Part shown: positions 1-64,000 of the stretch, in pieces
How the letters are laid out: each line of letters begins with the position of its first letter
How positions within the stretch are numbered: the stretch's first letter is position 1
Source: Sinorhizobium meliloti 4H41
GTDB lineage: Bacteria; Pseudomonadota; Alphaproteobacteria; Rhizobiales; Rhizobiaceae
NCBI RefSeq assembly: GCF_000375585.1
Contig: NZ_AQWP01000005.1
Coordinates: 248,001-312,000 of the forward strand
Direction: 5' to 3'
Length of the DNA: 64,000 nt
Made by a program: the position numbers and the translations under genes
Notes under the pieces: generated by a model
Database searches by the model: none
Told to the model about the DNA's origin: nothing
Seen by the model: only the letters and a program-made list of their open reading frames with translations

Positions 1-197
1 TGCAGGAGACTCCGATCGCGATCGACGAGGTCGTGCCGAAGCTCGAGGCGATTGCCACGACCGGCTACAATGAGCGCATCTATGTGCGCGGCGACACCAG
101 TGCCGACTACGGCACCGTGATGAAGGTGATGGCACGCATCTCCGCGGCAGGCTTCAAGAACCTGGGTCTCGTAACGCTTCAAGAACAAGAGAAGTGA
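1..197 (+). CDS. tolR: TolR, C-terminal part (5' end outside window)
   Basis: This is the 3' end of an ExbD/TolR-family gene; the reading frame enters at base 3 and stops at 195-197. The roughly 64 visible residues form the periplasmic C-terminal domain, with the family pattern of a YVRGD-type strand followed by a helix and a final strand. In this family TolR pairs with TolQ to form the proton-driven motor that energises TolA during outer-membrane constriction. The stop codon overlaps a possible GTG start of tolA (GTGA at 194-197), which suggests translational coupling within the tol-pal operon. Identity rests on this short C-terminus plus the immediate tolA-tolB-pal context. Confidence 0.88.
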   Translation, partial: QETPIAIDEVVPKLEAIATTGYNERIYVRGDTSADYGTVMKVMARISAAGFKNLGLVTLQEQEK

Positions 198-1273
198 TCG
201 TCCGAATGAAGGGCAGTATCGCTACATCTGCTGTCCTCCACGCTCTGGTTCTCACCTGGGCGCTGGTGTCGCTTGGCAGCCCGGCCGATTTCGAGGTCGC
301 GGATGTCGAGGCGCTGCCGGTCGACATCGTACCGGTCGAGTCGATCACGCAGATCCAACAGGGCGACAAGAAGGCCCCGGCCAAGGAAAAGGCATCGCCC
401 GTTCCGACCAAGAAGCCGACGCCTGTCGAAAACGCCGAGAATGTCGGCGAGAACGACGTCGACCTGAAGACGCCGCCCACGCCTAATGTCAAGCCGGTCG
501 AAAACGAGTCGGCCGCAGCGCCGCAGAAGACCGAAAAGGCACCGCCGACGCCCGATCCGGTGAAGGAAGCGATCGAGAACGTCGAGGAGAAGCCGGCGGC
601 CGAGCCGGCGACGGAAGTGGCCGCGCTCCCCGAGCCCAAGCAGGAAGTAAAGCCGGATACCAAGCCCGAACCCGCGCCGGCGGAAGAACAGCCTGCGGAA
701 AATCCCGAGGCCGAGGCGCTGCCGGACAGGGTGCCGACGCCGCAGTCGAAGCCCAAGGTCGAAAAGCCCGCGCAAACGGCCAAGACGCCCGAACGCAAGA
801 AGGACGAAGCCAAGAAGGAGCAGAAGAAGGCGTCCTCCCAGAAGGAGAGCGACTTCAATGCCGACGAGATCGCGGCGCTGCTCAACAAGCAGGAATCCTC
901 CGGCGGCGGCGCCAAACGCGCGACCGAGGAGGCGGCCCTCGGCGGCAAGAAGACGACGAGCGGCAATACGCTTTCGCAGAGCGAAATGGACGCGCTTCGC
1001 GGCCAGATCCAGAACAACTGGTCGATCATTCCCGGCATGGCCGACGCGGCGGATGTCCGCATCAAGGTAACGATGCGGCTCGACCCGAACGGCGGCCTGA
1101 TCGGCGAACCGGAAGTGGAAGCCAGCGGCGGCTCGGATGCGGCGCGGCGGGCACTCATGGGTGGTGCACGCCGGGCCATTCTGAAGTCTGCTCCCTTCAA
1201 GGGGCTGCCGGCCGACAAATACGATTCGTGGAGCGAGGTCGTGGTCAACTTCGACCCGAGCTCGATGCTCTAG
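194..1273 (+). CDS. tolA: TolA, inner-membrane energy transducer of Tol-Pal
   Basis: The protein has about 359 residues. It has an N-terminal transmembrane helix (about residues 9-28), then a long Pro/Glu/Lys/Ala-rich periplasmic spacer (about 45-255). A TonB/TolA C-terminal domain follows from about residue 258, containing a Q-NNW segment and ending in a V-V-NFDPS strand. In the family, TolA links the TolQR motor to TolB and Pal in the outer membrane. The GTG at 194 overlaps the tolR stop (GTGA). An in-frame ATG at 206 is an alternative start that still keeps the whole membrane helix. The low-complexity spacer is typical of alphaproteobacterial TolA and explains the long spurious antisense frames over this gene. 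Confidence 0.92.
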
Positions 1274-1344
1274 ACAGGTTGGGCTGGTTGTGGGCGGAAC
1301 ATTGCGCCTCATCCTGCTCGGAACACGAAAGGCTGAAAGGCTTT

Positions 1345-2655
1345 ATGGAAATGCTGAGACGCAATTTTTTCCGCCTCCTGATGGTGCTGGTCGCCGGCTG
1401 CGGGCTCATTGCCTCGCCGGCAAATGCGCTCGTCGAGATCAACATCAACAAGGGTAACGTCGAGCCGCTGCCGATCGCGATCACGGACTTCCTGCAGGGC
1501 GACCTCGCCCGGAAGATCTCCGACGTCGTTGCCGCAGACCTCAAGCGCTCCGGGCTTTTCGCGCCGATCGACAAGGGCGCCTTCATCGAGAAGATCTCCA
1601 ATCCCGATGCCGCACCGCGTTTCGAGGACTGGAAAGTGATCAACGCGCAGGCGCTCGTCATCGGCCGCGTCACGCAGGAAGGCGACGGCAGGCTGAAGGC
1701 GGAGTTCCGCCTCTGGGATACCTTTGCCGGCCAGCAGATGCTCGGTCAGCAGTTCTACACCCAGCCGGAGAACTGGCGCCGGGTCGCCCACATCATCGCC
1801 GACGCGATCTATGAGAGGATCACCGGCGAGAAGGGCTATTTCGACACGCGCATCGTTTACGTCGCCGAAAGCGGGCCGAAGAACGCGCGCAAGCGCCAAC
1901 TCGCCATCATGGACCAGGACGGGGCCAATTCCCGGGCGCTCACCAATGCCAACGACATCGTGCTGACGCCGCGCTTCTCGCCGAACCGTCAGGAAATCAC
2001 CTATATGTCGTTCGAGAACCAGCAGCCGCGCGTCTATCTGCTGCAGCTCGAAACGGGGCAGCGCGAGGTGGTCGGCAATTTCCCGGGCATGACCTTCGCC
2101 CCGCGTTTCTCGCCGGATGGCCAGCGGGTGATCATGAGCCTGCAGCAGGAAGGCAACGCCAATATCTATACGATGGATCTGCGCTCGCGCACGACGACGC
2201 GGCTCACCAACACCGCGGCGATCGACACCTCTCCTTCCTATTCGCCCGACGGTAGCCGGATCGTCTTCGAAAGCGACCGCGGCGGCAGACAACAGCTCTA
2301 CGTCATGGGCGCCGACGGCTCCGGCCAGACGCGCATTTCCTTCGGCGACGGCTCCTATTCGACGCCCGTCTGGTCTCCACGCGGCGACCTCATCGCCTTC
2401 ACCAAGCAGTCCGGGGGCAAGTTCTCGATCGGCGTCATGAAGCCGGACGGCTCGGGCGAACGCATTCTGACCACCGGCTTCCACAATGAAGGCCCGACCT
2501 GGGCGCCGAACGGCCGCGTTCTCATGTTCTTCCGCCAGAACGCCGGTGCGGGCGGTCCGCAGCTCTATTCGATCGATCTGACGGGCTACAACGAACAGCT
2601 CGTCCAGACGCAGGGCTTCGCCTCGGACCCGGCCTGGTCGCCGCTGATGGAATAG
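1345..2655 (+). CDS. tolB: TolB, periplasmic beta-propeller of Tol-Pal
   Basis: This is a 436-residue exported protein. The signal peptide is about residues 1-28 with cleavage near SPANA. A TolB N-terminal domain (about 30-165) follows, then repeated WD40-like/PD40 blades (about 190-430) carrying FSPDG, YSPDG and WSPRG motifs. In the family TolB sits in the periplasm and binds Pal and TolA. The frame is open further upstream, but the ATG at 1345 places a good signal peptide at the N-terminus and leaves a 71-bp gap after tolA. It is the third visible gene of the operon. A perfect 10-bp-stem hairpin follows at 2700-2722. Confidence 0.95.
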
Positions 2656-2699
2656 GGCCGCCGGCGGGCCCCATCGAGAGAATTGATGAGATTCAAAGA

Positions 2700-2727
2700 T
2701 TTCGGGCCGATACGGCCCGAAATTCTT
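2700..2727 (+). terminator. Hairpin downstream of tolB
   Basis: A perfect inverted repeat has 10-bp arms (2700-2709 and 2713-2722), a 3-nt loop and a short T-rich tail (TTCTT). It lies 45 bp after the tolB stop. It could be a terminator or an attenuator giving pal separate expression, since pal begins nearly 200 bp further on. Confidence 0.6.
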
Positions 2728-2918
2728 CGTGATCGCGCGTCCACAGTTATGGCAGGGAATGAGGCGAATGTGCCGCTTTCTCGCCGCAAAGTGCTGGTGT
2801 AGCAGGCGCCCTGACGCACATTGTCGATTTGTTAACCATATCCGTTGAAAAGCAATTAACCGCTTCCGGTTACAGTCTGGCAACCGTGAATTTGACACTT
2901 CTCAAGGAGACCCGGCCC

Positions 2919-3449
2919 ATGAGCCGAATTGACACCCCGGCAGCAAGCCGCATGCAGACCATCGCCCGCAATCCGGTCATGATCGCGCTCGTCATGACGC
3001 TTGCCCTTGCTGGCTGCGCTTCCAAGAAGAACCTCCCGAACGATGCTGCCGGCCTCGGACTCGGCGCAGGCGCGGCGACCCCGGGCTCACAGCAGGACTT
3101 CACCGTGAACGTCGGCGACCGCATCTTCTTCGATACCGACTCGACATCGATCCGAGCCGACGCACAGGCGACGCTCGACCGCCAGGCCCAGTGGCTGGCA
3201 AAATATCCGAACTACGCAATCACCATCGAAGGCCATGCCGACGAGCGCGGCACCCGCGAATACAACCTCGCGCTCGGCGCCCGCCGTGCTGCCGCGACCC
3301 GCGACTATCTCGTCAGCCGCGGCGTCCCTGGAAACCGCATGCGCACGATCTCCTACGGCAAGGAAAAGCCGGTCGCCGTTTGCGACGACATCTCCTGCTG
3401 GTCGCAGAACCGCCGCGCCGTTACCGTTCTCGGCGGCGCCGGCAGCTGA
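2919..3449 (+). CDS. pal: Pal, peptidoglycan-associated lipoprotein
   Basis: The protein has 176 residues. An N-terminal signal with a lipobox (LALAGC) is followed by a short linker and an OmpA/Pal C-terminal domain from about residue 65. That domain carries the peptidoglycan-binding signature (IEGHADERGTREYN, then LGARRA). In the family Pal is anchored in the outer membrane by its acylated Cys, binds diaminopimelate of peptidoglycan and interacts with TolB. The ATG at 2919 is preceded by AAGGAGA, a better start than the open frame 90 bp upstream. The gap to tolB and the hairpin at 2700 allow a separate transcript. An intrinsic terminator follows. Confidence 0.95.
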   Translation: MSRIDTPAASRMQTIARNPVMIALVMTLALAGCASKKNLPNDAAGLGLGAGAATPGSQQDFTVNVGDRIFFDTDSTSIRADAQATLDRQAQWLAKYPNYAITIEGHADERGTREYNLALGARRAAATRDYLVSRGVPGNRMRTISYGKEKPVAVCDDISCWSQNRRAVTVLGGAGS

Positions 3450-3476
3450 TTATTCGGCAACGAGGGGGATTCGAAG

Positions 3477-3506
3477 GGGCGGCCTGCGGGCCGCCCTTTC
3501 TTTTTT
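3477..3506 (+). terminator. Rho-independent terminator after pal
   Basis: A GGGCGGCC stem (3477-3484), a TGCG loop and a GGCCGCCC arm (3489-3496) are followed by TTTCTTTTTT. This is a textbook intrinsic terminator 28 bp after the pal stop. Confidence 0.9.
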
Positions 3507-3641
3507 ACCACACTTTGGCCGAACTCCGTTGCTTTTTCACGGGAGTTGGAAAACTGTGCGGCACCCCACCTCGGATTCGACGAATGTACTGCGCAAAGCG
3601 ATTCAGGGGTGGGATAATCGGTTACGAACAGGACAAATGAA

Positions 3642-4679
3642 ATGAAGAAATTTGTCGTGGCAGGACTGCTTGGCCTCGTGACCCTTGCGGGTCTCGGCTC
3701 TACAGCAGATGCCATGCCGCTTTCCGGGCTCTTTGCCCGTACGACGCAGACCGATGCCGGCAGCAAGGGCGACCTTCCGGTAATAAAGGTGCAGTCATCC
3801 GATATCGCACGGGTCGGTCAACTCGAGGAACAGATCCGCTCTCTCAACGGGCGTATCGAGGAAATGAGCTTCCAGCTCCTGCAGATGCAGGAGCAGATCC
3901 GGAAGTTCCAGGAGGACAACGAGTTCCGCTTCCAGGACCTGGAAAACGGCAGGTCCTCCTCCAAGAAGAGCGGCGCGCTTGAAACGCCGAAATCCAATGA
4001 TCAGGCGTCCGTCACCCCCGGGGTGACGGATAGCCGGTCCTCGGGCGCTCAGGTTGCCGGCGGCGCCGACAGGGCGGGTGTCGATCCCAGCGGGCCAGGC
4101 GCAGCGCCCGCGCCGACGACGCTGGGGCAGATCATCTTCGACGAGAACGGCAATCCCGTCTCTGCAACGGCGGGCGTAGAGCCCGGTGCCAACGCCACTC
4201 TGCCCGGCGTCGACACAGGACTTGCGACCCAGGGCGGCGGCCTCAACGACAATCCGGGAAGCGTGCCGGACAGCGGACAGGCGACCGCGTCTCTCAGCGA
4301 TCCGGGCGATCTTTACCAAGCAGGCTACAGCCACGTGCTTTCCGGTGATTACAGCATCGCAGAGCAGGAATTCCGCGATTATCTCGATGCCTTTCCAGGC
4401 GGCGACAAGGCGGCGGATGCAAGCTTCTGGATGGGCGAGGCACAGTATTCGCAAGGCAAGTACAGCGACGCGGCCAAGACCTTCCTCAACGCGCATCAGA
4501 GCCACGGCAAGTCACCGAAGGCTCCCGAAATGCTCTTGAAGCTGGGCATGTCCCTCGGCGCCCTCGACAACAAGGAGACCGCCTGCGCCACGCTGCGCGA
4601 GGTCAACAAGCGCTATCCGAAAGCATCACCCGCCGTGAAGGCGAAGGTGGCGAGCGAGCAGAGCCGTTTCGGCTGCTGA
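3642..4679 (+). CDS. cpoB: CpoB/YbgF, Tol-Pal system TPR protein
   Basis: The protein has 345 residues. A signal peptide (about 1-24, ending ADA) is followed by a coiled coil (about 60-100, heptad-like LEEQIRSLNGRIEEM). A low-complexity Gly/Ala/Pro linker (about 110-215) precedes tetratricopeptide repeats (about 225-345) with the GDLYQAGYSHVLSGDYS and A-YWMGE type patterns of the family. CpoB coordinates Tol energy with PBP1B activity in characterised bacteria. Its position directly after pal is the classical arrangement. The linker is longer than in enterobacterial CpoB. tilS starts 11 bp downstream, so the two are probably co-transcribed. Confidence 0.92.
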   Translation: MKKFVVAGLLGLVTLAGLGSTADAMPLSGLFARTTQTDAGSKGDLPVIKVQSSDIARVGQLEEQIRSLNGRIEEMSFQLLQMQEQIRKFQEDNEFRFQDLENGRSSSKKSGALETPKSNDQASVTPGVTDSRSSGAQVAGGADRAGVDPSGPGAAPAPTTLGQIIFDENGNPVSATAGVEPGANATLPGVDTGLATQGGGLNDNPGSVPDSGQATASLSDPGDLYQAGYSHVLSGDYSIAEQEFRDYLDAFPGGDKAADASFWMGEAQYSQGKYSDAAKTFLNAHQSHGKSPKAPEMLLKLGMSLGALDNKETACATLREVNKRYPKASPAVKAKVASEQSRFGC

Positions 4680-4690
4680 GGCGGGCCAGG

Positions 4691-6055
4691 ATGCCCCATG
4701 CCGTCGTCGATACGGCCCGAAATTTTCTCCGATCCTTTATCAGGCCCTGCAGGATTCTGGTTGCCGTCTCCGGTGGCAGCGACTCGATGGGCTTGCTTGT
4801 AGCCCTGCATTCGGCGATCGCCGCAGATGAGCGCCGCGGATTTTCCCTTGCCGCCTGCACTGTCGACCATGCGCTGAGGCCGCAGTCGGCTCGCGAAGCA
4901 GAAGATGTGGCGGCTTTTTGTGCCGCGCTCGGTATTGCCCACCGCGTGCATCGCTGGGAGGGCGCGAAGCCGTCGACCGGCATTCAGGCGGCGGCTCGGA
5001 ACAAACGCTACGAATTGCTGGCCGAGGCCGCGGGGGCGCTTGGCGCCGATTGCATCGCGACCGGTCATACGCGTGACGACCAGCAGGAGACCGTCGCCAT
5101 GCGCGTTGCCCGCGGCAGAAGCGATGGCGCGGGAGACGGCGGGCAGGGCGAGGGGCATGGCGGCGCCGGGATGGCCGCGGCCATGTTGTACGGACGGCGG
5201 ATCTGGGTGTTGCGGCCGTTTCTCGGCTTGGCGCGCGCCGACATCCGCAGCTTTCTCCAGGCATGCGGCGTCTCCTGGACCGACGATCCGAGCAATGCCA
5301 ACCCCGCCTTCGAGCGGGTCCGGGTGCGTGCCCGGATAGCGACATCCCAGGGGATGCCGGCGCCCTTGTGCAACGGGCGCCAGCGCGCCGCCTCTTCCGC
5401 CAGAGCCGCCGCCCTGATCGAGAAGCGCATCCGCGTTCACGAGGCGCTCGTCGCGGAGGTCTCGGCACGGCATGCCGGGGAGATCGACGATGCGGACTGG
5501 CGCCGTGCGCTCCTGATGGTCGCGTCGGTTCTCGGCGGGCGCGACCACATGCCCGCTCGCGCCACGGTGCAGCGGCTTTCGCAGTTCCTGCGATCGGGTG
5601 AGCCCGGCCGCATGACGGCGGGACGGGTCGTCTTCGACCGGCGAGCAAGCGGTCTCTATCTCTATCGAGAGGCGCGCAACCTGCCGGGGCTCGCCGTCGG
5701 ACCGGGCGGGCAGGGTATTTGGGATGGGCGGTTCACGGTAAAGAGCGGCGGGTCAGCGGTTACGGTCGCCGCGGACGCGTCGGGGAGGCTGTGGACTCAG
5801 AGGCTTATTGACGCAGGGCTGCCGACGGGGATTGCCAAGCGCGGATCCATGGTGGCACCAGAAATCGCGTCGGCGGACGGCGCGGGGCTCGCCTTCGGCG
5901 AGGCTCCGGCGAAAGTCGAGTACCACATCGCGCTTTACGACACCTTTTTGCCGGGTTTCGACAGGATCATGGCGGATGCGGTCGCCGTGTCGTTTGGGCG
6001 TGATCGATACCCCGCGCCGCCGGTGCACGATGTTTTGATAGAAATGGAAACGTAA
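4691..6055 (+). CDS. tilS: TilS, tRNA(Ile)-lysidine synthetase
   Basis: The protein has 454 residues. The N-terminal PP-loop ATP pyrophosphatase motif SGGSDS lies at about residues 21-26, followed by the family's DHALR and GHTRDDQ segments. TilS converts C34 of the CAU-anticodon tRNA(Ile2) to lysidine using ATP and lysine, which makes it read AUA. The C-terminal part is more divergent, as usual in alphaproteobacteria. The ATG at 4691 lies 11 bp after the cpoB stop. ftsH follows at 99 bp, reproducing the common tilS-ftsH pair. Confidence 0.94.
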   Translation: MPHAVVDTARNFLRSFIRPCRILVAVSGGSDSMGLLVALHSAIAADERRGFSLAACTVDHALRPQSAREAEDVAAFCAALGIAHRVHRWEGAKPSTGIQAAARNKRYELLAEAAGALGADCIATGHTRDDQQETVAMRVARGRSDGAGDGGQGEGHGGAGMAAAMLYGRRIWVLRPFLGLARADIRSFLQACGVSWTDDPSNANPAFERVRVRARIATSQGMPAPLCNGRQRAASSARAAALIEKRIRVHEALVAEVSARHAGEIDDADWRRALLMVASVLGGRDHMPARATVQRLSQFLRSGEPGRMTAGRVVFDRRASGLYLYREARNLPGLAVGPGGQGIWDGRFTVKSGGSAVTVAADASGRLWTQRLIDAGLPTGIAKRGSMVAPEIASADGAGLAFGEAPAKVEYHIALYDTFLPGFDRIMADAVAVSFGRDRYPAPPVHDVLIEMET

Positions 6056-6154
6056 CCGGCGGTTTTCCTTGGCAAGGTCACCCCGGACACCTATGTTAGG
6101 ACCAACAATACAGTCCGGCGAATGCGCGGGCTGCGACAGGTTCCGGGGAGTTCG

Positions 6155-8092
<1,938 letters not shown>

Positions 8093-8115
8093 GTTCCCAC
8101 ACATGCGCAAATCCA

Positions 8116-8149
8116 ATGCCGCCGCTCCGGAAGGGGCGGCGGCATTTTT
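8116..8149 (+). terminator. Rho-independent terminator after ftsH
   Basis: A 13-bp GC-rich stem (8116-8128 with 8133-8145, one G-T wobble), a GGAA loop and a run of T at 8145-8149 lie 24 bp after the ftsH stop. Confidence 0.9.
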
Positions 8150-8385
8150 GGATGTTCGCGTTTCAGTGGAACAGTGGTGCGCCCAAGCATTGCTCAGGGA
8201 AAGATCCGGTTGTAACGCGCTGTAATGATTTCTGATGTTATGATCGGTGCCGTATATTGCGGTTTTATGGCAAATATGGCGCAGATTTGCGGGCGGGTCG
8301 CGGAACTATGAAAACCAAAAGCGGAACACGCAGGCGCACGCGGCCGGCACAAGAGGCGACGCCGAAGCAGGACAATGGAGTTTTT

Positions 8386-9738
8386 ATGAAGCGCAGATAT
8401 TTCGGCACCGACGGCATTCGCGGCCAGTCCAATATATTTCCGATGACGCCGGACCTCGCCATGCGGGTGGGCATTGCAGTAGGAACGATTTTCAGAAACG
8501 GCGCTCACCGCCACCGGGTGGTGATCGGCAAGGACACGCGCCTGTCCGGCTATATGCTCGAGAACGCGATGGTCGCGGGCTTCACGGCAGCGGGGCTCGA
8601 CGTCTTTCTGCTCGGCCCGATCCCGACGCCCGGCGTTGCCATGCTGACGCGGTCGCTGAGGGCCGATATCGGCGTGATGATCTCCGCCTCGCACAATGCG
8701 TTCCGCGACAACGGCATCAAGCTCTTCGGACCCGATGGCTACAAGCTCTCGGATGACATCGAACAGAAGATCGAAGAACTGTTGGAGCAGGATATGTCCG
8801 GGCAGCTCGCCAAGCCGGAGGATATCGGCCGGGCCAAGCGCGTCGACGGTGACATCTACCGGTATATCGAGCAAGCCAAGCGGACGCTGCCGCGCGACGT
8901 CACGCTGAAAGGTCTTCGGATCGCCATCGATTGCGCAAACGGTGCCGCCTACAAGGTCGCGCCCTCCGCCCTTTGGGAACTGGGCGCAGAAGTCGTTACG
9001 ATCGGAACCGAGCCGAACGGCGTCAACATCAACCTTGAGTGCGGATCGACGCATCCGGCGGCGCTTCAGAAGAAGGTGCACGAGGTAAGGGCGGATATCG
9101 GCATCGCGCTCGACGGAGACGCCGACCGTGTTCTGATCGTCGACGAGGAGGGGGCGGTCATCGACGGCGACCAGCTCATGGCGGTCATCGCCGACAGCTG
9201 GGCGGCAGATGGCATGCTCAAGGGCGGCGGCATTGCCGCGACCGTCATGTCGAATCTCGGCCTCGAACGCTACCTTCAGGCGCGCCGGCTCAAGCTCCAC
9301 CGAACCAAGGTGGGCGATCGCTACGTCGTCGAGCAGATGCGTCAGGACGGCCTGAACGTCGGTGGCGAACAATCGGGCCACATCGTGCTTTCCGATTTCG
9401 GCACCACCGGCGACGGCCTCGTCGCGGCGCTGCAGATCCTCGCGGTCGTAAAGCGCCAGGGCAAGACTGTGAGCGAAATCTGCCGTCGTTTCGAGCCCGT
9501 GCCGCAGGTCCTGAAGAACGTTCGCGTTGCGGCCGGCAAGCCCCTGGAGGATGCCGGCGTGCAGCAGGCGATCGCCGATGCGGAGGCGCAGCTCGCCAAG
9601 AACGGGCGGCTGCTCATCCGGCCCTCCGGCACCGAACCGCTGATCCGCGTCATGGCGGAGGGCGACGACCGCGGGCAGGTCGAGCGCATCGTCGAAGAAC
9701 TCGTCAACGTGATCGGCGGCGTGCGCAACGCTGCCTGA
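8386..9738 (+). CDS. glmM: GlmM, phosphoglucosamine mutase
   Basis: The protein has 450 residues, the standard length. It begins with the FGTDGIRG motif. The active-site serine lies in ISASHNA (about residues 100-106), the magnesium-binding loop is DGDADR (about 244-249), and the phosphate-binding motif RPSGTEP is near the C-terminus. The enzyme converts glucosamine-6-phosphate to glucosamine-1-phosphate for UDP-GlcNAc, feeding peptidoglycan and lipopolysaccharide synthesis. The ATG at 8386 puts the conserved motif at the N-terminus; the frame is open for 129 bp upstream but that extension is not family-like. The ftsH-glmM pairing is common. A long hairpin follows. Confidence 0.96.
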
Positions 9739-9752
9739 TTAAGAAGCAGCCG

Positions 9753-9785
9753 CTGCCCCCTCATCGCTGGCCGATGAGGGGGCAG
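9753..9785 (+). terminator. Long hairpin after glmM
   Basis: A perfect 14-bp inverted repeat (9753-9766 with 9772-9785) has a 5-nt loop and lies 14 bp after the glmM stop. No T-tract follows, so it may be a factor-dependent terminator or an mRNA-stabilising hairpin. Confidence 0.6.
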
Positions 9786-9959
9786 TCACTGTACGTGAAT
9801 ATAGCGACCGAATACTTCCAAAAGTTAATATTCAAGGTAAATTTTTGTAGTTAATCAGGGATTAACCTTTCCCCTTCATCATGCGTTGAAGCATACGAAA
9901 CGGCTGCGACTATGATCCGTCAGCCATTCAAGAATACACTAATGTATTGGGGTTGGGGC

Positions 9960-10787
9960 ATGAAGAAGATTCTTAGGGGCGTTGCTGCGGCTCTGCTGAG
10001 CGGCACGCCGGTTTATGCAGCGGACGTCTATCAGCCGCCCGTAGAAGCACCGTTCGTCGAGCAGCCGGTGGAGGTGGTCGAAGCCAGCGGCTGGTATTTG
10101 CGTGGCGACGTCGGTTACGCGTGGAACGATTTGCGCGGGGCCCACTATTTCCAGGGCTCGAACAGCAACCTGGTCGATTTCGACCGCGCCGATGTGGATG
10201 ACTCCTACGTCCTTGGCGGCGGTGTCGGATACCAGATCAACAGCTATCTGCGTGCCGACGTCACGCTCGACTATCTCGGCGAGTCCGACTTCAAGGGCTC
10301 TACCAGCGGCGGTTGCGGGGTTGCCGTCAATTGCGTCTCGAACGATGTCGCATCGATGTCCGCCTGGAGCCTGCTGGCCAATGCCTATGTGGACCTCGGG
10401 ACCTACGGCGCCTTCACGCCCTATGTCGGTGCGGGTATCGGTGGCACCCGGGTAAAGTGGGGAACCCTGCGCAACACGAGTTGCGACGTTACGGATCCCG
10501 GCAACTGCGACCCGACGATCGAGCACAAGGGCGAAAGCGATTGGCGCTTCACCTATGCGCTGATGGCCGGTACCGCCGTGGATCTCACCTGCAATCTCAA
10601 GGCCGATGTCGGCTACCGCTTCCGCCATATCAACGGCGGAAACATGTTCGGCTACAATCTCAACAGCGGTCCGGCCTACGACAAGGACATCTATGTGCAC
10701 GAGGCGCGCGCCGGCCTGCGCTATTCCTTCGGCAACAATTGCGAAGCGGCCTATGTGCCGCCGGCCGAGCCGATCGTATATAAGTGA
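9960..10787 (+). CDS. Outer-membrane beta-barrel protein (Omp25/Omp31-like)
   Basis: The 275-residue exported protein has a signal peptide of about 1-20 (cleavage near YAADV). The mature N-terminus has the YQPPVEAP type proline segment seen in rhizobial and Brucella Omp25/31 proteins. The rest alternates short aromatic-rich strands (GWYLRGDVGYAW, YVGAGIGG, ADVGYRFRH), consistent with an eight-stranded porin-like barrel. It ends with a Pro-rich tail rather than a terminal Phe. Such proteins are abundant surface proteins of Rhizobiales. It has a paralogue 344 bp downstream in the same orientation. The ATG at 9960 is chosen because it starts the signal peptide. Confidence 0.82.
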   Translation: MKKILRGVAAALLSGTPVYAADVYQPPVEAPFVEQPVEVVEASGWYLRGDVGYAWNDLRGAHYFQGSNSNLVDFDRADVDDSYVLGGGVGYQINSYLRADVTLDYLGESDFKGSTSGGCGVAVNCVSNDVASMSAWSLLANAYVDLGTYGAFTPYVGAGIGGTRVKWGTLRNTSCDVTDPGNCDPTIEHKGESDWRFTYALMAGTAVDLTCNLKADVGYRFRHINGGNMFGYNLNSGPAYDKDIYVHEARAGLRYSFGNNCEAAYVPPAEPIVYK

Positions 10788-11131
10788 TCCGGGCTAAGGC
10801 CCGTTGAGATTCGGGCCACCGCCGCCGCTTGTTTGATCGCCTCATCCCTGTGACAAGCACAGGGACGAGGCAGAGGCCAGATTGCAGTCCTGCGAAAAGT
10901 TGCCTACAGCGCCGCGCGTCTTATGAGACGCGTAAACGGCGCTGTAGCCCTTTGAGCTGCTGCATGTTTTTGTCCATTGACCGCTTTCCACCTTCCTAAG
11001 AGACATGGTTAACCCGTAGTTAACCCGTGCCTGCAATAGTTAACGCGAATGGCCAGCTTCATGCTGTAGCGCCTTGCGTCTCCCCATATATGCGCAAGCC
11101 CGCAGCACCTGGCCGAGCGAAAGGGCATGGC
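10788..11131 (+). repeat. Mosaic palindromic intergenic element, copy 1
   Basis: This 344-bp stretch between the two omp genes has no credible gene. About 10791-10950 match the element at 19731-20145 nearly word for word: a GGCCCGTTGAGATTCGGGCC-type arm, then a TGTGACAAGCACAG block, then GATTGCAGTCCT-CGAAAAGT. The last block is a large imperfect palindrome at about 10912-10947 beginning CTACAGCGCC and ending GGCGCTGTAG. It resembles the mosaic repeats described in Sinorhizobium intergenic DNA. The last 180 bp (to 11131) presumably hold the promoter of the downstream gene; no clear signal is seen there. Confidence 0.75.
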
Positions 11132-11929
11132 ATGGATTGGCGACGGGGATTTTGCAGCATGGCACTCTGCGCCGGCCTGTTGGCGCCGTTCTCTGCACAG
11201 GCCGCCGACGAAGAACTGCTCGACGCGCCCGAGATCACGATTTCGCCGGAAGCGACCGGCGGCGGCCTTTATCTGCGTGGCGACATCGGCTACGCAGCCT
11301 GGCTGGACGAGGGCGATCCCTTCTACCGCTCCTCTGGCGGCACGGGAGCCGTTTCCTTCGACGACGCGCGCTTCGACAAGCCGGCCTCCGCCACCATCGG
11401 CCTGGGCTATCAATTCACCGACGTCATTCGCGCCGATCTAACGGCCGAATATTTCGAGGGCCGCTTCGACGGGGCGTCGCTGTCGGCCAGTCCGTGCGCG
11501 GGCGAGGGCGCGGGGACGAGGTGCGCGCTTTCCCATAGCGCCAATTTTTCCGCGCTCGGCCTGATGGCAAACGGTTATGTCGATCTGGCGACGCTTGCTG
11601 GGTTCACGCCGTATCTCGGTGCCGGTATCGGAGCGACCCGGATCGACTGGAAAACGACCCATGAGACCTCGACCTGCGTCGGGGCAGGCGGGGCCTGCTC
11701 CGGGGCGGCGGGCGGTGCTTCCTATGGCGGGCGGGACAGCTGGCGCTTTACCTATGCCCTCATGGCGGGCGCCTCCTACGACGTCACGGATCGGCTGAAG
11801 TTCGATGCCGGCTATCGCTATTCGCAGATTGCGGATGGCGACATGTTTGGCTCCGGGGGCGCGAAGGGCTATGACGATGGACTGTCGCGTCATGAGTTCC
11901 GCGTCGGCTTGCGTTTCGCGCTTTGGTGA
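11132..11929 (+). CDS. Outer-membrane beta-barrel protein, paralogue of the preceding gene
   Basis: The 265-residue protein has a signal peptide of about 1-26 (ending SAQAAD). Strand motifs are shared with the upstream barrel protein (LYLRGDIGYA, LGYQFTDVIRADLT, PYLGAGIGATR, SWRFTYALMAG) and it ends in the strand RVGLRFALW with a C-terminal aromatic, typical of outer-membrane barrels. The shared motifs in tandem indicate an old duplication. The ATG at 11132 gives a good signal peptide, and an internal Met at residue 10 is possible. It ends 137 bp before serC and is unlikely to be functionally tied to it. Confidence 0.8.
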   Translation: MDWRRGFCSMALCAGLLAPFSAQAADEELLDAPEITISPEATGGGLYLRGDIGYAAWLDEGDPFYRSSGGTGAVSFDDARFDKPASATIGLGYQFTDVIRADLTAEYFEGRFDGASLSASPCAGEGAGTRCALSHSANFSALGLMANGYVDLATLAGFTPYLGAGIGATRIDWKTTHETSTCVGAGGACSGAAGGASYGGRDSWRFTYALMAGASYDVTDRLKFDAGYRYSQIADGDMFGSGGAKGYDDGLSRHEFRVGLRFALW

Positions 11930-11984
11930 TGCGGTGCCGGTTTGCTCGAAACGGCAAAAGTTTCTTCAAACGCGACGCGACCGC

Positions 11985-12013
11985 TTGACTTCCTCTCCGA
12001 GCCGCAATATTCC
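11985..12013 (+). promoter_or_regulatory. Possible sigma-70-type promoter for serC-serA
   Basis: TTGACT at 11985-11990 and TATTCC at 12008-12013 are separated by 17 bp, placing a transcript start a few bases into the leader hairpins. The -10 match is weak; this is read from sequence only. Confidence 0.35.
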
Positions 12014-12066
12014 CGGCGGCGGGACACCCCTCCCCAACGAGGGGCTTCTATCTGAGAGGATAGCAT
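11996..12066 (+). ncRNA. serC-motif-like cis-regulatory leader RNA
   Basis: Three short stems stand immediately before the serC start. CCC/GGG pair at 12012-12023; CCCCT (12027-12031) pairs with AGGGG (12040-12044); CTATC (12048-12052) pairs with GATAG (12059-12063). The likely ribosome-binding sequence AGAGGA (12055-12060) lies in the loop and 3' arm of the last stem, 6 nt from the ATG, so folding could hide it. The serC motif is an established conserved RNA structure upstream of serC-serA in alphaproteobacteria. I recognise it by position and hairpin layout, not by a covariance-model search. Confidence 0.65.
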
Positions 12067-13245
<1,179 letters not shown>

Positions 13246-13325
13246 TCCGATGCGATCCGCTTCGCTCTCCCTGAGGGCGAAGCCTAATCCCCAATGGTTC
13301 AGACCTGTTTTTCAAGGAGGCCTTC

Positions 13326-14921
13326 ATGGCACCTCGCGTTCTCGTATCCGATGAACTGTCGGAAACCGCTGTCCAGATATTCCGCGACCATGGCGTGGAA
13401 GTGGATTTCCAGCCGAAGCTTGGCAAGGACAAGGAGAAGCTTGCCGAGATCATCGGCAATTACGACGGCCTTGCCATCCGCTCCGCCACCAAGGTGACCG
13501 AAAAGCTAATCGCCGCCGCGACCAATCTCAAGGTCGTCGGCCGCGCCGGCATCGGCGTCGACAATGTCGACATTCCCGCCGCTTCGCGCCGCGGCATCAT
13601 CGTCATGAACACGCCCTTCGGCAACTCGATCACCACCGCCGAGCATGCCATCGCGTTGATGTTCGCCGTTGCAAGGCAGCTTCCCGCCGCCGACGGCTCG
13701 ACCCAGGCCGGCAAGTGGGAAAAGTCGAAGTTCATGGGTGTCGAGATCACCGGCAAGGTGCTCGGGGTCATCGGCGCCGGCAATATCGGCTCGATCGTCT
13801 GCGCCCGCGCGATCGGTCTCAAGATGCACGTCATCGCCTATGATCCGTTCCTGTCGAAGGAGCGGGCAGAGGAAATGGGCGTCGTCAAGGTCGAGCTCGA
13901 CGAACTCCTCGCCCAGGCAGACTTCATCAGCCTGCACGTGCCGCTGACGGACAAGACCCGCAACATCCTGAACGCGGAGGCGATTGCGAAGACCAAGCCG
14001 GGCGTGCGTATCATCAACTGCGCCCGCGGCGGTCTCGTCGATGAAAAGGCGCTTGCCGAGGCCCTCAAGTCCGGCCAGGTCGCCGGCGCAGGCTTCGACG
14101 TCTTCGAGGTCGAGCCCGCCACCGAGAGCCCGCTCTTCGGCCTGCCGAACGTCGTCTGCACGCCGCATCTCGGCGCATCGACGACCGAGGCGCAGGAGAA
14201 CGTCGCTCTGCAGGTCGCCGAGCAGATGTCGGAATATCTCGTCAAGGGTGCGGTCACGAACGCCATCAACATGCCGTCGATCACGGCGGAAGAGGCGCCG
14301 ATCCTGAAGCCCTTCATCCGGCTCGCGGACGTTCTGGGTGCCTTTGTCGGGCAGGTCACCGAAAGCGCGATCAAGGAGATCGAGATCCTCTACGACGGCT
14401 CGACCGCGGCGATGAACACCAAGGCGCTCACGAGCGCGGCGCTCGCCGGGCTGATCCGCCCGCAGGTGGCCGACGTCAACATGGTTTCGGCGCCGGTCAT
14501 GGTCAAGGAAAAGGGTGTGATCCTTTCCGAGGTCAAGCGCGACAAGACCGGTGTCTTCGACGGCTACATCAAGCTGACTGTCAAGACGGCGAACCAGACC
14601 CGCTCCGTCGCAGGGACCGTCTTCTCCGACGGCAAGCCGCGCTTCATCCAGATCAAGGGCATCAATCTCGATGCGGATGTCGGCAATCACATGGTCTACA
14701 TAACCAACACCGACGTTCCCGGCATGATCGGCTTCATCGGATCGACCCTTGGCGACGCGGGCGTCAACATCGCCAATTTCCAGCTCGGCCGTGAGAAGCA
14801 GGGCGGCGATGCGATCGCGCTGCTTTACGTCGATGGCCCGGTTTCGGAGACCGTGCTCGACAAGCTGCGGGCGAACGAAGCGATCCGCCAGGCAAAGCCG
14901 CTGGTGTTCAATATCGACTGA
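13326..14921 (+). CDS. serA: SerA, D-3-phosphoglycerate dehydrogenase (long form)
   Basis: The protein has 531 residues, the long form with N-terminal substrate and NAD domains, an intervening allosteric substrate-binding domain and a C-terminal ACT domain (about 455-531). The nucleotide-binding motif is GAGNIG (about 148-153). The catalytic Arg is in INCARGG and the His in TPHLGAS. It oxidises 3-phosphoglycerate to 3-phosphohydroxypyruvate, the first step of serine synthesis; the ACT domain usually gives serine feedback. A strong AAGGAGG precedes the ATG at 13326. It is co-directional with serC and ends at a terminator shared with the convergent permease gene. Confidence 0.96.
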   Translation: MAPRVLVSDELSETAVQIFRDHGVEVDFQPKLGKDKEKLAEIIGNYDGLAIRSATKVTEKLIAAATNLKVVGRAGIGVDNVDIPAASRRGIIVMNTPFGNSITTAEHAIALMFAVARQLPAADGSTQAGKWEKSKFMGVEITGKVLGVIGAGNIGSIVCARAIGLKMHVIAYDPFLSKERAEEMGVVKVELDELLAQADFISLHVPLTDKTRNILNAEAIAKTKPGVRIINCARGGLVDEKALAEALKSGQVAGAGFDVFEVEPATESPLFGLPNVVCTPHLGASTTEAQENVALQVAEQMSEYLVKGAVTNAINMPSITAEEAPILKPFIRLADVLGAFVGQVTESAIKEIEILYDGSTAAMNTKALTSAALAGLIRPQVADVNMVSAPVMVKEKGVILSEVKRDKTGVFDGYIKLTVKTANQTRSVAGTVFSDGKPRFIQIKGINLDADVGNHMVYITNTDVPGMIGFIGSTLGDAGVNIANFQLGREKQGGDAIALLYVDGPVSETVLDKLRANEAIRQAKPLVFNID

Positions 14922-14943
14922 GCCGCACTCGGGCTTTCAAATT

Positions 14944-14979
14944 GCCCCTTCCCGCAGGCGTCCGCAGGGGAGGGGCTTT
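14944..14979 (+). terminator. Terminator between serA and the convergent permease gene
   Basis: GCCCCTTCCC (14944-14953) pairs with GGGGAGGGGC (14967-14976, one wobble) and is followed by TTTA. It lies 23 bp after the serA stop and may act in both directions because the next gene is convergent. Confidence 0.7.
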
Positions 14980-14989
14980 ACGATATAGG

Positions 14990-15880
14990 TCACCGCGGCA
15001 GCTTCGGCCGGCCGCGTTCGGCAATGGCGATGCCGCCGAGGACGAGTGCCAAAGCCGCGAGATGAAACGGGTGGAATATCTCGCCGACCAGAAGGACGGA
15101 GAGAAGGGTCCCGAACACGGGAATGGCGTTGATGAACAGGCCGGCACGATTGGCGCCGATCATCTCGACGCCGCGGACATAGAGAACCTGCGACATCAGC
15201 GAGGGGAAGATCGCCGCATAGATCACGATCGCCCAGCCGGTCGCATCCGGCATGATTGCCGTGCCTTTCCCGATCTCCCACAAGAGGAGCGGTATGGCGC
15301 TCAGCAGCGCCCCGAAGGCCGGGGCGGCTATGAAGCTCTGCCAATGCATTGCCGGTTTCCACCGCAGCGCAACCGTATATGCGGCATAGACGATGCAGGC
15401 GAGGATCATCAGCGCGTCACCGAAATTGAAGCTCAGGCGCATGAGGCTTCCGAGATCGCCATGGGCGGCGGTAATGAGCACGCCGATCAACGTCACGGTA
15501 AAGCCGATGACCTGGGCGAGCGACGCCTTCATCTTGAAAAGCGCGAAATTGAAGATGAAGATCAGCATCGGAATGCCGGCCTGAAGGATGACGGCATTGA
15601 TGGCGCTGGTGTATTGCACCGCGGAATACAGGAACGCATTGAACATGGTGAAGCCGACGGCGCCATAGGCAAGCAGCTGCAGCCAGTGCTGGCGGATCTT
15701 TTGCCAGTCGCGGCGGATCTGCGGCGTCATCAGGGCCAGGATGACCGCAAGCGCGAGCAACCAGCGCAAGGTCGTCAGCATCATCGGGCTGACGTGCCCG
15801 ACCGCCATCTTGCCCGCCACTGAATTGCCGCCCCAAAAGAGCGCGGTAATACCGAGATAGAAATAGGCTCTGGCGTTCAC
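14990..15880 (-). CDS. EamA/DMT-family transporter
   Basis: The 296-residue integral membrane protein has about ten hydrophobic helices arranged as two EamA repeats (about 5-140 and 150-285), typical of drug/metabolite transporters. The family motif GGNSVAGK lies near the N-terminus after the first helix (ALFWGGNS). Substrates in this family include amino acids, nucleosides and other metabolites; nothing here shows which one. It is transcribed alone, converging on serA and divergent from purA across a 204-bp gap. Confidence 0.88.
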   Translation of the reverse strand: MNARAYFYLGITALFWGGNSVAGKMAVGHVSPMMLTTLRWLLALAVILALMTPQIRRDWQKIRQHWLQLLAYGAVGFTMFNAFLYSAVQYTSAINAVILQAGIPMLIFIFNFALFKMKASLAQVIGFTVTLIGVLITAAHGDLGSLMRLSFNFGDALMILACIVYAAYTVALRWKPAMHWQSFIAAPAFGALLSAIPLLLWEIGKGTAIMPDATGWAIVIYAAIFPSLMSQVLYVRGVEMIGANRAGLFINAIPVFGTLLSVLLVGEIFHPFHLAALALVLGGIAIAERGRPKLPR

Positions 15881-16084
15881 GATGATACGGTCCGTGCGGG
15901 ATGGAGGAGGATTGCCGGAATGGCACGAGAGTTCGAGATATAGGCGTTAAATCCGCGGTTTGTCATTCAAAAAGGGCTGGCCACCGCTCATAACGGGGTC
16001 GCTTTCCGAAAGACAACACAGTATAGATGCGCGGGTTTGAGAACAGCGCAACGTCCGCATGCGCGCGTAAACAGGAAGAGAATT

Positions 16085-17383
16085 ATGACGAATGTCGTGG
16101 TGGTCGGATCCCAGTGGGGCGACGAAGGCAAAGGCAAGATCGTGGATTGGCTCTCGGAACGCGCCGACATCGTGGTGCGCTTCCAGGGCGGCCACAATGC
16201 CGGCCACACGCTGGTGATCGACGGCGTCAGCTACAAGCTGTCGCTGCTGCCTTCGGGTGTCGTCCGCCCCGGCAAGCTCGCCGTCATCGGCAATGGCGTG
16301 GTGATCGACCCTCATGCATTGCTCGCCGAGATCGACAAGCTTGCGGCCCAGGGCGTCAAGGTCACGCCCGAGAACCTGCGCATCGCCGACAATGCCACGC
16401 TCATTCTCTCGCTCCACCGCGAGCTCGACGGCATACGCGAGGACGCGGCTTCAAACAGCGGCACGAAGATCGGCACGACCCGTCGCGGCATCGGTCCGGC
16501 CTACGAGGACAAGGTCGGCCGCCGCGCGATCCGCGTCATGGATCTCGCCGATCTCGACACGCTGCCGGCAAAGGTCGATCGGCTGCTGACGCATCACAAC
16601 GCGTTGCGGCGCGGCCTCGGCGAGGCCGAAATCAGCCATCAGGCGATCATGGACGAGTTGTCGTCGGTTGCCGAGCGCGTGCTGCCGTTCATGGACACGA
16701 TTTGGCTGCTGCTGGACCGGCAGCGCCGCAAGGGCGCACGGATTCTCTTCGAAGGCGCGCAGGGCACGCTGCTCGATATCGATCACGGCACCTATCCCTT
16801 CGTGACCTCGTCGAATACGGTCGCCGGTCAGGCCGCCGCCGGCTCGGGCATGGGCCCCGGCGCGCTCGGCTATATCCTCGGCATCACGAAGGCCTATACG
16901 ACGCGGGTCGGCGAAGGGCCGTTCCCCACCGAACTCGACGATGAGATCGGCCGCTTCCTGGGAGAGCGCGGCCATGAATTCGGAACGGTGACGGGGCGCA
17001 AGCGCCGTTGCGGCTGGTTCGATGCTGCGCTGGTGCGCCAGTCGGTGGCCGCTAACGGCATCACGGGCATAGCGCTCACCAAGCTCGACGTGCTCGACGG
17101 ACTGGACGAGTTGAAGATTTGCGTGGGCTATACTCTGGATGGACAGCAGATCGACCATCTTCCCGCAAGTCAGGCACAGCAAGCTTCGGCAAAGCCGGTC
17201 TATATCACGCTCGAGGGATGGAAAGAATCGACGGTGGGCGCCCGCAGTTGGGCCGATCTTCCGGCGCAGGCGATCAAGTATGTTCGCCAGGTCGAGGAAC
17301 TGATCGGCGCGCCGGTCGCGCTACTTTCGACCAGCCCGGAACGGGACGACACGATACTTGTGACGGACCCTTTTGAGGACTAG
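16085..17383 (+). CDS. purA: PurA, adenylosuccinate synthetase
   Basis: The 432-residue protein opens with [14 protein letters not shown], the GTP-binding P-loop and IMP site of the family. It contains the GHNAGHT motif (about residues 38-44) and the [17 protein letters not shown] segment here as [14 protein letters not shown]. It joins IMP and aspartate using GTP, the committed step to AMP. The ATG at 16085 follows GGAAGAG and fits the family N-terminus; the frame is open 48 bp further upstream. It is followed after 63 bp by a large membrane protein of unknown role. Confidence 0.97.
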
Positions 17384-17446
17384 TGTCGGCGCAAGGAAAG
17401 CGGCGACGCGGCAATTGCCGCGGGTCTGGAAATTGAGAAAGTACTG

Positions 17447-19729
17447 ATGGCGGATTTTGTTGCAGTTATTCGCAGGACGGTCGACGGCCTGTCGGAAAAC
17501 ACACTGGAAATGCGAGGCAGGGTCTACGAGAAGGCGCGCGGTGCCGTGCGCCGCCAGCTCGAGAGCATGAACCCCCGGCCGTCGGACGACATGATCAACC
17601 GCCAGCTCAACAAGCTGGAACAGGCAATCTCCGAGGTTGAAAGCGAGCACGCCGAAGCCCTGCCGCCGGTCGAGGAGACCGAAGCTCTCGAGCCGGATAC
17701 GGTCGAAGCACCGCCGGGCGAGGAGGCCGCCACACCGGTAACACAGCAGGCGGAGCCCGAGGCACTGCCGGCCGCATCCGTCAAAGCGGAGCAGACCGCC
17801 CCAACGCCGGCCGAAGAGCCTGCTTCTGACGCCGCCCCCGAAGAGCCCGAAGGTCCGGTGCAAGCGGCCCCCGATGAGGAGCCGCCCGCACCGGTTGCCG
17901 AGGCACCCACGGTCGACATGCGCGAAGAGGCACCGCTTCACGAAGAGGAGCCGGCCGACGCTGCCCCCGCCGTTCCGCAACGGGATGAGCCGGCCGAGGA
18001 ACAGCAGCCGGCCGCCGAAGCCGATGCGCGGCAGGAACATCCTGCCCAAGACGTGACGGCCGCAGAGCCCGATCCGGAGGATGTCAGCCGCGATGAGGCT
18101 GAGGTCGAATCATATCCGGCCGAGCCGGCACCGGACGAGGCGACGCCGGTGGAGGTCCAGGCCGATGGTGTGCCGGACAGGCGGGGACCATCCGAGTGGG
18201 CTTTGCCCGAATGGGAGGATACCACCCCCTCGCCACGGCCGAGCGAGGCCCCGGCCAAGCCGGAAGACGATAGGCAGGACGAGACGTCGCCGGCCGAGCC
18301 CGAGCGGCTGGGGATACATCCGGTCGAGCCGGAAAAGGCCGAAACGGAACAGCATAGCGGCGAGGCGGATGCAGCGCGCTCCTGGTCATTCGACGACAGC
18401 GATCCCTTCGCCCAAGGTACCGAAGGCAAGAAGGACCGGCCGGCAGACGAGCCGGAAATTTCCGAATGGTCGTGGCCCGTCGAGAAGGCTCCGGCCGCCG
18501 CGAACCAGGAAGAGCGTGCCGGCACTGCCTGGGATCATGTCGACGATCTGCTCGGTTTCGAGGACGACGGCCGGACGGCGAATGGTTCGGCGAGCAACAA
18601 GGACAAAGACAGCAGCCTTGCCGCGCCGCCTGCGGTTCCCGCTCGCCCCGCGTCCTATCGCGCCACGCCCAAGCCCAGCCGGTTCAGCATCAAACGCCTG
18701 GCGATCGGCGGGGCGGTCGTGCTTCTCCTCGGCGCCGGCGGCTACGCCTACTGGCAGAATAGAGAGGCGGGCAATGCCTGGCTCACGGGCATGGTCGCGA
18801 AGATCATGCCGAGCGATCCCGCCGAGACGCCGGCACCGGCGACACCCGGTGGCGAGGCCGAGCCGGCGAACCAACCGGCCGAACAGTCCGGCACCGAGGA
18901 AAATACGGCGCTTTCCGATGCTGCTTCCACCAAGTTCACCCAGCGGCTGCTTGCCGATGGAACGGAAAGGGACGAGGGACCTGCCGTCGCGACCGAGACG
19001 GCCGCTTCTCAGGAAGGCAAATCCGTCGCTGCACGGACGCATGCGGTAGAGCCGCCGAACGCCAATGCCGGCGTGCAACAGGCGGCAGCGGACCAGACGG
19101 CCTCGCCGGTGCCCGGCCAGACCGCCAGCGAGGCAGCAGCGCAGCCCGAGGTTTCCGTCGCCGATGGCGAGAAGATGTTCCTCTATGAAGAGAGGCTCGG
19201 CCAGTCCTCGCCGACCGCGATCCCCGGCACCGTCGCCTGGTCGATCAAGGAGGAGTCGCCAGGCGGCGATGCCAAGCCCGAGCCCGCCATCCAGGCGCAG
19301 ATCACGGTTCCCGATCGTGGCCTCACGGCTCTGATGACCATCAAGCGCAATGCCGATCCGTCCTTGCCGGCAAGCCACGTGATCGAATTCGTGTTTTCGC
19401 TGCCCGAGAGCTTCGAGGGCGGCGCCATAGACGGCGTCCAGCGCGTCTCGATGAAGCGAACCGAGCAGGACCGCGGCGATCCGCTGATCGCCGTTCCGGC
19501 GAAGATCACCGACGACTTCCACATGATCGCACTCAACGATTTTGCCGAAGCGGTCAGCAACAACACCGAGCTTCTGCGCAGCCGCAGCTGGATCGATATC
19601 CCGATCACCTACCGCAACGGCCGCCGCGCTCTCCTCACCCTGGAGAAAGGGCAGGGCGGAGCGGACGCCTTCAACAAGGCCTTGCAGGCTTGGGGAAGTC
19701 CCGGCAGCACAGCTTCCAGCGGGCAATAG
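17447..19729 (+). CDS. Large acidic, proline-rich single-pass membrane protein of unknown function
   Basis: The protein has 760 residues. An N-terminal helical segment (about 1-70) is rich in Arg and Glu. A very acidic Glu/Pro/Ala low-complexity region (about 70-390) follows, then one transmembrane helix preceded by basic residues (about 415-435, LAIGGAVVLLLGAGGYAYW). A second Ala/Pro/Glu linker leads to an ordered C-terminal domain (about 575-755) with few charged runs. The topology would put the acidic N-terminal half in the cytoplasm and the C-terminal domain in the periplasm. I recognise no named family. It sits between purA and a repeat region upstream of convergent rpoH. The low-complexity region creates several long spurious frames on both strands. 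Confidence 0.8.
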   Translation: MADFVAVIRRTVDGLSENTLEMRGRVYEKARGAVRRQLESMNPRPSDDMINRQLNKLEQAISEVESEHAEALPPVEETEALEPDTVEAPPGEEAATPVTQQAEPEALPAASVKAEQTAPTPAEEPASDAAPEEPEGPVQAAPDEEPPAPVAEAPTVDMREEAPLHEEEPADAAPAVPQRDEPAEEQQPAAEADARQEHPAQDVTAAEPDPEDVSRDEAEVESYPAEPAPDEATPVEVQADGVPDRRGPSEWALPEWEDTTPSPRPSEAPAKPEDDRQDETSPAEPERLGIHPVEPEKAETEQHSGEADAARSWSFDDSDPFAQGTEGKKDRPADEPEISEWSWPVEKAPAAANQEERAGTAWDHVDDLLGFEDDGRTANGSASNKDKDSSLAAPPAVPARPASYRATPKPSRFSIKRLAIGGAVVLLLGAGGYAYWQNREAGNAWLTGMVAKIMPSDPAETPAPATPGGEAEPANQPAEQSGTEENTALSDAASTKFTQRLLADGTERDEGPAVATETAASQEGKSVAARTHAVEPPNANAGVQQAAADQTASPVPGQTASEAAAQPEVSVADGEKMFLYEERLGQSSPTAIPGTVAWSIKEESPGGDAKPEPAIQAQITVPDRGLTALMTIKRNADPSLPASHVIEFVFSLPESFEGGAIDGVQRVSMKRTEQDRGDPLIAVPAKITDDFHMIALNDFAEAVSNNTELLRSRSWIDIPITYRNGRRALLTLEKGQGGADAFNKALQAWGSPGSTASSGQ

Positions 19730-20286
19730 TCTAAGGCCTGTTGAGATCCGGGCCACCCGCCGCCGCCTGTTTGATCGCCTCATTCCTGTGACGAGCACAG
19801 AGATGGGGGTTGAGAGGGTGCGGTCCCTCGGCGCGCTTCATAAACCGTGAAGATGGTGAGGCGGCGCGGAAGGCGGGTCACGCCCGTGTAAAGCGTCCCG
19901 CTTCGCTTCGATGCGAGAATGTAGGAGCCGCACATCCCGGTCCCTCATTCCTGTGCTCGTCACAGGAATCCAGCCAGGCCAAGTCCTTGGGCTGAAAGAA
20001 AGCTTCCCGCGCCGCAGACGCGGCGCTGCTGGATCTCTGTGACAAGCACAGAGAGATGAGGATGAGGAGAGATTGCAGCCCTCCGAAAAGTGTCCTACAG
20101 CGCCGCGCGTCTTACGAGACGCGCAAAGGTCGCTGTAGCACTTGAGCTGCTGCTCGCTCGGTACTCATGGAATTCAAGCGCATCGCCATCCGTGGCCGAC
20201 AAAACCGACCAGAGCTTCAACGCCATTATCATCTCGCGGCCGCCGCCCATCCGGAAGTGCGCAGTGTCAGAACACATGAAGACATG
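19730..20286 (+). repeat. Mosaic palindromic intergenic element, copy 2, with inserted block
   Basis: This part of the 615-bp gene-free stretch before rpoH carries the same element as 10791-10950, but split. The first part (about 19731-19800) reaches the TGTGACGAGCACAG block. The second part (about 20036-20145) resumes at TGTGACAAGCACAG and runs through GATTGCAGCCCT to the CTACAGCGCC palindrome. About 235 bp lie between, bounded on both sides by this short sequence. They include their own perfect stem ATTCCTGTG/CACAGGAAT (19947-19969). No gene is credible here. Confidence 0.72.
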
Positions 20287-20314
20287 AAAAATCCCGGCTG
20301 GATCTCCAGCCGGG
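20287..20314 (-). terminator. Rho-independent terminator of rpoH
   Basis: Read on the minus strand, CCCGGCTGG and CCAGCCGGG (20306-20314 and 20293-20301) flank a 4-nt loop and are followed by a T-run at 20291-20287. It lies about 30 bp beyond the rpoH stop. Confidence 0.9.
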
Positions 20315-20344
20315 AATTTCGTTGTGGGGGTGAATGTGTGGGCT

Positions 20345-21250
20345 TTAAGCGCCTTCAACCACGCGCAGCGCACTGGCTCTTTCCAGCGCGGCCTTGCGAA
20401 CTGCCTCCTGCACCTTTTCGAAGGCCCGAACCTCGATCTGCCGCACGCGCTCGCGGCTGATGTCGAACTCGGTCGAGAGATCCTCCAGCGTGATCGGCTC
20501 CTCGGTGAGGCGGCGGGCCTCGAAAATCCGGCGCTCACGGTCGTTCAGAACCTTCATGGCATTGGCCAGCAGTGCGCGGCGGCTCTCGAGCTCGTCCTGT
20601 TCGATCAGGATTTGTTCCTGATTGTCGTGGTCGTCCACCAGCCAATCCTGCCACTGGCCGGAATCGCCTTCGCTCGCCTTGATCGGCGCATTGAGCGAAG
20701 CGTCGCCCGAAAGGCGACGGTTCATCGAGACGACCTCTTCCTCACTGACCTTCAGGGTCGTGGCGATCTCCTTCACCTGTTCCGGCTTGAGATCGCCTTC
20801 ATCGAGGGCCTGGATGCGGCCTTTCAGCCGTCTCAGGTTGAAGAACAGGCGCTTCTGGTTGGCCGTCGTGCCCATTTTGACCAGAGACCACGAACGCAGG
20901 ATATATTCCTGGATGGCAGCCTTGATCCACCACATGGCGTAGGTCGCGAGGCGGAAGCCGCGATCGGGCTCGAACTTCTTGACCGCCTGCATCAGGCCGA
21001 CATTGCCTTCGGAAATGACTTCGCCGATCGGCAGACCGTAGCCGCGATAACCCATCGCGATCTTGGCAACGAGGCGAAGATGGCTCGTTACGAGCTTGTG
21101 CGCGGCCTTGCGGTCGTCATGCTCCTGGTACCGCTTGGCGAGCATGTACTCTTCCTGCGGCTCGAGCATGGGAAATTTGCGAATTTCGTCGAGATAGCGG
21201 TTGAGACCGCCCTCTCCAGCAGCAATGGTCGGCAAGGTATTGCGGGCCAT
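20345..21250 (-). CDS. rpoH: RpoH, heat-shock sigma factor (sigma-32)
   Basis: The 301-residue sigma-70-family protein has region 2 with YAMWWIKAAIQEYILRSWSLVK (about 80-110). The sigma-32-specific RpoH box QKRLFFNLRR (about 122-131) separates it from the housekeeping sigma. A region 4 helix-turn-helix near residues 255-285 carries LEDLSTEFDISRERVRQIE. It directs RNA polymerase to heat-shock promoters. The ATG at 21250 gives the family N-terminus. Rhizobia often carry two rpoH genes, and neighbours here suggest the rpoH1 type. Its usual protease FtsH is encoded about 14 kb upstream. Confidence 0.95.
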   Translation of the reverse strand: MARNTLPTIAAGEGGLNRYLDEIRKFPMLEPQEEYMLAKRYQEHDDRKAAHKLVTSHLRLVAKIAMGYRGYGLPIGEVISEGNVGLMQAVKKFEPDRGFRLATYAMWWIKAAIQEYILRSWSLVKMGTTANQKRLFFNLRRLKGRIQALDEGDLKPEQVKEIATTLKVSEEEVVSMNRRLSGDASLNAPIKASEGDSGQWQDWLVDDHDNQEQILIEQDELESRRALLANAMKVLNDRERRIFEARRLTEEPITLEDLSTEFDISRERVRQIEVRAFEKVQEAVRKAALERASALRVVEGA

Positions 21251-21447
21251 GAAGCACCCCCTTTGTGCGTCGCCGGCCTCCGGGACGGCAGGCCGGGCCT
21301 GTGGGTCTTCATCCAAGACCCCACGAGGCTAATAGATAAGTGCGGCGAAAGCATGATTCAAGGAATCCAGTTTCACGCTGTCGTGAAACTGGAGAAAGAA
21401 ATCGGCGGGTTGAAACGCCTATAAGATTGGAATCTTCACACGCAAAT

Positions 21448-22479
21448 TCAAGGGGCTCCGACCCGCAGCGCCGCGATCAATTCCTGCATGTCCGCCGGCA
21501 CGGGCGTTTCGAAATGCATGGTTTCGCCAGTCGCGGGGTGTTCGAACTGCAGCATGAAGGCGTGCAGGGCCTGTCGTGGAAAGCGGTTGACGGCGGCTCT
21601 CGCCGGTTCCGGCAGCAGATTGGCCTTGGTGCGGAAGGCCGCGCCGTAATCCGGATCGCCGATCAGCGGATGACCGATATGGGCCATGTGCACGCGGATC
21701 TGGTGGGTACGCCCGGTCTCCAGATGGCACTCGACCGTGGAGGCGAGAGAGGTGCCGTCCGGTTTCTCGTGATAGCGCTCGACCACCTCGTAATGTGTGA
21801 TCGCCTCGCGTGCATCGTCGCTGTCTTCGCGTTTGACGGCCCGTTTCGTCCGGTCGCCGGCCCGCCCCAGCGGCGCGTCGATCTTGCCCTTCAATTGGCG
21901 CGGCCGGCCCCAGACTACGGCGCGATAGGCGCGCTCGAGCGGCCCGCTGCGGCCGTGGTCGGCGAACTGATCCGAAAGGTGGCGGTGTGCGGCATCGTTC
22001 TTCGCGACCACCATGACGCCGCTCGTGTCCTTGTCGAGGCGATGCACGATACCGGGGCGCTTGACGCCGCCGATGCCGGAAAGGCTGTCGCCGCAATGGT
22101 GGATGAGCGCGTTGACGAGAGTTCCCGTCCAATTGCCGGCCCCGGGATGCACGACCAGGCCGGCCGGCTTGACCAGTACGATCAGGTCGGCATCCTCGTA
22201 AAGCACGTCGAGCGGGATCGCCTCACCCTTGGGTTCGGGATCCTCCGGCTCGGGCAGGGCAATCCGGAAAGAGTCGCCGGGGTGAACCTTTCGCTTCGGT
22301 TCGGTGACGGTCGCGCCGTTGATCGAGACGGCTCCTTGTTCGATCAGGCCCTTGATGCGATTGCGGGAAAACTCGCCCGCAAGCGCTTCCGTCAGGAAGG
22401 CGTCGAGGCGCCCGGCCGCGTCATCGCCTGCCGTCAGGACTTTCCTATTGCCGGGCGCTTGTTTAAAGGGATCGTTCAT
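21448..22479 (-). CDS. rluD: RluD-type 23S rRNA pseudouridine synthase
   Basis: The 343-residue protein has an N-terminal S4 RNA-binding domain (about 15-75) and an RluA-family catalytic domain with the active-site aspartate in the motif HRLDKDTSG (about 140-148). Family members isomerise uridines of helix 69 of 23S rRNA. The start at 22479 is chosen because a longer frame would run into the divergent gene at 22509; the resulting 29-bp spacer must hold both translation signals. It is transcribed towards rpoH and separated from it by about 200 bp. Confidence 0.92.
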   Translation of the reverse strand: MNDPFKQAPGNRKVLTAGDDAAGRLDAFLTEALAGEFSRNRIKGLIEQGAVSINGATVTEPKRKVHPGDSFRIALPEPEDPEPKGEAIPLDVLYEDADLIVLVKPAGLVVHPGAGNWTGTLVNALIHHCGDSLSGIGGVKRPGIVHRLDKDTSGVMVVAKNDAAHRHLSDQFADHGRSGPLERAYRAVVWGRPRQLKGKIDAPLGRAGDRTKRAVKREDSDDAREAITHYEVVERYHEKPDGTSLASTVECHLETGRTHQIRVHMAHIGHPLIGDPDYGAAFRTKANLLPEPARAAVNRFPRQALHAFMLQFEHPATGETMHFETPVPADMQELIAALRVGAP

Positions 22480-22508
22480 TCCGTTCCAATTCCGATAGAA
22501 AGCCGACC

Positions 22509-22892
22509 ATGACCGCAATCGAGCCTGAAGAACAGGAAGACAAGCCGCTTGATCCAGCGATGGAGAACGTCCGTCGCAAGATGGTGCGCCTGCAACTCGT
22601 CTCGGCCGGCGTGATGCTGGTGATGCTTATGGCCGTCCTCGGAGCCATTGTCTACAAGCTGACCCGCACCGACGGAAGGGCCGAGGCGGCGCAGCCGGCC
22701 TTGAGCGTGCCCGGCGATGCCCCGGTAAGCGCCATTGCGGCGCTGCCGGCCGGCTTCTCGGTGAGCAATGTGGCGCTTTCCGGCTCGCAGCTCGTTTTCT
22801 ACGGCAGCCTGCCCGGTGCGGAGCCGCGTGCGATCGTTTTCGACATCAGGGCCGGCCGCATCGTCGCCGACGTCACTGTCAGGACCAACTGA
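22509..22892 (+). CDS. Small single-pass membrane protein (DUF6476-like)
   Basis: The 127-residue protein has an acidic N-terminus, one transmembrane helix (about 36-57, LVSAGVMLVMLMAVLGAIVYKL) and a periplasmic C-terminal domain of about 65 residues rich in short strands. It resembles a conserved rhizobial family of unknown function. It is divergent from rluD and its stop lies 4 bp before the SpoU methyltransferase start, so the two probably form an operon. Confidence 0.82.
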   Translation: MTAIEPEEQEDKPLDPAMENVRRKMVRLQLVSAGVMLVMLMAVLGAIVYKLTRTDGRAEAAQPALSVPGDAPVSAIAALPAGFSVSNVALSGSQLVFYGSLPGAEPRAIVFDIRAGRIVADVTVRTN

Positions 22893-22896
22893 CGAT

Positions 22897-23724
22897 ATGA
22901 CTGAACCTCTCCTTCGCATCGACGATCCGGCGGACCCGCGCATAGCCGGGTTCCTGTCGATCAAGGAGCGCGATCTGACGGGACGGCAGGGCCGCTTCAT
23001 CGCCGAGGGGACCGTCGTGCTCAGGATGCTTGCGGCCGCGCATCGCGAAAGGCGCGGCATCGCAGCCGAGGCGATCCTGCTCCTCGAGAGCCGGGTGGCC
23101 GGTATCGCTGACCTGCTCGCGCAGTTTCCGCCGGACGTTCCGGTCTATGTGGCGACCGGCCGCGTCTTCGACGCGATCGCCGGGTTCAACATGCATCGCG
23201 GCGTGCTGGCGCTCGGCCGGCGCGATGCTGCGCCCGGCAGCGATGCGCTGATTGCAGGATTACCGCAGTCGAGCCTCGTGCTCGCCGCCTGCGGCATATC
23301 GAACCACGACAATATGGGGTCGCTCTTTCGCAACGCTGCGGCCTTCGGGGTCGATGCGGTGCTGATGGACTCGATGAGTTGCGATCCGATGTACCGCAAG
23401 GCAATCCGCGTATCCGTGGGGTCGGTGCTCACGCTGCCCTTCGCGCGCGAGGGCACAGCGGCGGAGATGATCGAACGTCTTCAGACGGCAGGTTTCGTCC
23501 TCTGGGGTCTGTCCCCGCGCGGCACCGCCGACATTACCGCCATCCCGCCGGCGCCGCGCACCGCATTGCTGGTCGGCACCGAGGGCGAGGGGCTGCCCGA
23601 AACGATACTTTCGGAAATTCGCACGGCCCGCATCCGGCAACGGCCCGGCCTGGACAGCCTCAACGTGGCGATGGCGGCCGGCATCGCGCTTCATCAGGTT
23701 GCAAGCATCAACGGCAGGGTTTGA
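22897..23724 (+). CDS. SpoU/TrmH-family RNA 2'-O-methyltransferase
   Basis: The 275-residue protein has an N-terminal substrate-binding part (about 1-115) and a SPOUT knot domain with the conserved motifs NMGSLFRNAAAFG, VGTEGEGLP and SLNVAMAAGIALH. These bind S-adenosylmethionine in the trefoil knot. Members methylate the 2'-OH of tRNA or rRNA; the exact target cannot be read here. The start at 22897 (ATG ACT GAA) is 4 bp after the preceding stop; longer frames upstream overlap that gene and are not family-like. Confidence 0.9.
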   Translation: MTEPLLRIDDPADPRIAGFLSIKERDLTGRQGRFIAEGTVVLRMLAAAHRERRGIAAEAILLLESRVAGIADLLAQFPPDVPVYVATGRVFDAIAGFNMHRGVLALGRRDAAPGSDALIAGLPQSSLVLAACGISNHDNMGSLFRNAAAFGVDAVLMDSMSCDPMYRKAIRVSVGSVLTLPFAREGTAAEMIERLQTAGFVLWGLSPRGTADITAIPPAPRTALLVGTEGEGLPETILSEIRTARIRQRPGLDSLNVAMAAGIALHQVASINGRV

Positions 23725-23788
23725 GCGGAACGGCGAGCGTTTCGGCACGATCGGTGCGGATGTTGCCGCCGGCATCCCCGGCCTGATC

Positions 23789-24871
23789 TCATTCGGGCTC
23801 CAGCATCTCCTTCACCCGCCGCGCCAGGCTCCTTCGGCCTGCCCGCCCTTCGGCATCTTCGCCGGCAAGAAGGCCGTGTATGGGCGAGGTGTTGCCCTCG
23901 CGCGTCGCCGTCAGGGTGACCATGCCTGCTGCGATTTCGGCCATCTCCTCGCGGAGCGCCTCATCGTGAGCAGCCGATTTGGAGCCGACAAGGCGTTCGG
24001 AAAGCGCTGTCGCCCGGTTTCTGAGATCGTCGGAAAGCGCGGCCGTGTCGAGGCCATCCGTCGTAGCGTCGTGCTCGTCCGCATGCTTCGAACGCTTCGC
24101 ACCGCGCGTTTTGACCTGCGACCTCAAATGGGCGATCTCTGCCGCGCGTTGTTCGAGGGCACTCTCGCGATCGGCGTTGGCCGCCGTTTCGCGGGCGAGG
24201 CGGTTTTCGAGTTGATGCATGCGTGTCTCGTCCTGGGTGAGGCGCTGCTCCATTTCCCCGGCGCGGGCGGTTTCCGCCTCCAGGTTGGCGCGCAAAGTCT
24301 CGCGCTCGTCGTGGATCGCTCGCATCCGGCTCTTCAGGTGCTCGATTTCGGTGTCGCGCGCCGCAAGGTCTATCTTGAGGCCATCGAGGTCCGCGCTCTG
24401 CTTGTCGATCCGGCTCTGCAGCGCGCGGACGGTCTCGGAATGCGCGCCGTTTTCTCGTGCCGAGCTTTTGGCAGCCGCTTCCATGCTTTCCAGGCGTTGT
24501 TCCAGCCGACGGATCGTAGAGCGCATGGTGGCCGCCTCGACGTTCATATCCGCCAGTTGCGCTTGAAGTTCAGTGTTTTCGCTCACCAGATGGCGCGTGT
24601 CCCTCAGGGTCCTTTCGTGCTGCACCATCAGCGCGACAGCCTTGTCGCGCTCGCGGCGCAGCGCCTGAAGCGTCTTGGCGTTTTCGACGGCATAGGTCGC
24701 GCGCGCCGCATCCCGTTGCGCGCGCACTTCCTGCGGGCTCAGAGGCATCGTTGCCTTCAGCCTGTCCTCCGCAAAGCGCACGATGCGCCTTTGGATGGCA
24801 GGGGCGACGAGAAGGCCGATGACGACCGCCGTCAGGAAGCCCAGGGCAAAGAGGAGCGCATATTCAATCAC
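23789..24871 (-). CDS. Membrane-anchored coiled-coil protein of unknown function
   Basis: The 360-residue protein has one N-terminal transmembrane helix (about 3-24) followed by a nearly uninterrupted coiled coil (about 50-270) rich in Glu, Arg, Leu and Ala heptads. The C-terminal tail of about 90 residues has basic and acidic patches. The layout suggests a cytoplasmic rod tethered to the inner membrane, as in some cell-pole or division scaffolds, but no named family is recognised. It is convergent with the SpoU methyltransferase gene and lies next to the cell-cycle island. The antisense strand of this gene contains a long spurious open frame. Confidence 0.8.
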   Translation of the reverse strand: MIEYALLFALGFLTAVVIGLLVAPAIQRRIVRFAEDRLKATMPLSPQEVRAQRDAARATYAVENAKTLQALRRERDKAVALMVQHERTLRDTRHLVSENTELQAQLADMNVEAATMRSTIRRLEQRLESMEAAAKSSARENGAHSETVRALQSRIDKQSADLDGLKIDLAARDTEIEHLKSRMRAIHDERETLRANLEAETARAGEMEQRLTQDETRMHQLENRLARETAANADRESALEQRAAEIAHLRSQVKTRGAKRSKHADEHDATTDGLDTAALSDDLRNRATALSERLVGSKSAAHDEALREEMAEIAAGMVTLTATREGNTSPIHGLLAGEDAEGRAGRRSLARRVKEMLEPE

Positions 24872-25018
24872 GTGCTGGCCGTTTCAGTGTGGACCGGGTC
24901 TGCAGCAGGCAGTCATTCGCGTTCATGCAGTAAGCATGATGCAGGAAATGCTGCAACAATTACCGCAAGCTTGCACGTCTTTTCGGGCAGGGTTCATCGG
25001 CGCCGTGTCGCGGGCGCT

Positions 25019-25621
25019 TCAGAAGGGGTTCCAGGTCGGCTGCTGCGTCAGCTTGAGATAGCCGACATTGATGCCGAGCCTCGCGCCGATGCCGGTGCGG
25101 ATCGGCACCACCACGACATGTTCGTCCGTCAGCACCGTCATGCCGACGCCGGCGACCACGTAAGCCGAACCGGAGACGCCGCCAAAGCGCTTGTAGAGAG
25201 CCGGCACGCTCGGCAGATTGTAGACGAGCATCATGGCGCGGCTGCCCTGGCCGCCCCAGTCGAGCCCGAGCGACGGGCCCTGCCAGAAGACGCTGTGCTG
25301 CCCCACATTCTTGGTATGGAGCTCGCCCTCGCCATAGGTGACGCCGGCGATGAAGGCACCGGATCCTTCCTGGCCGAGGATATAGCCGTTCGGCAGACCA
25401 TAGCGCTCGAAGGCGCGCTCGACGACCTTGGCAAGGCCCCCGGACGTTTCGCCGAAGAAACCGTGACCGGCGTCGACGATCTCCTGCATCGTGTACTGGC
25501 TGGAGTTTTGGGATTGCGCCTGTGCGCCAGAGGTGCCGGCGATCAGGGTGCTGGCCACCACGGCCATCATGGTCACAATAGCGCGGACAGCCATCAGGGT
25601 GGTCTTCATCATCGGCTGCAT
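25019..25621 (-). CDS. eipA: EipA-like periplasmic envelope-integrity protein (DUF1134)
   Basis: The 200-residue protein has a signal peptide of about 1-34 (ending GAQAQ). The mature part matches DUF1134, with the segments TMQEIVDAGHGFFG, GLPNGYILGQEGSGAF and SVFWQGPSLGLDWGGQGSR. In Brucella the family member EipA is an eight-stranded periplasmic beta-barrel needed for envelope stress resistance, and its gene is directly activated by CtrA (established knowledge). The start at 25621 follows GGAGG. A near-consensus CtrA box lies about 205 bp upstream, and chpT and ctrA are neighbours, which fits the same regulation here. Confidence 0.88.
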   Translation of the reverse strand: MQPMMKTTLMAVRAIVTMMAVVASTLIAGTSGAQAQSQNSSQYTMQEIVDAGHGFFGETSGGLAKVVERAFERYGLPNGYILGQEGSGAFIAGVTYGEGELHTKNVGQHSVFWQGPSLGLDWGGQGSRAMMLVYNLPSVPALYKRFGGVSGSAYVVAGVGMTVLTDEHVVVVPIRTGIGARLGINVGYLKLTQQPTWNPF

Positions 25622-25986
25622 CGTTTCCTCCGTCGGGGCGCGAAAGCGGCTCGCGCGCCGGCCGTCATGACCGGCTCTTCCATCGGCTGCGCCGTCGGTG
25701 CCGGCACGGGCCATTTTTCACAAGCATGCGCGCGGAACGCACTAGCATTTGGAACGAGTGCACCTTATCGGCTTCCAGGAACCCACCTGAAATCGGGGTG
25801 CTCCAACAATTTGAACGGATCATCTTAACAATCGGTTTACCAAATGTGATGTCATTATGGCTTATCGACATATGGCACGACCGCCCGCCTCATGATCTTA
25901 CTCACGACCGTGCGGGAGCTGCGTCGGGCTTATGCGCGCCCGGCGCCGCGACAGCCCGTGATCCGGTTTGAAGCGAGCAAGGAAGA
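25622..25986. promoter_or_regulatory. Divergent eipA/chpT intergenic region with near-consensus CtrA box
   Basis: The 365-bp gene-free stretch contains TTAA at 25825-25828 followed by 7 bp and TTTA at 25836-25839. This is one mismatch from the CtrA consensus TTAA-N7-TTAA. It lies about 150 bp before chpT and 205 bp from eipA. Two GANTC sites (25999-26003 and 26004-26008) fall inside the first codons of chpT. No gene is seen in the stretch. Confidence 0.5.
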
Positions 25987-26652
25987 ATGATGGCAAAGAA
26001 TCCGAATCTGACGTTGACGGGACACGATCTGGCCGCGCTGCTGTGCAGCCGCGTCTGCCACGACATCATCTCGCCGGTCGGCGCCATCAACAACGGTCTC
26101 GAACTCCTCGACGAGGGCGGCGCCGATGCGGATGCGATGGACCTGATTCGCACCAGCGCGCTCAATGCTTCCGTACGGCTGAAATTCGCGCGCCTTGCCT
26201 TCGGGGCCTCGGGCTCGGTCGGCGCCTCGATCGACACCGGCGAGGCCGAGAAGGCCGCCAAGGACTTTGCCGCTTCGGAGAAGAAGACCGAGGTCAACTG
26301 GAACGGACCGCGCGCGATCATCGCCAAGAACCGCGTCAAACTGCTCCTGAACCTGTTCCTGATCGCTTATGGCTCGATCCCGCGTGGCGGCGTCATCGAC
26401 ATCACTCTGGAAAATCCGGAGTTCGACGCGATATTCACCCTCAGTGCCAAGGGGCGGATGATGCGCGTGCCGCCGAAGCTGGTGGAGCTCATCTCCGGCA
26501 CGCCGGAGGAGGCGGTCGACGCCCATTCGATCCAGCCCTATTACACGGTGCTTCTGGCGGAAGAGGCCGGCATGGAGATCGACGTCGTATCGACCGGCGA
26601 AGCGATCGTCTTCACCGCTCGCGTGGTAGCGCCCGAAACGGTGAGCGCCTGA
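25987..26652 (+). CDS. chpT: ChpT, histidine phosphotransferase of the CtrA phosphorelay
   Basis: The 221-residue protein has a DHp-like helix pair at the N-terminus with the phosphoacceptor His in VCHDIISPVGAINNG (His25, or His24 if the second Met is used). A degenerate Bergerat-like C-terminal domain follows. In Caulobacter and relatives ChpT passes phosphate from CckA to CtrA and CpdR. The invariant HD and the P-GAI-NG pattern are present. ctrA, sciP and a receiver protein lie within the next 4 kb, so phosphotransferase and target are encoded together. The two adjacent ATG codons make the exact start uncertain by one residue. Confidence 0.92.
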   Translation: MMAKNPNLTLTGHDLAALLCSRVCHDIISPVGAINNGLELLDEGGADADAMDLIRTSALNASVRLKFARLAFGASGSVGASIDTGEAEKAAKDFAASEKKTEVNWNGPRAIIAKNRVKLLLNLFLIAYGSIPRGGVIDITLENPEFDAIFTLSAKGRMMRVPPKLVELISGTPEEAVDAHSIQPYYTVLLAEEAGMEIDVVSTGEAIVFTARVVAPETVSA

Positions 26653-26892
26653 GGCGGAACCGAGCGCGGCTTTCGGCACATCTGGCCAATTCCATCGTCT
26701 CATTGCTCTGGTGACGGGAGGACTCACGCGCCTCCCGCATGCTTCACGACCGCATCGCTCCAACCGACGGGAAGCACCGGCGGATTTCAGCGCGGCGGGT
26801 GATGCCGCGTCACCGCGGTAACTGTTTCTTTGCCAAATCCGTATAGGGTTGCTTGATGGAGATGGTTTCGCGTGTGGCGAAGCGGGAAGGAG

Positions 26893-27261
26893 ATGGACGT
26901 GCGGCGCTTGATGATTGCTGACGGATCGGATGTTGTGCGCAAGGTCGGGAAGCGCATCCTGTCGGGAATGGGATTCCTGGTTTCCGAGGCGCCGAGCAGC
27001 CTTGAAGCGCTGGTGCGATGCGAGGCCGAACTGCCGAACATCCTTATCGTCGACGCGGGCCTCGACGGTGCGCTCGACCTGATCGGCAATATCCGTCGCC
27101 TGCCTGAGGGCGCTTCGGTGCGGATCTATTACTGTGTCGTCCAGGCGGATCTCAAGAAGATGATGGCCGGCAAGCGGGCCGGTGCCGACGATTTCCTGCT
27201 GAAGCCCTTCGACCGCAAGATACTGACGAGTGTTTTCGCCGGTCAGTCCATGGCAGCCTGA
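26893..27261 (+). CDS. Stand-alone receiver-domain protein with degenerate active site
   Basis: The 122-residue protein consists of a single response-regulator receiver domain with no output domain. The phosphoacceptor Asp (Asp54 in NILIVDAG) and the conserved Lys (Lys104 in LLKPF) are present. The first acidic pocket has only one acid (Asp10, preceded by Ala), and the usual Thr/Ser is replaced by Val (segment YYCVVQAD). Phosphorylation chemistry is therefore doubtful or altered. It lies between chpT and ctrA, so a role as an adaptor or decoy in the CtrA relay is plausible, comparable to CpdR or DivK in size only. An upstream GGAAGG supports the ATG at 26893. Confidence 0.8.
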   Translation: MDVRRLMIADGSDVVRKVGKRILSGMGFLVSEAPSSLEALVRCEAELPNILIVDAGLDGALDLIGNIRRLPEGASVRIYYCVVQADLKKMMAGKRAGADDFLLKPFDRKILTSVFAGQSMAA

Positions 27262-27473
27262 TACAGAGCCCGCAAGCATTCATCTGCGCGGGGTCTACCC
27301 TTGATCCCCGTTTGTGCCGGAATTTCGGCCAGCCCAAGGCTTTGACCTGAGTGGCGGCCCCCGAAGGGCAGCCACACTCAACCGGCTTTCTCTAAGATCT
27401 CGACCATCTTTGCCCGCCAATCCGGGTCCTGCTTTCATCTTTCGAGCACAGAGCGGGGCAGGCGAAGGGTAAC

Positions 27474-27503
27474 AACAAAAAACCCGCCCAGACTAGGCGG
27501 GTT
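27474..27503 (-). terminator. Rho-independent terminator of ctrA
   Basis: On the minus strand AACCCGCC (27503-27496) pairs with GGCGGGTT (27488-27481) around a 7-nt loop and is followed by TTTTTGTTG. It lies about 60 bp past the ctrA stop. Confidence 0.88.
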
Positions 27504-27564
27504 CGGCTGCTTTTGGGGGCAGGGGGCGGATGCGGGGTTTTCGCGGCCCGGTAAATGCCGGAAA

Positions 27565-28266
27565 TCAGGCGGTTTCCAGGTAATCGCTGCCTTCCGGCTC
27601 GCGCAGCACATAGCCGCGGCCCCAGACGGTTTCGATGTAATTGGCGCCGCCGGCGGCATTGGCGAGTTTCTTGCGCAGCTTACAGATGAAGACGTCGATG
27701 ATCTTCAGCTCCGGCTCGTCCATGCCGCCGTAAAGGTGGTTCAGGAACATTTCCTTGGTGAGCGTCGTGCCCTTGCGCAGCGAGAGCAGCTCCAGCATCT
27801 GGTATTCCTTGCCCGTCAGATGCACGCGCTGGCCGCCGACCTCCACGGTCTTGGCGTCCAGGTTGACGATCAGCTCGCCCGTCGAGATGACCGACTGGGC
27901 ATGGCCCTTGGAGCGGCGCACGATCGCGTGGATACGAGCCACCAGCTCGTCCTTGTGGAAAGGCTTGGTCATATAGTCGTCGGCGCCGAAGCCGAGGCCG
28001 CGGACCTTGTCCTCGATGCCCGCCATACCCGAAAGGATGAGAATCGGTGTTTTGACTTTCGACAGACGCAGCGTTCGCAGAACTTCGTAACCGGACATGT
28101 CCGGCAGGTTCAGGTCGAGGAGAATGATGTCGTAGTCGTAAAGCTTGCCGAGATCGACGCCTTCTTCACCGAGATCGGTGGTGTAGACGTTGAAACTTTC
28201 GGACTTGAGCATGAGCTCGATGCTCTGAGCCGTCGCGCTGTCGTCTTCGATCAGTAGAACCCGCAT
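27565..28266 (-). CDS. ctrA: CtrA, essential cell-cycle response regulator
   Basis: The 233-residue OmpR/PhoB-type regulator has a receiver domain (1-120) with acidic residues Asp8 and Asp9, phosphoacceptor Asp51 in LLDLNLPDM, and Lys in TKPFHK. The winged-helix DNA-binding domain (about 125-228) has the CtrA-typical [17 protein letters not shown] and [15 protein letters not shown]. CtrA controls cell-cycle, flagellar and envelope genes and silences the origin in Caulobacter; in sinorhizobia it is essential. The start at 28266 gives the canonical MRVLLIEDD. The promoter region upstream is rich in GANTC and GTTAA half-sites, pointing to CcrM methylation control and autoregulation. Confidence 0.98.
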
Positions 28267-28815
28267 AGTCTTCCCCTTTTCCGCCGCCCAAGGTTGTCGT
28301 GGCATCCTTACGCGATACGGATCCAGTCGTTGCCTGATTTGGAGGCTGCCACCAAATGGTTAACAAATTCTGATTCACTCTGGCAAGGTGTATCGAAAAT
28401 GTTAAATATTTTTAGCAGTCCCCTGATTCAAAACGTAAATCTGAAATTGCGCTCCTCATGTGATATATGAGGGAATGCCGTTAACTGACTCTACCGACTC
28501 GTAAATGCTCGAAAGTCCACATTTCATGCATCAGCATTTACGGAGCCTTAAATCATCGCACCTATGATTAACGATGCCCGTAAACGAAAGGTTACCAGCG
28601 GTAGGCATTTGTTAAGGCCGCGGTCGATTTTTGTTTCCGGCTCGGTTGGGCCGGCACAACGGGCCGCAGATCGCGACGATTCCGGAGTCCGGGATCTGAA
28701 TGTGGTCGGCTAGAAGGAGTTAGAGCGGGATGCGGGCGGAGATCTTCGTCACACCTTTCCCTTATTCCGCTCGGGAACAGTAACCGGGGTCTCGGTATCC
28801 ACGGGAGTATTGCGT
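28267..28815. promoter_or_regulatory. ctrA: ctrA / FliJ-like divergent regulatory region with six GANTC sites
   Basis: This 549-bp stretch has no gene. GANTC, the CcrM methylation site, occurs at 28372-28376, 28425-28429, 28487-28491, 28496-28500, 28678-28682 and 28685-28689. CtrA-like TTAAC half-sites occur in GGTTAAC (28358-28364), CGTTAAC (28479-28485) and ATTAAC (28567-28572), with GTTAA also near 28401 and 28611. In Caulobacter one ctrA promoter is controlled by GANTC methylation and CtrA binds its own promoters. A repeat-like segment occupies 28720-28775 near the downstream gene. Confidence 0.7.
28720..28775. repeat. RIME1-like palindromic repeat fragment
   Basis: The pattern TAGAGCGGGATGCGGGCGGA, a CACAC-CTTT spacer and ATTCCGCTC gives an inverted repeat of the GAGCGGGAT/ATCCCGCTC type. 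Related copies are at 33749-33797 and 53912-53966. It resembles the RIME elements of rhizobia. Confidence 0.5.
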
Positions 28816-29166
28816 ATGAAAGCACGTGAGAGCCTAGTCCGACTGAAGGAATTTCAGGTTCGGGAAAAGCAGCGCCAGCTCAGTCAGCTTCAGATGATGA
28901 TGGCCGAGTTCGAGCGCATGACCAAGGATCTGGAAAACCAGATCGTCTTCGAGGAGAAGAAGTCGGGAATTTCCGACCCTTCGCACTTCGCCTACCCCAC
29001 CTTCGCCAAGGCTGCGCGCCAGCGGGCCGATAATCTCCAGGTTTCCATTCGCGAGCTGAAGATGCAGCAGGATGCGGCCGAGCTCGCGCTCGAGGAGGTG
29101 CAGGCGGAATATGCGAGGGCAGCAGCGCTCGAGGAGCGGGATACGGGCGCGCGGCTGCGCGCCTGA
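28816..29166 (+). CDS. FliJ-like coiled-coil protein
   Basis: The 116-residue protein is entirely helical and coiled-coil, rich in Gln, Glu, Arg and Met (for example QVREKQRQLSQLQMMMAEFERM). The length and composition match the flagellar export chaperone FliJ, the stalk-like cofactor of the FliI ATPase. In Caulobacter fliI-fliJ and sciP lie close to ctrA, and the same neighbourhood is seen here without fliI. GGAG lies 8 bp before the ATG at 28816. The assignment is by composition and synteny; another coiled-coil function is possible. Confidence 0.7.
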   Translation: MKARESLVRLKEFQVREKQRQLSQLQMMMAEFERMTKDLENQIVFEEKKSGISDPSHFAYPTFAKAARQRADNLQVSIRELKMQQDAAELALEEVQAEYARAAALEERDTGARLRA

Positions 29167-29336
29167 GAGAGCAGCTACGGCACCGCGTATCTGATGAGAC
29201 GCGCGGTGTCTTGGAGCGCCGTGCGTCGGAATGCACGCACAAAGAACGCTACAACTATTAAACCGACGCAGCGTCCTTCGGAAAATCGATTCCGATTTTC
29301 GGGCCGATGGGGTAGGACAAGGGGGTCCTTGCAACA
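29167..29336. repeat. Palindromic repeat fragments between the FliJ-like and GNAT genes
   Basis: The stretch contains TGATGAGACGCGCGGTGT, related to the core of the mosaic elements at about 10912 and 20098. It also contains a perfect stem GAAAATCG/CGATTTTC (29281-29288 and 29293-29300), a common type of rhizobial intergenic palindrome. No gene is seen. Confidence 0.5.
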
Positions 29337-29618
29337 TCAGCCCTGGATTACATCCCGCCACTCCGGATGGCGCATGACCTGGGCGCGCATGAACGGGCAG
29401 AGCGGGATGATCTTCCAGCTGCCCTTGCGGGCCTCTTCGATCGCGTGGAGGGCCAGCGCCTGGCCGACGCCCTTGCCGCGCAAGGCGTCCGGAACGAAGG
29501 TGTGGTCCACGATTATGAGATGCGGCGACGACCTGGAATAGGTCATCTCCCCGGTGTGGCCGTCGAGCGTCGCCGTGTAGCGGCCTTTAGTATCCGTTTC
29601 TTCCTGGGCGATGTCCAT
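29337..29618 (-). CDS. Small GNAT acetyltransferase (NATD1/YidJ type)
   Basis: The 93-residue protein is a minimal GNAT fold of the type with a short conserved core. The segment LDGHTGEMTYSR is followed by IIVDHTFVPDALRGKGVGQALALHA, in which RGKGVG is the acetyl-CoA pyrophosphate-binding motif A, and then PLCPFMRAQVMRHPEW. The C-terminal signature is characteristic of the Gcn5-related N-acetyltransferase-like family. The substrate is unknown. The ATG at 29618 follows AAGGACG. It lies between the FliJ-like gene and sciP on the sciP strand, but a terminator at 29701-29743 separates it from sciP. Confidence 0.85.
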   Translation of the reverse strand: MDIAQEETDTKGRYTATLDGHTGEMTYSRSSPHLIIVDHTFVPDALRGKGVGQALALHAIEEARKGSWKIIPLCPFMRAQVMRHPEWRDVIQG

Positions 29619-29700
29619 CGGGCGTCCTTCGTTGCCTATGCGTTGGTGGCGATACCGTAGCTGCAGCATGATGTGCTGGATGGTTTTATCGTCAAATCGG

Positions 29701-29743
29701 CAAAAACGAAACCGGCGGCTCGGGAACACCCCAGCCGCCGGCT
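29701..29743 (-). terminator. Rho-independent terminator of sciP
   Basis: On the minus strand AGCCGCCGG and CCGGCGGCT arms (29733-29741 and 29712-29720) flank a loop, and are followed by TTTCGTTTTTG. It lies 27 bp after the sciP stop. Confidence 0.8.
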
Positions 29744-29768
29744 CGAATTATGGCCCTGCAGGGATTGA

Positions 29769-30044
29769 TCAGTGGCGATATTGCTGGATGCGCGTCGTGC
29801 GCAGGCCGGCGAGACCATGGTCATTTATCGAGGATTGCCAGGAGAGGAATTCCTCTACGGTCAGCGTGTAACGCTCACATGCCTCTTCGAGGCTCAACAG
29901 GCCACCACGCACGGCGGCGACGACTTCAGCCTTCCTGCGGATGACCCAGCGCCGGGTATTGGCCGGCGGCAGGTCCGCGATCGTCAAAGGACTGCCATCG
30001 GGGCCGATGACATATTTCACGCGTGGACGCATCATTTCGGTCAT
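29769..30044 (-). CDS. sciP: SciP, CtrA-inhibiting cell-cycle regulator (DUF1153)
   Basis: The 91-residue protein is of the DUF1153 type. A conserved N-terminus (RPRVKYVIGPDGSPLTIADLP) is followed by a helix-turn-helix-like segment (about 30-75) with RRWVIRRKAEVVAAV and LSLEEACERYTLTVEEFLSW. In Caulobacter SciP accumulates in G1 and blocks CtrA-activated transcription (established). A GANTC site (30047-30051) sits 3 bp before the start, and a one-mismatch CtrA box (TTAA at 30099-30102, N7, CTAA) lies about 55 bp upstream. Its promoter therefore looks CtrA- and CcrM-linked, as expected for this negative feedback loop. Confidence 0.93.
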   Translation of the reverse strand: MTEMMRPRVKYVIGPDGSPLTIADLPPANTRRWVIRRKAEVVAAVRGGLLSLEEACERYTLTVEEFLSWQSSINDHGLAGLRTTRIQQYRH

Positions 30045-30446
30045 GGGACTCTCTACACAAACTCAAGACCATATGGCTGTGACCTTAGCTTGCCACATTT
30101 AATAATTGCCTAAACCGTCGATAACCATTTGATCATCATTTGAGCGGCCACGGCCACGGATGGTCGCAAGGGCGGCTGTCCGTGACGCAAGGGAACGGCG
30201 GGCGTTCAACGACTTTTCGCCATGCAGGCCATGCAATCACCACATTTCGCTTCGACTGGAGCGATGGCAGGGCGCCGGATCAACCGCGTCCGCGTGGACG
30301 CTCCCGGAATAAACCCGGGCGTCACGCAGTTTGCGGGCGGCGCGGCTCATGTCCGCGGCGCGGGCAGGGCGACGCTCTCACCCCCACCGGGCCAAAACCG
30401 CCTTAGTCTCCATAGCGGCGGCAACGCCGGCAGCACGGTGACCGGA
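30045..30446. promoter_or_regulatory. sciP / LuxR-family divergent intergenic region
   Basis: The 402-bp stretch holds the sciP promoter side, with TTAA-N7-CTAA at 30099-30113 and a GANTC at 30047-30051. The remaining roughly 300 bp before the LuxR-type gene are GC-rich and open in the LuxR frame, but the composition and the lack of an ordered family N-terminus argue against coding. No hairpin or repeat is clear there. Confidence 0.45.
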
Positions 30447-31190
30447 ATGAAGGATTCGAACGAACCGGCCTCGCGGCGTGAGGCCGAAACGAACATGCCT
30501 TTCGAGATCGACCCCGCCTCGGTACGCACGGAGTACGAGCTCCTGCATCTGCTGCGGCGGCTGATCTCGCGCTACGGCTTCGCGCATTTCATGATTGCGC
30601 GCCTGCCTCTCGCCGACGAGCAACGCTTTTCCGAGCGCCTCGTGCTGAGCAATTGGCCCGCCGAGTTGGTGCAGCAGTATGATGCCGGCGAGACGTTCCA
30701 GACGAGCGAGCTGGTCGAGCGGCTGCGTCAGACGAAGCTGCCCGTCACCGGCGGCCCTGAACTCATGGAGCCCGCGGGCAAGGGGGGCGGCAAGGCCGCG
30801 GTTTTCCGCCTCCCGCCCCATGCCGGTATGGGTCACTTCGCGGTGCTGCTGCACACGACCTATGGCGAGCCTTTTGTGGCAGTGCTTTCCGGCACGCGGG
30901 ACGAGCCGGCCGGCGCCGAGCGTGCGACGCTCTATCTCGCGCTATTGCAGCTTTTCGAATGCCTCGAGCGCACCTTCGATGCCGGCAGCGGCGCCCGCGA
31001 GAAGCTCTCGAGCCGGGAGGTCGAATGTCTGCGCTGGGCGGCGGCGGGAAAGAGCAGCGACGAGATCGCCATCATTCTCGGAATATCCGCCTATACGGTG
31101 AGCAGCTATTTCAAGAGCGCGACCCGTAAGCTCGACGCCGTCAACCGCATGCAGGCGATCGCCCGGGCGATGCGGATGAAGCTGATCTGA
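30447..31190 (+). CDS. LuxR-family solo transcription regulator
   Basis: The 247-residue protein (231 if started at the Met at 30495) has an N-terminal autoinducer-binding-like domain (about 30-170). A C-terminal LuxR helix-turn-helix (about 182-245) carries LSSREVECLRWAAAGKSSDEIAIILGIS. No luxI-type synthase is in the window. Several AHL-contact positions look non-canonical: the usual Trp-x3-Tyr segment reads NWPAELVQQY, and the downstream Asp-Pro and Trp are not seen. Ligand sensing may therefore differ from classical AHL receptors. It is divergent from sciP and followed after 260 bp by mnmA. Confidence 0.85.
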   Translation: MKDSNEPASRREAETNMPFEIDPASVRTEYELLHLLRRLISRYGFAHFMIARLPLADEQRFSERLVLSNWPAELVQQYDAGETFQTSELVERLRQTKLPVTGGPELMEPAGKGGGKAAVFRLPPHAGMGHFAVLLHTTYGEPFVAVLSGTRDEPAGAERATLYLALLQLFECLERTFDAGSGAREKLSSREVECLRWAAAGKSSDEIAIILGISAYTVSSYFKSATRKLDAVNRMQAIARAMRMKLI

Positions 31191-31450
31191 CGGATCGAGC
31201 GCTCGGCGGACGTTCCGCGTCCGCTCTTGCCGTGACGGGCGCAAGTTTCTATATGTCGCGGCACGGAAAAGTCTGATGCATGCCGCCCGGCACCGAGAGC
31301 GGTTTTGGGTGACGATATGCACGAAGAAAATACCGCAAGGGCGTAAACCCTTCAGAAAATGCCGCGCCGCCCTCATGTGTCGCCGTGCGGCCTCAAGCGT
31401 GAAACAGGGTGCCGGCACAGGAGCCGCCCCCGGATGTCGGATTGGATCCC

Positions 31451-32647
31451 GTGAACAGTCTCGATTTTGACCGCAAGCCCGAAGATACGCGCGTCGTCGT
31501 CGCCATGTCCGGCGGCGTCGATTCTTCCGTCGTGGCGGGGCTTCTCAAACGCGAGGGCTACGACGTTCTCGGTATCACGCTGCAGCTTTACGACCATGGC
31601 GCGGCGGTGCACAGGGCCGGCTCCTGCTGCGCCGGTCAGGATATCGACGACGCCCGGCGCGTCTGCGAGACGATCGGCATTCCCCATTATGTCCTCGATT
31701 ACGAGGCGCGTTTCCGCGAGACGGTGATCAACCCCTTCGCCGAAAGCTATATCGCCGGCGAGACGCCGATCCCGTGTGTCGCCTGCAACCAGACGGTCAA
31801 GTTCGCCGACCTGCTCGCGACCGCCAAGGAACTCGGCGCCGATGCGCTCGCCACCGGCCATTACATCCGTTCGCGGCCGAGCCCGAAGCCGCGTTATGCC
31901 GGCCAGCGCGCGCTCTATCGGCCGGCCGACGCCGAGCGCGACCAGAGCTATTTCCTCTTTGCGACAACGCAGGAGCAGATCGACTATCTGCGCTTCCCGC
32001 TCGGCGGTCTTCCGAAGAGCGAGACCCGGGCGCTCGCCGAGGAGATGGGCCTTGTCGTCGCCAAGAAGGCCGACAGCCAGGACATCTGTTTCGTGCCCCA
32101 GGGCAAATACAGCGACATCGTCTCGAAGCTGAAGCCGAACGCGGCGCTTGCCGGCGAAATCGTCCATCTCGACGGTCGCGTGCTGGGCGCGCACGAGGGC
32201 ATCCTGCATTACACGATCGGCCAGCGCCGCGGCATCGGTGTCGCGACCGGCGAGCCGCTCTATGTCGTCTATCTCGACGCCCGCTCGCGCCGCGTGATCG
32301 TCGGCCCGAAGGAGGCTCTGGAGACGCGCCGCGTCTACCTGCGCGACGTCAACTGGCTTGGTGACGCGGAACTGGAGGCGGCAGCCGGGCAGGGCTTCGA
32401 ATGCTTTGCCAAGGTGCGCTCCACCCGCCGCCCCGCCCCGGCGGTGCTCAAGAGCGATGCCGAAGGGCTCTATGTCGAGCTCGTCGAAGGCGAGGCGGGT
32501 GTCGCGCCCGGCCAGGCCTGCGCGCTCTATTCCGGCACCGGCGAGGATGCGCGCGTCTATGGCGGCGGCTTCATCCGCAGGTCCGAGCGCGAGCCGGCCG
32601 CGGAAGCGGCGCTGAAGGCGATTTTGCAGGCGCCGGCGGCAGCGTAA
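31451..32647 (+). CDS. mnmA: MnmA, tRNA-specific 2-thiouridylase
   Basis: The 398-residue protein has the PP-loop motif SGGVDSS (about 20-26), the catalytic Cys in PCVACN (about residue 114) and the second Cys in [10 protein letters not shown]. It introduces sulfur at U34 of Lys, Glu and Gln tRNAs, receiving it through a relay that in gamma-proteobacteria uses TusA-type carriers; a tusA-like gene lies at 58558. The GTG at 31451 gives the family N-terminus ([21 protein letters not shown] type). An upstream in-frame GTG at 31409 would add 14 Pro-rich residues and is less likely. Confidence 0.95.
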
Positions 32648-32700
32648 AGCGGGGGATTCCGGTGTGGCGGGAAAACATCGCTTTTTCCCGAAGACATTGC

Positions 32701-32730
32701 TTGACACTAGCCGGAACAGCGCCTTATAAG
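32701..32730 (+). promoter_or_regulatory. Promoter of the tRNA-Met gene
   Basis: TTGACA at 32701-32706 and TTATAA at 32724-32729 are separated by 17 bp, about 52 bp before the mature tRNA 5' end. This is a near-perfect housekeeping promoter. Confidence 0.7.
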
Positions 32731-32780
32731 CCGCCCGACCAGCCAAGACGGGCTTCGCTCAGAAGCTTCACGGCACCGGC

Positions 32781-32857
32781 GGCGGAGTAGCTCAGTAGGT
32801 TAGAGCAGAGGAATCATAATCCTTGTGTCGGGGGTTCGAATCCCTCCTCCGCTACCA
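32781..32857 (+). tRNA. tRNA-Met (anticodon CAT, elongator type)
   Basis: The 77-nt cloverleaf has acceptor arm GGCGGAG (32781-32787) pairing with CTCCGCT, D-arm GCTCAGTAGGTTAGAGC, anticodon loop with CAT in GAATCATAATCC, T-arm GGGGGTTCGAATCCCTC and an encoded CCA. It lacks the C1-A72 mismatch and GGG-CCC anticodon stem of initiator tRNA. The sequence resembles rhizobial elongator tRNA-Met, although tRNA-Ile2 (CAT, lysidine-modified by TilS) cannot be fully excluded by eye. The stretch from 32858 to 33098 after it shows no gene. Confidence 0.93.
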
Positions 32858-33098
32858 ATCAGACATTTGTCCAGCCCGAAGACATAGGTAACAGAATGTA
32901 CCTAAGACAAGGGTGACAATCTCGTGCCGAACGGATTGTCGATGGTTTGCAAAGTCCTCTGCTCCAGGTCGATATATCCAGATCATTCCGCATGAAGATG
33001 GCGAGCCAAATGCCATTGATGGGCGGAACCAATCCGCTCCCCTGCCGTTCAAATATGAGTTTAAGCAAACTCTCAAATGAGAGCATGGAGGAGAAGTC

Positions 33099-33434
33099 AT
33101 GAACATCGGCAGGCTTTTCGCGGCCGGGTTGATTTTGGGCGGCGCGGCGGCTGCTGTACCTTCTGCTTCGTCAGCCCAGTCCTTCGACCTGTATATCGGT
33201 CCGGACGGTCCGCAGCTGCGTGATCGCAGATACGACGATGACGACTATGATTATCGTCGGTCTCGCGGCTGCAGCGAGCGTCAGGCCATCCGTCGCGCCT
33301 ATCGACTTGGAATCCGCGATCCGGATATCCGGTCGATCACGCGCCGCGAGGTTGCGGTCGACGGTGTCGGCCGGCGCGGTCGGCTTACGACCGTCTATTT
33401 CGCAAATCGGCCGGGATGTCCTCGCATAGGTTGA
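33099..33434 (+). CDS. Small exported hypothetical protein
   Basis: The 111-residue protein has a signal peptide of about 1-26 (ending SSAQS). A short acidic/Tyr stretch with four consecutive Asp (about 45-52) and an Arg-rich C-terminal domain containing RGCSERQAIRRAYRLGIRDP and a final Cys follow. The two Cys (about residues 57 and 107) could form a disulfide in the periplasm. The family is common among rhizobial small secreted proteins, but no function is known to me. GGAGGAG lies 9 bp before the ATG. It is the first gene after the tRNA. Confidence 0.78.
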   Translation: MNIGRLFAAGLILGGAAAAVPSASSAQSFDLYIGPDGPQLRDRRYDDDDYDYRRSRGCSERQAIRRAYRLGIRDPDIRSITRREVAVDGVGRRGRLTTVYFANRPGCPRIG

Positions 33435-33818
33435 GCCTCTTCTGCTAGTATAGCCGAACGGCCGCCAGCATATGGTGCCGCGCGTTTCCGGACGCACGGC
33501 GCCGTTCAGCACGCTGCAACGAACGGCAACGCTCGGTCAACGCGGCTGCATTGTCTGTACGAATGAGCCGCGACGGAACTTCCCGGCGCCGGCTTTGTTC
33601 GAGCAATTCCGGGAAAGTGCGCAGACGTCTTCCGTTCGGAATTGTGGCAACGAAAGGTTAGAGCATTGGCGGAGCGGAAATGCTCCAGATCACGATGTTT
33701 TCAGGTCTGGTTGACCCAAAAACACAACCGTGATCGATTCCAAGAAGTTGGAGCGGATGCGGGTTGAAAATCGCACACACTTTTCCTCATCCCGCTCCGG
33801 GTCGGTCAGGAGGATCGC
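33435..33818. repeat. Gene-free stretch with RIME1-like repeat
   Basis: From about 33656 the sequence is made of short rhizobial intergenic repeat pieces (TTAGAGCATT-GGAGCGGAAATGCTCCAGATCACG, then CGTGATCGATTC). At 33749-33797 they end in GAGCGGATGCGGG with a spacer and ATCCCGCTC, the same kind of element as 28720-28775 and 53912-53966. The part 33435-33655 shows no gene or clear signal. Confidence 0.5.
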
Positions 33819-34052
33819 ATGCCGGCGCCGAAAGAGATGGATTCCGCATTGACCAGTCTTCCCTTGAGAATCGGGGCCTATATCCCCGACGATCTCCTGG
33901 AGGACTGGTTCGCCCCGGGAACGGGAATGAACCCGCCCTCGGAAACGGCTTTAGCCGAGGCAGCCGCATACGGGCGGCGGTTCGAGTGCGAATTCAAATA
34001 TTATCCCGAGCGAAAGGAAGGGGTCTTCTGGAAATGGGTACCAGCCATCTGA
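33819..34052 (+). CDS. Small hypothetical protein
   Basis: The predicted 77-residue soluble protein is acidic at the N-terminus and has several aromatic residues near the C-terminus (FECEFKYYPERKEGVFWKW). A very good AGGAGG lies 7 bp before the ATG, which is the main reason to accept it. The segment GTGMNPPSETALAEAAAYGRRFECEFKYYP is well ordered in composition. No family is recognised. The next small gene overlaps its 3' end by 19 bp. Confidence 0.65.
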   Translation: MPAPKEMDSALTSLPLRIGAYIPDDLLEDWFAPGTGMNPPSETALAEAAAYGRRFECEFKYYPERKEGVFWKWVPAI

Positions 34053-34234
34053 ACGAAGGCAATCTGGAGGCGAAGGCCATCAATGCCGTTATCGAAGAAC
34101 TTCAGCGGCAGGCGGCAGAAAACCCTTCGAAGCTTCAGGTCCGCCAGGCGGGAGACAAGCTCGCGGTCAACGGAGAAATCGACGTCGACGCGGTGGTGAT
34201 GGTGGTCGTGGGGTCGATGGCAGGAGGCCCTTGA
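34034..34234 (+). CDS. Small hypothetical protein overlapping the preceding gene
   Basis: The predicted 66-residue protein starts inside the last codons of the previous gene. It has an amphipathic helix (EAKAINAVIEELQRQAAENP) and then a hydrophobic Val/Met-rich C-terminus. The AAGGAAGGGG about 15 bp upstream is a loose ribosome-binding site, and translational coupling with the preceding gene is likely. No family is recognised, and non-coding status is possible. Confidence 0.5.
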   Translation: MGTSHLNEGNLEAKAINAVIEELQRQAAENPSKLQVRQAGDKLAVNGEIDVDAVVMVVVGSMAGGP

Positions 34235-34349
34235 GGTCCTTGAGCCGCTTCCGGCCTTTCGGCCCCATGCCCTTGCGCCGAGCCGGTCCGCTCCGGCCTC
34301 GTGCGGGCGCGTGCCATTCGAGCCCCGCGCGAGGCGCGAGGGGAAGGGC

Positions 34350-34550
34350 TCACGAAGGGTTATCCTTGTCGCCCGTGGCGCTCGGCGGATTTTCGTCGAT
34401 GGTTTCGATGCCGTCGGCATTGACCTTGGTGTCCTCGATCCTGGTGGAATTGGTCGAGGGGAAGCGGTCGACATAGACGTAGAAAATCGCACTGGCGATT
34501 ATGATGACGGCGGCGCCGATCAGCGCCAGTCGCTCCCAGGTTCGGGTCAT
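34350..34550 (-). CDS. Small single-pass membrane protein
   Basis: The predicted 66-residue protein has one N-terminal transmembrane helix (about 8-28, LALIGAAVIIIASAIFYVYV) and a polar, acidic C-terminal tail of about 35 residues. Read on the minus strand, the start at 34550 follows AGGTAATGTC, a weak but usable GGAGGTAA-type site. No function is known. It is convergent with the small genes before it and divergent from the next one. Confidence 0.65.
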   Translation of the reverse strand: MTRTWERLALIGAAVIIIASAIFYVYVDRFPSTNSTRIEDTKVNADGIETIDENPPSATGDKDNPS

Positions 34551-34691
34551 GACATTACCTCCGGTAGGTCATGGTCGAAACCGCGGCCGCGCGCAAAGGT
34601 TCCGGCCCCGGGAGCGTCCGCCGGACTTAACGCGATGCGGAACCATTTGTGCCCGTCCGGCGTTAGTACCAACGCAGTTGGGAGGCGCAGG

Positions 34692-34880
34692 ATGAAACAC
34701 GCGGAAATTGGAAAGCTCGACAAATCCCAGGCTAGGCATGTCTGGGATGTGGCGGAGTATTGCAGGCGCACCGGCATCCACAAGGCCGAGGAACGCCGCC
34801 TGATCAGGGTTCTCGGGCGATTTGCATCCAGCCACGAGCTTCAGATGAACATCGTGCGTCCTCAGACGCGCATGCGCTGA
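34692..34880 (+). CDS. Small basic helical hypothetical protein
   Basis: The predicted 62-residue protein has a high Arg/His content (KSQARHVWDVAEYCRRTG and KAEERRLIRVLGRF). The arrangement of two short helices with a Gly turn loosely recalls the DUF3606 family, which I cannot confirm. GGGAGG lies 7 bp before the ATG. A longer open frame extends upstream through the intergenic sequence but lacks a good start and ordered composition. Confidence 0.6.
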   Translation: MKHAEIGKLDKSQARHVWDVAEYCRRTGIHKAEERRLIRVLGRFASSHELQMNIVRPQTRMR

Positions 34881-34964
34881 CATCTCCGCGTTTCCATTGC
34901 CGTCTAATCGTTCGCTGTTCCGTCGAAACGGCGATACACGCAGCAGCAGCCGCAGGAGGCGCAC

Positions 34965-35189
34965 GTGTGGGCAACTCTCACCGGTGCAGTTCTTTTTATC
35001 AGCGGGCTTCTCTACATGGCCTGGGAGGCGCTCGGGCGGCGGCGGTTGAGCCAGCCGCCGCAAGGCAATCCCAAGCAGACGCTTGAGCCGCGCGGGCAAG
35101 GGCTGCGCTTTCTGAGCCCGCTGCGCAACTGGCTGGGCGTCGTGCTCATGGTTGTCGGCGGCATTCTCCTGCTCTTCGGCATGCGCTGA
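34965..35189 (+). CDS. Small two-helix membrane protein
   Basis: The predicted 74-residue protein has two transmembrane helices (about 3-20 and 55-73) joined by a basic, Pro/Gln-rich loop (about 25-50), so both ends are probably on the same side. The GTG at 34965 follows AGGAGG at a spacing of 6-7 bp, an excellent signal for a non-ATG start. No family is recognised. It precedes the convergent hut block. Confidence 0.65.
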   Translation: MWATLTGAVLFISGLLYMAWEALGRRRLSQPPQGNPKQTLEPRGQGLRFLSPLRNWLGVVLMVVGGILLLFGMR

Positions 35190-35242
35190 AACAGCGTGCC
35201 TCCCTGTTCCGGACGAGACAAAAACGGATGATGGCGCGGCGT

Positions 35243-35821
35243 TCAGGCCGGGCCGATCTCGATCAGGAAAACTTCCGATGCGATGTCGGCCGAGAGCGTG
35301 AGCGTGGCCGGCTGGACGAGAACCGCCGCGTCGAGCCCGTGCAGGGTTGCGGAAACGCCTTCGGTCACGAGCGCAACGCTGCCGCGATGACAGAAGAGAA
35401 CGAGATCGCGGGCGCTCGTAGCCACCGGCTGCGAGCCCTCGACATGAATCCTGCGCACGCGGTGCTTCAATGCCTGGCGGCGTGTCATCACATTGAGATC
35501 GGTGACCGGGCCATCCGCGAGGGTCGCGGATGTCGGCAGATCGGCAGGAAAGGTGAGGGGGGCGTCCGAGGCGGTCAGCAGTTTCGGTTGCCGGCCCTCG
35601 ATCGCGAGCGTCATCCCGCTACCCTCCAGGATCGACAGGGTGCGGTCGATGCCGGGAAAGATCGAGAAGGCGCCATTGGTGGCGACGGTCGCCATGCTTA
35701 TGCGCCAGTCGAAATCGGCAATGGTGGCACGGTCCGGAGAGACGGCGATTTCCACCGTCTCTCCGCCGCCGTTCTTCCACGGCATATGCCTGTACTCGCT
35801 CGAGCGCAGAATTCGCATCAT
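35243..35821 (-). CDS. hutD: HutD-family protein
   Basis: The 192-residue bicupin-like protein starts with ILRSSEYRHMPWKNGGGETVEI, the characteristic HutD N-terminus. HutD is proposed to limit or buffer histidine catabolism; its biochemical role is not settled. The ATG at 35821 (or the next at 35818) fits the family. An upstream in-frame ATG at 35836 would overlap the end of the YjiH-type gene by 13 bp. It is the last gene of the minus-strand hut block and is probably co-transcribed with the permease gene before it. Confidence 0.88.
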   Translation of the reverse strand: MMRILRSSEYRHMPWKNGGGETVEIAVSPDRATIADFDWRISMATVATNGAFSIFPGIDRTLSILEGSGMTLAIEGRQPKLLTASDAPLTFPADLPTSATLADGPVTDLNVMTRRQALKHRVRRIHVEGSQPVATSARDLVLFCHRGSVALVTEGVSATLHGLDAAVLVQPATLTLSADIASEVFLIEIGPA

Positions 35822-35823
35822 CG

Positions 35824-37149
35824 TCAGCCGAGCCATCCCATCGACGTTCCGATCCAAATGATCGGCGCCGTCACCAGTATGCTCAATACGACGCGAATAT
35901 ACCAGATCACCAGAAGATCGCGAAAGCTGAGCGGGATCGAGGTCGCCAGCACGCAAGGGACCGAGGCGGACAGGAACAGAACCTGGCTGACCGATACCAC
36001 CGCGGCCAGGAACTTCACCTCGGGCACTGCCTCCTTGAGCAGGATGGCGGGCAGGAACATCTCGGCGAGACCGGAGGCGAGCGCCTTTGCCGCCTGCATC
36101 GGCTGGCCGAATTGCGCGAGCCAGGTGAAGGGGTAGAGCGTCAGGCCGAGAATGTCGAAGATCGGCGTGAACTTGGCGGCGAGAAGTCCGATGAGCCCGA
36201 CTGCCATGATGCTCGGCAGGATCATCGCCGCCATGCGCAGTCCATCCAGGAAGCTTTCGCGCAGCAGCGCCGGTAGGCTCTTGGCGATTGCCGCCTGCTC
36301 AAGGCCGGTCTCCGCGGCGACGCTCAGGCGGCTGCGCCCCGGGGGCAACGGCTGGTCCCGATCGCCCTCGTGCGCAAGGCGGGAAAGCGGCCAGATCCGG
36401 GCGGTGATGGCAGAAACGATGAACGTGACGACGAGCGTCGTCCAGAAGTAGAAATTCCAGATATCCATGAGCCCCAGCGTCTTCGCCACGATGATCATGA
36501 ACGTGGCCGACACGGTGGAAAAGCCTGTCGCGATGATCGCCGCTTCGCGCACCGTGTACTTGCCTTCGCGGAACACGCGGTCGGTGATGAGGAGCGCAAG
36601 GGAGTAGCTGCCGACGAAGGAAGCGACGGCGTCGATGGCGGACCAGCCCGGCGTACGCCAGATCGGCCGCATCACGGGCTGGACGAGCACGCCGGTGAAT
36701 TCGAGAAGGCCGTAGCCGATCAGAAAGGCGAGTGCCAAAGCGCCGATGGGTACGATCAGCCCGACCGACAGCACCAGCTTATCGAAGAGGAAGGGCAGCA
36801 TGTCGGGCGCGAAGAGGATCGCGGGCCCTATGCCGGCGAGATAAAGGCCGGCAAGCACCAGTCCGAGGACGCGCAGGACCGAAAAGACGGCGTCGGTCGT
36901 CGTCTTGCGCCAGGTCCCCTTCACGATGGGTCCGAAGGCGCCGTACGCCATCAGCAGCAATACGAAGCCGATCGCCACCGGCCGTGCATGGGTCGATATG
37001 GCCGTTGCCGCATGGTCGAGCAGGATCGTCGACTTGCCGGCGATTTCGACCGGCACGAAGAACAGAAATATGCCGATGAGGCTGAAAAGAATGAGCCGCA
37101 AGGCTGCGCCGCCGCGCGAGCCCCCTGCCTCGGTGGTGATGTGCGTCAT
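35824..37149 (-). CDS. YjiH-family membrane transporter
   Basis: The 441-residue integral membrane protein has about ten hydrophobic helices and matches the YjiH/nucleoside-recognition (Gate) type (segments GSYSLALLITDRVFREGKYTVREAA and SRPVLFLSAS-type helices). Family members are often found in hut clusters and are suspected to move histidine or related compounds, without direct proof. It lies between hutD and the HutH-like gene, with a 31-bp gap to the latter. The block is therefore likely a single operon from hutV to hutD. Confidence 0.85.
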   Translation of the reverse strand: MTHITTEAGGSRGGAALRLILFSLIGIFLFFVPVEIAGKSTILLDHAATAISTHARPVAIGFVLLLMAYGAFGPIVKGTWRKTTTDAVFSVLRVLGLVLAGLYLAGIGPAILFAPDMLPFLFDKLVLSVGLIVPIGALALAFLIGYGLLEFTGVLVQPVMRPIWRTPGWSAIDAVASFVGSYSLALLITDRVFREGKYTVREAAIIATGFSTVSATFMIIVAKTLGLMDIWNFYFWTTLVVTFIVSAITARIWPLSRLAHEGDRDQPLPPGRSRLSVAAETGLEQAAIAKSLPALLRESFLDGLRMAAMILPSIMAVGLIGLLAAKFTPIFDILGLTLYPFTWLAQFGQPMQAAKALASGLAEMFLPAILLKEAVPEVKFLAAVVSVSQVLFLSASVPCVLATSIPLSFRDLLVIWYIRVVLSILVTAPIIWIGTSMGWLG

Positions 37150-37180
37150 GTCGTCTCCTCCCTTCCCGTTCAGAGCGGGG

Positions 37181-38680
37181 TTACAGGCTGGCCTTCGACG
37201 GCGCGGCTCGCATCAACAGCCGCATCCGGTCGAAGTCTTCGTTCATCGGGCGATCGTCGCGATAGGCGGGAATCTCCGAGCGTATGCGCCCGTAAAGGGC
37301 AGCAGTGCGTTGCGCCTTGCCAGGTCCCTGCGGCTGCAGCTCATAGGCCTGAGCGGACGCAAGCAGTTCGATCGCCAGGATCCGCTCGAGATTGTCGACG
37401 ATCGAGAGCGCTTTCCAGGCCGCCGGTGTCGCGTGGGTGAGCATGTCTTCCTGAAGCGCGGAGGTGATGCCGCCGTCGAGGCTGGCCGGCGCTGCGAGCC
37501 GCCGGTTCTCCGCCACGAGCGCGGCAGCCGTGTACTGCGCGATCATGAAACCCGAGCACACGCCGCTATCGCCGGCGAGGAAGGCAGGCAAACCGCTCAC
37601 CAGAGGGTTCACCAGCCGGTCGATGCGGCGCTCGGAAATTGCTGCGACCTCCGCCACCGCGACGGCGAGGCTGTCCATTGCGAGGCCGAGCGCGGCACCG
37701 ACGGCATGGGCCTGCGAATGCACCTCGGGTGACTCCGGCGCACCGGCAACGGCCGGGTTGTCGGTAACGCTTGCAAGTTCGCGATCGACGATTTCGGCTA
37801 CCTGGCCGAAGGCGTCGCGGGCGGCGCCATGCACCTGCGGCACGGCCCTGAGACTCAGCGGATCCTGGGTGCGGGTGCCGGCCGTACCTGCCAGCATCGG
37901 GCTATCCGCCAGCCAGTCGCGCAGGCTTTCGCCGACTGCGTTCAGGCCAGGGGATCGGCGCAGAGCCAAGGGCAATTCGGCAAAGGCATTGGCCTGGCTG
38001 CCGAGGTTTTCGTAAGTCATCGCCGCGGCTGCATCGGCCCAGGCGAAGAGCCTTTCCGTGCGCGCGAGCGCCAGTGCCGCCAGACCGGTGGCGCACGGGG
38101 TTCCGTTGACGAGGCTGAGACCTTCTTTCGCTTCGAGCCGCAACGGCACAAGCCCCAGACGGGCGAGGGCATCGCCGCCGCTCAGTCTTTCAGTCCCCAG
38201 CATGGCCGAGCCGTGACCGATCAGCACGAGGCCGATCGCGGCGGCGTGGGTCAGATATCCAACCGAACCACGCGACGGAATGAGAGGGATGATGTCGGCG
38301 TTGAGCAGCGCCAAGAGTGTTTCGACCGTCTCGATCCGCACGCCGGAATAGCCGTGGGCGAAGTTGGCTATCTGTGCTGCCATGACGGCCCGGGCTTCCA
38401 CTCGACCTAGCGGATCTCCGACGCCGCAAGCGTGGCTCAGGATGATGTTGCGCGAGAGCGCCTGCTGGTTCTCACGGCTGATGACGACATCGCAAAGGGC
38501 GCCGACGCCGGTGTTGATGCCGTAGCCACGGATGCCGCGGTCCACCAATGCGTCGACGATCCGGCGGGCATGGGCGATCCGCCGGCGCGCAGGCTCCGAC
38601 AGGTCGAGGCGGACGCCCTCGGCGATCGAAGCGATCTCGCGCCAGGTAAGCGGCCCATCGATCGAAATCATCTCACCCAT
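37181..38680 (-). CDS. HutH-like protein (aromatic amino-acid lyase family) lacking the MIO triad
   Basis: The 499-residue HAL/PAL-family protein has YGINTG near residue 53 and LSHACG with the usual His. LVNGTP carries the conserved Asn, QDPLSLRAVPQ holds the conserved Arg, and QEDM the conserved Glu. The segment that should read GSVGASGDLAP reads GSVGYLTHAA (residues 138-147). The ASG triad, which cyclises to the MIO electrophile, is absent, apparently through loss of three residues. The GGNFH loop is also altered (VHSQAHAVGA). The start at 38680 overlaps the hutV stop by 8 bp. A classical ammonia-lyase activity is therefore unlikely; an altered or binding role is possible. Confidence 0.9.
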   Translation of the reverse strand: MGEMISIDGPLTWREIASIAEGVRLDLSEPARRRIAHARRIVDALVDRGIRGYGINTGVGALCDVVISRENQQALSRNIILSHACGVGDPLGRVEARAVMAAQIANFAHGYSGVRIETVETLLALLNADIIPLIPSRGSVGYLTHAAAIGLVLIGHGSAMLGTERLSGGDALARLGLVPLRLEAKEGLSLVNGTPCATGLAALALARTERLFAWADAAAAMTYENLGSQANAFAELPLALRRSPGLNAVGESLRDWLADSPMLAGTAGTRTQDPLSLRAVPQVHGAARDAFGQVAEIVDRELASVTDNPAVAGAPESPEVHSQAHAVGAALGLAMDSLAVAVAEVAAISERRIDRLVNPLVSGLPAFLAGDSGVCSGFMIAQYTAAALVAENRRLAAPASLDGGITSALQEDMLTHATPAAWKALSIVDNLERILAIELLASAQAYELQPQGPGKAQRTAALYGRIRSEIPAYRDDRPMNEDFDRMRLLMRAAPSKASL

Positions 38681-39500
38681 GGGTCTCCGGCCTTTCGTGC
38701 CTGCGCTGGACGAACCGGGCAACATAGTCGTTGGCAGGGTTGTCGAGGATGTCGCCCGGTGTGCCGACCTGAACGACCTGACCGTCCTTCAGGATCGCGA
38801 TCTCCGACCCGATGCGTAGGGCCTCGTCGAGATCATGGGTGATGAAGACGATGGTCTTTGCAAGATTCTGCTGGAGTTGCAGCAATTGGTCCTGCATGTC
38901 GCCGCGGATCAGCGGGTCGAGGGCACTGAAAGCCTCGTCCATCAGGATCACATCGGTGTCGGCGGCGAGCGCTCGTGCAAGGCCGACGCGCTGCTTCATG
39001 CCGCCCGAGAGCTGATGGGGAAATTTCGCGTCGTAGCCGGACAGGCCGACCGTTTCGATCCATTTTATGCCGATTTCGCGGGCATCGTCCTTCGACACGC
39101 CGCGCACGCGCTGTCCGTAGACGACATTCTGGAGCACGGTCCGGTGCGGCATCAGGGCAAAGCTCTGAAAGACCATGCTGACGCGCCGCATGCGGAAGGC
39201 ACGCAGCGCCTTCGCACCCAGGTCGAGGATGTTGTCGCCGTCGAAAAGGACCTCGCCGCTCGTTGGTTCTATCAGCCGGTTGAGGTGGCGCACCAGCGTC
39301 GACTTGCCCGATCCGGAAAGCCCCATGATCACGAAGATCTTTCCGGCGCCGATCTTCAGGCTGACATCGTTGAGGCCCACGCTGCAGCCGGACCTCGCCA
39401 GGATATCGGCCTTATCGAGACCGTCCTTGAGCATGGCGAGCGCCTTCTTGGCGTCATGCCCGAATATCTTGTAGACGTTCCGGATCTCTATATCAGCCAT
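38673..39500 (-). CDS. hutV: HutV, ATPase of histidine/betaine ABC transporter
   Basis: The 275-residue ABC ATPase is of the glycine-betaine/proline class. Walker A GLSGSGKST (about 59-67), the signature LSGGMKQR (about 158-165) and Walker B VILMDEAFSALDP are all present. In Sinorhizobium, HutXWV transports histidine and also proline and betaines (established). The start at 39500 overlaps the permease stop by 8 bp, and the stop overlaps the start of the HutH-like gene by 8 bp, so the three are translationally coupled. Confidence 0.93.
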   Translation of the reverse strand: MADIEIRNVYKIFGHDAKKALAMLKDGLDKADILARSGCSVGLNDVSLKIGAGKIFVIMGLSGSGKSTLVRHLNRLIEPTSGEVLFDGDNILDLGAKALRAFRMRRVSMVFQSFALMPHRTVLQNVVYGQRVRGVSKDDAREIGIKWIETVGLSGYDAKFPHQLSGGMKQRVGLARALAADTDVILMDEAFSALDPLIRGDMQDQLLQLQQNLAKTIVFITHDLDEALRIGSEIAILKDGQVVQVGTPGDILDNPANDYVARFVQRRHERPETHG

Positions 39501-40350
39501 TGCGGGCGTCCTCCGTCCGGGGCTTGCCGAAGCCTTGCGTGATGCGGTCGAGCACGATCGCGAGAATGACGATGCCGATGCCGGCCTCGAGGCCCTTGCC
39601 GACGTCGAGCGTCTGAATGCCGTTGAGCACCTGTTCGCCGAGGCCGCGCGCGCCGATCATCGAGGCGACGACGACCATCGACAGCGCCATCATGATCGTC
39701 TGGTTGAGGCCGGCCATGATCGTCGGCGTCGCAAGGGGCAGTTCGACGCCGAAGAGGATCTGTCGCGGACTGCCGCCGAACGCCGTCGCAGCTTCGACGA
39801 CTTCCGCGTCGACCTGGCGGATGCCGAGATCGGTGAGCCGGATCAGCGGCGGGACGGCGTAGATGATGGTCGCGAGGATAGCGGGCACCTTGCCGAGCCC
39901 GAAGAGCATCAGCGCCGGGATGAGATAGACGAAGCTCGGCATGGTCTGCATGACATCGAGCACCGGCAGAGTGATGTTGCGGACGGTGCGGCTCTTCGCG
40001 ACGAGAATCCCCATGGGCACGCCGATCACTACCGAGACGATGGTCGCCATCAGCATCAGCGCGAGCGTCTGCATCGTCAGGTCCCAGAGTCCGAGGACGC
40101 CGACGGCGACCAGCAACGCGCCCACCGCCAGCGTCAGCGACCAGCGCCGCGAGCTCCGCCAGGCAAGCGCCATGAAGGCGAGAATGACGAGCCACCAGGG
40201 CAGGCCGCGCAGGATCCATTCAATGAACAGAACCGCCTTCAGGATGACGGCGCTGATCGCCTTGAAGACCCAGCCGTAATTGGTGACGAGCGCCTGGATG
40301 AAATCGTTCACCGGCGCGCGGATCGAGAGATTGAGAGAGTCCGGAAACAT
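39493..40350 (-). CDS. hutW: HutW, permease of histidine/betaine ABC transporter
   Basis: The 285-residue integral membrane protein has five or six helices and the EAA-type loop of binding-protein-dependent permeases (EVVEAATAFGGSPRQILFGVELPLA, about 195-220). It belongs to the ProW/OpuAB class that pairs with HutV and HutX. It lies 137 bp after hutX, with a strong intercistronic hairpin in the gap, and overlaps hutV by 8 bp. Confidence 0.93.
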   Translation of the reverse strand: MFPDSLNLSIRAPVNDFIQALVTNYGWVFKAISAVILKAVLFIEWILRGLPWWLVILAFMALAWRSSRRWSLTLAVGALLVAVGVLGLWDLTMQTLALMLMATIVSVVIGVPMGILVAKSRTVRNITLPVLDVMQTMPSFVYLIPALMLFGLGKVPAILATIIYAVPPLIRLTDLGIRQVDAEVVEAATAFGGSPRQILFGVELPLATPTIMAGLNQTIMMALSMVVVASMIGARGLGEQVLNGIQTLDVGKGLEAGIGIVILAIVLDRITQGFGKPRTEDARNG

Positions 40351-40435
40351 CGGATATCGTTCCTTGTTCAGGGCGGCGGCGCGAAGCCAAGACCCTCCTG
40401 GCCCGGGGAAGCAGCCCTTTCCCTACCGTCGCAAC

Positions 40436-40459
40436 GCGCCCCGCCTGGTGGCGGGGCGC
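40436..40459 (-). terminator. Intercistronic hairpin between hutX and hutW
   Basis: A perfect 10-bp GC stem (40436-40445 with 40450-40459) with a 4-nt loop lies between the binding-protein gene and the permease gene. Such hairpins stabilise or partially terminate transcripts so that the binding protein is made in excess. There is no T-tract. Confidence 0.65.
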
Positions 40460-40487
40460 TGGCGACTGCCGGCCGGAAAGGCCGCTT

Positions 40488-41522
40488 TTACTTGAGACCG
40501 GCTTCGATCTTGCCGCGCGCCTCTTCCGAGACCCACTTGCTCCAGACGTCGCCCTTGGTTTTCAGGAATTCGGCGGCAGCCGCCGTGGCGTCGACCTTGT
40601 TGTCGGCCATATAGGCGAGGCTGGCGTTGACCTCCTCGAGCGGGAATGTTGCCTTTTCCAGAATCTCGACGATTTCCGGCGCTTCCGAAGCGAAGGTGCT
40701 GTTCACGCCATAGGCCACGTCGACGGAAGGGAAGGCGCAGCCTTCGTCACGTTTGCCGTTGGCGCTGCTCAGTTCTTTCCAGCAGGCTTCGTTATAGGCC
40801 GGCTCTTCGAGCTGGATCAGCTTGAATTTCCCCATGATCGCGGTCGGCGACCAGTAATAGAAGAGGATAGGCTCACCCTGGAGATAGGCGGAGGTGATCG
40901 CCGCATCCAGCGCCGTTCCCGTCCCCGGCCGGAAGTTCACATAGGCCTCATCGAGCTTGTAGGCCTCGAGCTTGGCGGTGCTCACGCCCTCGCAGGTCCA
41001 ACCGGAGGGGCAGTTGAGGAACCGGCCTTTGGATGGCTCCTCCGGATCGGCGAAAATCTCGGCGATCTTCGGATCGGTAAGCTGTGATACGCTTTTCAGG
41101 TCCGGCGCCTTGGCTTCGATATTGCGAGCGGGATCGCCGTGGACGACATAGTCGGGCACGAACCAGCCTTCGCTGGCACCTACGAAGGTCTTGCCGACGG
41201 CCACCACCTTCTTTTCTTCGACCGCCTTGTTCCAGACGTCCGAACGGCCGAGCCATTCCTCGGCGAAAATCTGCACGTCGTTGTTGGCGGTTGCCTGTTC
41301 GAGAGTCACGGAATTGCCGGGGATCGAGTCGACCTGGCAGTCGTATCCCTTGGCAAGAATCGTCTTCATGACCTCGGTGATGAAGGCGCCGCTTTCCCAG
41401 TCGATGCCGGCGAAGGTCACGGTCTTGCCGTCGCCGCAATAGGAAGCATTGGCGCCGCTGGCGGAAGCCGCCAGCATCAGGCCGGCGGCAGCGAAGGTGA
41501 GTCTCATTGTGCTGATCGACAT
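40488..41522 (-). CDS. hutX: HutX, periplasmic binding protein of histidine/betaine ABC transporter
   Basis: The 344-residue exported protein has a signal peptide of about 1-26 (ending SGANA) and a substrate-binding domain of the glycine-betaine/ProX (OpuAC) type (CGDGKTVTFAGIDWESGAF, then YYWSPTAIMGKF). It delivers histidine, and in Sinorhizobium also proline or betaine, to HutWV. GGGGGA gives a better spacing to the ATG at 41522 than to the one at 41528. It is preceded by hutF on the same strand after a short gap. Confidence 0.92.
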   Translation of the reverse strand: MSISTMRLTFAAAGLMLAASASGANASYCGDGKTVTFAGIDWESGAFITEVMKTILAKGYDCQVDSIPGNSVTLEQATANNDVQIFAEEWLGRSDVWNKAVEEKKVVAVGKTFVGASEGWFVPDYVVHGDPARNIEAKAPDLKSVSQLTDPKIAEIFADPEEPSKGRFLNCPSGWTCEGVSTAKLEAYKLDEAYVNFRPGTGTALDAAITSAYLQGEPILFYYWSPTAIMGKFKLIQLEEPAYNEACWKELSSANGKRDEGCAFPSVDVAYGVNSTFASEAPEIVEILEKATFPLEEVNASLAYMADNKVDATAAAAEFLKTKGDVWSKWVSEEARGKIEAGLK

Positions 41523-41556
41523 GCGCATTCCCCCATTTTTAATCGCGATTCGATTG

Positions 41557-42942
41557 CTATTTGAGCTTGTTCAGAACGCACGCGAAGGCGCGATCGATGT
41601 CTTCCTCCCGGTCATGCCGTCCGTCGCGGATCTTCCATTCGCCAGCGATCATGACGTCGCGAACCGTATCCCCGCCGAGTGCGAAGAGCCAGCGGTCGAG
41701 AATCTGGTTGCCGCTTGCCGCGGCGATATAGGGATTGGATCCGTCGAGAACGACGAAGTCGGCCATCGCGCCGACGCGGATGCCCGGCTCTTCCATTCCG
41801 GCGGCATGTCCGGCCGCTTGGGCGCCGCCGGCAAGCGCCGCATCGAAGATTGTCCTGCCGACGGAGGCGCCGGGCGCGGCGAGCCGGTTGCGCCTGCGGT
41901 CGCGCAGGCGCTGCCCGTATTCGAGGAGCCGAAGCTCTTCCGCGACGCTCGTCGCGACATGGCTGTCGGTTCCGACCCCGAAACGTCCGCCTGCGGCAAG
42001 AAAATCGACCGCGGGAAAAATTCCGTCGCCGAGATTGGCCTCGGTCGCGGGGCAAAGGCCGGCGACCGCGCCCGACCGGGCGAGCCGGTTCGTCTCGTCG
42101 GGCGTCATGTGCGTCGCGTGGATCGCGCACCAGCGCTCGTCCACCGGCATGTTGTCGAGAAGCCATTCGACCGGGCGCCGGCCGCTCCAGGCCAGGCAAT
42201 CCTCCACTTCGCGGGGCTGCTCGGCGACATGGATGTGGATGGGGCCGGTGAGGGGCGATGATTCCAGGATCGCGCGCATTTCCTCCGGCGTCGCCGCCCG
42301 CAACGAATGGATCGCATAGCCAAGCCTCGCGCCTGTCGCATTGCAAGCGGGCGAGAGACGATCGAGCAGCGCGAGGAAGCCGTCGGGATCATTGAGGAAG
42401 GGACGCTGCCCCGCGCTCGGCGCAGCTCCGCCGAAATTGGCATGGGCGTAGAAGACCGGCAGATGGGTTAGGGCGATACCGCTCGTCTGCGCGGCCCTTA
42501 GTATCCGCAGCGACATTTCCGCCGGGTCCGCGTAAGGCGTGCCGTCGAGCTGATGGTGGAGGTAGTGGAATTCGACGACACGGCCGAAGCCGCCTTTCAG
42601 CATTTCCACATAGAGCTTGGCGGCGATTGCCTCGAGATCGTCCGGGTCGACCAGGCCGACGGTGCGATACATCTCCTCGCGCCAGGTCCAGAAGCTGTCG
42701 TCGCCTGTTCCGGCCACTTCCGCAAGGCCGGCCATCGCACGCTGGAAGGCGTGGGAATGCAGGTTCGCCATCGCCGGCACGACGGGTCCGGACAGATGCT
42801 CGTCGCCCGGTGCCTTCGATTGCCCTGCTTCCACCGCGAGAATGCGTCCCGCCGCGTCGACGGAGATCGCGACGTCCTTGGACCAACCGGTCGGCAGCAG
42901 CGCCTGTTCGGCAAACAGTCGATGAGCGGACAAAGCTGTCAT
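41557..42942 (-). CDS. hutF: HutF, formimidoylglutamate deiminase
   Basis: The 461-residue amidohydrolase has metal-ligand motifs NLHSHAFQR (about 59-67), HVAEQP, HATHM and GTDSHVA (Asp). It has the length and signature of formimidoylglutamate deiminases (HutF). It converts N-formimidoyl-L-glutamate to N-formyl-L-glutamate and ammonia in the five-step histidine pathway, which also needs HutU, HutI and HutG; none of those is in the window. It is divergent from hutC across 128 bp. Confidence 0.93.
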   Translation of the reverse strand: MTALSAHRLFAEQALLPTGWSKDVAISVDAAGRILAVEAGQSKAPGDEHLSGPVVPAMANLHSHAFQRAMAGLAEVAGTGDDSFWTWREEMYRTVGLVDPDDLEAIAAKLYVEMLKGGFGRVVEFHYLHHQLDGTPYADPAEMSLRILRAAQTSGIALTHLPVFYAHANFGGAAPSAGQRPFLNDPDGFLALLDRLSPACNATGARLGYAIHSLRAATPEEMRAILESSPLTGPIHIHVAEQPREVEDCLAWSGRRPVEWLLDNMPVDERWCAIHATHMTPDETNRLARSGAVAGLCPATEANLGDGIFPAVDFLAAGGRFGVGTDSHVATSVAEELRLLEYGQRLRDRRRNRLAAPGASVGRTIFDAALAGGAQAAGHAAGMEEPGIRVGAMADFVVLDGSNPYIAAASGNQILDRWLFALGGDTVRDVMIAGEWKIRDGRHDREEDIDRAFACVLNKLK

Positions 42943-42963
42943 GAGCGCCGTTCCTGTGCGTGG

Positions 42964-42981
42964 TTGTATATGGAACTATAG
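42964..42981. promoter_or_regulatory. Possible HutC operator in the hutF/hutC divergent region
   Basis: TTGTATATGGAACTATAG has one half close to the TTGTATA half-site reported for HutC repressors in other bacteria, and a poor second half. It lies 22 bp before hutF and 90 bp before hutC. Evidence is weak. Confidence 0.3.
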
Positions 42982-43070
42982 ATATTTTCTTGTGGCGCGC
43001 AAGCTGGAAATAAAGGAAAACAAGCGCTGATTTGCCGGGCCGGCGGCGCCCGGCCGCAACGGAGCATCGC

Positions 43071-43814
43071 ATGGCGGTATCGGGTCGTAAGAGCGACAGG
43101 GCGGTTTTCGACGACGGGCCGGTACCGCGCTATGAAGCGGTCAAGCAGTTCATCCGCAGCCGCATCGAAAGCGGCGATTGGCCGCCGCACCATCGCATAC
43201 CGTCCGAAAACGATATCGTCGCCGATCTCGGAGTCAGCCGGATGACCGCCAATCGGGCACTTCGCGAACTGGCGAGCGAGGGTGCGATCACGCGGGTCCA
43301 GGGGGTAGGGTCCTTCGTGGCTGCCCACAAGGGCAGCACGGCCCTTCTCGAGGTGCGCAATATCGCCGACGAGATTCGCGAGCGCGGCCACAGGCATACC
43401 TCGCGGATCACGCTCCTCGAGGAGGAGCAGGCAAGCACCGGGGTCGCAGAGGCGCTCGGGCTTGCGACGAACGCGCGGGTCTTTCACTCGATCATCGTCC
43501 ACGCGGAGGACGACGTTCCGATCCAGATCGAGGACCGTTTCGTCAATCCTGCAATCTGCCCCAATTACCTGGAACAGGATTTCACCAGCATGACCCCGAA
43601 CGTCTATCTGACGTTGGTGGCGCCGATCACGCGGACGGAGCAGATAGTCGAAGCCGTTCTGCCGAAGCCGTGGGAATGCAAGCTCCTTTCGATCGGCCGC
43701 GGCGAACCGTGCCTGATGATCCGTCGACGGACCTGGTCGGAAGCTGCGAATGTGACGGTCGCGTGGCTCACCTATCCGGGTACGCGCTATCGTCTTGAAG
43801 GTGTTTCGCAGTAA
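43071..43814 (+). CDS. hutC: HutC, histidine-utilisation repressor (GntR family)
   Basis: The 247-residue protein has an N-terminal GntR winged helix-turn-helix (about 15-85, with SENDIVADLGVSRMTANRALREL) and a C-terminal UTRA ligand-binding domain (about 100-240, ending YRLEG). HutC repressors respond to urocanate in characterised bacteria. The start at 43071 gives the family N-terminus. It is divergent from hutF and is followed only 30 bp later by the large kinase/M23/aminotransferase gene on the same strand, so the two may be co-transcribed. Confidence 0.93.
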   Translation: MAVSGRKSDRAVFDDGPVPRYEAVKQFIRSRIESGDWPPHHRIPSENDIVADLGVSRMTANRALRELASEGAITRVQGVGSFVAAHKGSTALLEVRNIADEIRERGHRHTSRITLLEEEQASTGVAEALGLATNARVFHSIIVHAEDDVPIQIEDRFVNPAICPNYLEQDFTSMTPNVYLTLVAPITRTEQIVEAVLPKPWECKLLSIGRGEPCLMIRRRTWSEAANVTVAWLTYPGTRYRLEGVSQ

Positions 43815-43844
43815 GAAGGACACCTTCGCAGAGACGGGAAGGAA

Positions 43845-46775
43845 ATGATGGAAGACGAATTGCTGAAGCGCCGCACGCGGCTTGCGAGACCGGACGTGTC
43901 GATCGAAGAGGCGCAGGCGATCCTGGCTCAACATTACGGCCTTTCCGGCTATCTTACGGAACTCGGCAGCCAGCAGGACCGCAACTACCGCGTCGACACA
44001 AGCGAGGGACGTTTCGTCCTCAAGATCGCGCGTGCCGAATATGCGCGGGCCGAGATCGAAGCCCAGAATGCCGCTTTGCGGCATGTCGCCACCAGGCCCG
44101 ATGCTCCCAAAGTGCCCGAAGTGATGTCCGCTTTGAGCGGCGAGGAAATCGTTGCCGCATCCGTTCGCGAGGAAACCTATCAGTTCCGGTTGCTCACCTA
44201 TCTCGACGGCACGCCTCTGACGCGCCGCAGGCACCTGGCCGTGGAAACCGTGGCGGCACTTGGCGATCTTGCGGGCCGGTTGGCCGTCGCACTCAGGGAT
44301 TTCGATCACCCGGGGCTCGAGCGGGAGCTGCAATGGGACCTCAGAAGGGCGGGGCCGGTCGCGCTTCACCTGCTTTCGGCCATGAGCGACATCGATCTGC
44401 GCCAGCGCATTGCCGAGGCGATGGTCGGCGCCATGCGCAGGGTTCAGCCGCTGATGCCGGAGCTGCGCCTGCAGGCGATCCATCAGGACGTCACCGACGA
44501 CAATGTCGTGAGCCGCGCGAACAGGAGCGGGCGCCTCATCCCCGACGGCGTCATCGATTTCGGCGACGTGCTGAAAGGATGGGTGGTCGCCGATCTTGCC
44601 GTTACCTGCGCATCGCTGCTGCATCACTCGGACGGAGATCCCTTCCATATCCTGCCGGCGGTGAAGGCGTTCCATGCCGTCTGCCCTTTAACGGATGCCG
44701 AATTGAAGGCGCTCTGGCCGTTGATCGTCGCGCGTGCCTGCGTTCTCGTGGCGAGCACGGCGCAGCAGCTCGAGGTCGATCCGGAAAATGCCTATGTCGA
44801 AGGCAATGCCGCGCATGAGCGGGAAATCTTCGACGTTGCCGTTTCGGTGCCTCTCGAACTCATGGAGCATGCGATCGGAGAGGCCGTGGGGAGGGCTCCG
44901 CAGCTTTCTCCGCCCGAGATGGGCGGTCGGCTGCTGCCCGAGCTCGACCTTTCGGAAATAGGCATCGTCGATCTTTCCTCGCTCGGCCCGCACCTTCCTG
45001 CCGATCGCTGGCATTACGAGGACACCGAAGCCCTGCTCCTGCAATCGGCGGCGCGTGCGGCCGGTGCCGCGGCGACGCGCTATGGCGAGTACCGGCTGAC
45101 GGAAACGAGGCTCCTGCAGGCAAGCGCCCCCCGGACATTCGCCCTGCACGTGGATTTATGCCTGCATGGGCAGACTGCCGTGCACGCGCCTTTTGCCGGC
45201 CGGCTCCACCAGCGCGGCGGCAAGCTGATCTTCTCGGGCGAAGGTCTCCATCTCCATCTTTACGGCGTGGAGGCAGCCGAACTCGCCGAGGACGCGTTCG
45301 AGGCGGGCGCACGGATCGGCGTGGTCCCCGGCGATCCGTCGGCCCTGGGGTTCATGCGCGTCCAGCTTTGCACGACGCCGGAGGTGGACCCGCCCGCCTT
45401 CGCTGCGTCACATCAGGCGGAGGCATGGTGCCGGCTTTGCCCGTCGCCCGCACCGATCCTGGGCTTCGATTGCGATGCGGCCTTGCCGGACGCGGCCGGG
45501 CTCCTCGAGCGCCGCCGACGGCACTATGCCCGGCCGCAGAAGAACTATTACCGCACGCCGCCGCAGATCGAGCGCGGCTGGAAGGAGCATCTCTTCGACG
45601 TCGAAGGGCGCGCTTATCTCGATATGGTCAACAACGTCACGCTCGTCGGCCACGGGCATCCGCGCCTGTCGGCTGCGGTCGGGCGGCAATGGTCGCTGCT
45701 CAACACCAATTCGCGGTTCCACTATGCTGCCGTGACGGAGTTTTCCGAGCGGCTTGCGGCGCTCGCGCCGGAAGGTCTCGACACTGTCTTTCTGGTCAAC
45801 AGCGGATCCGAGGCGAACGATCTCGCCATCCGGCTCGCCTGGGCCCATTCCGGAGCGCGCAACATGATCTCGCTGCTGGAGGCCTATCACGGCTGGACGG
45901 TCGCGAGCGACGCCGTTTCCACCTCGATCGCGGACAATCCGCAGGCGCTGACGACGCGTCCCGACTGGGTCCATCCCGTCGTCTCGCCGAACACCTATCG
46001 AGGCCCGTTCCGCGGGGAGGGTTCGACGGGCGACTATGTCGACGCCGTGTCTCGAAAGCTCGCGGAACTGGACGAGAAAGGCGGGAAGCTCGCCGGTTTC
46101 ATCGCAGAACCGGTCTACGGCAATGCCGGCGGCATTCCGTTGCCTTCCGGCTATCTGGAAGCGGTCTACGCCATGGTCCGCGAGAGAAGCGGCGTCTGCA
46201 TCGCCGACGAGGTGCAGGTCGGCTACGGGCGGCTCGGTCATCATTTCTGGGGTTTCGAGCAACAGGGCGTCGTGCCCGATATCATCACCGTCGCCAAGGG
46301 CATGGGCAACGGCCATCCGCTGGGCGCGGTCATCACGCGGCGCGAGATTGCCGATGCGCTGGAGAAGGAAGGCTATTTCTTCTCTTCCGCCGGCGGCAGC
46401 CCCGTGAGTTCCGTCGTCGGCTTGACCGTCCTCGACATTCTTCACGACGACGCCCTGCAGGAAAATGCCCGCGCGGTGGGCACCCATCTCAAGAGTCGGC
46501 TCGAGGCGCTCGGGGACCGGTTTCCTCTCGTCGGCGCCGTTCACGGCATGGGGCTTTACCTGGGCGTGGAATTCGTCCGCGACCGCGAAACGCTCGAACC
46601 GGCCACCGAGGAAACCGCGGCGATCTGCGACCGCCTTCTCGATCTCGGCATCGTCATGCAGCCGACCGGAGACCATCTGAACGTCCTGAAGATCAAACCG
46701 CCGCTTTGCCTCGCCCGGGAGAGCGCCGATTTCTTCGCCGATATGCTGGCCAGGGTGCTCGAAGAGGGATGGTAG
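43845..46775 (+). CDS. Trimodular kinase - degenerate M23-like - class III aminotransferase/phospho-lyase
   Basis: The protein has 976 residues. The N-terminal phosphotransferase domain (about 20-330) is of the APH/hydroxylysine-kinase type, with catalytic HQD (213-215) and VIDFGDV. A middle region (about 425-540) aligns with the M23 peptidase module of the paralogue at 47982-51035, but the His-x-His position reads FMRVQL (503-508) and the first His ligand is also lost, so it cannot bind zinc as in M23. The C-terminal class III domain (about 560-976) has NSGSEAND and the PLP lysine (Lys818 in VAKGMGNGHP). Related human proteins are the hydroxylysine kinase and the phospho-lyases PHYKPL and ETNPPL. 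It has no signal peptide. AAGGA precedes the ATG. Confidence 0.88.
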   Translation: MMEDELLKRRTRLARPDVSIEEAQAILAQHYGLSGYLTELGSQQDRNYRVDTSEGRFVLKIARAEYARAEIEAQNAALRHVATRPDAPKVPEVMSALSGEEIVAASVREETYQFRLLTYLDGTPLTRRRHLAVETVAALGDLAGRLAVALRDFDHPGLERELQWDLRRAGPVALHLLSAMSDIDLRQRIAEAMVGAMRRVQPLMPELRLQAIHQDVTDDNVVSRANRSGRLIPDGVIDFGDVLKGWVVADLAVTCASLLHHSDGDPFHILPAVKAFHAVCPLTDAELKALWPLIVARACVLVASTAQQLEVDPENAYVEGNAAHEREIFDVAVSVPLELMEHAIGEAVGRAPQLSPPEMGGRLLPELDLSEIGIVDLSSLGPHLPADRWHYEDTEALLLQSAARAAGAAATRYGEYRLTETRLLQASAPRTFALHVDLCLHGQTAVHAPFAGRLHQRGGKLIFSGEGLHLHLYGVEAAELAEDAFEAGARIGVVPGDPSALGFMRVQLCTTPEVDPPAFAASHQAEAWCRLCPSPAPILGFDCDAALPDAAGLLERRRRHYARPQKNYYRTPPQIERGWKEHLFDVEGRAYLDMVNNVTLVGHGHPRLSAAVGRQWSLLNTNSRFHYAAVTEFSERLAALAPEGLDTVFLVNSGSEANDLAIRLAWAHSGARNMISLLEAYHGWTVASDAVSTSIADNPQALTTRPDWVHPVVSPNTYRGPFRGEGSTGDYVDAVSRKLAELDEKGGKLAGFIAEPVYGNAGGIPLPSGYLEAVYAMVRERSGVCIADEVQVGYGRLGHHFWGFEQQGVVPDIITVAKGMGNGHPLGAVITRREIADALEKEGYFFSSAGGSPVSSVVGLTVLDILHDDALQENARAVGTHLKSRLEALGDRFPLVGAVHGMGLYLGVEFVRDRETLEPATEETAAICDRLLDLGIVMQPTGDHLNVLKIKPPLCLARESADFFADMLARVLEEGW

Positions 46776-46780
46776 GAGAA

Positions 46781-46815
46781 AGGCGCCGCCGGAATTCCCT
46801 GCGGCGCCTGCTTTG
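46781..46815. terminator. Hairpin between the convergent trimodular and binding-protein genes
   Basis: AGGCGCCGC (46781-46789) pairs with GCGGCGCCT (46801-46809) across an 11-nt loop and is followed by GCTTTG. It lies 6 bp after the plus-strand stop and may serve both convergent genes. Confidence 0.6.
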
Positions 46816-46871
46816 ATCCGCTGCATGTCGTGTCCTTCAATCGGCTGCGATCGAAGGAAACATGCAGAAGG

Positions 46872-47882
46872 TCAGCGGACCGGCGGCGCGTAGATCAGGC
46901 CGCCGTGGTTCCAGAGCCTGTTGAGGCCGCGATCGATCCTGAGCGCGCTCTCCTTGCCGAGGTGACGCTCGAAGATCTCACCGTAGTTGCCGACCGCAGC
47001 CACCGTCTGGTAGGCCCATTTCGGATCGAGCCCGAGCGCCTTTCCGGCTTCGTTGTCGATGCCGAGGAAGCGCTTTTGTGCGGCGGTTCCGCTTTCGAGG
47101 AGCGAAGCGGCATTGTCCCGGGTGATGCCCAGCTCCTCTGCCTCTATCATCGCGAAGAGCGTCCAGCGAACGACCTTGAACCATTGATCGTCGCCCTGGC
47201 GGACGGCAGGGCCGAGCGGCTCCTTGGAAATGACTTCCGGCAGGATGACGAAGCGGTCAGGATCATTGAGCGTCAGCCGCTGCGAATAGAGGGCGGAGGC
47301 ATCGGTGGAATAGACGTCGCAGCGGCCGGAATTGAAGGCCTGGATCGTCTGGTCCGCCTTTTCGAAGGCGATCACCTGATACTCGATCCTGTTGGCGCTG
47401 AAATAGTCCGCCATGTTCTGTTCGGTCGTGGTGCCGGTCTCCGTGCAGACGGAGGCGCCCGAGAGCTCCTTGACGCTCTTCACGCCGATATCGTTGCGCA
47501 CCATGAAGGCCTGACCGTCATAATAGTTCACGCCGACGAAGCTCATGCCCAGATCCGTGTCGCGCGAAAGCGTCCAGGTGGTCTGGCGCGAAAGCAGGTC
47601 GACCTCGCCGGATTGGAGCGCGGTGAAGCGCTCCTTGGTCGAAAGCGGCACATATTTCACCTTCTCCGGACTGCCAAGGGTGGCGGCCGCGACCGCACGG
47701 CAGAAATCGATGTCGAAGCCGGACCACTCGCCCTTATCGTCCGGGGCGGAGAAGCCGAGGACGCCCTGACTCACGCCGCAACGCAGCTCGCCGCGCTGCT
47801 TGACGACGTCGAGGGTTGCGGCCTGCGCCGTCGTGCCGGCAAGAAACGCCGTCGCAAAGAGTGCCAAAATGCCGGTTTTCAT
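46872..47882 (-). CDS. Polar amino-acid ABC transporter binding protein (AapJ-type)
   Basis: The 336-residue exported protein has a signal peptide of about 1-22 (ending AQA), then TLDVVKQRGELRCGVSQG and GFDIDFCRAVAAA, typical of the AapJ/BztA general L-amino-acid binding proteins. No permease or ATPase gene is next to it, so it must use a transporter encoded elsewhere or act as an alternative receptor. GGAGGAGGACAG precedes the ATG at 47882. It is the second gene of the minus-strand transcript led by the trimodular gene 99 bp upstream and probably supplies its substrate. Confidence 0.92.
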   Translation of the reverse strand: MKTGILALFATAFLAGTTAQAATLDVVKQRGELRCGVSQGVLGFSAPDDKGEWSGFDIDFCRAVAAATLGSPEKVKYVPLSTKERFTALQSGEVDLLSRQTTWTLSRDTDLGMSFVGVNYYDGQAFMVRNDIGVKSVKELSGASVCTETGTTTEQNMADYFSANRIEYQVIAFEKADQTIQAFNSGRCDVYSTDASALYSQRLTLNDPDRFVILPEVISKEPLGPAVRQGDDQWFKVVRWTLFAMIEAEELGITRDNAASLLESGTAAQKRFLGIDNEAGKALGLDPKWAYQTVAAVGNYGEIFERHLGKESALRIDRGLNRLWNHGGLIYAPPVR

Positions 47883-47981
47883 CGTCCTGTCCTCCTCCGT
47901 TATAAGACGCAATCATTGAGCTCCAGGACGCGCGTCGCGCCCGGAGTGGTCTGGTTCTTCGGTGATACCGCTACCTCGTAA

Positions 47982-50900
47982 TTATCCGGCTCGCGCCAGC
48001 ACGGCCTCGAACGTTTCCTCGAGCACGGCGATCAGGTGATCCGCGTCGCGCTTCGAAAAGATCATCGGCGGTCGCATTTTCAGGACGTTGTCATGTGGGC
48101 CCTCAGTGCCCATCAGCACGCCGCGCTGGCGGGCTCCGTTCGCGACGGCCCGGGCGATCTCCGTCGCCGGCGCCCTGGTTCTGCGGTCGCTGACGAGCTC
48201 GATGCCGAGGAACAGGCCGAGGCCGCGAACGTCGCCGATGACCTCGTAGCGCTCCTGCATGGTCCGGAAGGCGGCGAGAAGATGATTGCCGATATCGAGC
48301 GCATTGCGGCGCAGGTCCTCGCCTTCGATGACGTCGAGCACCGCGAGACCGACGGCGCAGGACACCGGGTTGCCGCCGAAGGTGTTGAAATACTCCATGC
48401 CGTTGTCGAACGAGGCCGCGATCTCACGCGTCGTGACGACTGCGGCGAGTGGATGACCATTGCCGATCGGCTTGCCCATGGTGACGATATCAGGAACGAC
48501 GCCTTGCGTCTCGAAGGCCCACCAATGGCTGCCGACCCGGCCGAAGCCGACCTGCACCTCGTCGGCGATGCAGACGCCGCCGGCCTCCCTGATCATGCGG
48601 TAGACCTCGTTGAGGTAGCCATCCGGCAGAAACACCTGGCCTGCGACGCTCGGAATGGATTCGGCGAGGAAGAAACCCGGCGCTTCGTCTCGGGCGCGCA
48701 TCGCCGCGATCAGCTCGGCCACGTCTTCGGCGAAGCGCCTGCCGTGTTCCTCCGGCGGCCAGGCGGCCGGCGCGTGGTAACTGTCCGGAACGGCCGCCAC
48801 GTGAACATGCGGCTTCTGGCCCTTTCCGCCCTTGCGGCGGAACTTGTATGCGCTGAGATCGATCAGCTCCTGCGTCGTACCGTGATAGGCCCAGTCCAAC
48901 ACGACGGCGTTTTCCTTGCCCGTATGCGCCCGCATCAGGCGCAGGGCGAGACCGTTGGCTTCGGAGCCGCTGTTGGCGAAGGCGGCGACGGCGAGTTCCT
49001 TCGGCATCGTGGCCGTCAGCCGCTCGGCATAGGCGACGATGTTGTCGTGCAGGTAGCGCGTGTTGGTGTTGAGCGTCCCTGCCTGCCGGGCCAATGCGTC
49101 CACCACGGCCGGATGGGCGTGGCCGATGTGGCAGACATTGTTGAAGCAGTCGAGATAGGCGCGGCCGCGATCGTCGATCAGCCAGACGCCTTCGCCGCGC
49201 ACGAACTTGATCGGCTTCTCGTAGGAGATCGACAGGTTCGGCAGCAGCAGCTCTTTCCGTTGCCTGATGATGTCCTCGTGGGGGCGGCCGCTCCGGTCGT
49301 AGAATTCCGGCGCGATGCCGGCAAATGTGCTCGCGTCGGGGAAGAGCTCCGCCCAGACGTCGAGGTAGCGCTCCTCGCCGACGCCGGGGATGTCCGTCGC
49401 TGCGAGACTTGTGTCGGTGGAGATCTGCAGATGCAGATGCGGCGCCCAGCCGCCGTTTTCTTCCGGAGCGCCCATTTCACCGACAAGCGCGCCGGCCTCC
49501 AGCCGGTCGCCGGCCTTCAGCCGGCTGACGGCCTCATGGGCAAGATGGCCCCATAGCGTCAGGAAAGGCGGGCAGCCGTCCGGTTCATGGCGCAGAGCGA
49601 TAAGGCAACCGTATCCGAGCGGATCCTTCTCGATCTCGACGCTCGCGACGGTGGCTGCAAGCGGCGTATGGACCTTGGTGCCCGCCGCCATGAAGAGATC
49701 AAGACCCAGATGGCGCGTGCGGCGCGTCTCTTCGATCATGCGGGAGACGAACATCTCGCCCGAATAGACGGTGCGGGCCTCACCCCAGGGGCCGATGCCG
49801 AGCTCGACGCCGGCCCTGCGGCATTGCTCTTCCCAGACCGATTGCGCGTCATGCGGCCGGCCGGCCGCCGAACTGACGGTCATCGGATGCGCCGGATCGC
49901 CGTAGGGGACGAGAGCGGCCGGATAAGCCGCGGCTGGACGATCGAGAAGCGGCAGGAGGCTCTTGCGATTTCCGACGATCCAGGAGGCGACGGCGCGGGC
50001 TCCGGCTACTGTCTCGAAACCGCAGGCCTTTCTCAGGATCGCCGTTGAGAAACGCGGGTTCATCGCATCGAGTTTGCGCAGCAGCGCCCAGGCCGGCCTT
50101 TCGCTGATCGCGAGATAAGGGTTGTCGGCGGTGTGCGCCCGGCGTGATGCAGAGATCGTCACCGAGGTGACCAGCCGCATGGCGATCAGGTCGAAGAGGA
50201 GATCGACTTCTTCTTCGAGGAGCGGGTATTCGGCATGGTAGCCGTTGGCGATCGCAGCCGCAGCGCCGATCGGATCGGGGTGGTCGAGGCCGGCATAGGC
50301 GGCGGCGATCGCGACTTCGGCGATGACGGGCGCGTAGAGGGCGTCGCCAAAGTCGATGATGCCGGAAATGCGGTCGTGGTCGTCTTCGTCGATGAGGACG
50401 TTCCAGTCGTTTGCGTCGTTATGGATGACGGCGGAGCGCAGCATCGGGAGCCGCGGGGCGACCCGCTCGTCGAAGCGGTCGAGAAAGCGCTGGAGAAGAG
50501 CACGATCCTGGAGATCGGCCACATATGCGAGCCGTCCGGCAGAACGTCCGGCATTGCGGATGTCCCAGTCGAGATCGCGCAGTGCGCCCGGATGCATGAA
50601 GCCTTTGAGCGAGGCGTCGAAGCGGCCGAGCATCCGGCCGAGGGAGTGAAGTGCTCCATCGCTCCGATCGGACTGTGCGAGCGGAGTTCCCGGAACCCAG
50701 GTGACCAGCCGCAATCGATGGACGGTCCCGCGCCTCGTGGTCGTCGCGAGGTTCTCGCCGGACAGAGTCGGTTGCAAATGCGGAACCGGCAGGTCTCCTG
50801 CATTTTCGCCGGCGTGCTTCAGCAGCGCTGTCTGGAAGTCGCTTTCGATTTCCGGTTCGGCGCCGTTGACGATCTTCAGAATGTAGCAGCGGCCATCACG

Positions 50901-51035
50901 GGTATTGACCTTGAAGTTCTGGTCCCGCTCGCTGTCCAGCGGCTGAAGTGACCCATCCAGGCCGAAGTGCTGCGCGAGGAGGGCTTGCGCTTCCTCGATC
51001 GTGAAATCCGGCGTCGTTTTCAGCATGTCGTTCAT
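47982..51035 (-). CDS. Trimodular kinase - M23 peptidase-like - class III aminotransferase/phospho-lyase
   Basis: The protein has 1017 residues. The N-terminal APH/hydroxylysine-kinase-like domain (about 10-340) has catalytic HND (205-207) and IIDFGDA. A middle M23/LytM module (about 425-560) has both metal motifs, HLGLD (HxxxD, near 441) and HLHLQI (HxH, near 533). The C-terminal class III PLP domain (about 590-1017) has ANSGSEANG and the Schiff-base lysine (about Lys855 in [11 protein letters not shown]). It has no signal peptide, so the M23 module is in the cytoplasm. I infer phosphorylation then elimination of an amino alcohol by analogy with hydroxylysine kinase/PHYKPL. The ATG at 51035 begins the ordered sequence; the next Met is three codons on. 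Confidence 0.88.
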
Positions 51036-51115
51036 GGAGACCCCCGCTCTTGTCACGAGAGTTGCACGCCCGTTCGGCATGTGCATCCGGCATTTCGCCG
51101 GTTGCACCGGCACTT

Positions 51116-51128
51116 TGGTTATTATAAC
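51116..51128. promoter_or_regulatory. Perfect palindrome between the trimodular gene and the Lrp/AsnC gene
   Basis: GGTTATTATAACC is a 13-bp perfect palindrome with a central T, located in the divergent gap (51036-51195). Lrp/AsnC proteins bind short AT-rich inverted repeats, so it is a good candidate operator for both genes. It also resembles the -10 region of a promoter. Confidence 0.55.
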
Positions 51129-51195
51129 CGTCATCTTGCCGGCGCTACTCGACAGCCGCCCGGCAGTCCCTCTGGCCGGCCGCAGGAGGCAGGAT

Positions 51196-51621
51196 ATCGA
51201 CGCGACAGACCGAACGATCCTCAGCATACTGAGCCGCGAGGCGCGTATTCCCATGAAGTCGCTTGCCGGGCGTATCGGATTGTCGCGCAGCGCGACGGCC
51301 GAGCGTGTCGCGCGGCTGGAGAAGGCCGGCGTCATTCGCGGCTATCGCGCCGACATCGGCCAGCTGGAGGAGGGGGAGATCGAGGCTTTCCTGCTGGTGA
51401 CGCTGAAGCGGACGCCCTCGCTCGGCGTGCTCGATCGGCTAGCCGGGTTTTCCTCCGTCAGACGCGTTTTCTCGGTCAGCGGTCAGCTTGATCTCATCGT
51501 GGAAGTGAAGGTCGCTTCGATCAACGCGCTGAACGAGCTGCGCAACGAAGTCGCGCAGCTCGACAATGTCGAGGATCTGACGACCTCGATCGTGCTGCGC
51601 CGCGATATCGAACGAAGCTGA
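51196..51621 (+). CDS. Lrp/AsnC-family regulator with unusual start
   Basis: The protein is about 141 residues from the ordered N-terminus DATDRTILSIL. The AsnC helix-turn-helix is at about 5-60 (LAGRIGLSRSATAERVARLEKAGVI), with a RAM ligand-binding domain after it. A perfect AGGAGG (51184-51189) stands 6 nt before ATC GAC GCG ACA GAC, where relatives have ATG. Start is therefore either ATC or an upstream TTG (51136, 51115) or ATG (51082), which would translate the palindrome at 51116. It is divergent from the trimodular gene and probably regulates it. Confidence 0.82.
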   Translation: MDATDRTILSILSREARIPMKSLAGRIGLSRSATAERVARLEKAGVIRGYRADIGQLEEGEIEAFLLVTLKRTPSLGVLDRLAGFSSVRRVFSVSGQLDLIVEVKVASINALNELRNEVAQLDNVEDLTTSIVLRRDIERS

Positions 51622-51673
51622 GCGGCTACGCTCTCCGGGCGGAAAACCGTCCGACACATTTCCTGGAAGTGTC

Positions 51674-52615
51674 CTAACCCTCGCTCAGCATCTCAACCTC
51701 GCCGATCGTACGCCCGATGAGGCTTCGGCGGACGCGGCCGACGTCGCGCATCGGCGGCTCGCCGAAATGGCGGGCATATTCGCGGCTGAACTGGGACTGG
51801 CTCTCATACCCGACCTTGTGGCCGGCATCGCCGGCATCGAGACGCTCCTCGAGCATCAGCCGCCTTGCCTCCTGCAGGCGCAGTTGCTTCTGGTACTGCA
51901 GCGGGCTCATCGCCGTGATCGCCTTGAAATGGTGATGAAGCGAGGAGACGCTCATGCTGACGCGGCTTGCGAGGTCGTCGATGCGCAAGGGGCGGGAATA
52001 ATGTTCCTTCAGCCAGGACACCGCGCGGCCGATCTGGTGCGGCTGGCTCTCCGTGGTCGCCATCTGGCGGAGCCTGGCGCCGTGCGGTCCGAGCAGCAGG
52101 CGATAAAGCAGTTCCTGCTCGATCAGCGGCAGCAGCACCGCGATGTCATCCGGTCTGTCGAGGAGCCGCAGCAGCCGAAGCGCCGTGTCCTCAAGATCGG
52201 GTGTGAGCTTGCTGACCGTCATGCCGCGCGGCGAACCCGGAGCTTTCGCCGCCTCCGGGCCGATTGCGTCGAGGAGCGCCGGAAGCCTCGTCGTATCGAT
52301 CTGGAAGGCCATGCTGAGATAGGGCTCCTCGGGCGAGGCGAGCGATATCTGAGAGAGAACCGGCAGGTCGATGGAGGTCAAAAGGTAGTCCGAGGCGCCG
52401 TAGACGAGGGTTTCTTCGCCGAGCACGACGCGTTTGGCCCCCTGGACGATGATCGCCAGGCTCGGCTTGTAGGCGGCGCAATTCGGCTTCGCGGAGACGG
52501 AATGCCGGTGAACGCTCAGCCCTGGTATAATCGTTGGGTAATCGCCGTCCTCTCCGGCGATCCGGGCAATGATGTCGATCATTTCCTGACGCGGCATGCG
52601 CTGTGATTCTGTCAT
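51674..52615 (-). CDS. AraC-family transcriptional regulator
   Basis: The 313-residue protein has an AraC-type N-terminal domain (about 20-180, with PSLAIIVQGAKRVVLGEET) and two C-terminal helix-turn-helix motifs (about 200-300, IDDLASRVSMSVSSLHHHFKAIT and HKVGYESQSQFSREYARHFG). It resembles the YqhC type, which controls an adjacent divergent alcohol dehydrogenase. Here the alcohol dehydrogenase gene lies 252 bp away and divergent, consistent with aldehyde or quinone stress sensing (inference). Confidence 0.88.
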   Translation of the reverse strand: MTESQRMPRQEMIDIIARIAGEDGDYPTIIPGLSVHRHSVSAKPNCAAYKPSLAIIVQGAKRVVLGEETLVYGASDYLLTSIDLPVLSQISLASPEEPYLSMAFQIDTTRLPALLDAIGPEAAKAPGSPRGMTVSKLTPDLEDTALRLLRLLDRPDDIAVLLPLIEQELLYRLLLGPHGARLRQMATTESQPHQIGRAVSWLKEHYSRPLRIDDLASRVSMSVSSLHHHFKAITAMSPLQYQKQLRLQEARRLMLEERLDAGDAGHKVGYESQSQFSREYARHFGEPPMRDVGRVRRSLIGRTIGEVEMLSEG

Positions 52616-52811
52616 CTTCGGTGGACTTTCCAATAGCTTAGATCCGTGCGGAGACAGGGGGTCAGATAGGTTGTCGGTGCTATCCCGCCAGCTGCCTTCG
52701 GCGATTCTCGCAGAATCGTGCAAAAGTTTTGCAGGATCGCACTAACGCAATCGCCTTGTGAGGCAGCATAGTCCGCCCTGCCGCCTGCGGTCCATAGGCC
52801 GATGGGCGCGC

Positions 52812-52856
52812 TACTCCCAGACATGCCACTCACAGACATGCCACTCCCAGACATGA
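52812..52856 (+). repeat. Short tandem direct repeat upstream of the alcohol dehydrogenase
   Basis: Three near-identical units of about 15 bp (core CCAGACATGCCACTC, one with A for C) run from 52812 to 52856, just before the dehydrogenase ATG at 52868. Each unit contains an in-frame ATG, so the repeat could alter start choice or simply be a regulator-binding array. Confidence 0.6.
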
Positions 52857-52867
52857 AGGACAGACCC

Positions 52868-53911
52868 ATGGCCATTGCAAGAGGATATGCGGCGACCGAC
52901 GCGTCGAAGCCGCTCGCACCCTTCACCTTCGAGCGTCGCGAACCGCGCGACGACGACGTGGTGATCGACATCAAATATTGCGGCGTCTGCCATTCCGATA
53001 TCCACCAGGCGCGCGACGAATGGGGCAATTCGACCTTCCCCATGGTACCCGGCCACGAAATCGTCGGCATCGTCAGGGCGGTCGGCTCCAAGGTCACCAG
53101 GTTCAAGATCGGCGATCGGGTGGGCGTCGGCTGCTTCGTCGACTCCTGCACGACCTGCGCCAAGCGCGACCTCGATCTGGAGCAATATCTGCCCGGCCTG
53201 GTGGTGACCTACAACGGCGTCGAGGCAGATGGAACACCGACCCAAGGCGGCTATTCCGACCATATCGTCGTCAAGGAAGGCTATGTACTCTCCATCCCGG
53301 ACAACCTTCCGCTCGACGCTGCCGCACCGCTGCTTTGCGCCGGCATCACGCTCTACTCGCCGCTGCGTCACTGGAAGGCCGGCCCCGGCAAGAAGGTGGC
53401 GATCGTCGGCTTGGGCGGTCTCGGCCATATGGGCGTGAAGCTCGCCCATGCGATGGGCGCGGAGGTTACGGTGCTCAGCCAGACGCTTTCGAAGAAAGAG
53501 GACGGGCTTAAGCTCGGGGCGGATCACTACTACGCGACGAAGGATCCGGAGACATTCACAAAGCTCGCCGGCAGCTTCGACCTGATCATCTGCACGGTCG
53601 CGGCCGAAATCGACTGGAACGCCTATCTCAACCTCCTGAAGGTCGATGGCGATCTGGTGCTCGTCGGCATTCCGGAGAATCCGGTGCCGGTCCATGCCTT
53701 CTCGCTGGTGCCGGCACGGCGCAGCATTTCCGGCTCCATGATCGGTTCTATCAAGGAGACGCAGGAAATGCTCGATTTCTGCGGCGAGCACGGCATCGTT
53801 TCGGAGATCGAGACGATCCGCATGGAGCAGATCAACGAGGCCTATGAGCGGGTGGTGAGAAGCGACGTGCGCTACCGCTTCGTGATCGACATGGAATCGA
53901 TCAAGGCGTGA
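52868..53911 (+). CDS. NAD(P)-dependent medium-chain alcohol/aldehyde dehydrogenase with incomplete structural zinc site
   Basis: The 347-residue MDR protein of the YahK/cinnamyl-alcohol type has the catalytic zinc region [16 protein letters not shown] (Cys near 37) and GHEIVG, and the nucleotide-binding GLGGLGHMG (about 181-189). The structural zinc lobe, normally four Cys, reads [19 protein letters not shown] (about 91-109): only two Cys remain. The start at 52868 follows AAGGA. Several in-frame ATGs upstream fall in the direct repeat. It is divergent from the AraC regulator. Confidence 0.9.
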
Positions 53912-53966
53912 TCGATTCCGATAGGTGATTGCGGGCGGAAACCGCACACTTCTTAATCCCGCTCTG
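53912..53966. repeat. RIME1-like repeat between convergent genes
   Basis: CGATTCCGATAGGTGATTGCGGGCGGAAACCGCACAC with ATCCCGCTC matches the elements at 28720-28775 and 33749-33797. It fills the gap between the dehydrogenase and the convergent AsnC-type gene. Confidence 0.5.
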
Positions 53967-53984
53967 ACGGGCCGCTGCCGCTAC

Positions 53985-54449
53985 TCAAAGCAGCGGCAGC
54001 GGCCCGTCATTCTTGATCTCTTCCATCACCGCATAGGTCCGGGTTTCCTTGACGCCCGGGAGCGTCCAAAGCACCTGGCCGAGGAAGTTGCGGTAGGCGG
54101 CCATGTCCTCGAAGCGGGTCTTGACGAGATAGTCGAAGCCGCCCGCGACCATGTGGCATTCGAGCACAGCGGGCGCCTGCTTTATGGCGGCCGCGAACTG
54201 GTCGAAGACTTCCGGCGTCGTCTTGTCGAGCATCACTTCGATGAAGACCAACAGCCCGAAGCCGAGCTTGTGCGGGTCGAGACGCGCACCGAAGCCGGAG
54301 ACGTAACCTTCCTTCAGCAGCCGCCTCAGGCGTTCGCTGGTCGCCGTCGGGGAAAGCCCGATCCGGTCCGCCAGCTCCAGATTGGTAATCCGCCCGTCCG
54401 CCTGCAGGATATTGAGGATTCTCCGGTCCGTCTTGTCGATCTGGTGCAT
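53985..54449 (-). CDS. Lrp/AsnC-family transcriptional regulator
   Basis: The 154-residue protein has the helix-turn-helix segment TNLELADRIGLSPTATSERLRRLLKEGYV (about 20-50) and a RAM domain (about 65-145, FDYLVKTRFEDMAAYRNFL). It is a feast/famine-type regulator that usually senses an amino acid. It follows the M20 amidohydrolase gene on the same strand after 23 bp, so it is probably in the same transcript and may respond to the amino acid the enzyme releases (inference). It is not the same protein as the AsnC-type regulator at 51196. Confidence 0.92.
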   Translation of the reverse strand: MHQIDKTDRRILNILQADGRITNLELADRIGLSPTATSERLRRLLKEGYVSGFGARLDPHKLGFGLLVFIEVMLDKTTPEVFDQFAAAIKQAPAVLECHMVAGGFDYLVKTRFEDMAAYRNFLGQVLWTLPGVKETRTYAVMEEIKNDGPLPLL

Positions 54450-54472
54450 GGTCGCCTCCCGCTTTCCGTGCC

Positions 54473-55636
54473 TCAGGCGGCAAGCCGTGTTTCGGCGAGC
54501 TTCACCCAATAGGAAATTCCGTGCGGAATGGCTTCGTCGTTGAAGTCGTAAGCCGGGTGATGCAGTCCCGCCGTATCGCCATTGCCGATGAAGACGAAGG
54601 CGCCCGGCCGGGCCAGCAGCATGTAGGAAAAGTCCTCGCCGCCCATCATCGGGTCGAGCGCTGCGTTGACGTTGCCTTCGCCGGCGACGGTGGCGGCGAC
54701 TGCGAGCGCGTGACCGGTCTCGGCGGCGTGGTTTACGGTCACGGGATAGTTGCGGCCGTACCAGACGTCGACGGTGGCGCCGTAGGCACCGGCGATGTTG
54801 TCGGCGATCTGGCGGATCCGGGCTTCGCCGGTGTCGCGCACTTCCGGCGTCAGCGCGCGCACGGTGCCGGCGAGTACGGCCTGTTCGGGGATGACATTGT
54901 GGGCGAAGCCGGCATTGAACTTGGTGACGGAGACGACGATGGAGGCAAGCGGATCGACGGTGCGCGAGGCGATCGTCTGCAGCGCGTTGACGATCTGGGC
55001 GCCGATGGCGATCGGGTCGATCGTCTTGTGCGGCTGAGCGGCGTGGCCGCCGCGGCCCTTGACGGTAATGGTGAACTCGTCGGTCGAGGCCATGATCGGG
55101 CCGGCGCGGCTGCCGAAGTGGCCGACCGGCATCCCCGGCATGTTGTGCATGCCGTAGACCTCTTCGATCGCGAAGCGCTCCATCATGCCGTCCTTCACCA
55201 TCTCGTTGCCGCCGCCGCCGCCTTCCTCCGCCGGCTGGAAGATCACCGCGACATTGCCGGCGAAGTTACGCGTTTCGGCAAGATACTTCGCCGCGCCGAG
55301 CAGCATGGCCGTATGGCCGTCATGGCCGCAGGCATGCATCTTGCCGGGGGCCGTCGAGGACCAGGACCTGCCGCTTGCTTCGGTGATCGGCAGGGCGTCC
55401 ATGTCGGCCCTGAGCCCGACGGTGCGGCCCGGGCCGCGATTGCCGCGGATGAGGCCGACGACCCCGGTCCGGCCGAGGCCGGTCACGATTTCGTCAACGC
55501 CGAAATCCCTCAGTTTTCTTTCGACGAAGGCTGCCGTATTTTCCACCGCGAACAGGAGCTCCGGGTTCTGGTGCAGATGGCGCCGCCATTCGGTCACTTC
55601 GTTCTTGAGCTCGGCGGCACGGTTTAGAATCGGCAT
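54473..55636 (-). CDS. M20 family amidohydrolase (hippurate hydrolase/N-acyl amino-acid hydrolase type)
   Basis: The 387-residue zinc hydrolase of the M20D class has WRRHLHQNPELLF at the N-terminus and the metal-binding HACGHDGHTAML (about 98-109). PAEEGGGGG carries the catalytic Glu pair (about 134-136), and GGEDFSYML is near the C-terminus. It cleaves N-acyl amino acids or indole-acetyl amino-acid conjugates; the precise substrate is not visible. The ATG at 55636 follows GGAACGA. It precedes an AsnC-type regulator. Confidence 0.92.
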   Translation of the reverse strand: MPILNRAAELKNEVTEWRRHLHQNPELLFAVENTAAFVERKLRDFGVDEIVTGLGRTGVVGLIRGNRGPGRTVGLRADMDALPITEASGRSWSSTAPGKMHACGHDGHTAMLLGAAKYLAETRNFAGNVAVIFQPAEEGGGGGNEMVKDGMMERFAIEEVYGMHNMPGMPVGHFGSRAGPIMASTDEFTITVKGRGGHAAQPHKTIDPIAIGAQIVNALQTIASRTVDPLASIVVSVTKFNAGFAHNVIPEQAVLAGTVRALTPEVRDTGEARIRQIADNIAGAYGATVDVWYGRNYPVTVNHAAETGHALAVAATVAGEGNVNAALDPMMGGEDFSYMLLARPGAFVFIGNGDTAGLHHPAYDFNDEAIPHGISYWVKLAETRLAA

Positions 55637-55837
55637 TGTTCGTTCCTGTCGGTCTGTTCGTTCACTTCGGTTCGACACGCGAGTCCCGACGCTTCAGCGT
55701 CGGCTGGAGTCTCGCCGCTGGAGTGTCCGGGCGGTGGATTGGCGCGAAGCCCGATGAATGGGCTTTGCCATCTCCTTGCCATATAGGCTAAATAGCGGGA
55801 CGATACGAGGCAACTCCGGAATTTCGAGGTTTGGATT

Positions 55838-56968
55838 GTGGCAATAGCACGATTCCCGTTGGGCGACAGATTGGGCAGGATAGGCATGCTTGCGGGAGCT
55901 TGCGCGGTCGTCCTGGCTGCGGCGCTGCCTGCATCGGCCAATCCGCGGCTGGTAATCGACGTCGATACGCTCAAGGTCTACGAGCATCAGGACATCTTCC
56001 AGAAATGGTATCCGGCGTCGCTGACCAAGCTCATGACGGCCTATACCACGTTCCGTGCCATCCAGGCGGGGCAGCTGACGTTGGAAAGCCCGGTGGTCAT
56101 GACGAAGAACGCCGCTTCGGAGCCGCCGAGCAAGATGTTCTACAAGCCCGGCCAGAAGATGACGCTCGACAGCGCGTTGAAGATGATGCTGATCAAGTCG
56201 GCGAACGACGTCGCCGTCGCGATCGCCGAGACGGTCGGCGGATCCGAACAGGCCTTCATCGAGAAGATGAACGCCGAGGCGCGCCGCATCGGCATGACCT
56301 CGTCGCATTTCATCAATCCCAACGGCCTGCCTGGCAAAGGGCAATATACGACCGCTCGGGACCTTGCGGTGCTCGCGCTTACGCTGAAGCGCGAATTCCC
56401 GCAATATGCTTCCTATTTCGCGCTGGAAGGCTTCACCACCGGCAAGAAGGACTATCCCAATTACAACATGCTGATAGGCCGTTTCGATGGCGCGGACGGC
56501 ATGAAGACGGGGTTCATTTGCGCCTCGGGCTTCAACCAGGTCTCCTCGGCGAGCCGCGGCGGCCGCAGGGTGGTTTCGGTCGTGCTCGGCGAAGACAGCC
56601 TTGCAGCGCGTGCCGACGAGTCGGCCAGGCTCCTGCAGATGGCTTTTACCACGGTGGGCACGGGCAAGCCCTCGCTTGCGGAGATCGTGCCGTATGGCGA
56701 AACCCGCGAGGTGGTTGCCGATATCAGCAAGGAAATCTGCTCGAAGCAGGCGGCGAAGGTGCGCAGCGAGGGGCGTGACGAGGCTGGCCGGCAGAAGCTG
56801 CTTTCACCCTATATCCACGAGATCGACCGCCCGCTGAAACTTGCCTTCGCCGGCCTCATACCCGGCAGCGACGACAAGACGGCAAAAGCCGGCAGCGATG
56901 CCACGGCACAGGGCGATGCGGTCGAGATCGCCAATGTGCCGATCCCGGTCCCGCGCCCGAGCTTCTGA
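55838..56968 (+). CDS. D-alanyl-D-alanine carboxypeptidase (penicillin-binding protein)
   Basis: The 376-residue exported protein has a signal peptide of about 1-34 (ending ASANPR). The S11 active-site motifs are SLTK (about residues 61-64), SAN (about 121-123) and KTG (about 222-224, in GMKTGFICASG). It trims the terminal D-Ala from peptidoglycan pentapeptides in the periplasm. It lacks a clear C-terminal amphipathic membrane anchor. GTG at 55838 is the best start. The GTPase gene begins 12 bp downstream, so they are likely co-transcribed. Confidence 0.92.
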   Translation: MAIARFPLGDRLGRIGMLAGACAVVLAAALPASANPRLVIDVDTLKVYEHQDIFQKWYPASLTKLMTAYTTFRAIQAGQLTLESPVVMTKNAASEPPSKMFYKPGQKMTLDSALKMMLIKSANDVAVAIAETVGGSEQAFIEKMNAEARRIGMTSSHFINPNGLPGKGQYTTARDLAVLALTLKREFPQYASYFALEGFTTGKKDYPNYNMLIGRFDGADGMKTGFICASGFNQVSSASRGGRRVVSVVLGEDSLAARADESARLLQMAFTTVGTGKPSLAEIVPYGETREVVADISKEICSKQAAKVRSEGRDEAGRQKLLSPYIHEIDRPLKLAFAGLIPGSDDKTAKAGSDATAQGDAVEIANVPIPVPRPSF

Positions 56969-56980
56969 ACGGAGTCTTTC

Positions 56981-58126
56981 ATGAACGGTCCAATGCCGGT
57001 GGTGCCGGTCTCGATCCTCACCGGCTTTCTCGGCGCGGGCAAGACGACCCTTCTGAACCGGGTGCTCAAGGATCCGGCGCTTGCCGACACGGCCGTTATC
57101 ATCAACGAATTCGGCGATGTCTCCATCGACCACCTCCTGGTCGAGGCTTCGAGTGACGGCGTCATCGAGCTTTCCGACGGCTGCCTGTGCTGCACCGTGC
57201 GCGGCGAGCTCGTCGATACGCTGGCCGATCTCATGGACCGGATGCAGACCGGCCGCATCAAGCCGCTGAAGCGCGTCGTCATCGAGACCACCGGTCTTGC
57301 CGATCCGGCACCGGTGCTTCAATCCGTCCTCGGCAATCCCGTGATTGCCCAGAATTTCCGGCTGGACGGAGTCGTCACCGTCGTCGATGCGGTCAATGGC
57401 GAGCAGACGATCGCCAATCATGTGGAGGCCATGAAGCAGATCGCGGTGGCCGACCGGCTGGTGATCAGCAAGAGCGGGCTCGCCAAAGATGATGGGATCG
57501 GCAGGCTCGAGGCGCAGCTCAGGGATCTCAACCCGCGCGCGCCGATCATCGACGGCGACACGGAAAAGGCGGGCCGGGCCGATCTCTTCGCCTGCGGTCT
57601 TTACGACGCCTCGACCAAGGTCGCCGATGTCGGGCGCTGGCTTCAGGACGAGGCCCATGCGGACGACCACCACCACCACCACCACCATGACCACCACCAC
57701 GAAGATGGCCACGGCCATGGGAACCACCATCACGACGTCAATCGTCATGGTTCGGACATCCGCTCATTCAGCATCGTGCATGACCGGCCGATCGAACCGA
57801 TGGCGCTAGAGATGTTCATCGACCTCCTGCGCTCGGCCCATGGAGAAAAGCTGCTGCGCATGAAGGCGATCGTTTCCGTCGCGGACAATCCGGAGAGGCC
57901 GGTGGTGCTGCACGGCGTGCAGACGGTCTTTCACGCGCCGGAACGGCTTGCCGCCTGGCCCGACCCGGCCGATCGCCGGACGCGAATGGTGCTGATCACC
58001 AAAGGCCTGGAGGAAGCATTCGTGCGCGACCTCTTCGACGCCTTCACCGGCAAGCCGCGCGTCGACCGACCGGATGCGCAGGCGCTCGCGGACAACCCCC
58101 TGGCGGTGCCGGGGATGAAGTTCTGA
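56981..58126 (+). CDS. CobW/COG0523 GTPase with long histidine-rich loop
   Basis: The 381-residue G3E GTPase has Walker A GFLGAGKTT (about 11-19) and the metal motif GCLCC (CxCC, about 67-71). The GTPase motif NEFGD and a base-specificity SKSG (about 163-166) are present. A His-rich segment (about 224-255) has more than 20 His, with Asp. The C-terminal CobW domain follows (about 260-375). COG0523 proteins include zinc chaperones and cobalamin-metallochaperones. The His-rich loop and location after a peptidoglycan carboxypeptidase favour a zinc chaperone or storage role (inference); no zinc uptake regulator site was seen. Confidence 0.9.
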   Translation: MNGPMPVVPVSILTGFLGAGKTTLLNRVLKDPALADTAVIINEFGDVSIDHLLVEASSDGVIELSDGCLCCTVRGELVDTLADLMDRMQTGRIKPLKRVVIETTGLADPAPVLQSVLGNPVIAQNFRLDGVVTVVDAVNGEQTIANHVEAMKQIAVADRLVISKSGLAKDDGIGRLEAQLRDLNPRAPIIDGDTEKAGRADLFACGLYDASTKVADVGRWLQDEAHADDHHHHHHHDHHHEDGHGHGNHHHDVNRHGSDIRSFSIVHDRPIEPMALEMFIDLLRSAHGEKLLRMKAIVSVADNPERPVVLHGVQTVFHAPERLAAWPDPADRRTRMVLITKGLEEAFVRDLFDAFTGKPRVDRPDAQALADNPLAVPGMKF

Positions 58127-58190
58127 CGGCTCCGGCCGGACTTTCTTCATCAGCACCCGCTCGCCGGTGGGCTTGAGAAAGGAATGGGTC

Positions 58191-58424
58191 TTGGACAGTT
58201 CGACCGTGTTCATCAGTAACCGTAGCCAGGCGGTGCGGCTGCCAAAGGCCGTCGCCTTTCCCGAGAGCGTGCATCAGGTCGATATTCTCAAGATCGGCCG
58301 CAGCCGCGTGATCGTGCCCCAGGGCAAAAGATGGGACGATCTGTTCCCCAGCGGGCCGCGCCTCAGCGAGGATTTCATGAGCGAGCGTAAGCAGCCGGTG
58401 GCGGAAACGCGCGGATCGTTCTGA
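58191..58424 (+). CDS. vapB: VapB-type antitoxin, orphan
   Basis: The 77-residue AbrB-fold antitoxin has the characteristic VFISNRSQAVRLPKAVAF at the start and a Glu/Arg-rich tail. The TTG at 58191 follows AAGGAATGGGTC and gives the family N-terminus; a start at 58167 would add eight atypical residues. Its stop overlaps the ATG of a vapC remnant (TGATG), the normal vapBC arrangement, but the toxin gene is broken. The antitoxin may be a relic or act on another toxin. Confidence 0.82.
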   Translation: MDSSTVFISNRSQAVRLPKAVAFPESVHQVDILKIGRSRVIVPQGKRWDDLFPSGPRLSEDFMSERKQPVAETRGSF

Positions 58425-58524
58425 TGCTCACCCAAATGCGCGCAGCGAAGGGCTGATTGTCGTGACCAACAATATACGCGAGATCGTCCGCATGCCGGGT
58501 GTAAGGGTCGAGAACTGGCTGTGA
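58424..58524 (+). pseudogene. vapC: vapC remnant (C-terminus only)
   Basis: From 58426 the frame reads AHPNARSEGLIVVTNNIREIVRMPGVRVENWL and stops at 58522. This is the conserved C-terminal end of VapC PIN-domain RNases (the TNN-RE-RV-GLRVENW pattern). The N-terminal PIN domain with its acidic residues is absent. The ATG at 58424 enters another frame that stops after ten residues. This indicates an internal deletion that joined the start to the end of vapC. Confidence 0.8.
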
Positions 58525-58557
58525 CAGATCCGAAGGCGCGATGCGCCGCCAATTTAG

Positions 58558-58794
58558 TTAGCACCGCTTGCGAATGAGGAAACGATGTCCGTCTGCGAGC
58601 GGCTCAGCCTGCTCCAGCCGGTGCCCGTCCTCGTTGCAGAAATGCGGGATGTCTATCACGGCCAGCGGGTCGGTCGTTTCGATCTCGATGAGCGCGCCGG
58701 GCGGCAGGTTTTCCATTCGCTTGCGCGTCTTCAAAACGGGAAGGGGACATTTCAGCCCCCTCAGATCGTAGCGTAGCCTCGCTTCCTCGGGCAT
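58558..58794 (-). CDS. tusA: TusA-family sulfurtransferase
   Basis: The 78-residue protein has the TusA core LRGLKCPLPVLKTRKRM, with the reactive Cys in CPxP (Cys16), and LIEIETTDPLAVIDIPHFC. TusA-type proteins carry a persulfide for tRNA thiolation or molybdenum cofactor and iron-sulfur assembly. MnmA is encoded at 31451, so a role in tRNA thiolation is possible. The ATG at 58794 overlaps the stop of the upstream L,D-transpeptidase gene (TGATG), indicating co-translation. Confidence 0.92.
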   Translation of the reverse strand: MPEEARLRYDLRGLKCPLPVLKTRKRMENLPPGALIEIETTDPLAVIDIPHFCNEDGHRLEQAEPLADGHRFLIRKRC

Positions 58795-60236
58795 CAGTTG
58801 CCCCAGAGTTTCCAGAACGGGCGCTTCTTCGGCTGCTCGGCGGGCTGCTGTTCTGGTGCTTGCGCTTGCGCATTCCCGGCGGGAGCGGCGGCCACCTGAG
58901 CATTGTCCTGCGCCGGCGGTGCTGCCTGCTGCCCGCCGGCGGCGGCTGGCGGCTGGCCCGGTGCGGGCTGTTGAGCGGTTGGCTGGCCTGCGGCCTGCTG
59001 CGCGGGAGTCCCGGCGGCGGGTGCGGCTGGCGCGGCCGCCGGCTCGTTGCGAGAGAACAGGCCCCAGAGCGACTTCCTCGGGGGCTCGGCCTGTACCGCT
59101 GCCTGCTCCACGGGGCGCTCGAGCGGGTTGGCCTGCGGCACCGGCGGGCCCTTGCCTTCGCGGGCCGCCTTTTCCAGCGCTTCCTTCTGGATCAAGGTTG
59201 CCTGCTTGGCTTCCTCGGCCTCTTTCTGTTCGGCAAGCTTCTTTTCGAGATCGCTTACCTTGAGCAGCTTGCCCGCATCGAGCGAGGTGCCGGTCGGCGC
59301 ATAGGCAAGCTCGCGGCCCTTGCGCTGATCGGCGACGACCGCCTTGCGTTCGGCCTCGGTCGGCTCGTACCAGACCATGCCCTCAAATTTCTTCAAGGCC
59401 TTCTCGTAGTCGCGCCGATAGTCCTTGTCGTAGCTCGCCATCGCCATCTGCAGCGCCGGCGGCGTCGTCATGGCAGGGCACTGGCCGGCCGCACTGAACT
59501 GCCCCTCAGCCTGCTGATTGAAGACGTATTTCCTCTCGCAGACATTCACTGCCGGCGGGCGCTTGGTCACTTCGAACTGGTCGTAGCCGACCTTCAGCAT
59601 CTTCCAGAATTCGATGTTCGGATTGTCGCGGTGGCGCGCCATGTTTTCCGCCGTCATGCGGAAGGGAAAGGCTTGAAGCTGCACGCTTTCCTGGCCGCCC
59701 TTGAACGCGTCGCGGGCGAGCGCGAAGATCTCGATGATCTGCTCGTTCGTCATCGAATAGCAGCCGGCCGAAGAGCAGGCACCGTGGATCATCAGATGGG
59801 TGCCGGTGCGGCCGTTGGCCTTGTCATATGTGTTCGGATAGCCCGTATTGATCGCCAGGTAGTAGCTCGAATTCGGGTTCATCTGGTGCGGATAGAGCGG
59901 GTAAAATCCCTCCGGCGCCTGCCGGTCTCCCTCCTTCATCTTAGGCCCGAGCTTGCCCGACCATGCGCAGATCTTGTAGCTCTTCAGAAGCTGGAACCGG
60001 TTCGCCGTGTTCGCCTTCCAGACTTCGAGCGTCCCTTCTTCCTTGAAGATGCGCAACAGGATCGGGGACGTCTTCTGCATGCCCAGCTCGCGCATCTTGC
60101 TGACCATCTTGCCCGAAAGCTGATACTCGGTCTTGTTCTTGACGGACGACAGGTTGACCGAATCGAGCGTCTCGTTGGTGCAGCCCGCAAGAGCGGCTGC
60201 GACAGCGGCGGTGAGGACAAGGTTCCTGAAACGCAT
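58794..60236 (-). CDS. L,D-transpeptidase (YafK/YkuD family) lipoprotein
   Basis: The 480-residue protein has a lipobox at the N-terminus (ALAGC, about 14-18). Its catalytic YkuD/ErfK domain has the motif HGACSSAGCYSM (about 149-160, catalytic Cys near 157). A low-complexity Ala/Gln/Pro-rich C-terminal half (about 380-470) follows. The YafK class forms or removes L,D-crosslinks or couples lipoprotein to peptidoglycan. ATG at 60236 fits the lipoprotein signal. The stop shares a base with the tusA start. The long Ala/Gln tail is unusual for the family. Confidence 0.88.
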   Translation of the reverse strand: MRFRNLVLTAAVAAALAGCTNETLDSVNLSSVKNKTEYQLSGKMVSKMRELGMQKTSPILLRIFKEEGTLEVWKANTANRFQLLKSYKICAWSGKLGPKMKEGDRQAPEGFYPLYPHQMNPNSSYYLAINTGYPNTYDKANGRTGTHLMIHGACSSAGCYSMTNEQIIEIFALARDAFKGGQESVQLQAFPFRMTAENMARHRDNPNIEFWKMLKVGYDQFEVTKRPPAVNVCERKYVFNQQAEGQFSAAGQCPAMTTPPALQMAMASYDKDYRRDYEKALKKFEGMVWYEPTEAERKAVVADQRKGRELAYAPTGTSLDAGKLLKVSDLEKKLAEQKEAEEAKQATLIQKEALEKAAREGKGPPVPQANPLERPVEQAAVQAEPPRKSLWGLFSRNEPAAAPAAPAAGTPAQQAAGQPTAQQPAPGQPPAAAGGQQAAPPAQDNAQVAAAPAGNAQAQAPEQQPAEQPKKRPFWKLWGN

Positions 60237-60479
60237 CGGCAAAAGCCCGTTCTAGCCACATTCTATCCGTGCACGCCTGTTCCACGAAGGGCAGGCGTCA
60301 ACGAATCAGTACGTTATTATTCTTCACGAAATCTTAACCGTGCAGGCGCCCCCTGCGAATGGCCACCTCTCATGACCTGATGAATATGGCCAAGATTTGG
60401 CCACAGTCCGATTTACGGTTGCCGACCGCCTGGAATAATCGCAATGGTTCGGATTGGAACGGCTCGGACGGAGCCGTAA

Positions 60480-61433
60480 TCAGAGGTTACGGCCGATATT
60501 CAGATATTTCTGCCGCCGGTCGGCCCGCAATTCGTCGCCATTGCGTGCGGAAAGCTCCTTGAGAGCGTCGCCGATCACGGTTTCCGTGCGGCTGATGACC
60601 GCGTCCGGGTCGCGGTGGGCTCCACCGACAGGCTCCGGGATTATTCCGTCGATGACGCCGAGCGACTTCAGGTCTTCGGCGGTGATCTTCATGTTGCTGG
60701 CGGCTTCCTTGGCGCGCGTCGAGTCGCGCCAGAGGATCGAGGCCGCACCTTCCGGGGAGATCACGCTGTAGATCGCGTGCTCCAGCATGTAGACGCGGTT
60801 GCCGGTCGCAATCGCGATCGCGCCGCCCGAGCCGCCTTCGCCGATCACCACGGTGACGATCGGCACCTTGACGTTGAGGCACATTTCGGTCGAGCGGGCG
60901 ATCGCCTCGGCCTGGCCCCGCTCCTCGGCGTTGACGCCCGGATAGGCGCCTGCCGTGTCGACCAGCGTTATCAGCGGCAGGCCGAAACGGTCGGCCATCT
61001 CCATTATGCGCGTCGCCTTGCGATAGCCCTCGGGGCGGGGGCTGCCGAAATTGTGCTTGATACGCGACTTGGTGTCGTTGCCCTTCTCCTGACCGATGAC
61101 GGCGACGGGCGTGCCGTGAAAGCGGGCAAGCCCCGCCTGGATCGCGTCGTCATTGGCGAAATTCCGGTCGCCGGCAAGCGGCGTAAACTCGGTGAAGAGG
61201 CGCGAGGCATAGTCCAGGAAATGCGGGCGCGAGGGGTGGCGAGCGACCTGGGTCTTCTGCCAGGGGGACAATTTCGAATAGATCTCGACCATCGCATCGC
61301 GGACGCGCCCTTCCAATCGGGCGATCTCGTCTGATGTGTTAACGCTCTCGTCTTCGCTGGCGAGCTTCTTCAGTTCGAGAATCTTGCCTTCGAGATCAGA
61401 GATGGGTTTTTCGAAGTCGAGATAATTGTGCAT
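60480..61433 (-). CDS. accA: AccA, acetyl-CoA carboxylase carboxyltransferase subunit alpha
   Basis: The 317-residue protein has N-terminal [19 protein letters not shown] and [13 protein letters not shown], then [34 protein letters not shown] and [10 protein letters not shown]. It is the alpha subunit of the carboxyltransferase that makes malonyl-CoA for fatty-acid synthesis together with AccD, which is not in the window. Start at 61433. It lies 63 bp downstream of xerD on the same strand, a common rhizobial pairing. Confidence 0.96.
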
Positions 61434-61496
61434 CAGACGCGTTTCCGATCGTTTTTCGACAAGGGCCGCCCTGCCAAGTCATTCCATCAGGCGGAC

Positions 61497-62423
61497 CTAA
61501 TCCTGTTTTTTCGCCTGTTTGGCAAGGGGGTGATGGTTCTGCACGAGGTCGTGAAGCCGTTCTTCCAGCACATGCGTATAGATTTGTGTCGTGGAAATGT
61601 CTGAATGGCCGAGCAGTTCCTGCACGGCGCGAAGGTCGGCGCCGTTGGCGAGCAGATGACTGGCGAAGGCATGGCGCAGCACGTGCGGCGAAATCGCCGC
61701 CACCCGGATGCCTGCCCGCGCTGCGAGGCTCTTGAGGTCGCGGGCAAAGACCTGCCGCGGCAGATGGCCGGCCTTGCCGTTGGAGGGGAACAGCCAGGGG
61801 CTGTCCGCACCGTCTTCCTGCAGTTGTTCGCCATAGGCGCGCATGGCGCGGATCGCCGCCTGCGACAGCGGTACGAGCCTTTCCTTGTTACCCTTGCCGC
61901 GAATTATGAGAAAACGCCCGTTCTGCGCAAGCACGCTTGCCGGAAGCGAAACGAGTTCGCTGACGCGCATGCCTGTCGCATAAAGGAGCTCGATCAGCGC
62001 GTGCATGCGCATCGCATCGCCCTTGCCGGATTTCGCCTCCGCTTCCGCCTGGCCGATCAGCCGGGTGACGTGTTCGATGCTCAGCGTCTTGGGGAGTGTG
62101 CGGGCTTTCTTCGGCGCGTCGAGGATGCCCGTCGGGTCGTCCGTGCGCAGCCCCTCAGCATAGAGGAACTTGTAAAATTGCCGGAGCGCCGAGAGCCGCC
62201 GCGCTTGCGATGACGATTTGAAGCCCTGGCCTGCGAGATGGGAGAGATAGCTTCTGAGATCGTCGGCCGAGGCGTCGGTGAGCCCGGTGCCGCGCGTGCG
62301 CAGGAAGGAACGCGCGTCCTCGAGGTCGCGCTCGTAGGATTGCAGCGTGTTTACCGCCGCTCCACGCTCGGCGCTCATCATTTCCAGGAAGGATTCGACG
62401 TAGGCTGCGGACATATCCGTCAT
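61497..62423 (-). CDS. xerD: XerD, site-specific tyrosine recombinase
   Basis: The 308-residue integrase-family protein has an N-terminal SAM-like core-binding domain (about 5-95) and a catalytic domain with the conserved Arg in [12 protein letters not shown] (about 150), [12 protein letters not shown] (His-x2-Arg, about 249-252) and the nucleophile Tyr in TTQIYTHV. XerD with XerC resolves chromosome dimers at dif; no dif site was identified in the window. The start at 62423 overlaps the stop of a small upstream gene (ATGA), and a second ATG lies three codons on. Confidence 0.94.
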
Positions 62424-62569
62424 TGCGGCTTGTTGACCCGTTCCGAGGGAATGCGCACGGTTACGTCCCGCTCAACCGGGTCGACGAAAGTGACGAGCGC
62501 CACCATCGCGCCATAGACCATGCCGGCTCCGACGGCGCAGATGAACAGGAAGCGGAAGAGGGTGGGCAT
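62420..62569 (-). CDS. Small membrane protein overlapping xerD
   Basis: A 49-residue protein has an N-terminal helix about residues 4-28 ([20 protein letters not shown] type) and a short charged C-terminal tail. AGGAGA lies 5 bp before the ATG at 62569, and its TGA overlaps the xerD ATG (ATGA). The start signal, the hydrophobic segment and the overlap together argue for a real gene co-translated with xerD. No family is recognised. Confidence 0.72.
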
Positions 62570-62803
62570 TCAAGTCTCCTCTGCATGGCGCCGGAAAGGA
62601 ACGGTACGGCATCGGATCATGCCGTCTGTTCGAAGCGTTACCACGATCGCTGCAGTCGAGCAGGGCGTTTCGCTGGCGCGGATGCGTGATCTATATGAAC
62701 GGGCCCGCCCTGAAGTTCAAGAAGCCGGCGCGACACCAAGCGACGGCTTGACGCTCCCCCCCGTTTTGTCGATACCGGAGAGGAATGGGGAATTTGAAGC
62801 GCA

Positions 62804-63382
62804 ATGAACGATGTGACCGAACCGGTTTCCGCGACGCTGGCCGAAAGGGCGAAGCGCACTCTCGGTAAGCGTAATCTCGTTTTCATCGGCCTGATGGGGG
62901 CGGGTAAATCGGCAATCGGTCGGCTGACCGCCCAGGCGCTTGGCGTTCCTTTCGTCGATTCCGACCACGAGATCGAGCGGGTCTCGCGCATGACGGTCAG
63001 CGATCTCTTCGCAACCTACGGCGAGGAAGAGTTCCGGGCGCTGGAAGCCCGCGTGCTGAAGCGCCTGCTCAGGTCCGGCCCGCGGGTGGTGTCGACCGGC
63101 GGCGGCGCCTATATCAACGAGCGCTCGCGGCGGCATATCAAGAAGGGCGGCCTGACCATATGGCTCAACGCCGAGCTGGACGTGCTATGGGAGCGGGTGA
63201 ACAAGCGCGACACCCGGCCGCTTCTGAAGACCGAGAATCCGAAGCAGACGCTCGAGAACCTGATGCGCGCGCGCTACCCGATCTATGCCGAGGCGGACCT
63301 GACCGTTCTCTCGCGCGATGTGAAAAAGGAAGCGATGGTCGAGGAGGTTCTCGCCGCCATCGCCGATCATCAGAAGGCCTGA
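62804..63382 (+). CDS. aroK: AroK, shikimate kinase
   Basis: The 192-residue protein has Walker A GLMGAGKSA (about 29-37), the shikimate-binding DSDHEIE (about 52-58), the FATYGEEEFR segment and the GGGAY loop (about 99-103) of the family. It phosphorylates shikimate at O3. The N-terminal 20 residues are an extension common in rhizobia. The ATG at 62804 is divergent from the xerD side across about 230 bp. aroB follows after 4 bp; aroK-aroB is the usual pair. Confidence 0.95.
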   Translation: MNDVTEPVSATLAERAKRTLGKRNLVFIGLMGAGKSAIGRLTAQALGVPFVDSDHEIERVSRMTVSDLFATYGEEEFRALEARVLKRLLRSGPRVVSTGGGAYINERSRRHIKKGGLTIWLNAELDVLWERVNKRDTRPLLKTENPKQTLENLMRARYPIYAEADLTVLSRDVKKEAMVEEVLAAIADHQKA

Positions 63383-63386
63383 AGCC

Positions 63387-64000
63387 ATGACCAGCCATGT
63401 AATGCCAACCGCCGAGCGCAGGGTCCGCGTCGATCTCGCAGAGCGTTCCTACGATATTCTCATCGGCCCCGGTCTGATCGCCGCGGCAGGCCGGGAGGTC
63501 GCTTCCCGGCTCAAGGGCCGGAAGATGGCGGTCATCACCGACGAGAACGTCGCGCCCCGCTACCTCGAACCGCTTATAGCGAGCCTCGGGGAAAGCGGCA
63601 TCGAGGCTGTCTCCCTGATCCTGCCGGCAGGCGAGAAGACCAAGAGCTTCGAGCATCTGATCCCGGTTTGCGAGGCCGTCCTCGGCGCCAGAATCGAGCG
63701 CAACGACGCGGTGATCGCGCTCGGCGGCGGCGTGATCGGCGATCTTACCGGCTTTGCCGCCGGTATCGTCCGCCGCGGTTCGCGCTTCATCCAGATCCCG
63801 ACATCGCTGCTGGCGCAGGTCGATTCCTCCGTCGGGGGCAAGACAGGGATCAATTCGCCGCACGGCAAGAACCTGATCGGCGTCTTCCATCAGCCGGACC
63901 TCGTCCTCGCCGATACCGCCGCGCTCGACACGCTGAGCCCGCGCGAGTTCCGCGCAGGCTATGCCGAGGTCGCGAAATACGGGCTGATCGACAAGCCGGA
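63387..64000 (+). CDS. aroB: AroB, 3-dehydroquinate synthase (3' end outside window)
   Basis: The first 204 residues are visible and the frame runs off the end at 64000. The NAD-binding and active-site segments typical of the family are present: GGGVIGDLTGFAAG (about 112-125), IQIPTSLLAQVDSSVGGKTGIN (about 135-156) and GYAEVAKYGL near the end. The enzyme converts DAHP to 3-dehydroquinate in the shikimate pathway. ATG at 63387 lies 4 bp after the aroK stop. Confidence 0.96.
   Translation, partial: MTSHVMPTAERRVRVDLAERSYDILIGPGLIAAAGREVASRLKGRKMAVITDENVAPRYLEPLIASLGESGIEAVSLILPAGEKTKSFEHLIPVCEAVLGARIERNDAVIALGGGVIGDLTGFAAGIVRRGSRFIQIPTSLLAQVDSSVGGKTGINSPHGKNLIGVFHQPDLVLADTAALDTLSPREFRAGYAEVAKYGLIDKP

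What the first reader, a model, noticed from the sequence alone, without database searches (positions are those of the whole stretch)
47982..51035. Single protein fusing a hydroxylysine-kinase-like domain, an M23 peptidase module and a class III phospho-lyase/aminotransferase
Seen: intact kinase motifs (HND at 205-207, IDFGD), intact M23 metal motifs (HLGLD near 441, HLHLQI near 533), a class III PLP lysine near 855, and no signal peptide. Known: hydroxylysine kinase and the lyases PHYKPL/ETNPPL catalyse consecutive steps that phosphorylate an amino alcohol, then eliminate phosphate and ammonia. Inferred: the fusion channels a phosphorylated amino-alcohol intermediate. The zinc-peptidase-like module in the middle of a cytoplasmic enzyme is unexplained; it could release the substrate from a peptide, or act as a binding or assembly domain.
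Basis: partly seen in the sequence, partly recalled or inferred. Interest (0 to 1): 0.75.

Follow-up and report, generated by a model that had tools for sequence, protein, structure and literature searches.

The report
Kinase–peptidase–lyase fusion for amino-alcohol breakdown
One bacterial protein joins a kinase, a zinc-peptidase-like domain and a PLP enzyme; its relatives keep the peptidase residues without exception, and some gene neighbours hint that it consumes hydroxylysine, an amino acid known from collagen.

Summary
The fusion is real: a 1017-aa protein on the minus strand with APH kinase, LytM-fold M23 and class III PLP domains, motifs intact. It is a full-length member of a catalogued but functionally unnamed family, PRK06148/NF004799, in an Ensifer/Sinorhizobium-type genome. 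The lyase domain is 49.8% identical to human ethanolamine-phosphate phospho-lyase, so kinase-then-phospho-lyase chemistry is well supported. The M23 site is kept in 114 of 114 distinct three-domain fusions, over some thirteen named phyla including Thorarchaeota. The inverted paralog beside it (43845-46775) and its kin retain the domain without the site. Context favours 5-hydroxylysine: polar amino-acid binding proteins recur nearby, a second fusion in this genome lies near an alpha-glucosidase-like gene and the genome's only GH42 beta-galactosidase, and three M23-less relatives directly follow a LacZ-type gene. Eleven further loci showed none of these partners. I propose that M23 frees the amino alcohol from an amide-linked form before phosphorylation and elimination; substrate and M23 reaction are inferred, no activity is shown.

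The parts
47982..51035 (-). Three-domain fusion gene, 1017 aa (PRK06148 family)
50220..50948 (-). APH-type kinase domain, residues 30-272, with H205-N-D207 and IDFGD 227-231
   Evidence: motifs
49413..49715 (-). M23/LytM domain, residues 441-541, with H442, D446, H497, H533, H535
48015..49214 (-). Class III PLP (phospho-lyase-type) domain, residues 608-1007, PLP lysine K855
46872..47912 (-). Polar amino-acid ABC substrate-binding protein, next gene downstream of the fusion on the same strand
51001..51621 (+). Divergent Lrp/AsnC-type regulator frame (true start not determined; its 5' part overlaps the start of the fusion)
   Evidence: named Lrp/AsnC in annotated relatives
43845..46775 (+). Paralog PRK06149: kinase and PLP domains, degenerate M23 region at about 44847-45494

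Best explanation
A cytoplasmic three-step catabolic enzyme for a vicinal amino alcohol, most likely 5-hydroxy-L-lysine. (1) The M23 domain, a working zinc hydrolase, cuts an amide bond and frees the amino alcohol from a short peptide or other conjugate (in collagen hydroxylysine precedes glycine, and several M23 enzymes are glycyl endopeptidases; both recalled). (2) The kinase domain phosphorylates the hydroxyl group. (3) The PLP domain eliminates phosphate and ammonia, giving an aldehyde (2-aminoadipate semialdehyde if the substrate is hydroxylysine). In some sister clusters glycosidases would first remove galactose or glucosyl-galactose. Shown: domain identities, fold, invariance of the site, gene neighbours. 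Inferred: the substrate, the M23 reaction, the order of steps. Separate odds: kinase plus phospho-lyase 0.9; hydroxylysine 0.5; M23 catalytic 0.7; M23 frees the substrate from a peptide or amide 0.4. The confidence below is for the whole picture in outline (kinase-lyase on a hydroxylysine-type substrate with a catalytic M23).
For: Lyase 452 bits to ETNPPL 6tor, 348 to phospholyase 5g4i, best other solved class III enzyme 191 bits. M23 residues intact in 114 of 114 distinct fusions; all five lie among the 16 invariant of 240 positions. SBP_bac_3 within 4 kb of 3 of 4 module loci of the own genome, 22 copies in 6.79 Mb. C12 fusion near an MGH1-like glycosidase and the genome's only GH42. LacZ-type gene directly upstream of 3 of 3 M23-less relatives of one clade. 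Kinase-less M23-lyase near an Opp-type transporter (two close relatives, one observation). Glc-alpha-1,2-Gal-hydroxylysine is the collagen unit (PMC8626586, passages).
Against: No activity data. The window locus has no glycosidase; 8 further fusion loci and 3 other M23-less direct fusions showed none of the seven partner queries. Among 90 near neighbours GH42 occurs once, while unrelated families such as topoisomerase I occur three times (25 of 137 families shown). Neighbour counts are not independent by descent. The closest solved enzyme acts on phosphoethanolamine. Split pairs and direct fusions do without M23. The kinase HxD histidine is Tyr in 7 of 115 rows.
Confidence: 0.42

Rival explanations
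1. Same kinase-lyase chemistry, but the substrate is ethanolamine or a small amino alcohol such as 1-amino-2-propanol, and M23 cleaves a conjugate of it.
For: The closest solved relative is ethanolamine-phosphate phospho-lyase; five modules in one genome suggest several substrates.
Against: Polar amino-acid binding proteins, one of them lysine/arginine/ornithine-type by PDB matches, and beta-galactosidases beside the genes do not suit ethanolamine; animal PHYKPL, a sister of ETNPPL, acts on phosphohydroxylysine (title of the 2012 paper, reference list).
Confidence: 0.25
2. The M23 domain is a metal-binding scaffold or sensor that orders the kinase and lyase domains, without catalysis.
For: The paralog group retains the fold without the site; non-enzymatic LytM domains exist among the structural matches.
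Against: All five residues, including the non-ligand-type histidines, are kept in 114 of 114 distinct fusions, more than metal binding alone would need.
Confidence: 0.25
3. An ordinary class III transaminase or other PLP enzyme with unrelated extra domains.
For: Public annotation says 'aminotransferase'.
Against: Far closer to phospho-lyases than to any solved transaminase; the kinase is the recurrent partner, fused or adjacent.
Confidence: 0.05

Closest known systems
NCBIfam NF004799 / PRK06148 ('hypothetical protein', subfamily)
   Same: Full-length match, 1676 bits against a cut-off of 1128, same three-domain architecture
   Different: Nothing in sequence; the family has no assigned function
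NCBIfam NF004800 / PRK06149 ('aminotransferase'), the paralog beside it
   Same: Kinase and PLP domains in the same order with a homologous middle region (hhalign probability 98.1)
   Different: M23 histidines lost
Animal hydroxylysine kinase with PHYKPL / ETNPPL ammoniophospholyases (2012 JBC paper; title seen in reference lists, paper not held)
   Same: Kinase then phospho-lyase; lyase domain 49.8% identical to ETNPPL
   Different: Separate proteins without M23 (recalled); PHYKPL and the kinase could not be compared here
Bacterial phospholyase A1RDF1 (PDB 5g4i)
   Same: Homologous PLP domain, 42.6% identical
   Different: Single-domain chain; falls among the M23-less lyases in the tree
M23/LytM peptidases (lysostaphin, LytM, ShyA)
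   Same: Fold and the HxxxD...H...HxH residues
   Different: Those are cell-wall or secreted enzymes (recalled); sequence similarity is low (one PDB hit, E 0.0013) and here the domain sits inside a metabolic enzyme without a visible signal peptide

Membership tests
NF004799/PRK06148 | Score above the curated cut-off over the full length | tested here: met
   1676.2 bits against 1128, residues 1-1014
Phospho-lyase (ETNPPL/PHYKPL) type of class III PLP enzymes | Sequence closer to characterised phospho-lyases than to transaminases | tested here: met
   452 and 348 bits against 191 for the next solved enzyme
Phospho-lyase (ETNPPL/PHYKPL) type of class III PLP enzymes | Elimination of phosphate and ammonia | not testable with these tools
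   needs an assay
Hydroxylysine kinase (HYKK) | Closest relationship to HYKK rather than other APH kinases, and activity on hydroxylysine | not tested
   No HYKK sequence or model at hand; besides the PRK families the kinase region matched only homoserine kinase models, below cut-off
Peptidase family M23 | Profile match and LytM fold | tested here: met
   46.9 bits against 28.7
Peptidase family M23 | HxxxD and HxH metal ligands plus the catalytic histidine | tested here: met
   H442, D446, H497, H533, H535 present, 114 of 114 distinct fusions
Peptidase family M23 | Zinc-dependent peptide hydrolysis | not testable with these tools
   needs an assay

The most novel reading that the evidence does not exclude
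A cytoplasmic M23 hydrolase dedicated to metabolism: one polypeptide frees hydroxylysine from peptide or amide conjugates, phosphorylates it and eliminates phosphate and ammonia, as the core of an unrecognised prokaryotic pathway for collagen-type hydroxylysine and its galactosyl and glucosyl-galactosyl glycosides, found in many phyla including Asgard archaea; the dead-M23 sister gene beside it would be a division of labour for free substrate.
Probability: 0.25. Interest if true: 0.8.

Novelty: new variant of a known kind. Interest (0 to 1): 0.55.

Why it matters
M23 enzymes are studied mainly as cell-wall hydrolases (recalled); an invariant M23 site inside a cytoplasmic catabolic enzyme points to an untested reaction, testable with one protein and point mutants. 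The gene clusters suggest which soil and marine microbes might consume hydroxylysine glycosides, and would give a function to a family that databases call a hypothetical protein or an aminotransferase.

Tried and rejected
Secreted-enzyme reading: no hydrophobic N-terminal core by eye, no predictor run. Chance M23 match: rejected.

Evolution: the trees drew three M23-less fusions, and the second tree human ETNPPL, inside the M23 clade, which would mean loss of M23 and a fusion ancestry of the animal enzyme. The AU test (46 fusion rows against 26) did not reject the fusions as a clade without them (p 0.625, higher likelihood), so I claim neither; a second test in that call did not finish and was not resumed. 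PRK06149 was placed differently in the two trees.

The model of the paralog's middle region from three sequences failed (pLDDT 31.3) and was not used; the profile comparison stands instead. Ten paper searches listed no title or abstract start on the function of the kinase-M23-lyase fusion; only listings were seen, and three papers were read in passages. The one paper that holds the term PRK06148 was not opened. The 2012 JBC paper was not held; that it noted bacterial kinase/lyase fusions is my recollection. 'Lyase alone' rests on flanks of 1.5 kb and does not prove absence of a kinase. Assigning the substrate from active-site residues was not attempted.

Negative context results: 8 further fusion loci (L204-L211) and 3 M23-less direct fusions of another clade (L212-L214) gave no hit to any of seven partner queries (GH42, LacZ, MGH1, two binding proteins, SDR, Opp-type binding protein). 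The other three M23-less direct fusions (L021, L022, L030) lie on short contigs or at contig ends and were not examined.

Neighbour tally: 90 of 181 neighbour ORFs, from 40 of 48 loci (recount); my printed list was cut at 150, I took mostly the nearest ORF on each side, added some second neighbours by hand and dropped a few overlapping ORFs. The background used assumes 6500 genes. A far-gene control was prepared but not run. One search counts 115 rows because the window protein is in it twice; the recount is 114.

Full report
What is there. The finding lies on the minus strand: an open frame of 1017 codons from 51035 down to 47982. Pfam finds APH kinase (30-272), Peptidase_M23 (441-541) and Aminotran_3 (608-1007), all above cut-off. 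NCBIfam NF004799 (PRK06148, 'hypothetical protein') matches residues 1-1014 with 1676 bits, so the architecture is catalogued but unnamed in function. A second protein in the window, 43845-46775 on the plus strand, is a full-length PRK06149 (NF004800, 'aminotransferase') with kinase and PLP domains but no Pfam M23 match. Between the two lies a polar amino-acid binding-protein gene (46872-47912, minus), next downstream of the fusion on its strand; a regulator frame diverges upstream and is annotated Lrp/AsnC in relatives. Named relatives are Ensifer/Sinorhizobium: a 90% best-segment match in S. medicae, Sinorhizobium sp. K101, C101 and M103 at 98.2% and S. meliloti at 94.9% DNA identity.

The middle domain. 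An AlphaFold2 model of residues 346-585 built on 69 relatives (under 85% identity) has pLDDT 95.1 and pTM 0.92; the 50 Foldseek rows shown are dominated by M23/LytM proteins. By sequence the domain is remote from solved M23s (one PDB hit, E 0.0013). In the 69 sequences mean column identity is 36% and 16 columns are invariant; all five M23 residues (H442, D446, H497, H533, H535) are among them (hypergeometric 7e-7). Over all distinct three-domain fusions in hand, HDHHH is found in 114 of 114 (recounted); 35 of these came only from genome sampling, the window's own two included. A match to the M23 profile was required for entry, so degenerate domains would not be counted there. They exist: in the PRK06149 group the domain is still recognisable (hhalign probability 98.1, E 1e-13, 185 columns), but in three rows the site reads A, D, V, gap, R, and none of the 12 aligned rows shows HxH (by eye). 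So in what I sampled the site is either complete or lost.

Distribution. Over the family cut-off: 9 of 289 genomes of the class, 8 of 349 of the phylum and 6 of 61 of the family, the own genome counted in each. The 47 fusion rows of the tree carry thirteen NCBI phylum names, among them Pseudomonadota, Chloroflexota, Acidobacteriota, Gemmatimonadota, Actinomycetota, Bacteroidota, Bacillota and Candidatus Thorarchaeota. Many are metagenome bins, so single assignments may be wrong. Other arrangements exist: adjacent kinase and lyase genes, direct kinase-lyase fusions without M23, and an M23-lyase without kinase. The own genome alone has five modules: two M23 fusions, the PRK06149 paralog and two split pairs.

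Chemistry. The lyase domain matches human ethanolamine-phosphate phospho-lyase (6tor) with 452 bits and phospholyase 5g4i with 348 bits; the next solved class III enzyme has 191 bits. The 47 fusion lyases are 44.8-57.7% identical to ETNPPL, the 18 lyases with a separate kinase 40.4-44.3%. With an intact kinase attached, phosphorylation followed by elimination of phosphate and ammonia is the straightforward reading; it is inference from family membership.

Substrate. In 84 neighbourhoods compared (80 named loci, three stretches of the own genome and the window) one regulator cluster recurs in 29 and two clusters of polar amino-acid binding proteins in 15 each; the regulator is Lrp/AsnC. In the own genome 22 SBP_bac_3 genes are spread over 6.79 Mb, and 3 of 4 module loci have one within 4 kb (2e-4 if placed at random). 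The split pair on contig C25 is followed by a lysine/arginine/ornithine-type binding protein (just below the model's cut-off) and permease and ATPase frames. The second fusion (C12) lies in a cluster with LacI regulators, an amino-acid binding protein, SDR, sugar binding protein, permeases, an MGH1-like glycoside hydrolase and a GH42 beta-galactosidase; that GH42 is the only one found in the genome. Three rhizobial relatives (L110, L114, L115) share the cluster, and in Defluviimonas (L076) GH42 follows the fusion directly. Three M23-less kinase-lyase genes, from two classes but one clade, each follow a LacZ-type GH2 gene on the same strand with gaps of a few to some 60 bases (Pfam run on two of the three). 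Glc-alpha-1,2-Gal linked to hydroxylysine is the collagen unit (PMC8626586, passages), and the MGH1-like enzyme's best NCBIfam model is glucosylglycerate hydrolase, below cut-off. Amino-acid importers plus alpha-glucosidase-like and beta-galactosidase genes beside a hydroxyl kinase and phospho-lyase fit hydroxylysine and its glycosides better than ethanolamine.

Against this. The window locus has no glycosidase; its left neighbours are a histidine-utilisation-like cluster. Eight further fusion loci and three other M23-less direct fusions gave no hit to any of seven partner queries. Among 90 near neighbours from 40 loci, AsnC-type domains occur 7 times, SBP_bac_3 5 times, GH42 once, and topoisomerase I three times. 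The loci are related by descent, so the counts are not independent.

What M23 may do. Split pairs and direct fusions show that the kinase-lyase chemistry does not need it. Invariance of the whole site argues for catalysis; the simplest use is to free the amino alcohol from an amide or peptide so that the kinase can act. The kinase-less M23-lyase near an Opp-type transporter points the same way but is one observation in two close relatives. A structural or sensing role remains possible, as the dead paralogs show.

Evolution. A single origin of the M23 fusion is compatible with the data, but direction and any link to the animal enzymes stay open.

Verdict. Observation confirmed; interpretation partly supported and sharpened: a catalogued but uncharacterised family with a strictly conserved, unexplained hydrolase site and a testable substrate.

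Noticed in passing
window 43845-46775 (+): Inverted paralog PRK06149 with kinase and PLP motifs but a degenerate M23 site; the same pair of genes lies together in Ensifer adhaerens L18 (L041), S. medicae (L062) and a genome of the same genus (G869).
   Followed up: partly
window 35827-42942 (-): Histidine-utilisation-like cluster: HutF (over cut-off), a HutH-like lyase (just below cut-off) and a choline/betaine-type ABC transporter.
   Followed up: no
L197:7220-9295 (-), L198:6444-8678 (+): M23-lyase proteins without kinase, M23 site intact, near an Opp-type peptide transporter.
   Followed up: partly
L079, L081, L085, L092, L116: Acidobacterial-type fusions with Tyr in place of the kinase HxD histidine; 7 of 115 rows.
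   Followed up: no
L062:9947-13055 (+): In the S. medicae contig the kinase part and the M23-lyase part lie in different frames: frameshift or sequencing error.
   Followed up: no
L011:5056-10482: Own-genome split kinase/lyase pair on C11 near an aldehyde dehydrogenase, a HAD hydrolase and a GntR regulator.
   Followed up: no
L206:6616-8644 (-): One fusion is followed by an L-asparaginase II gene and a class I/II aminotransferase gene.
   Followed up: no
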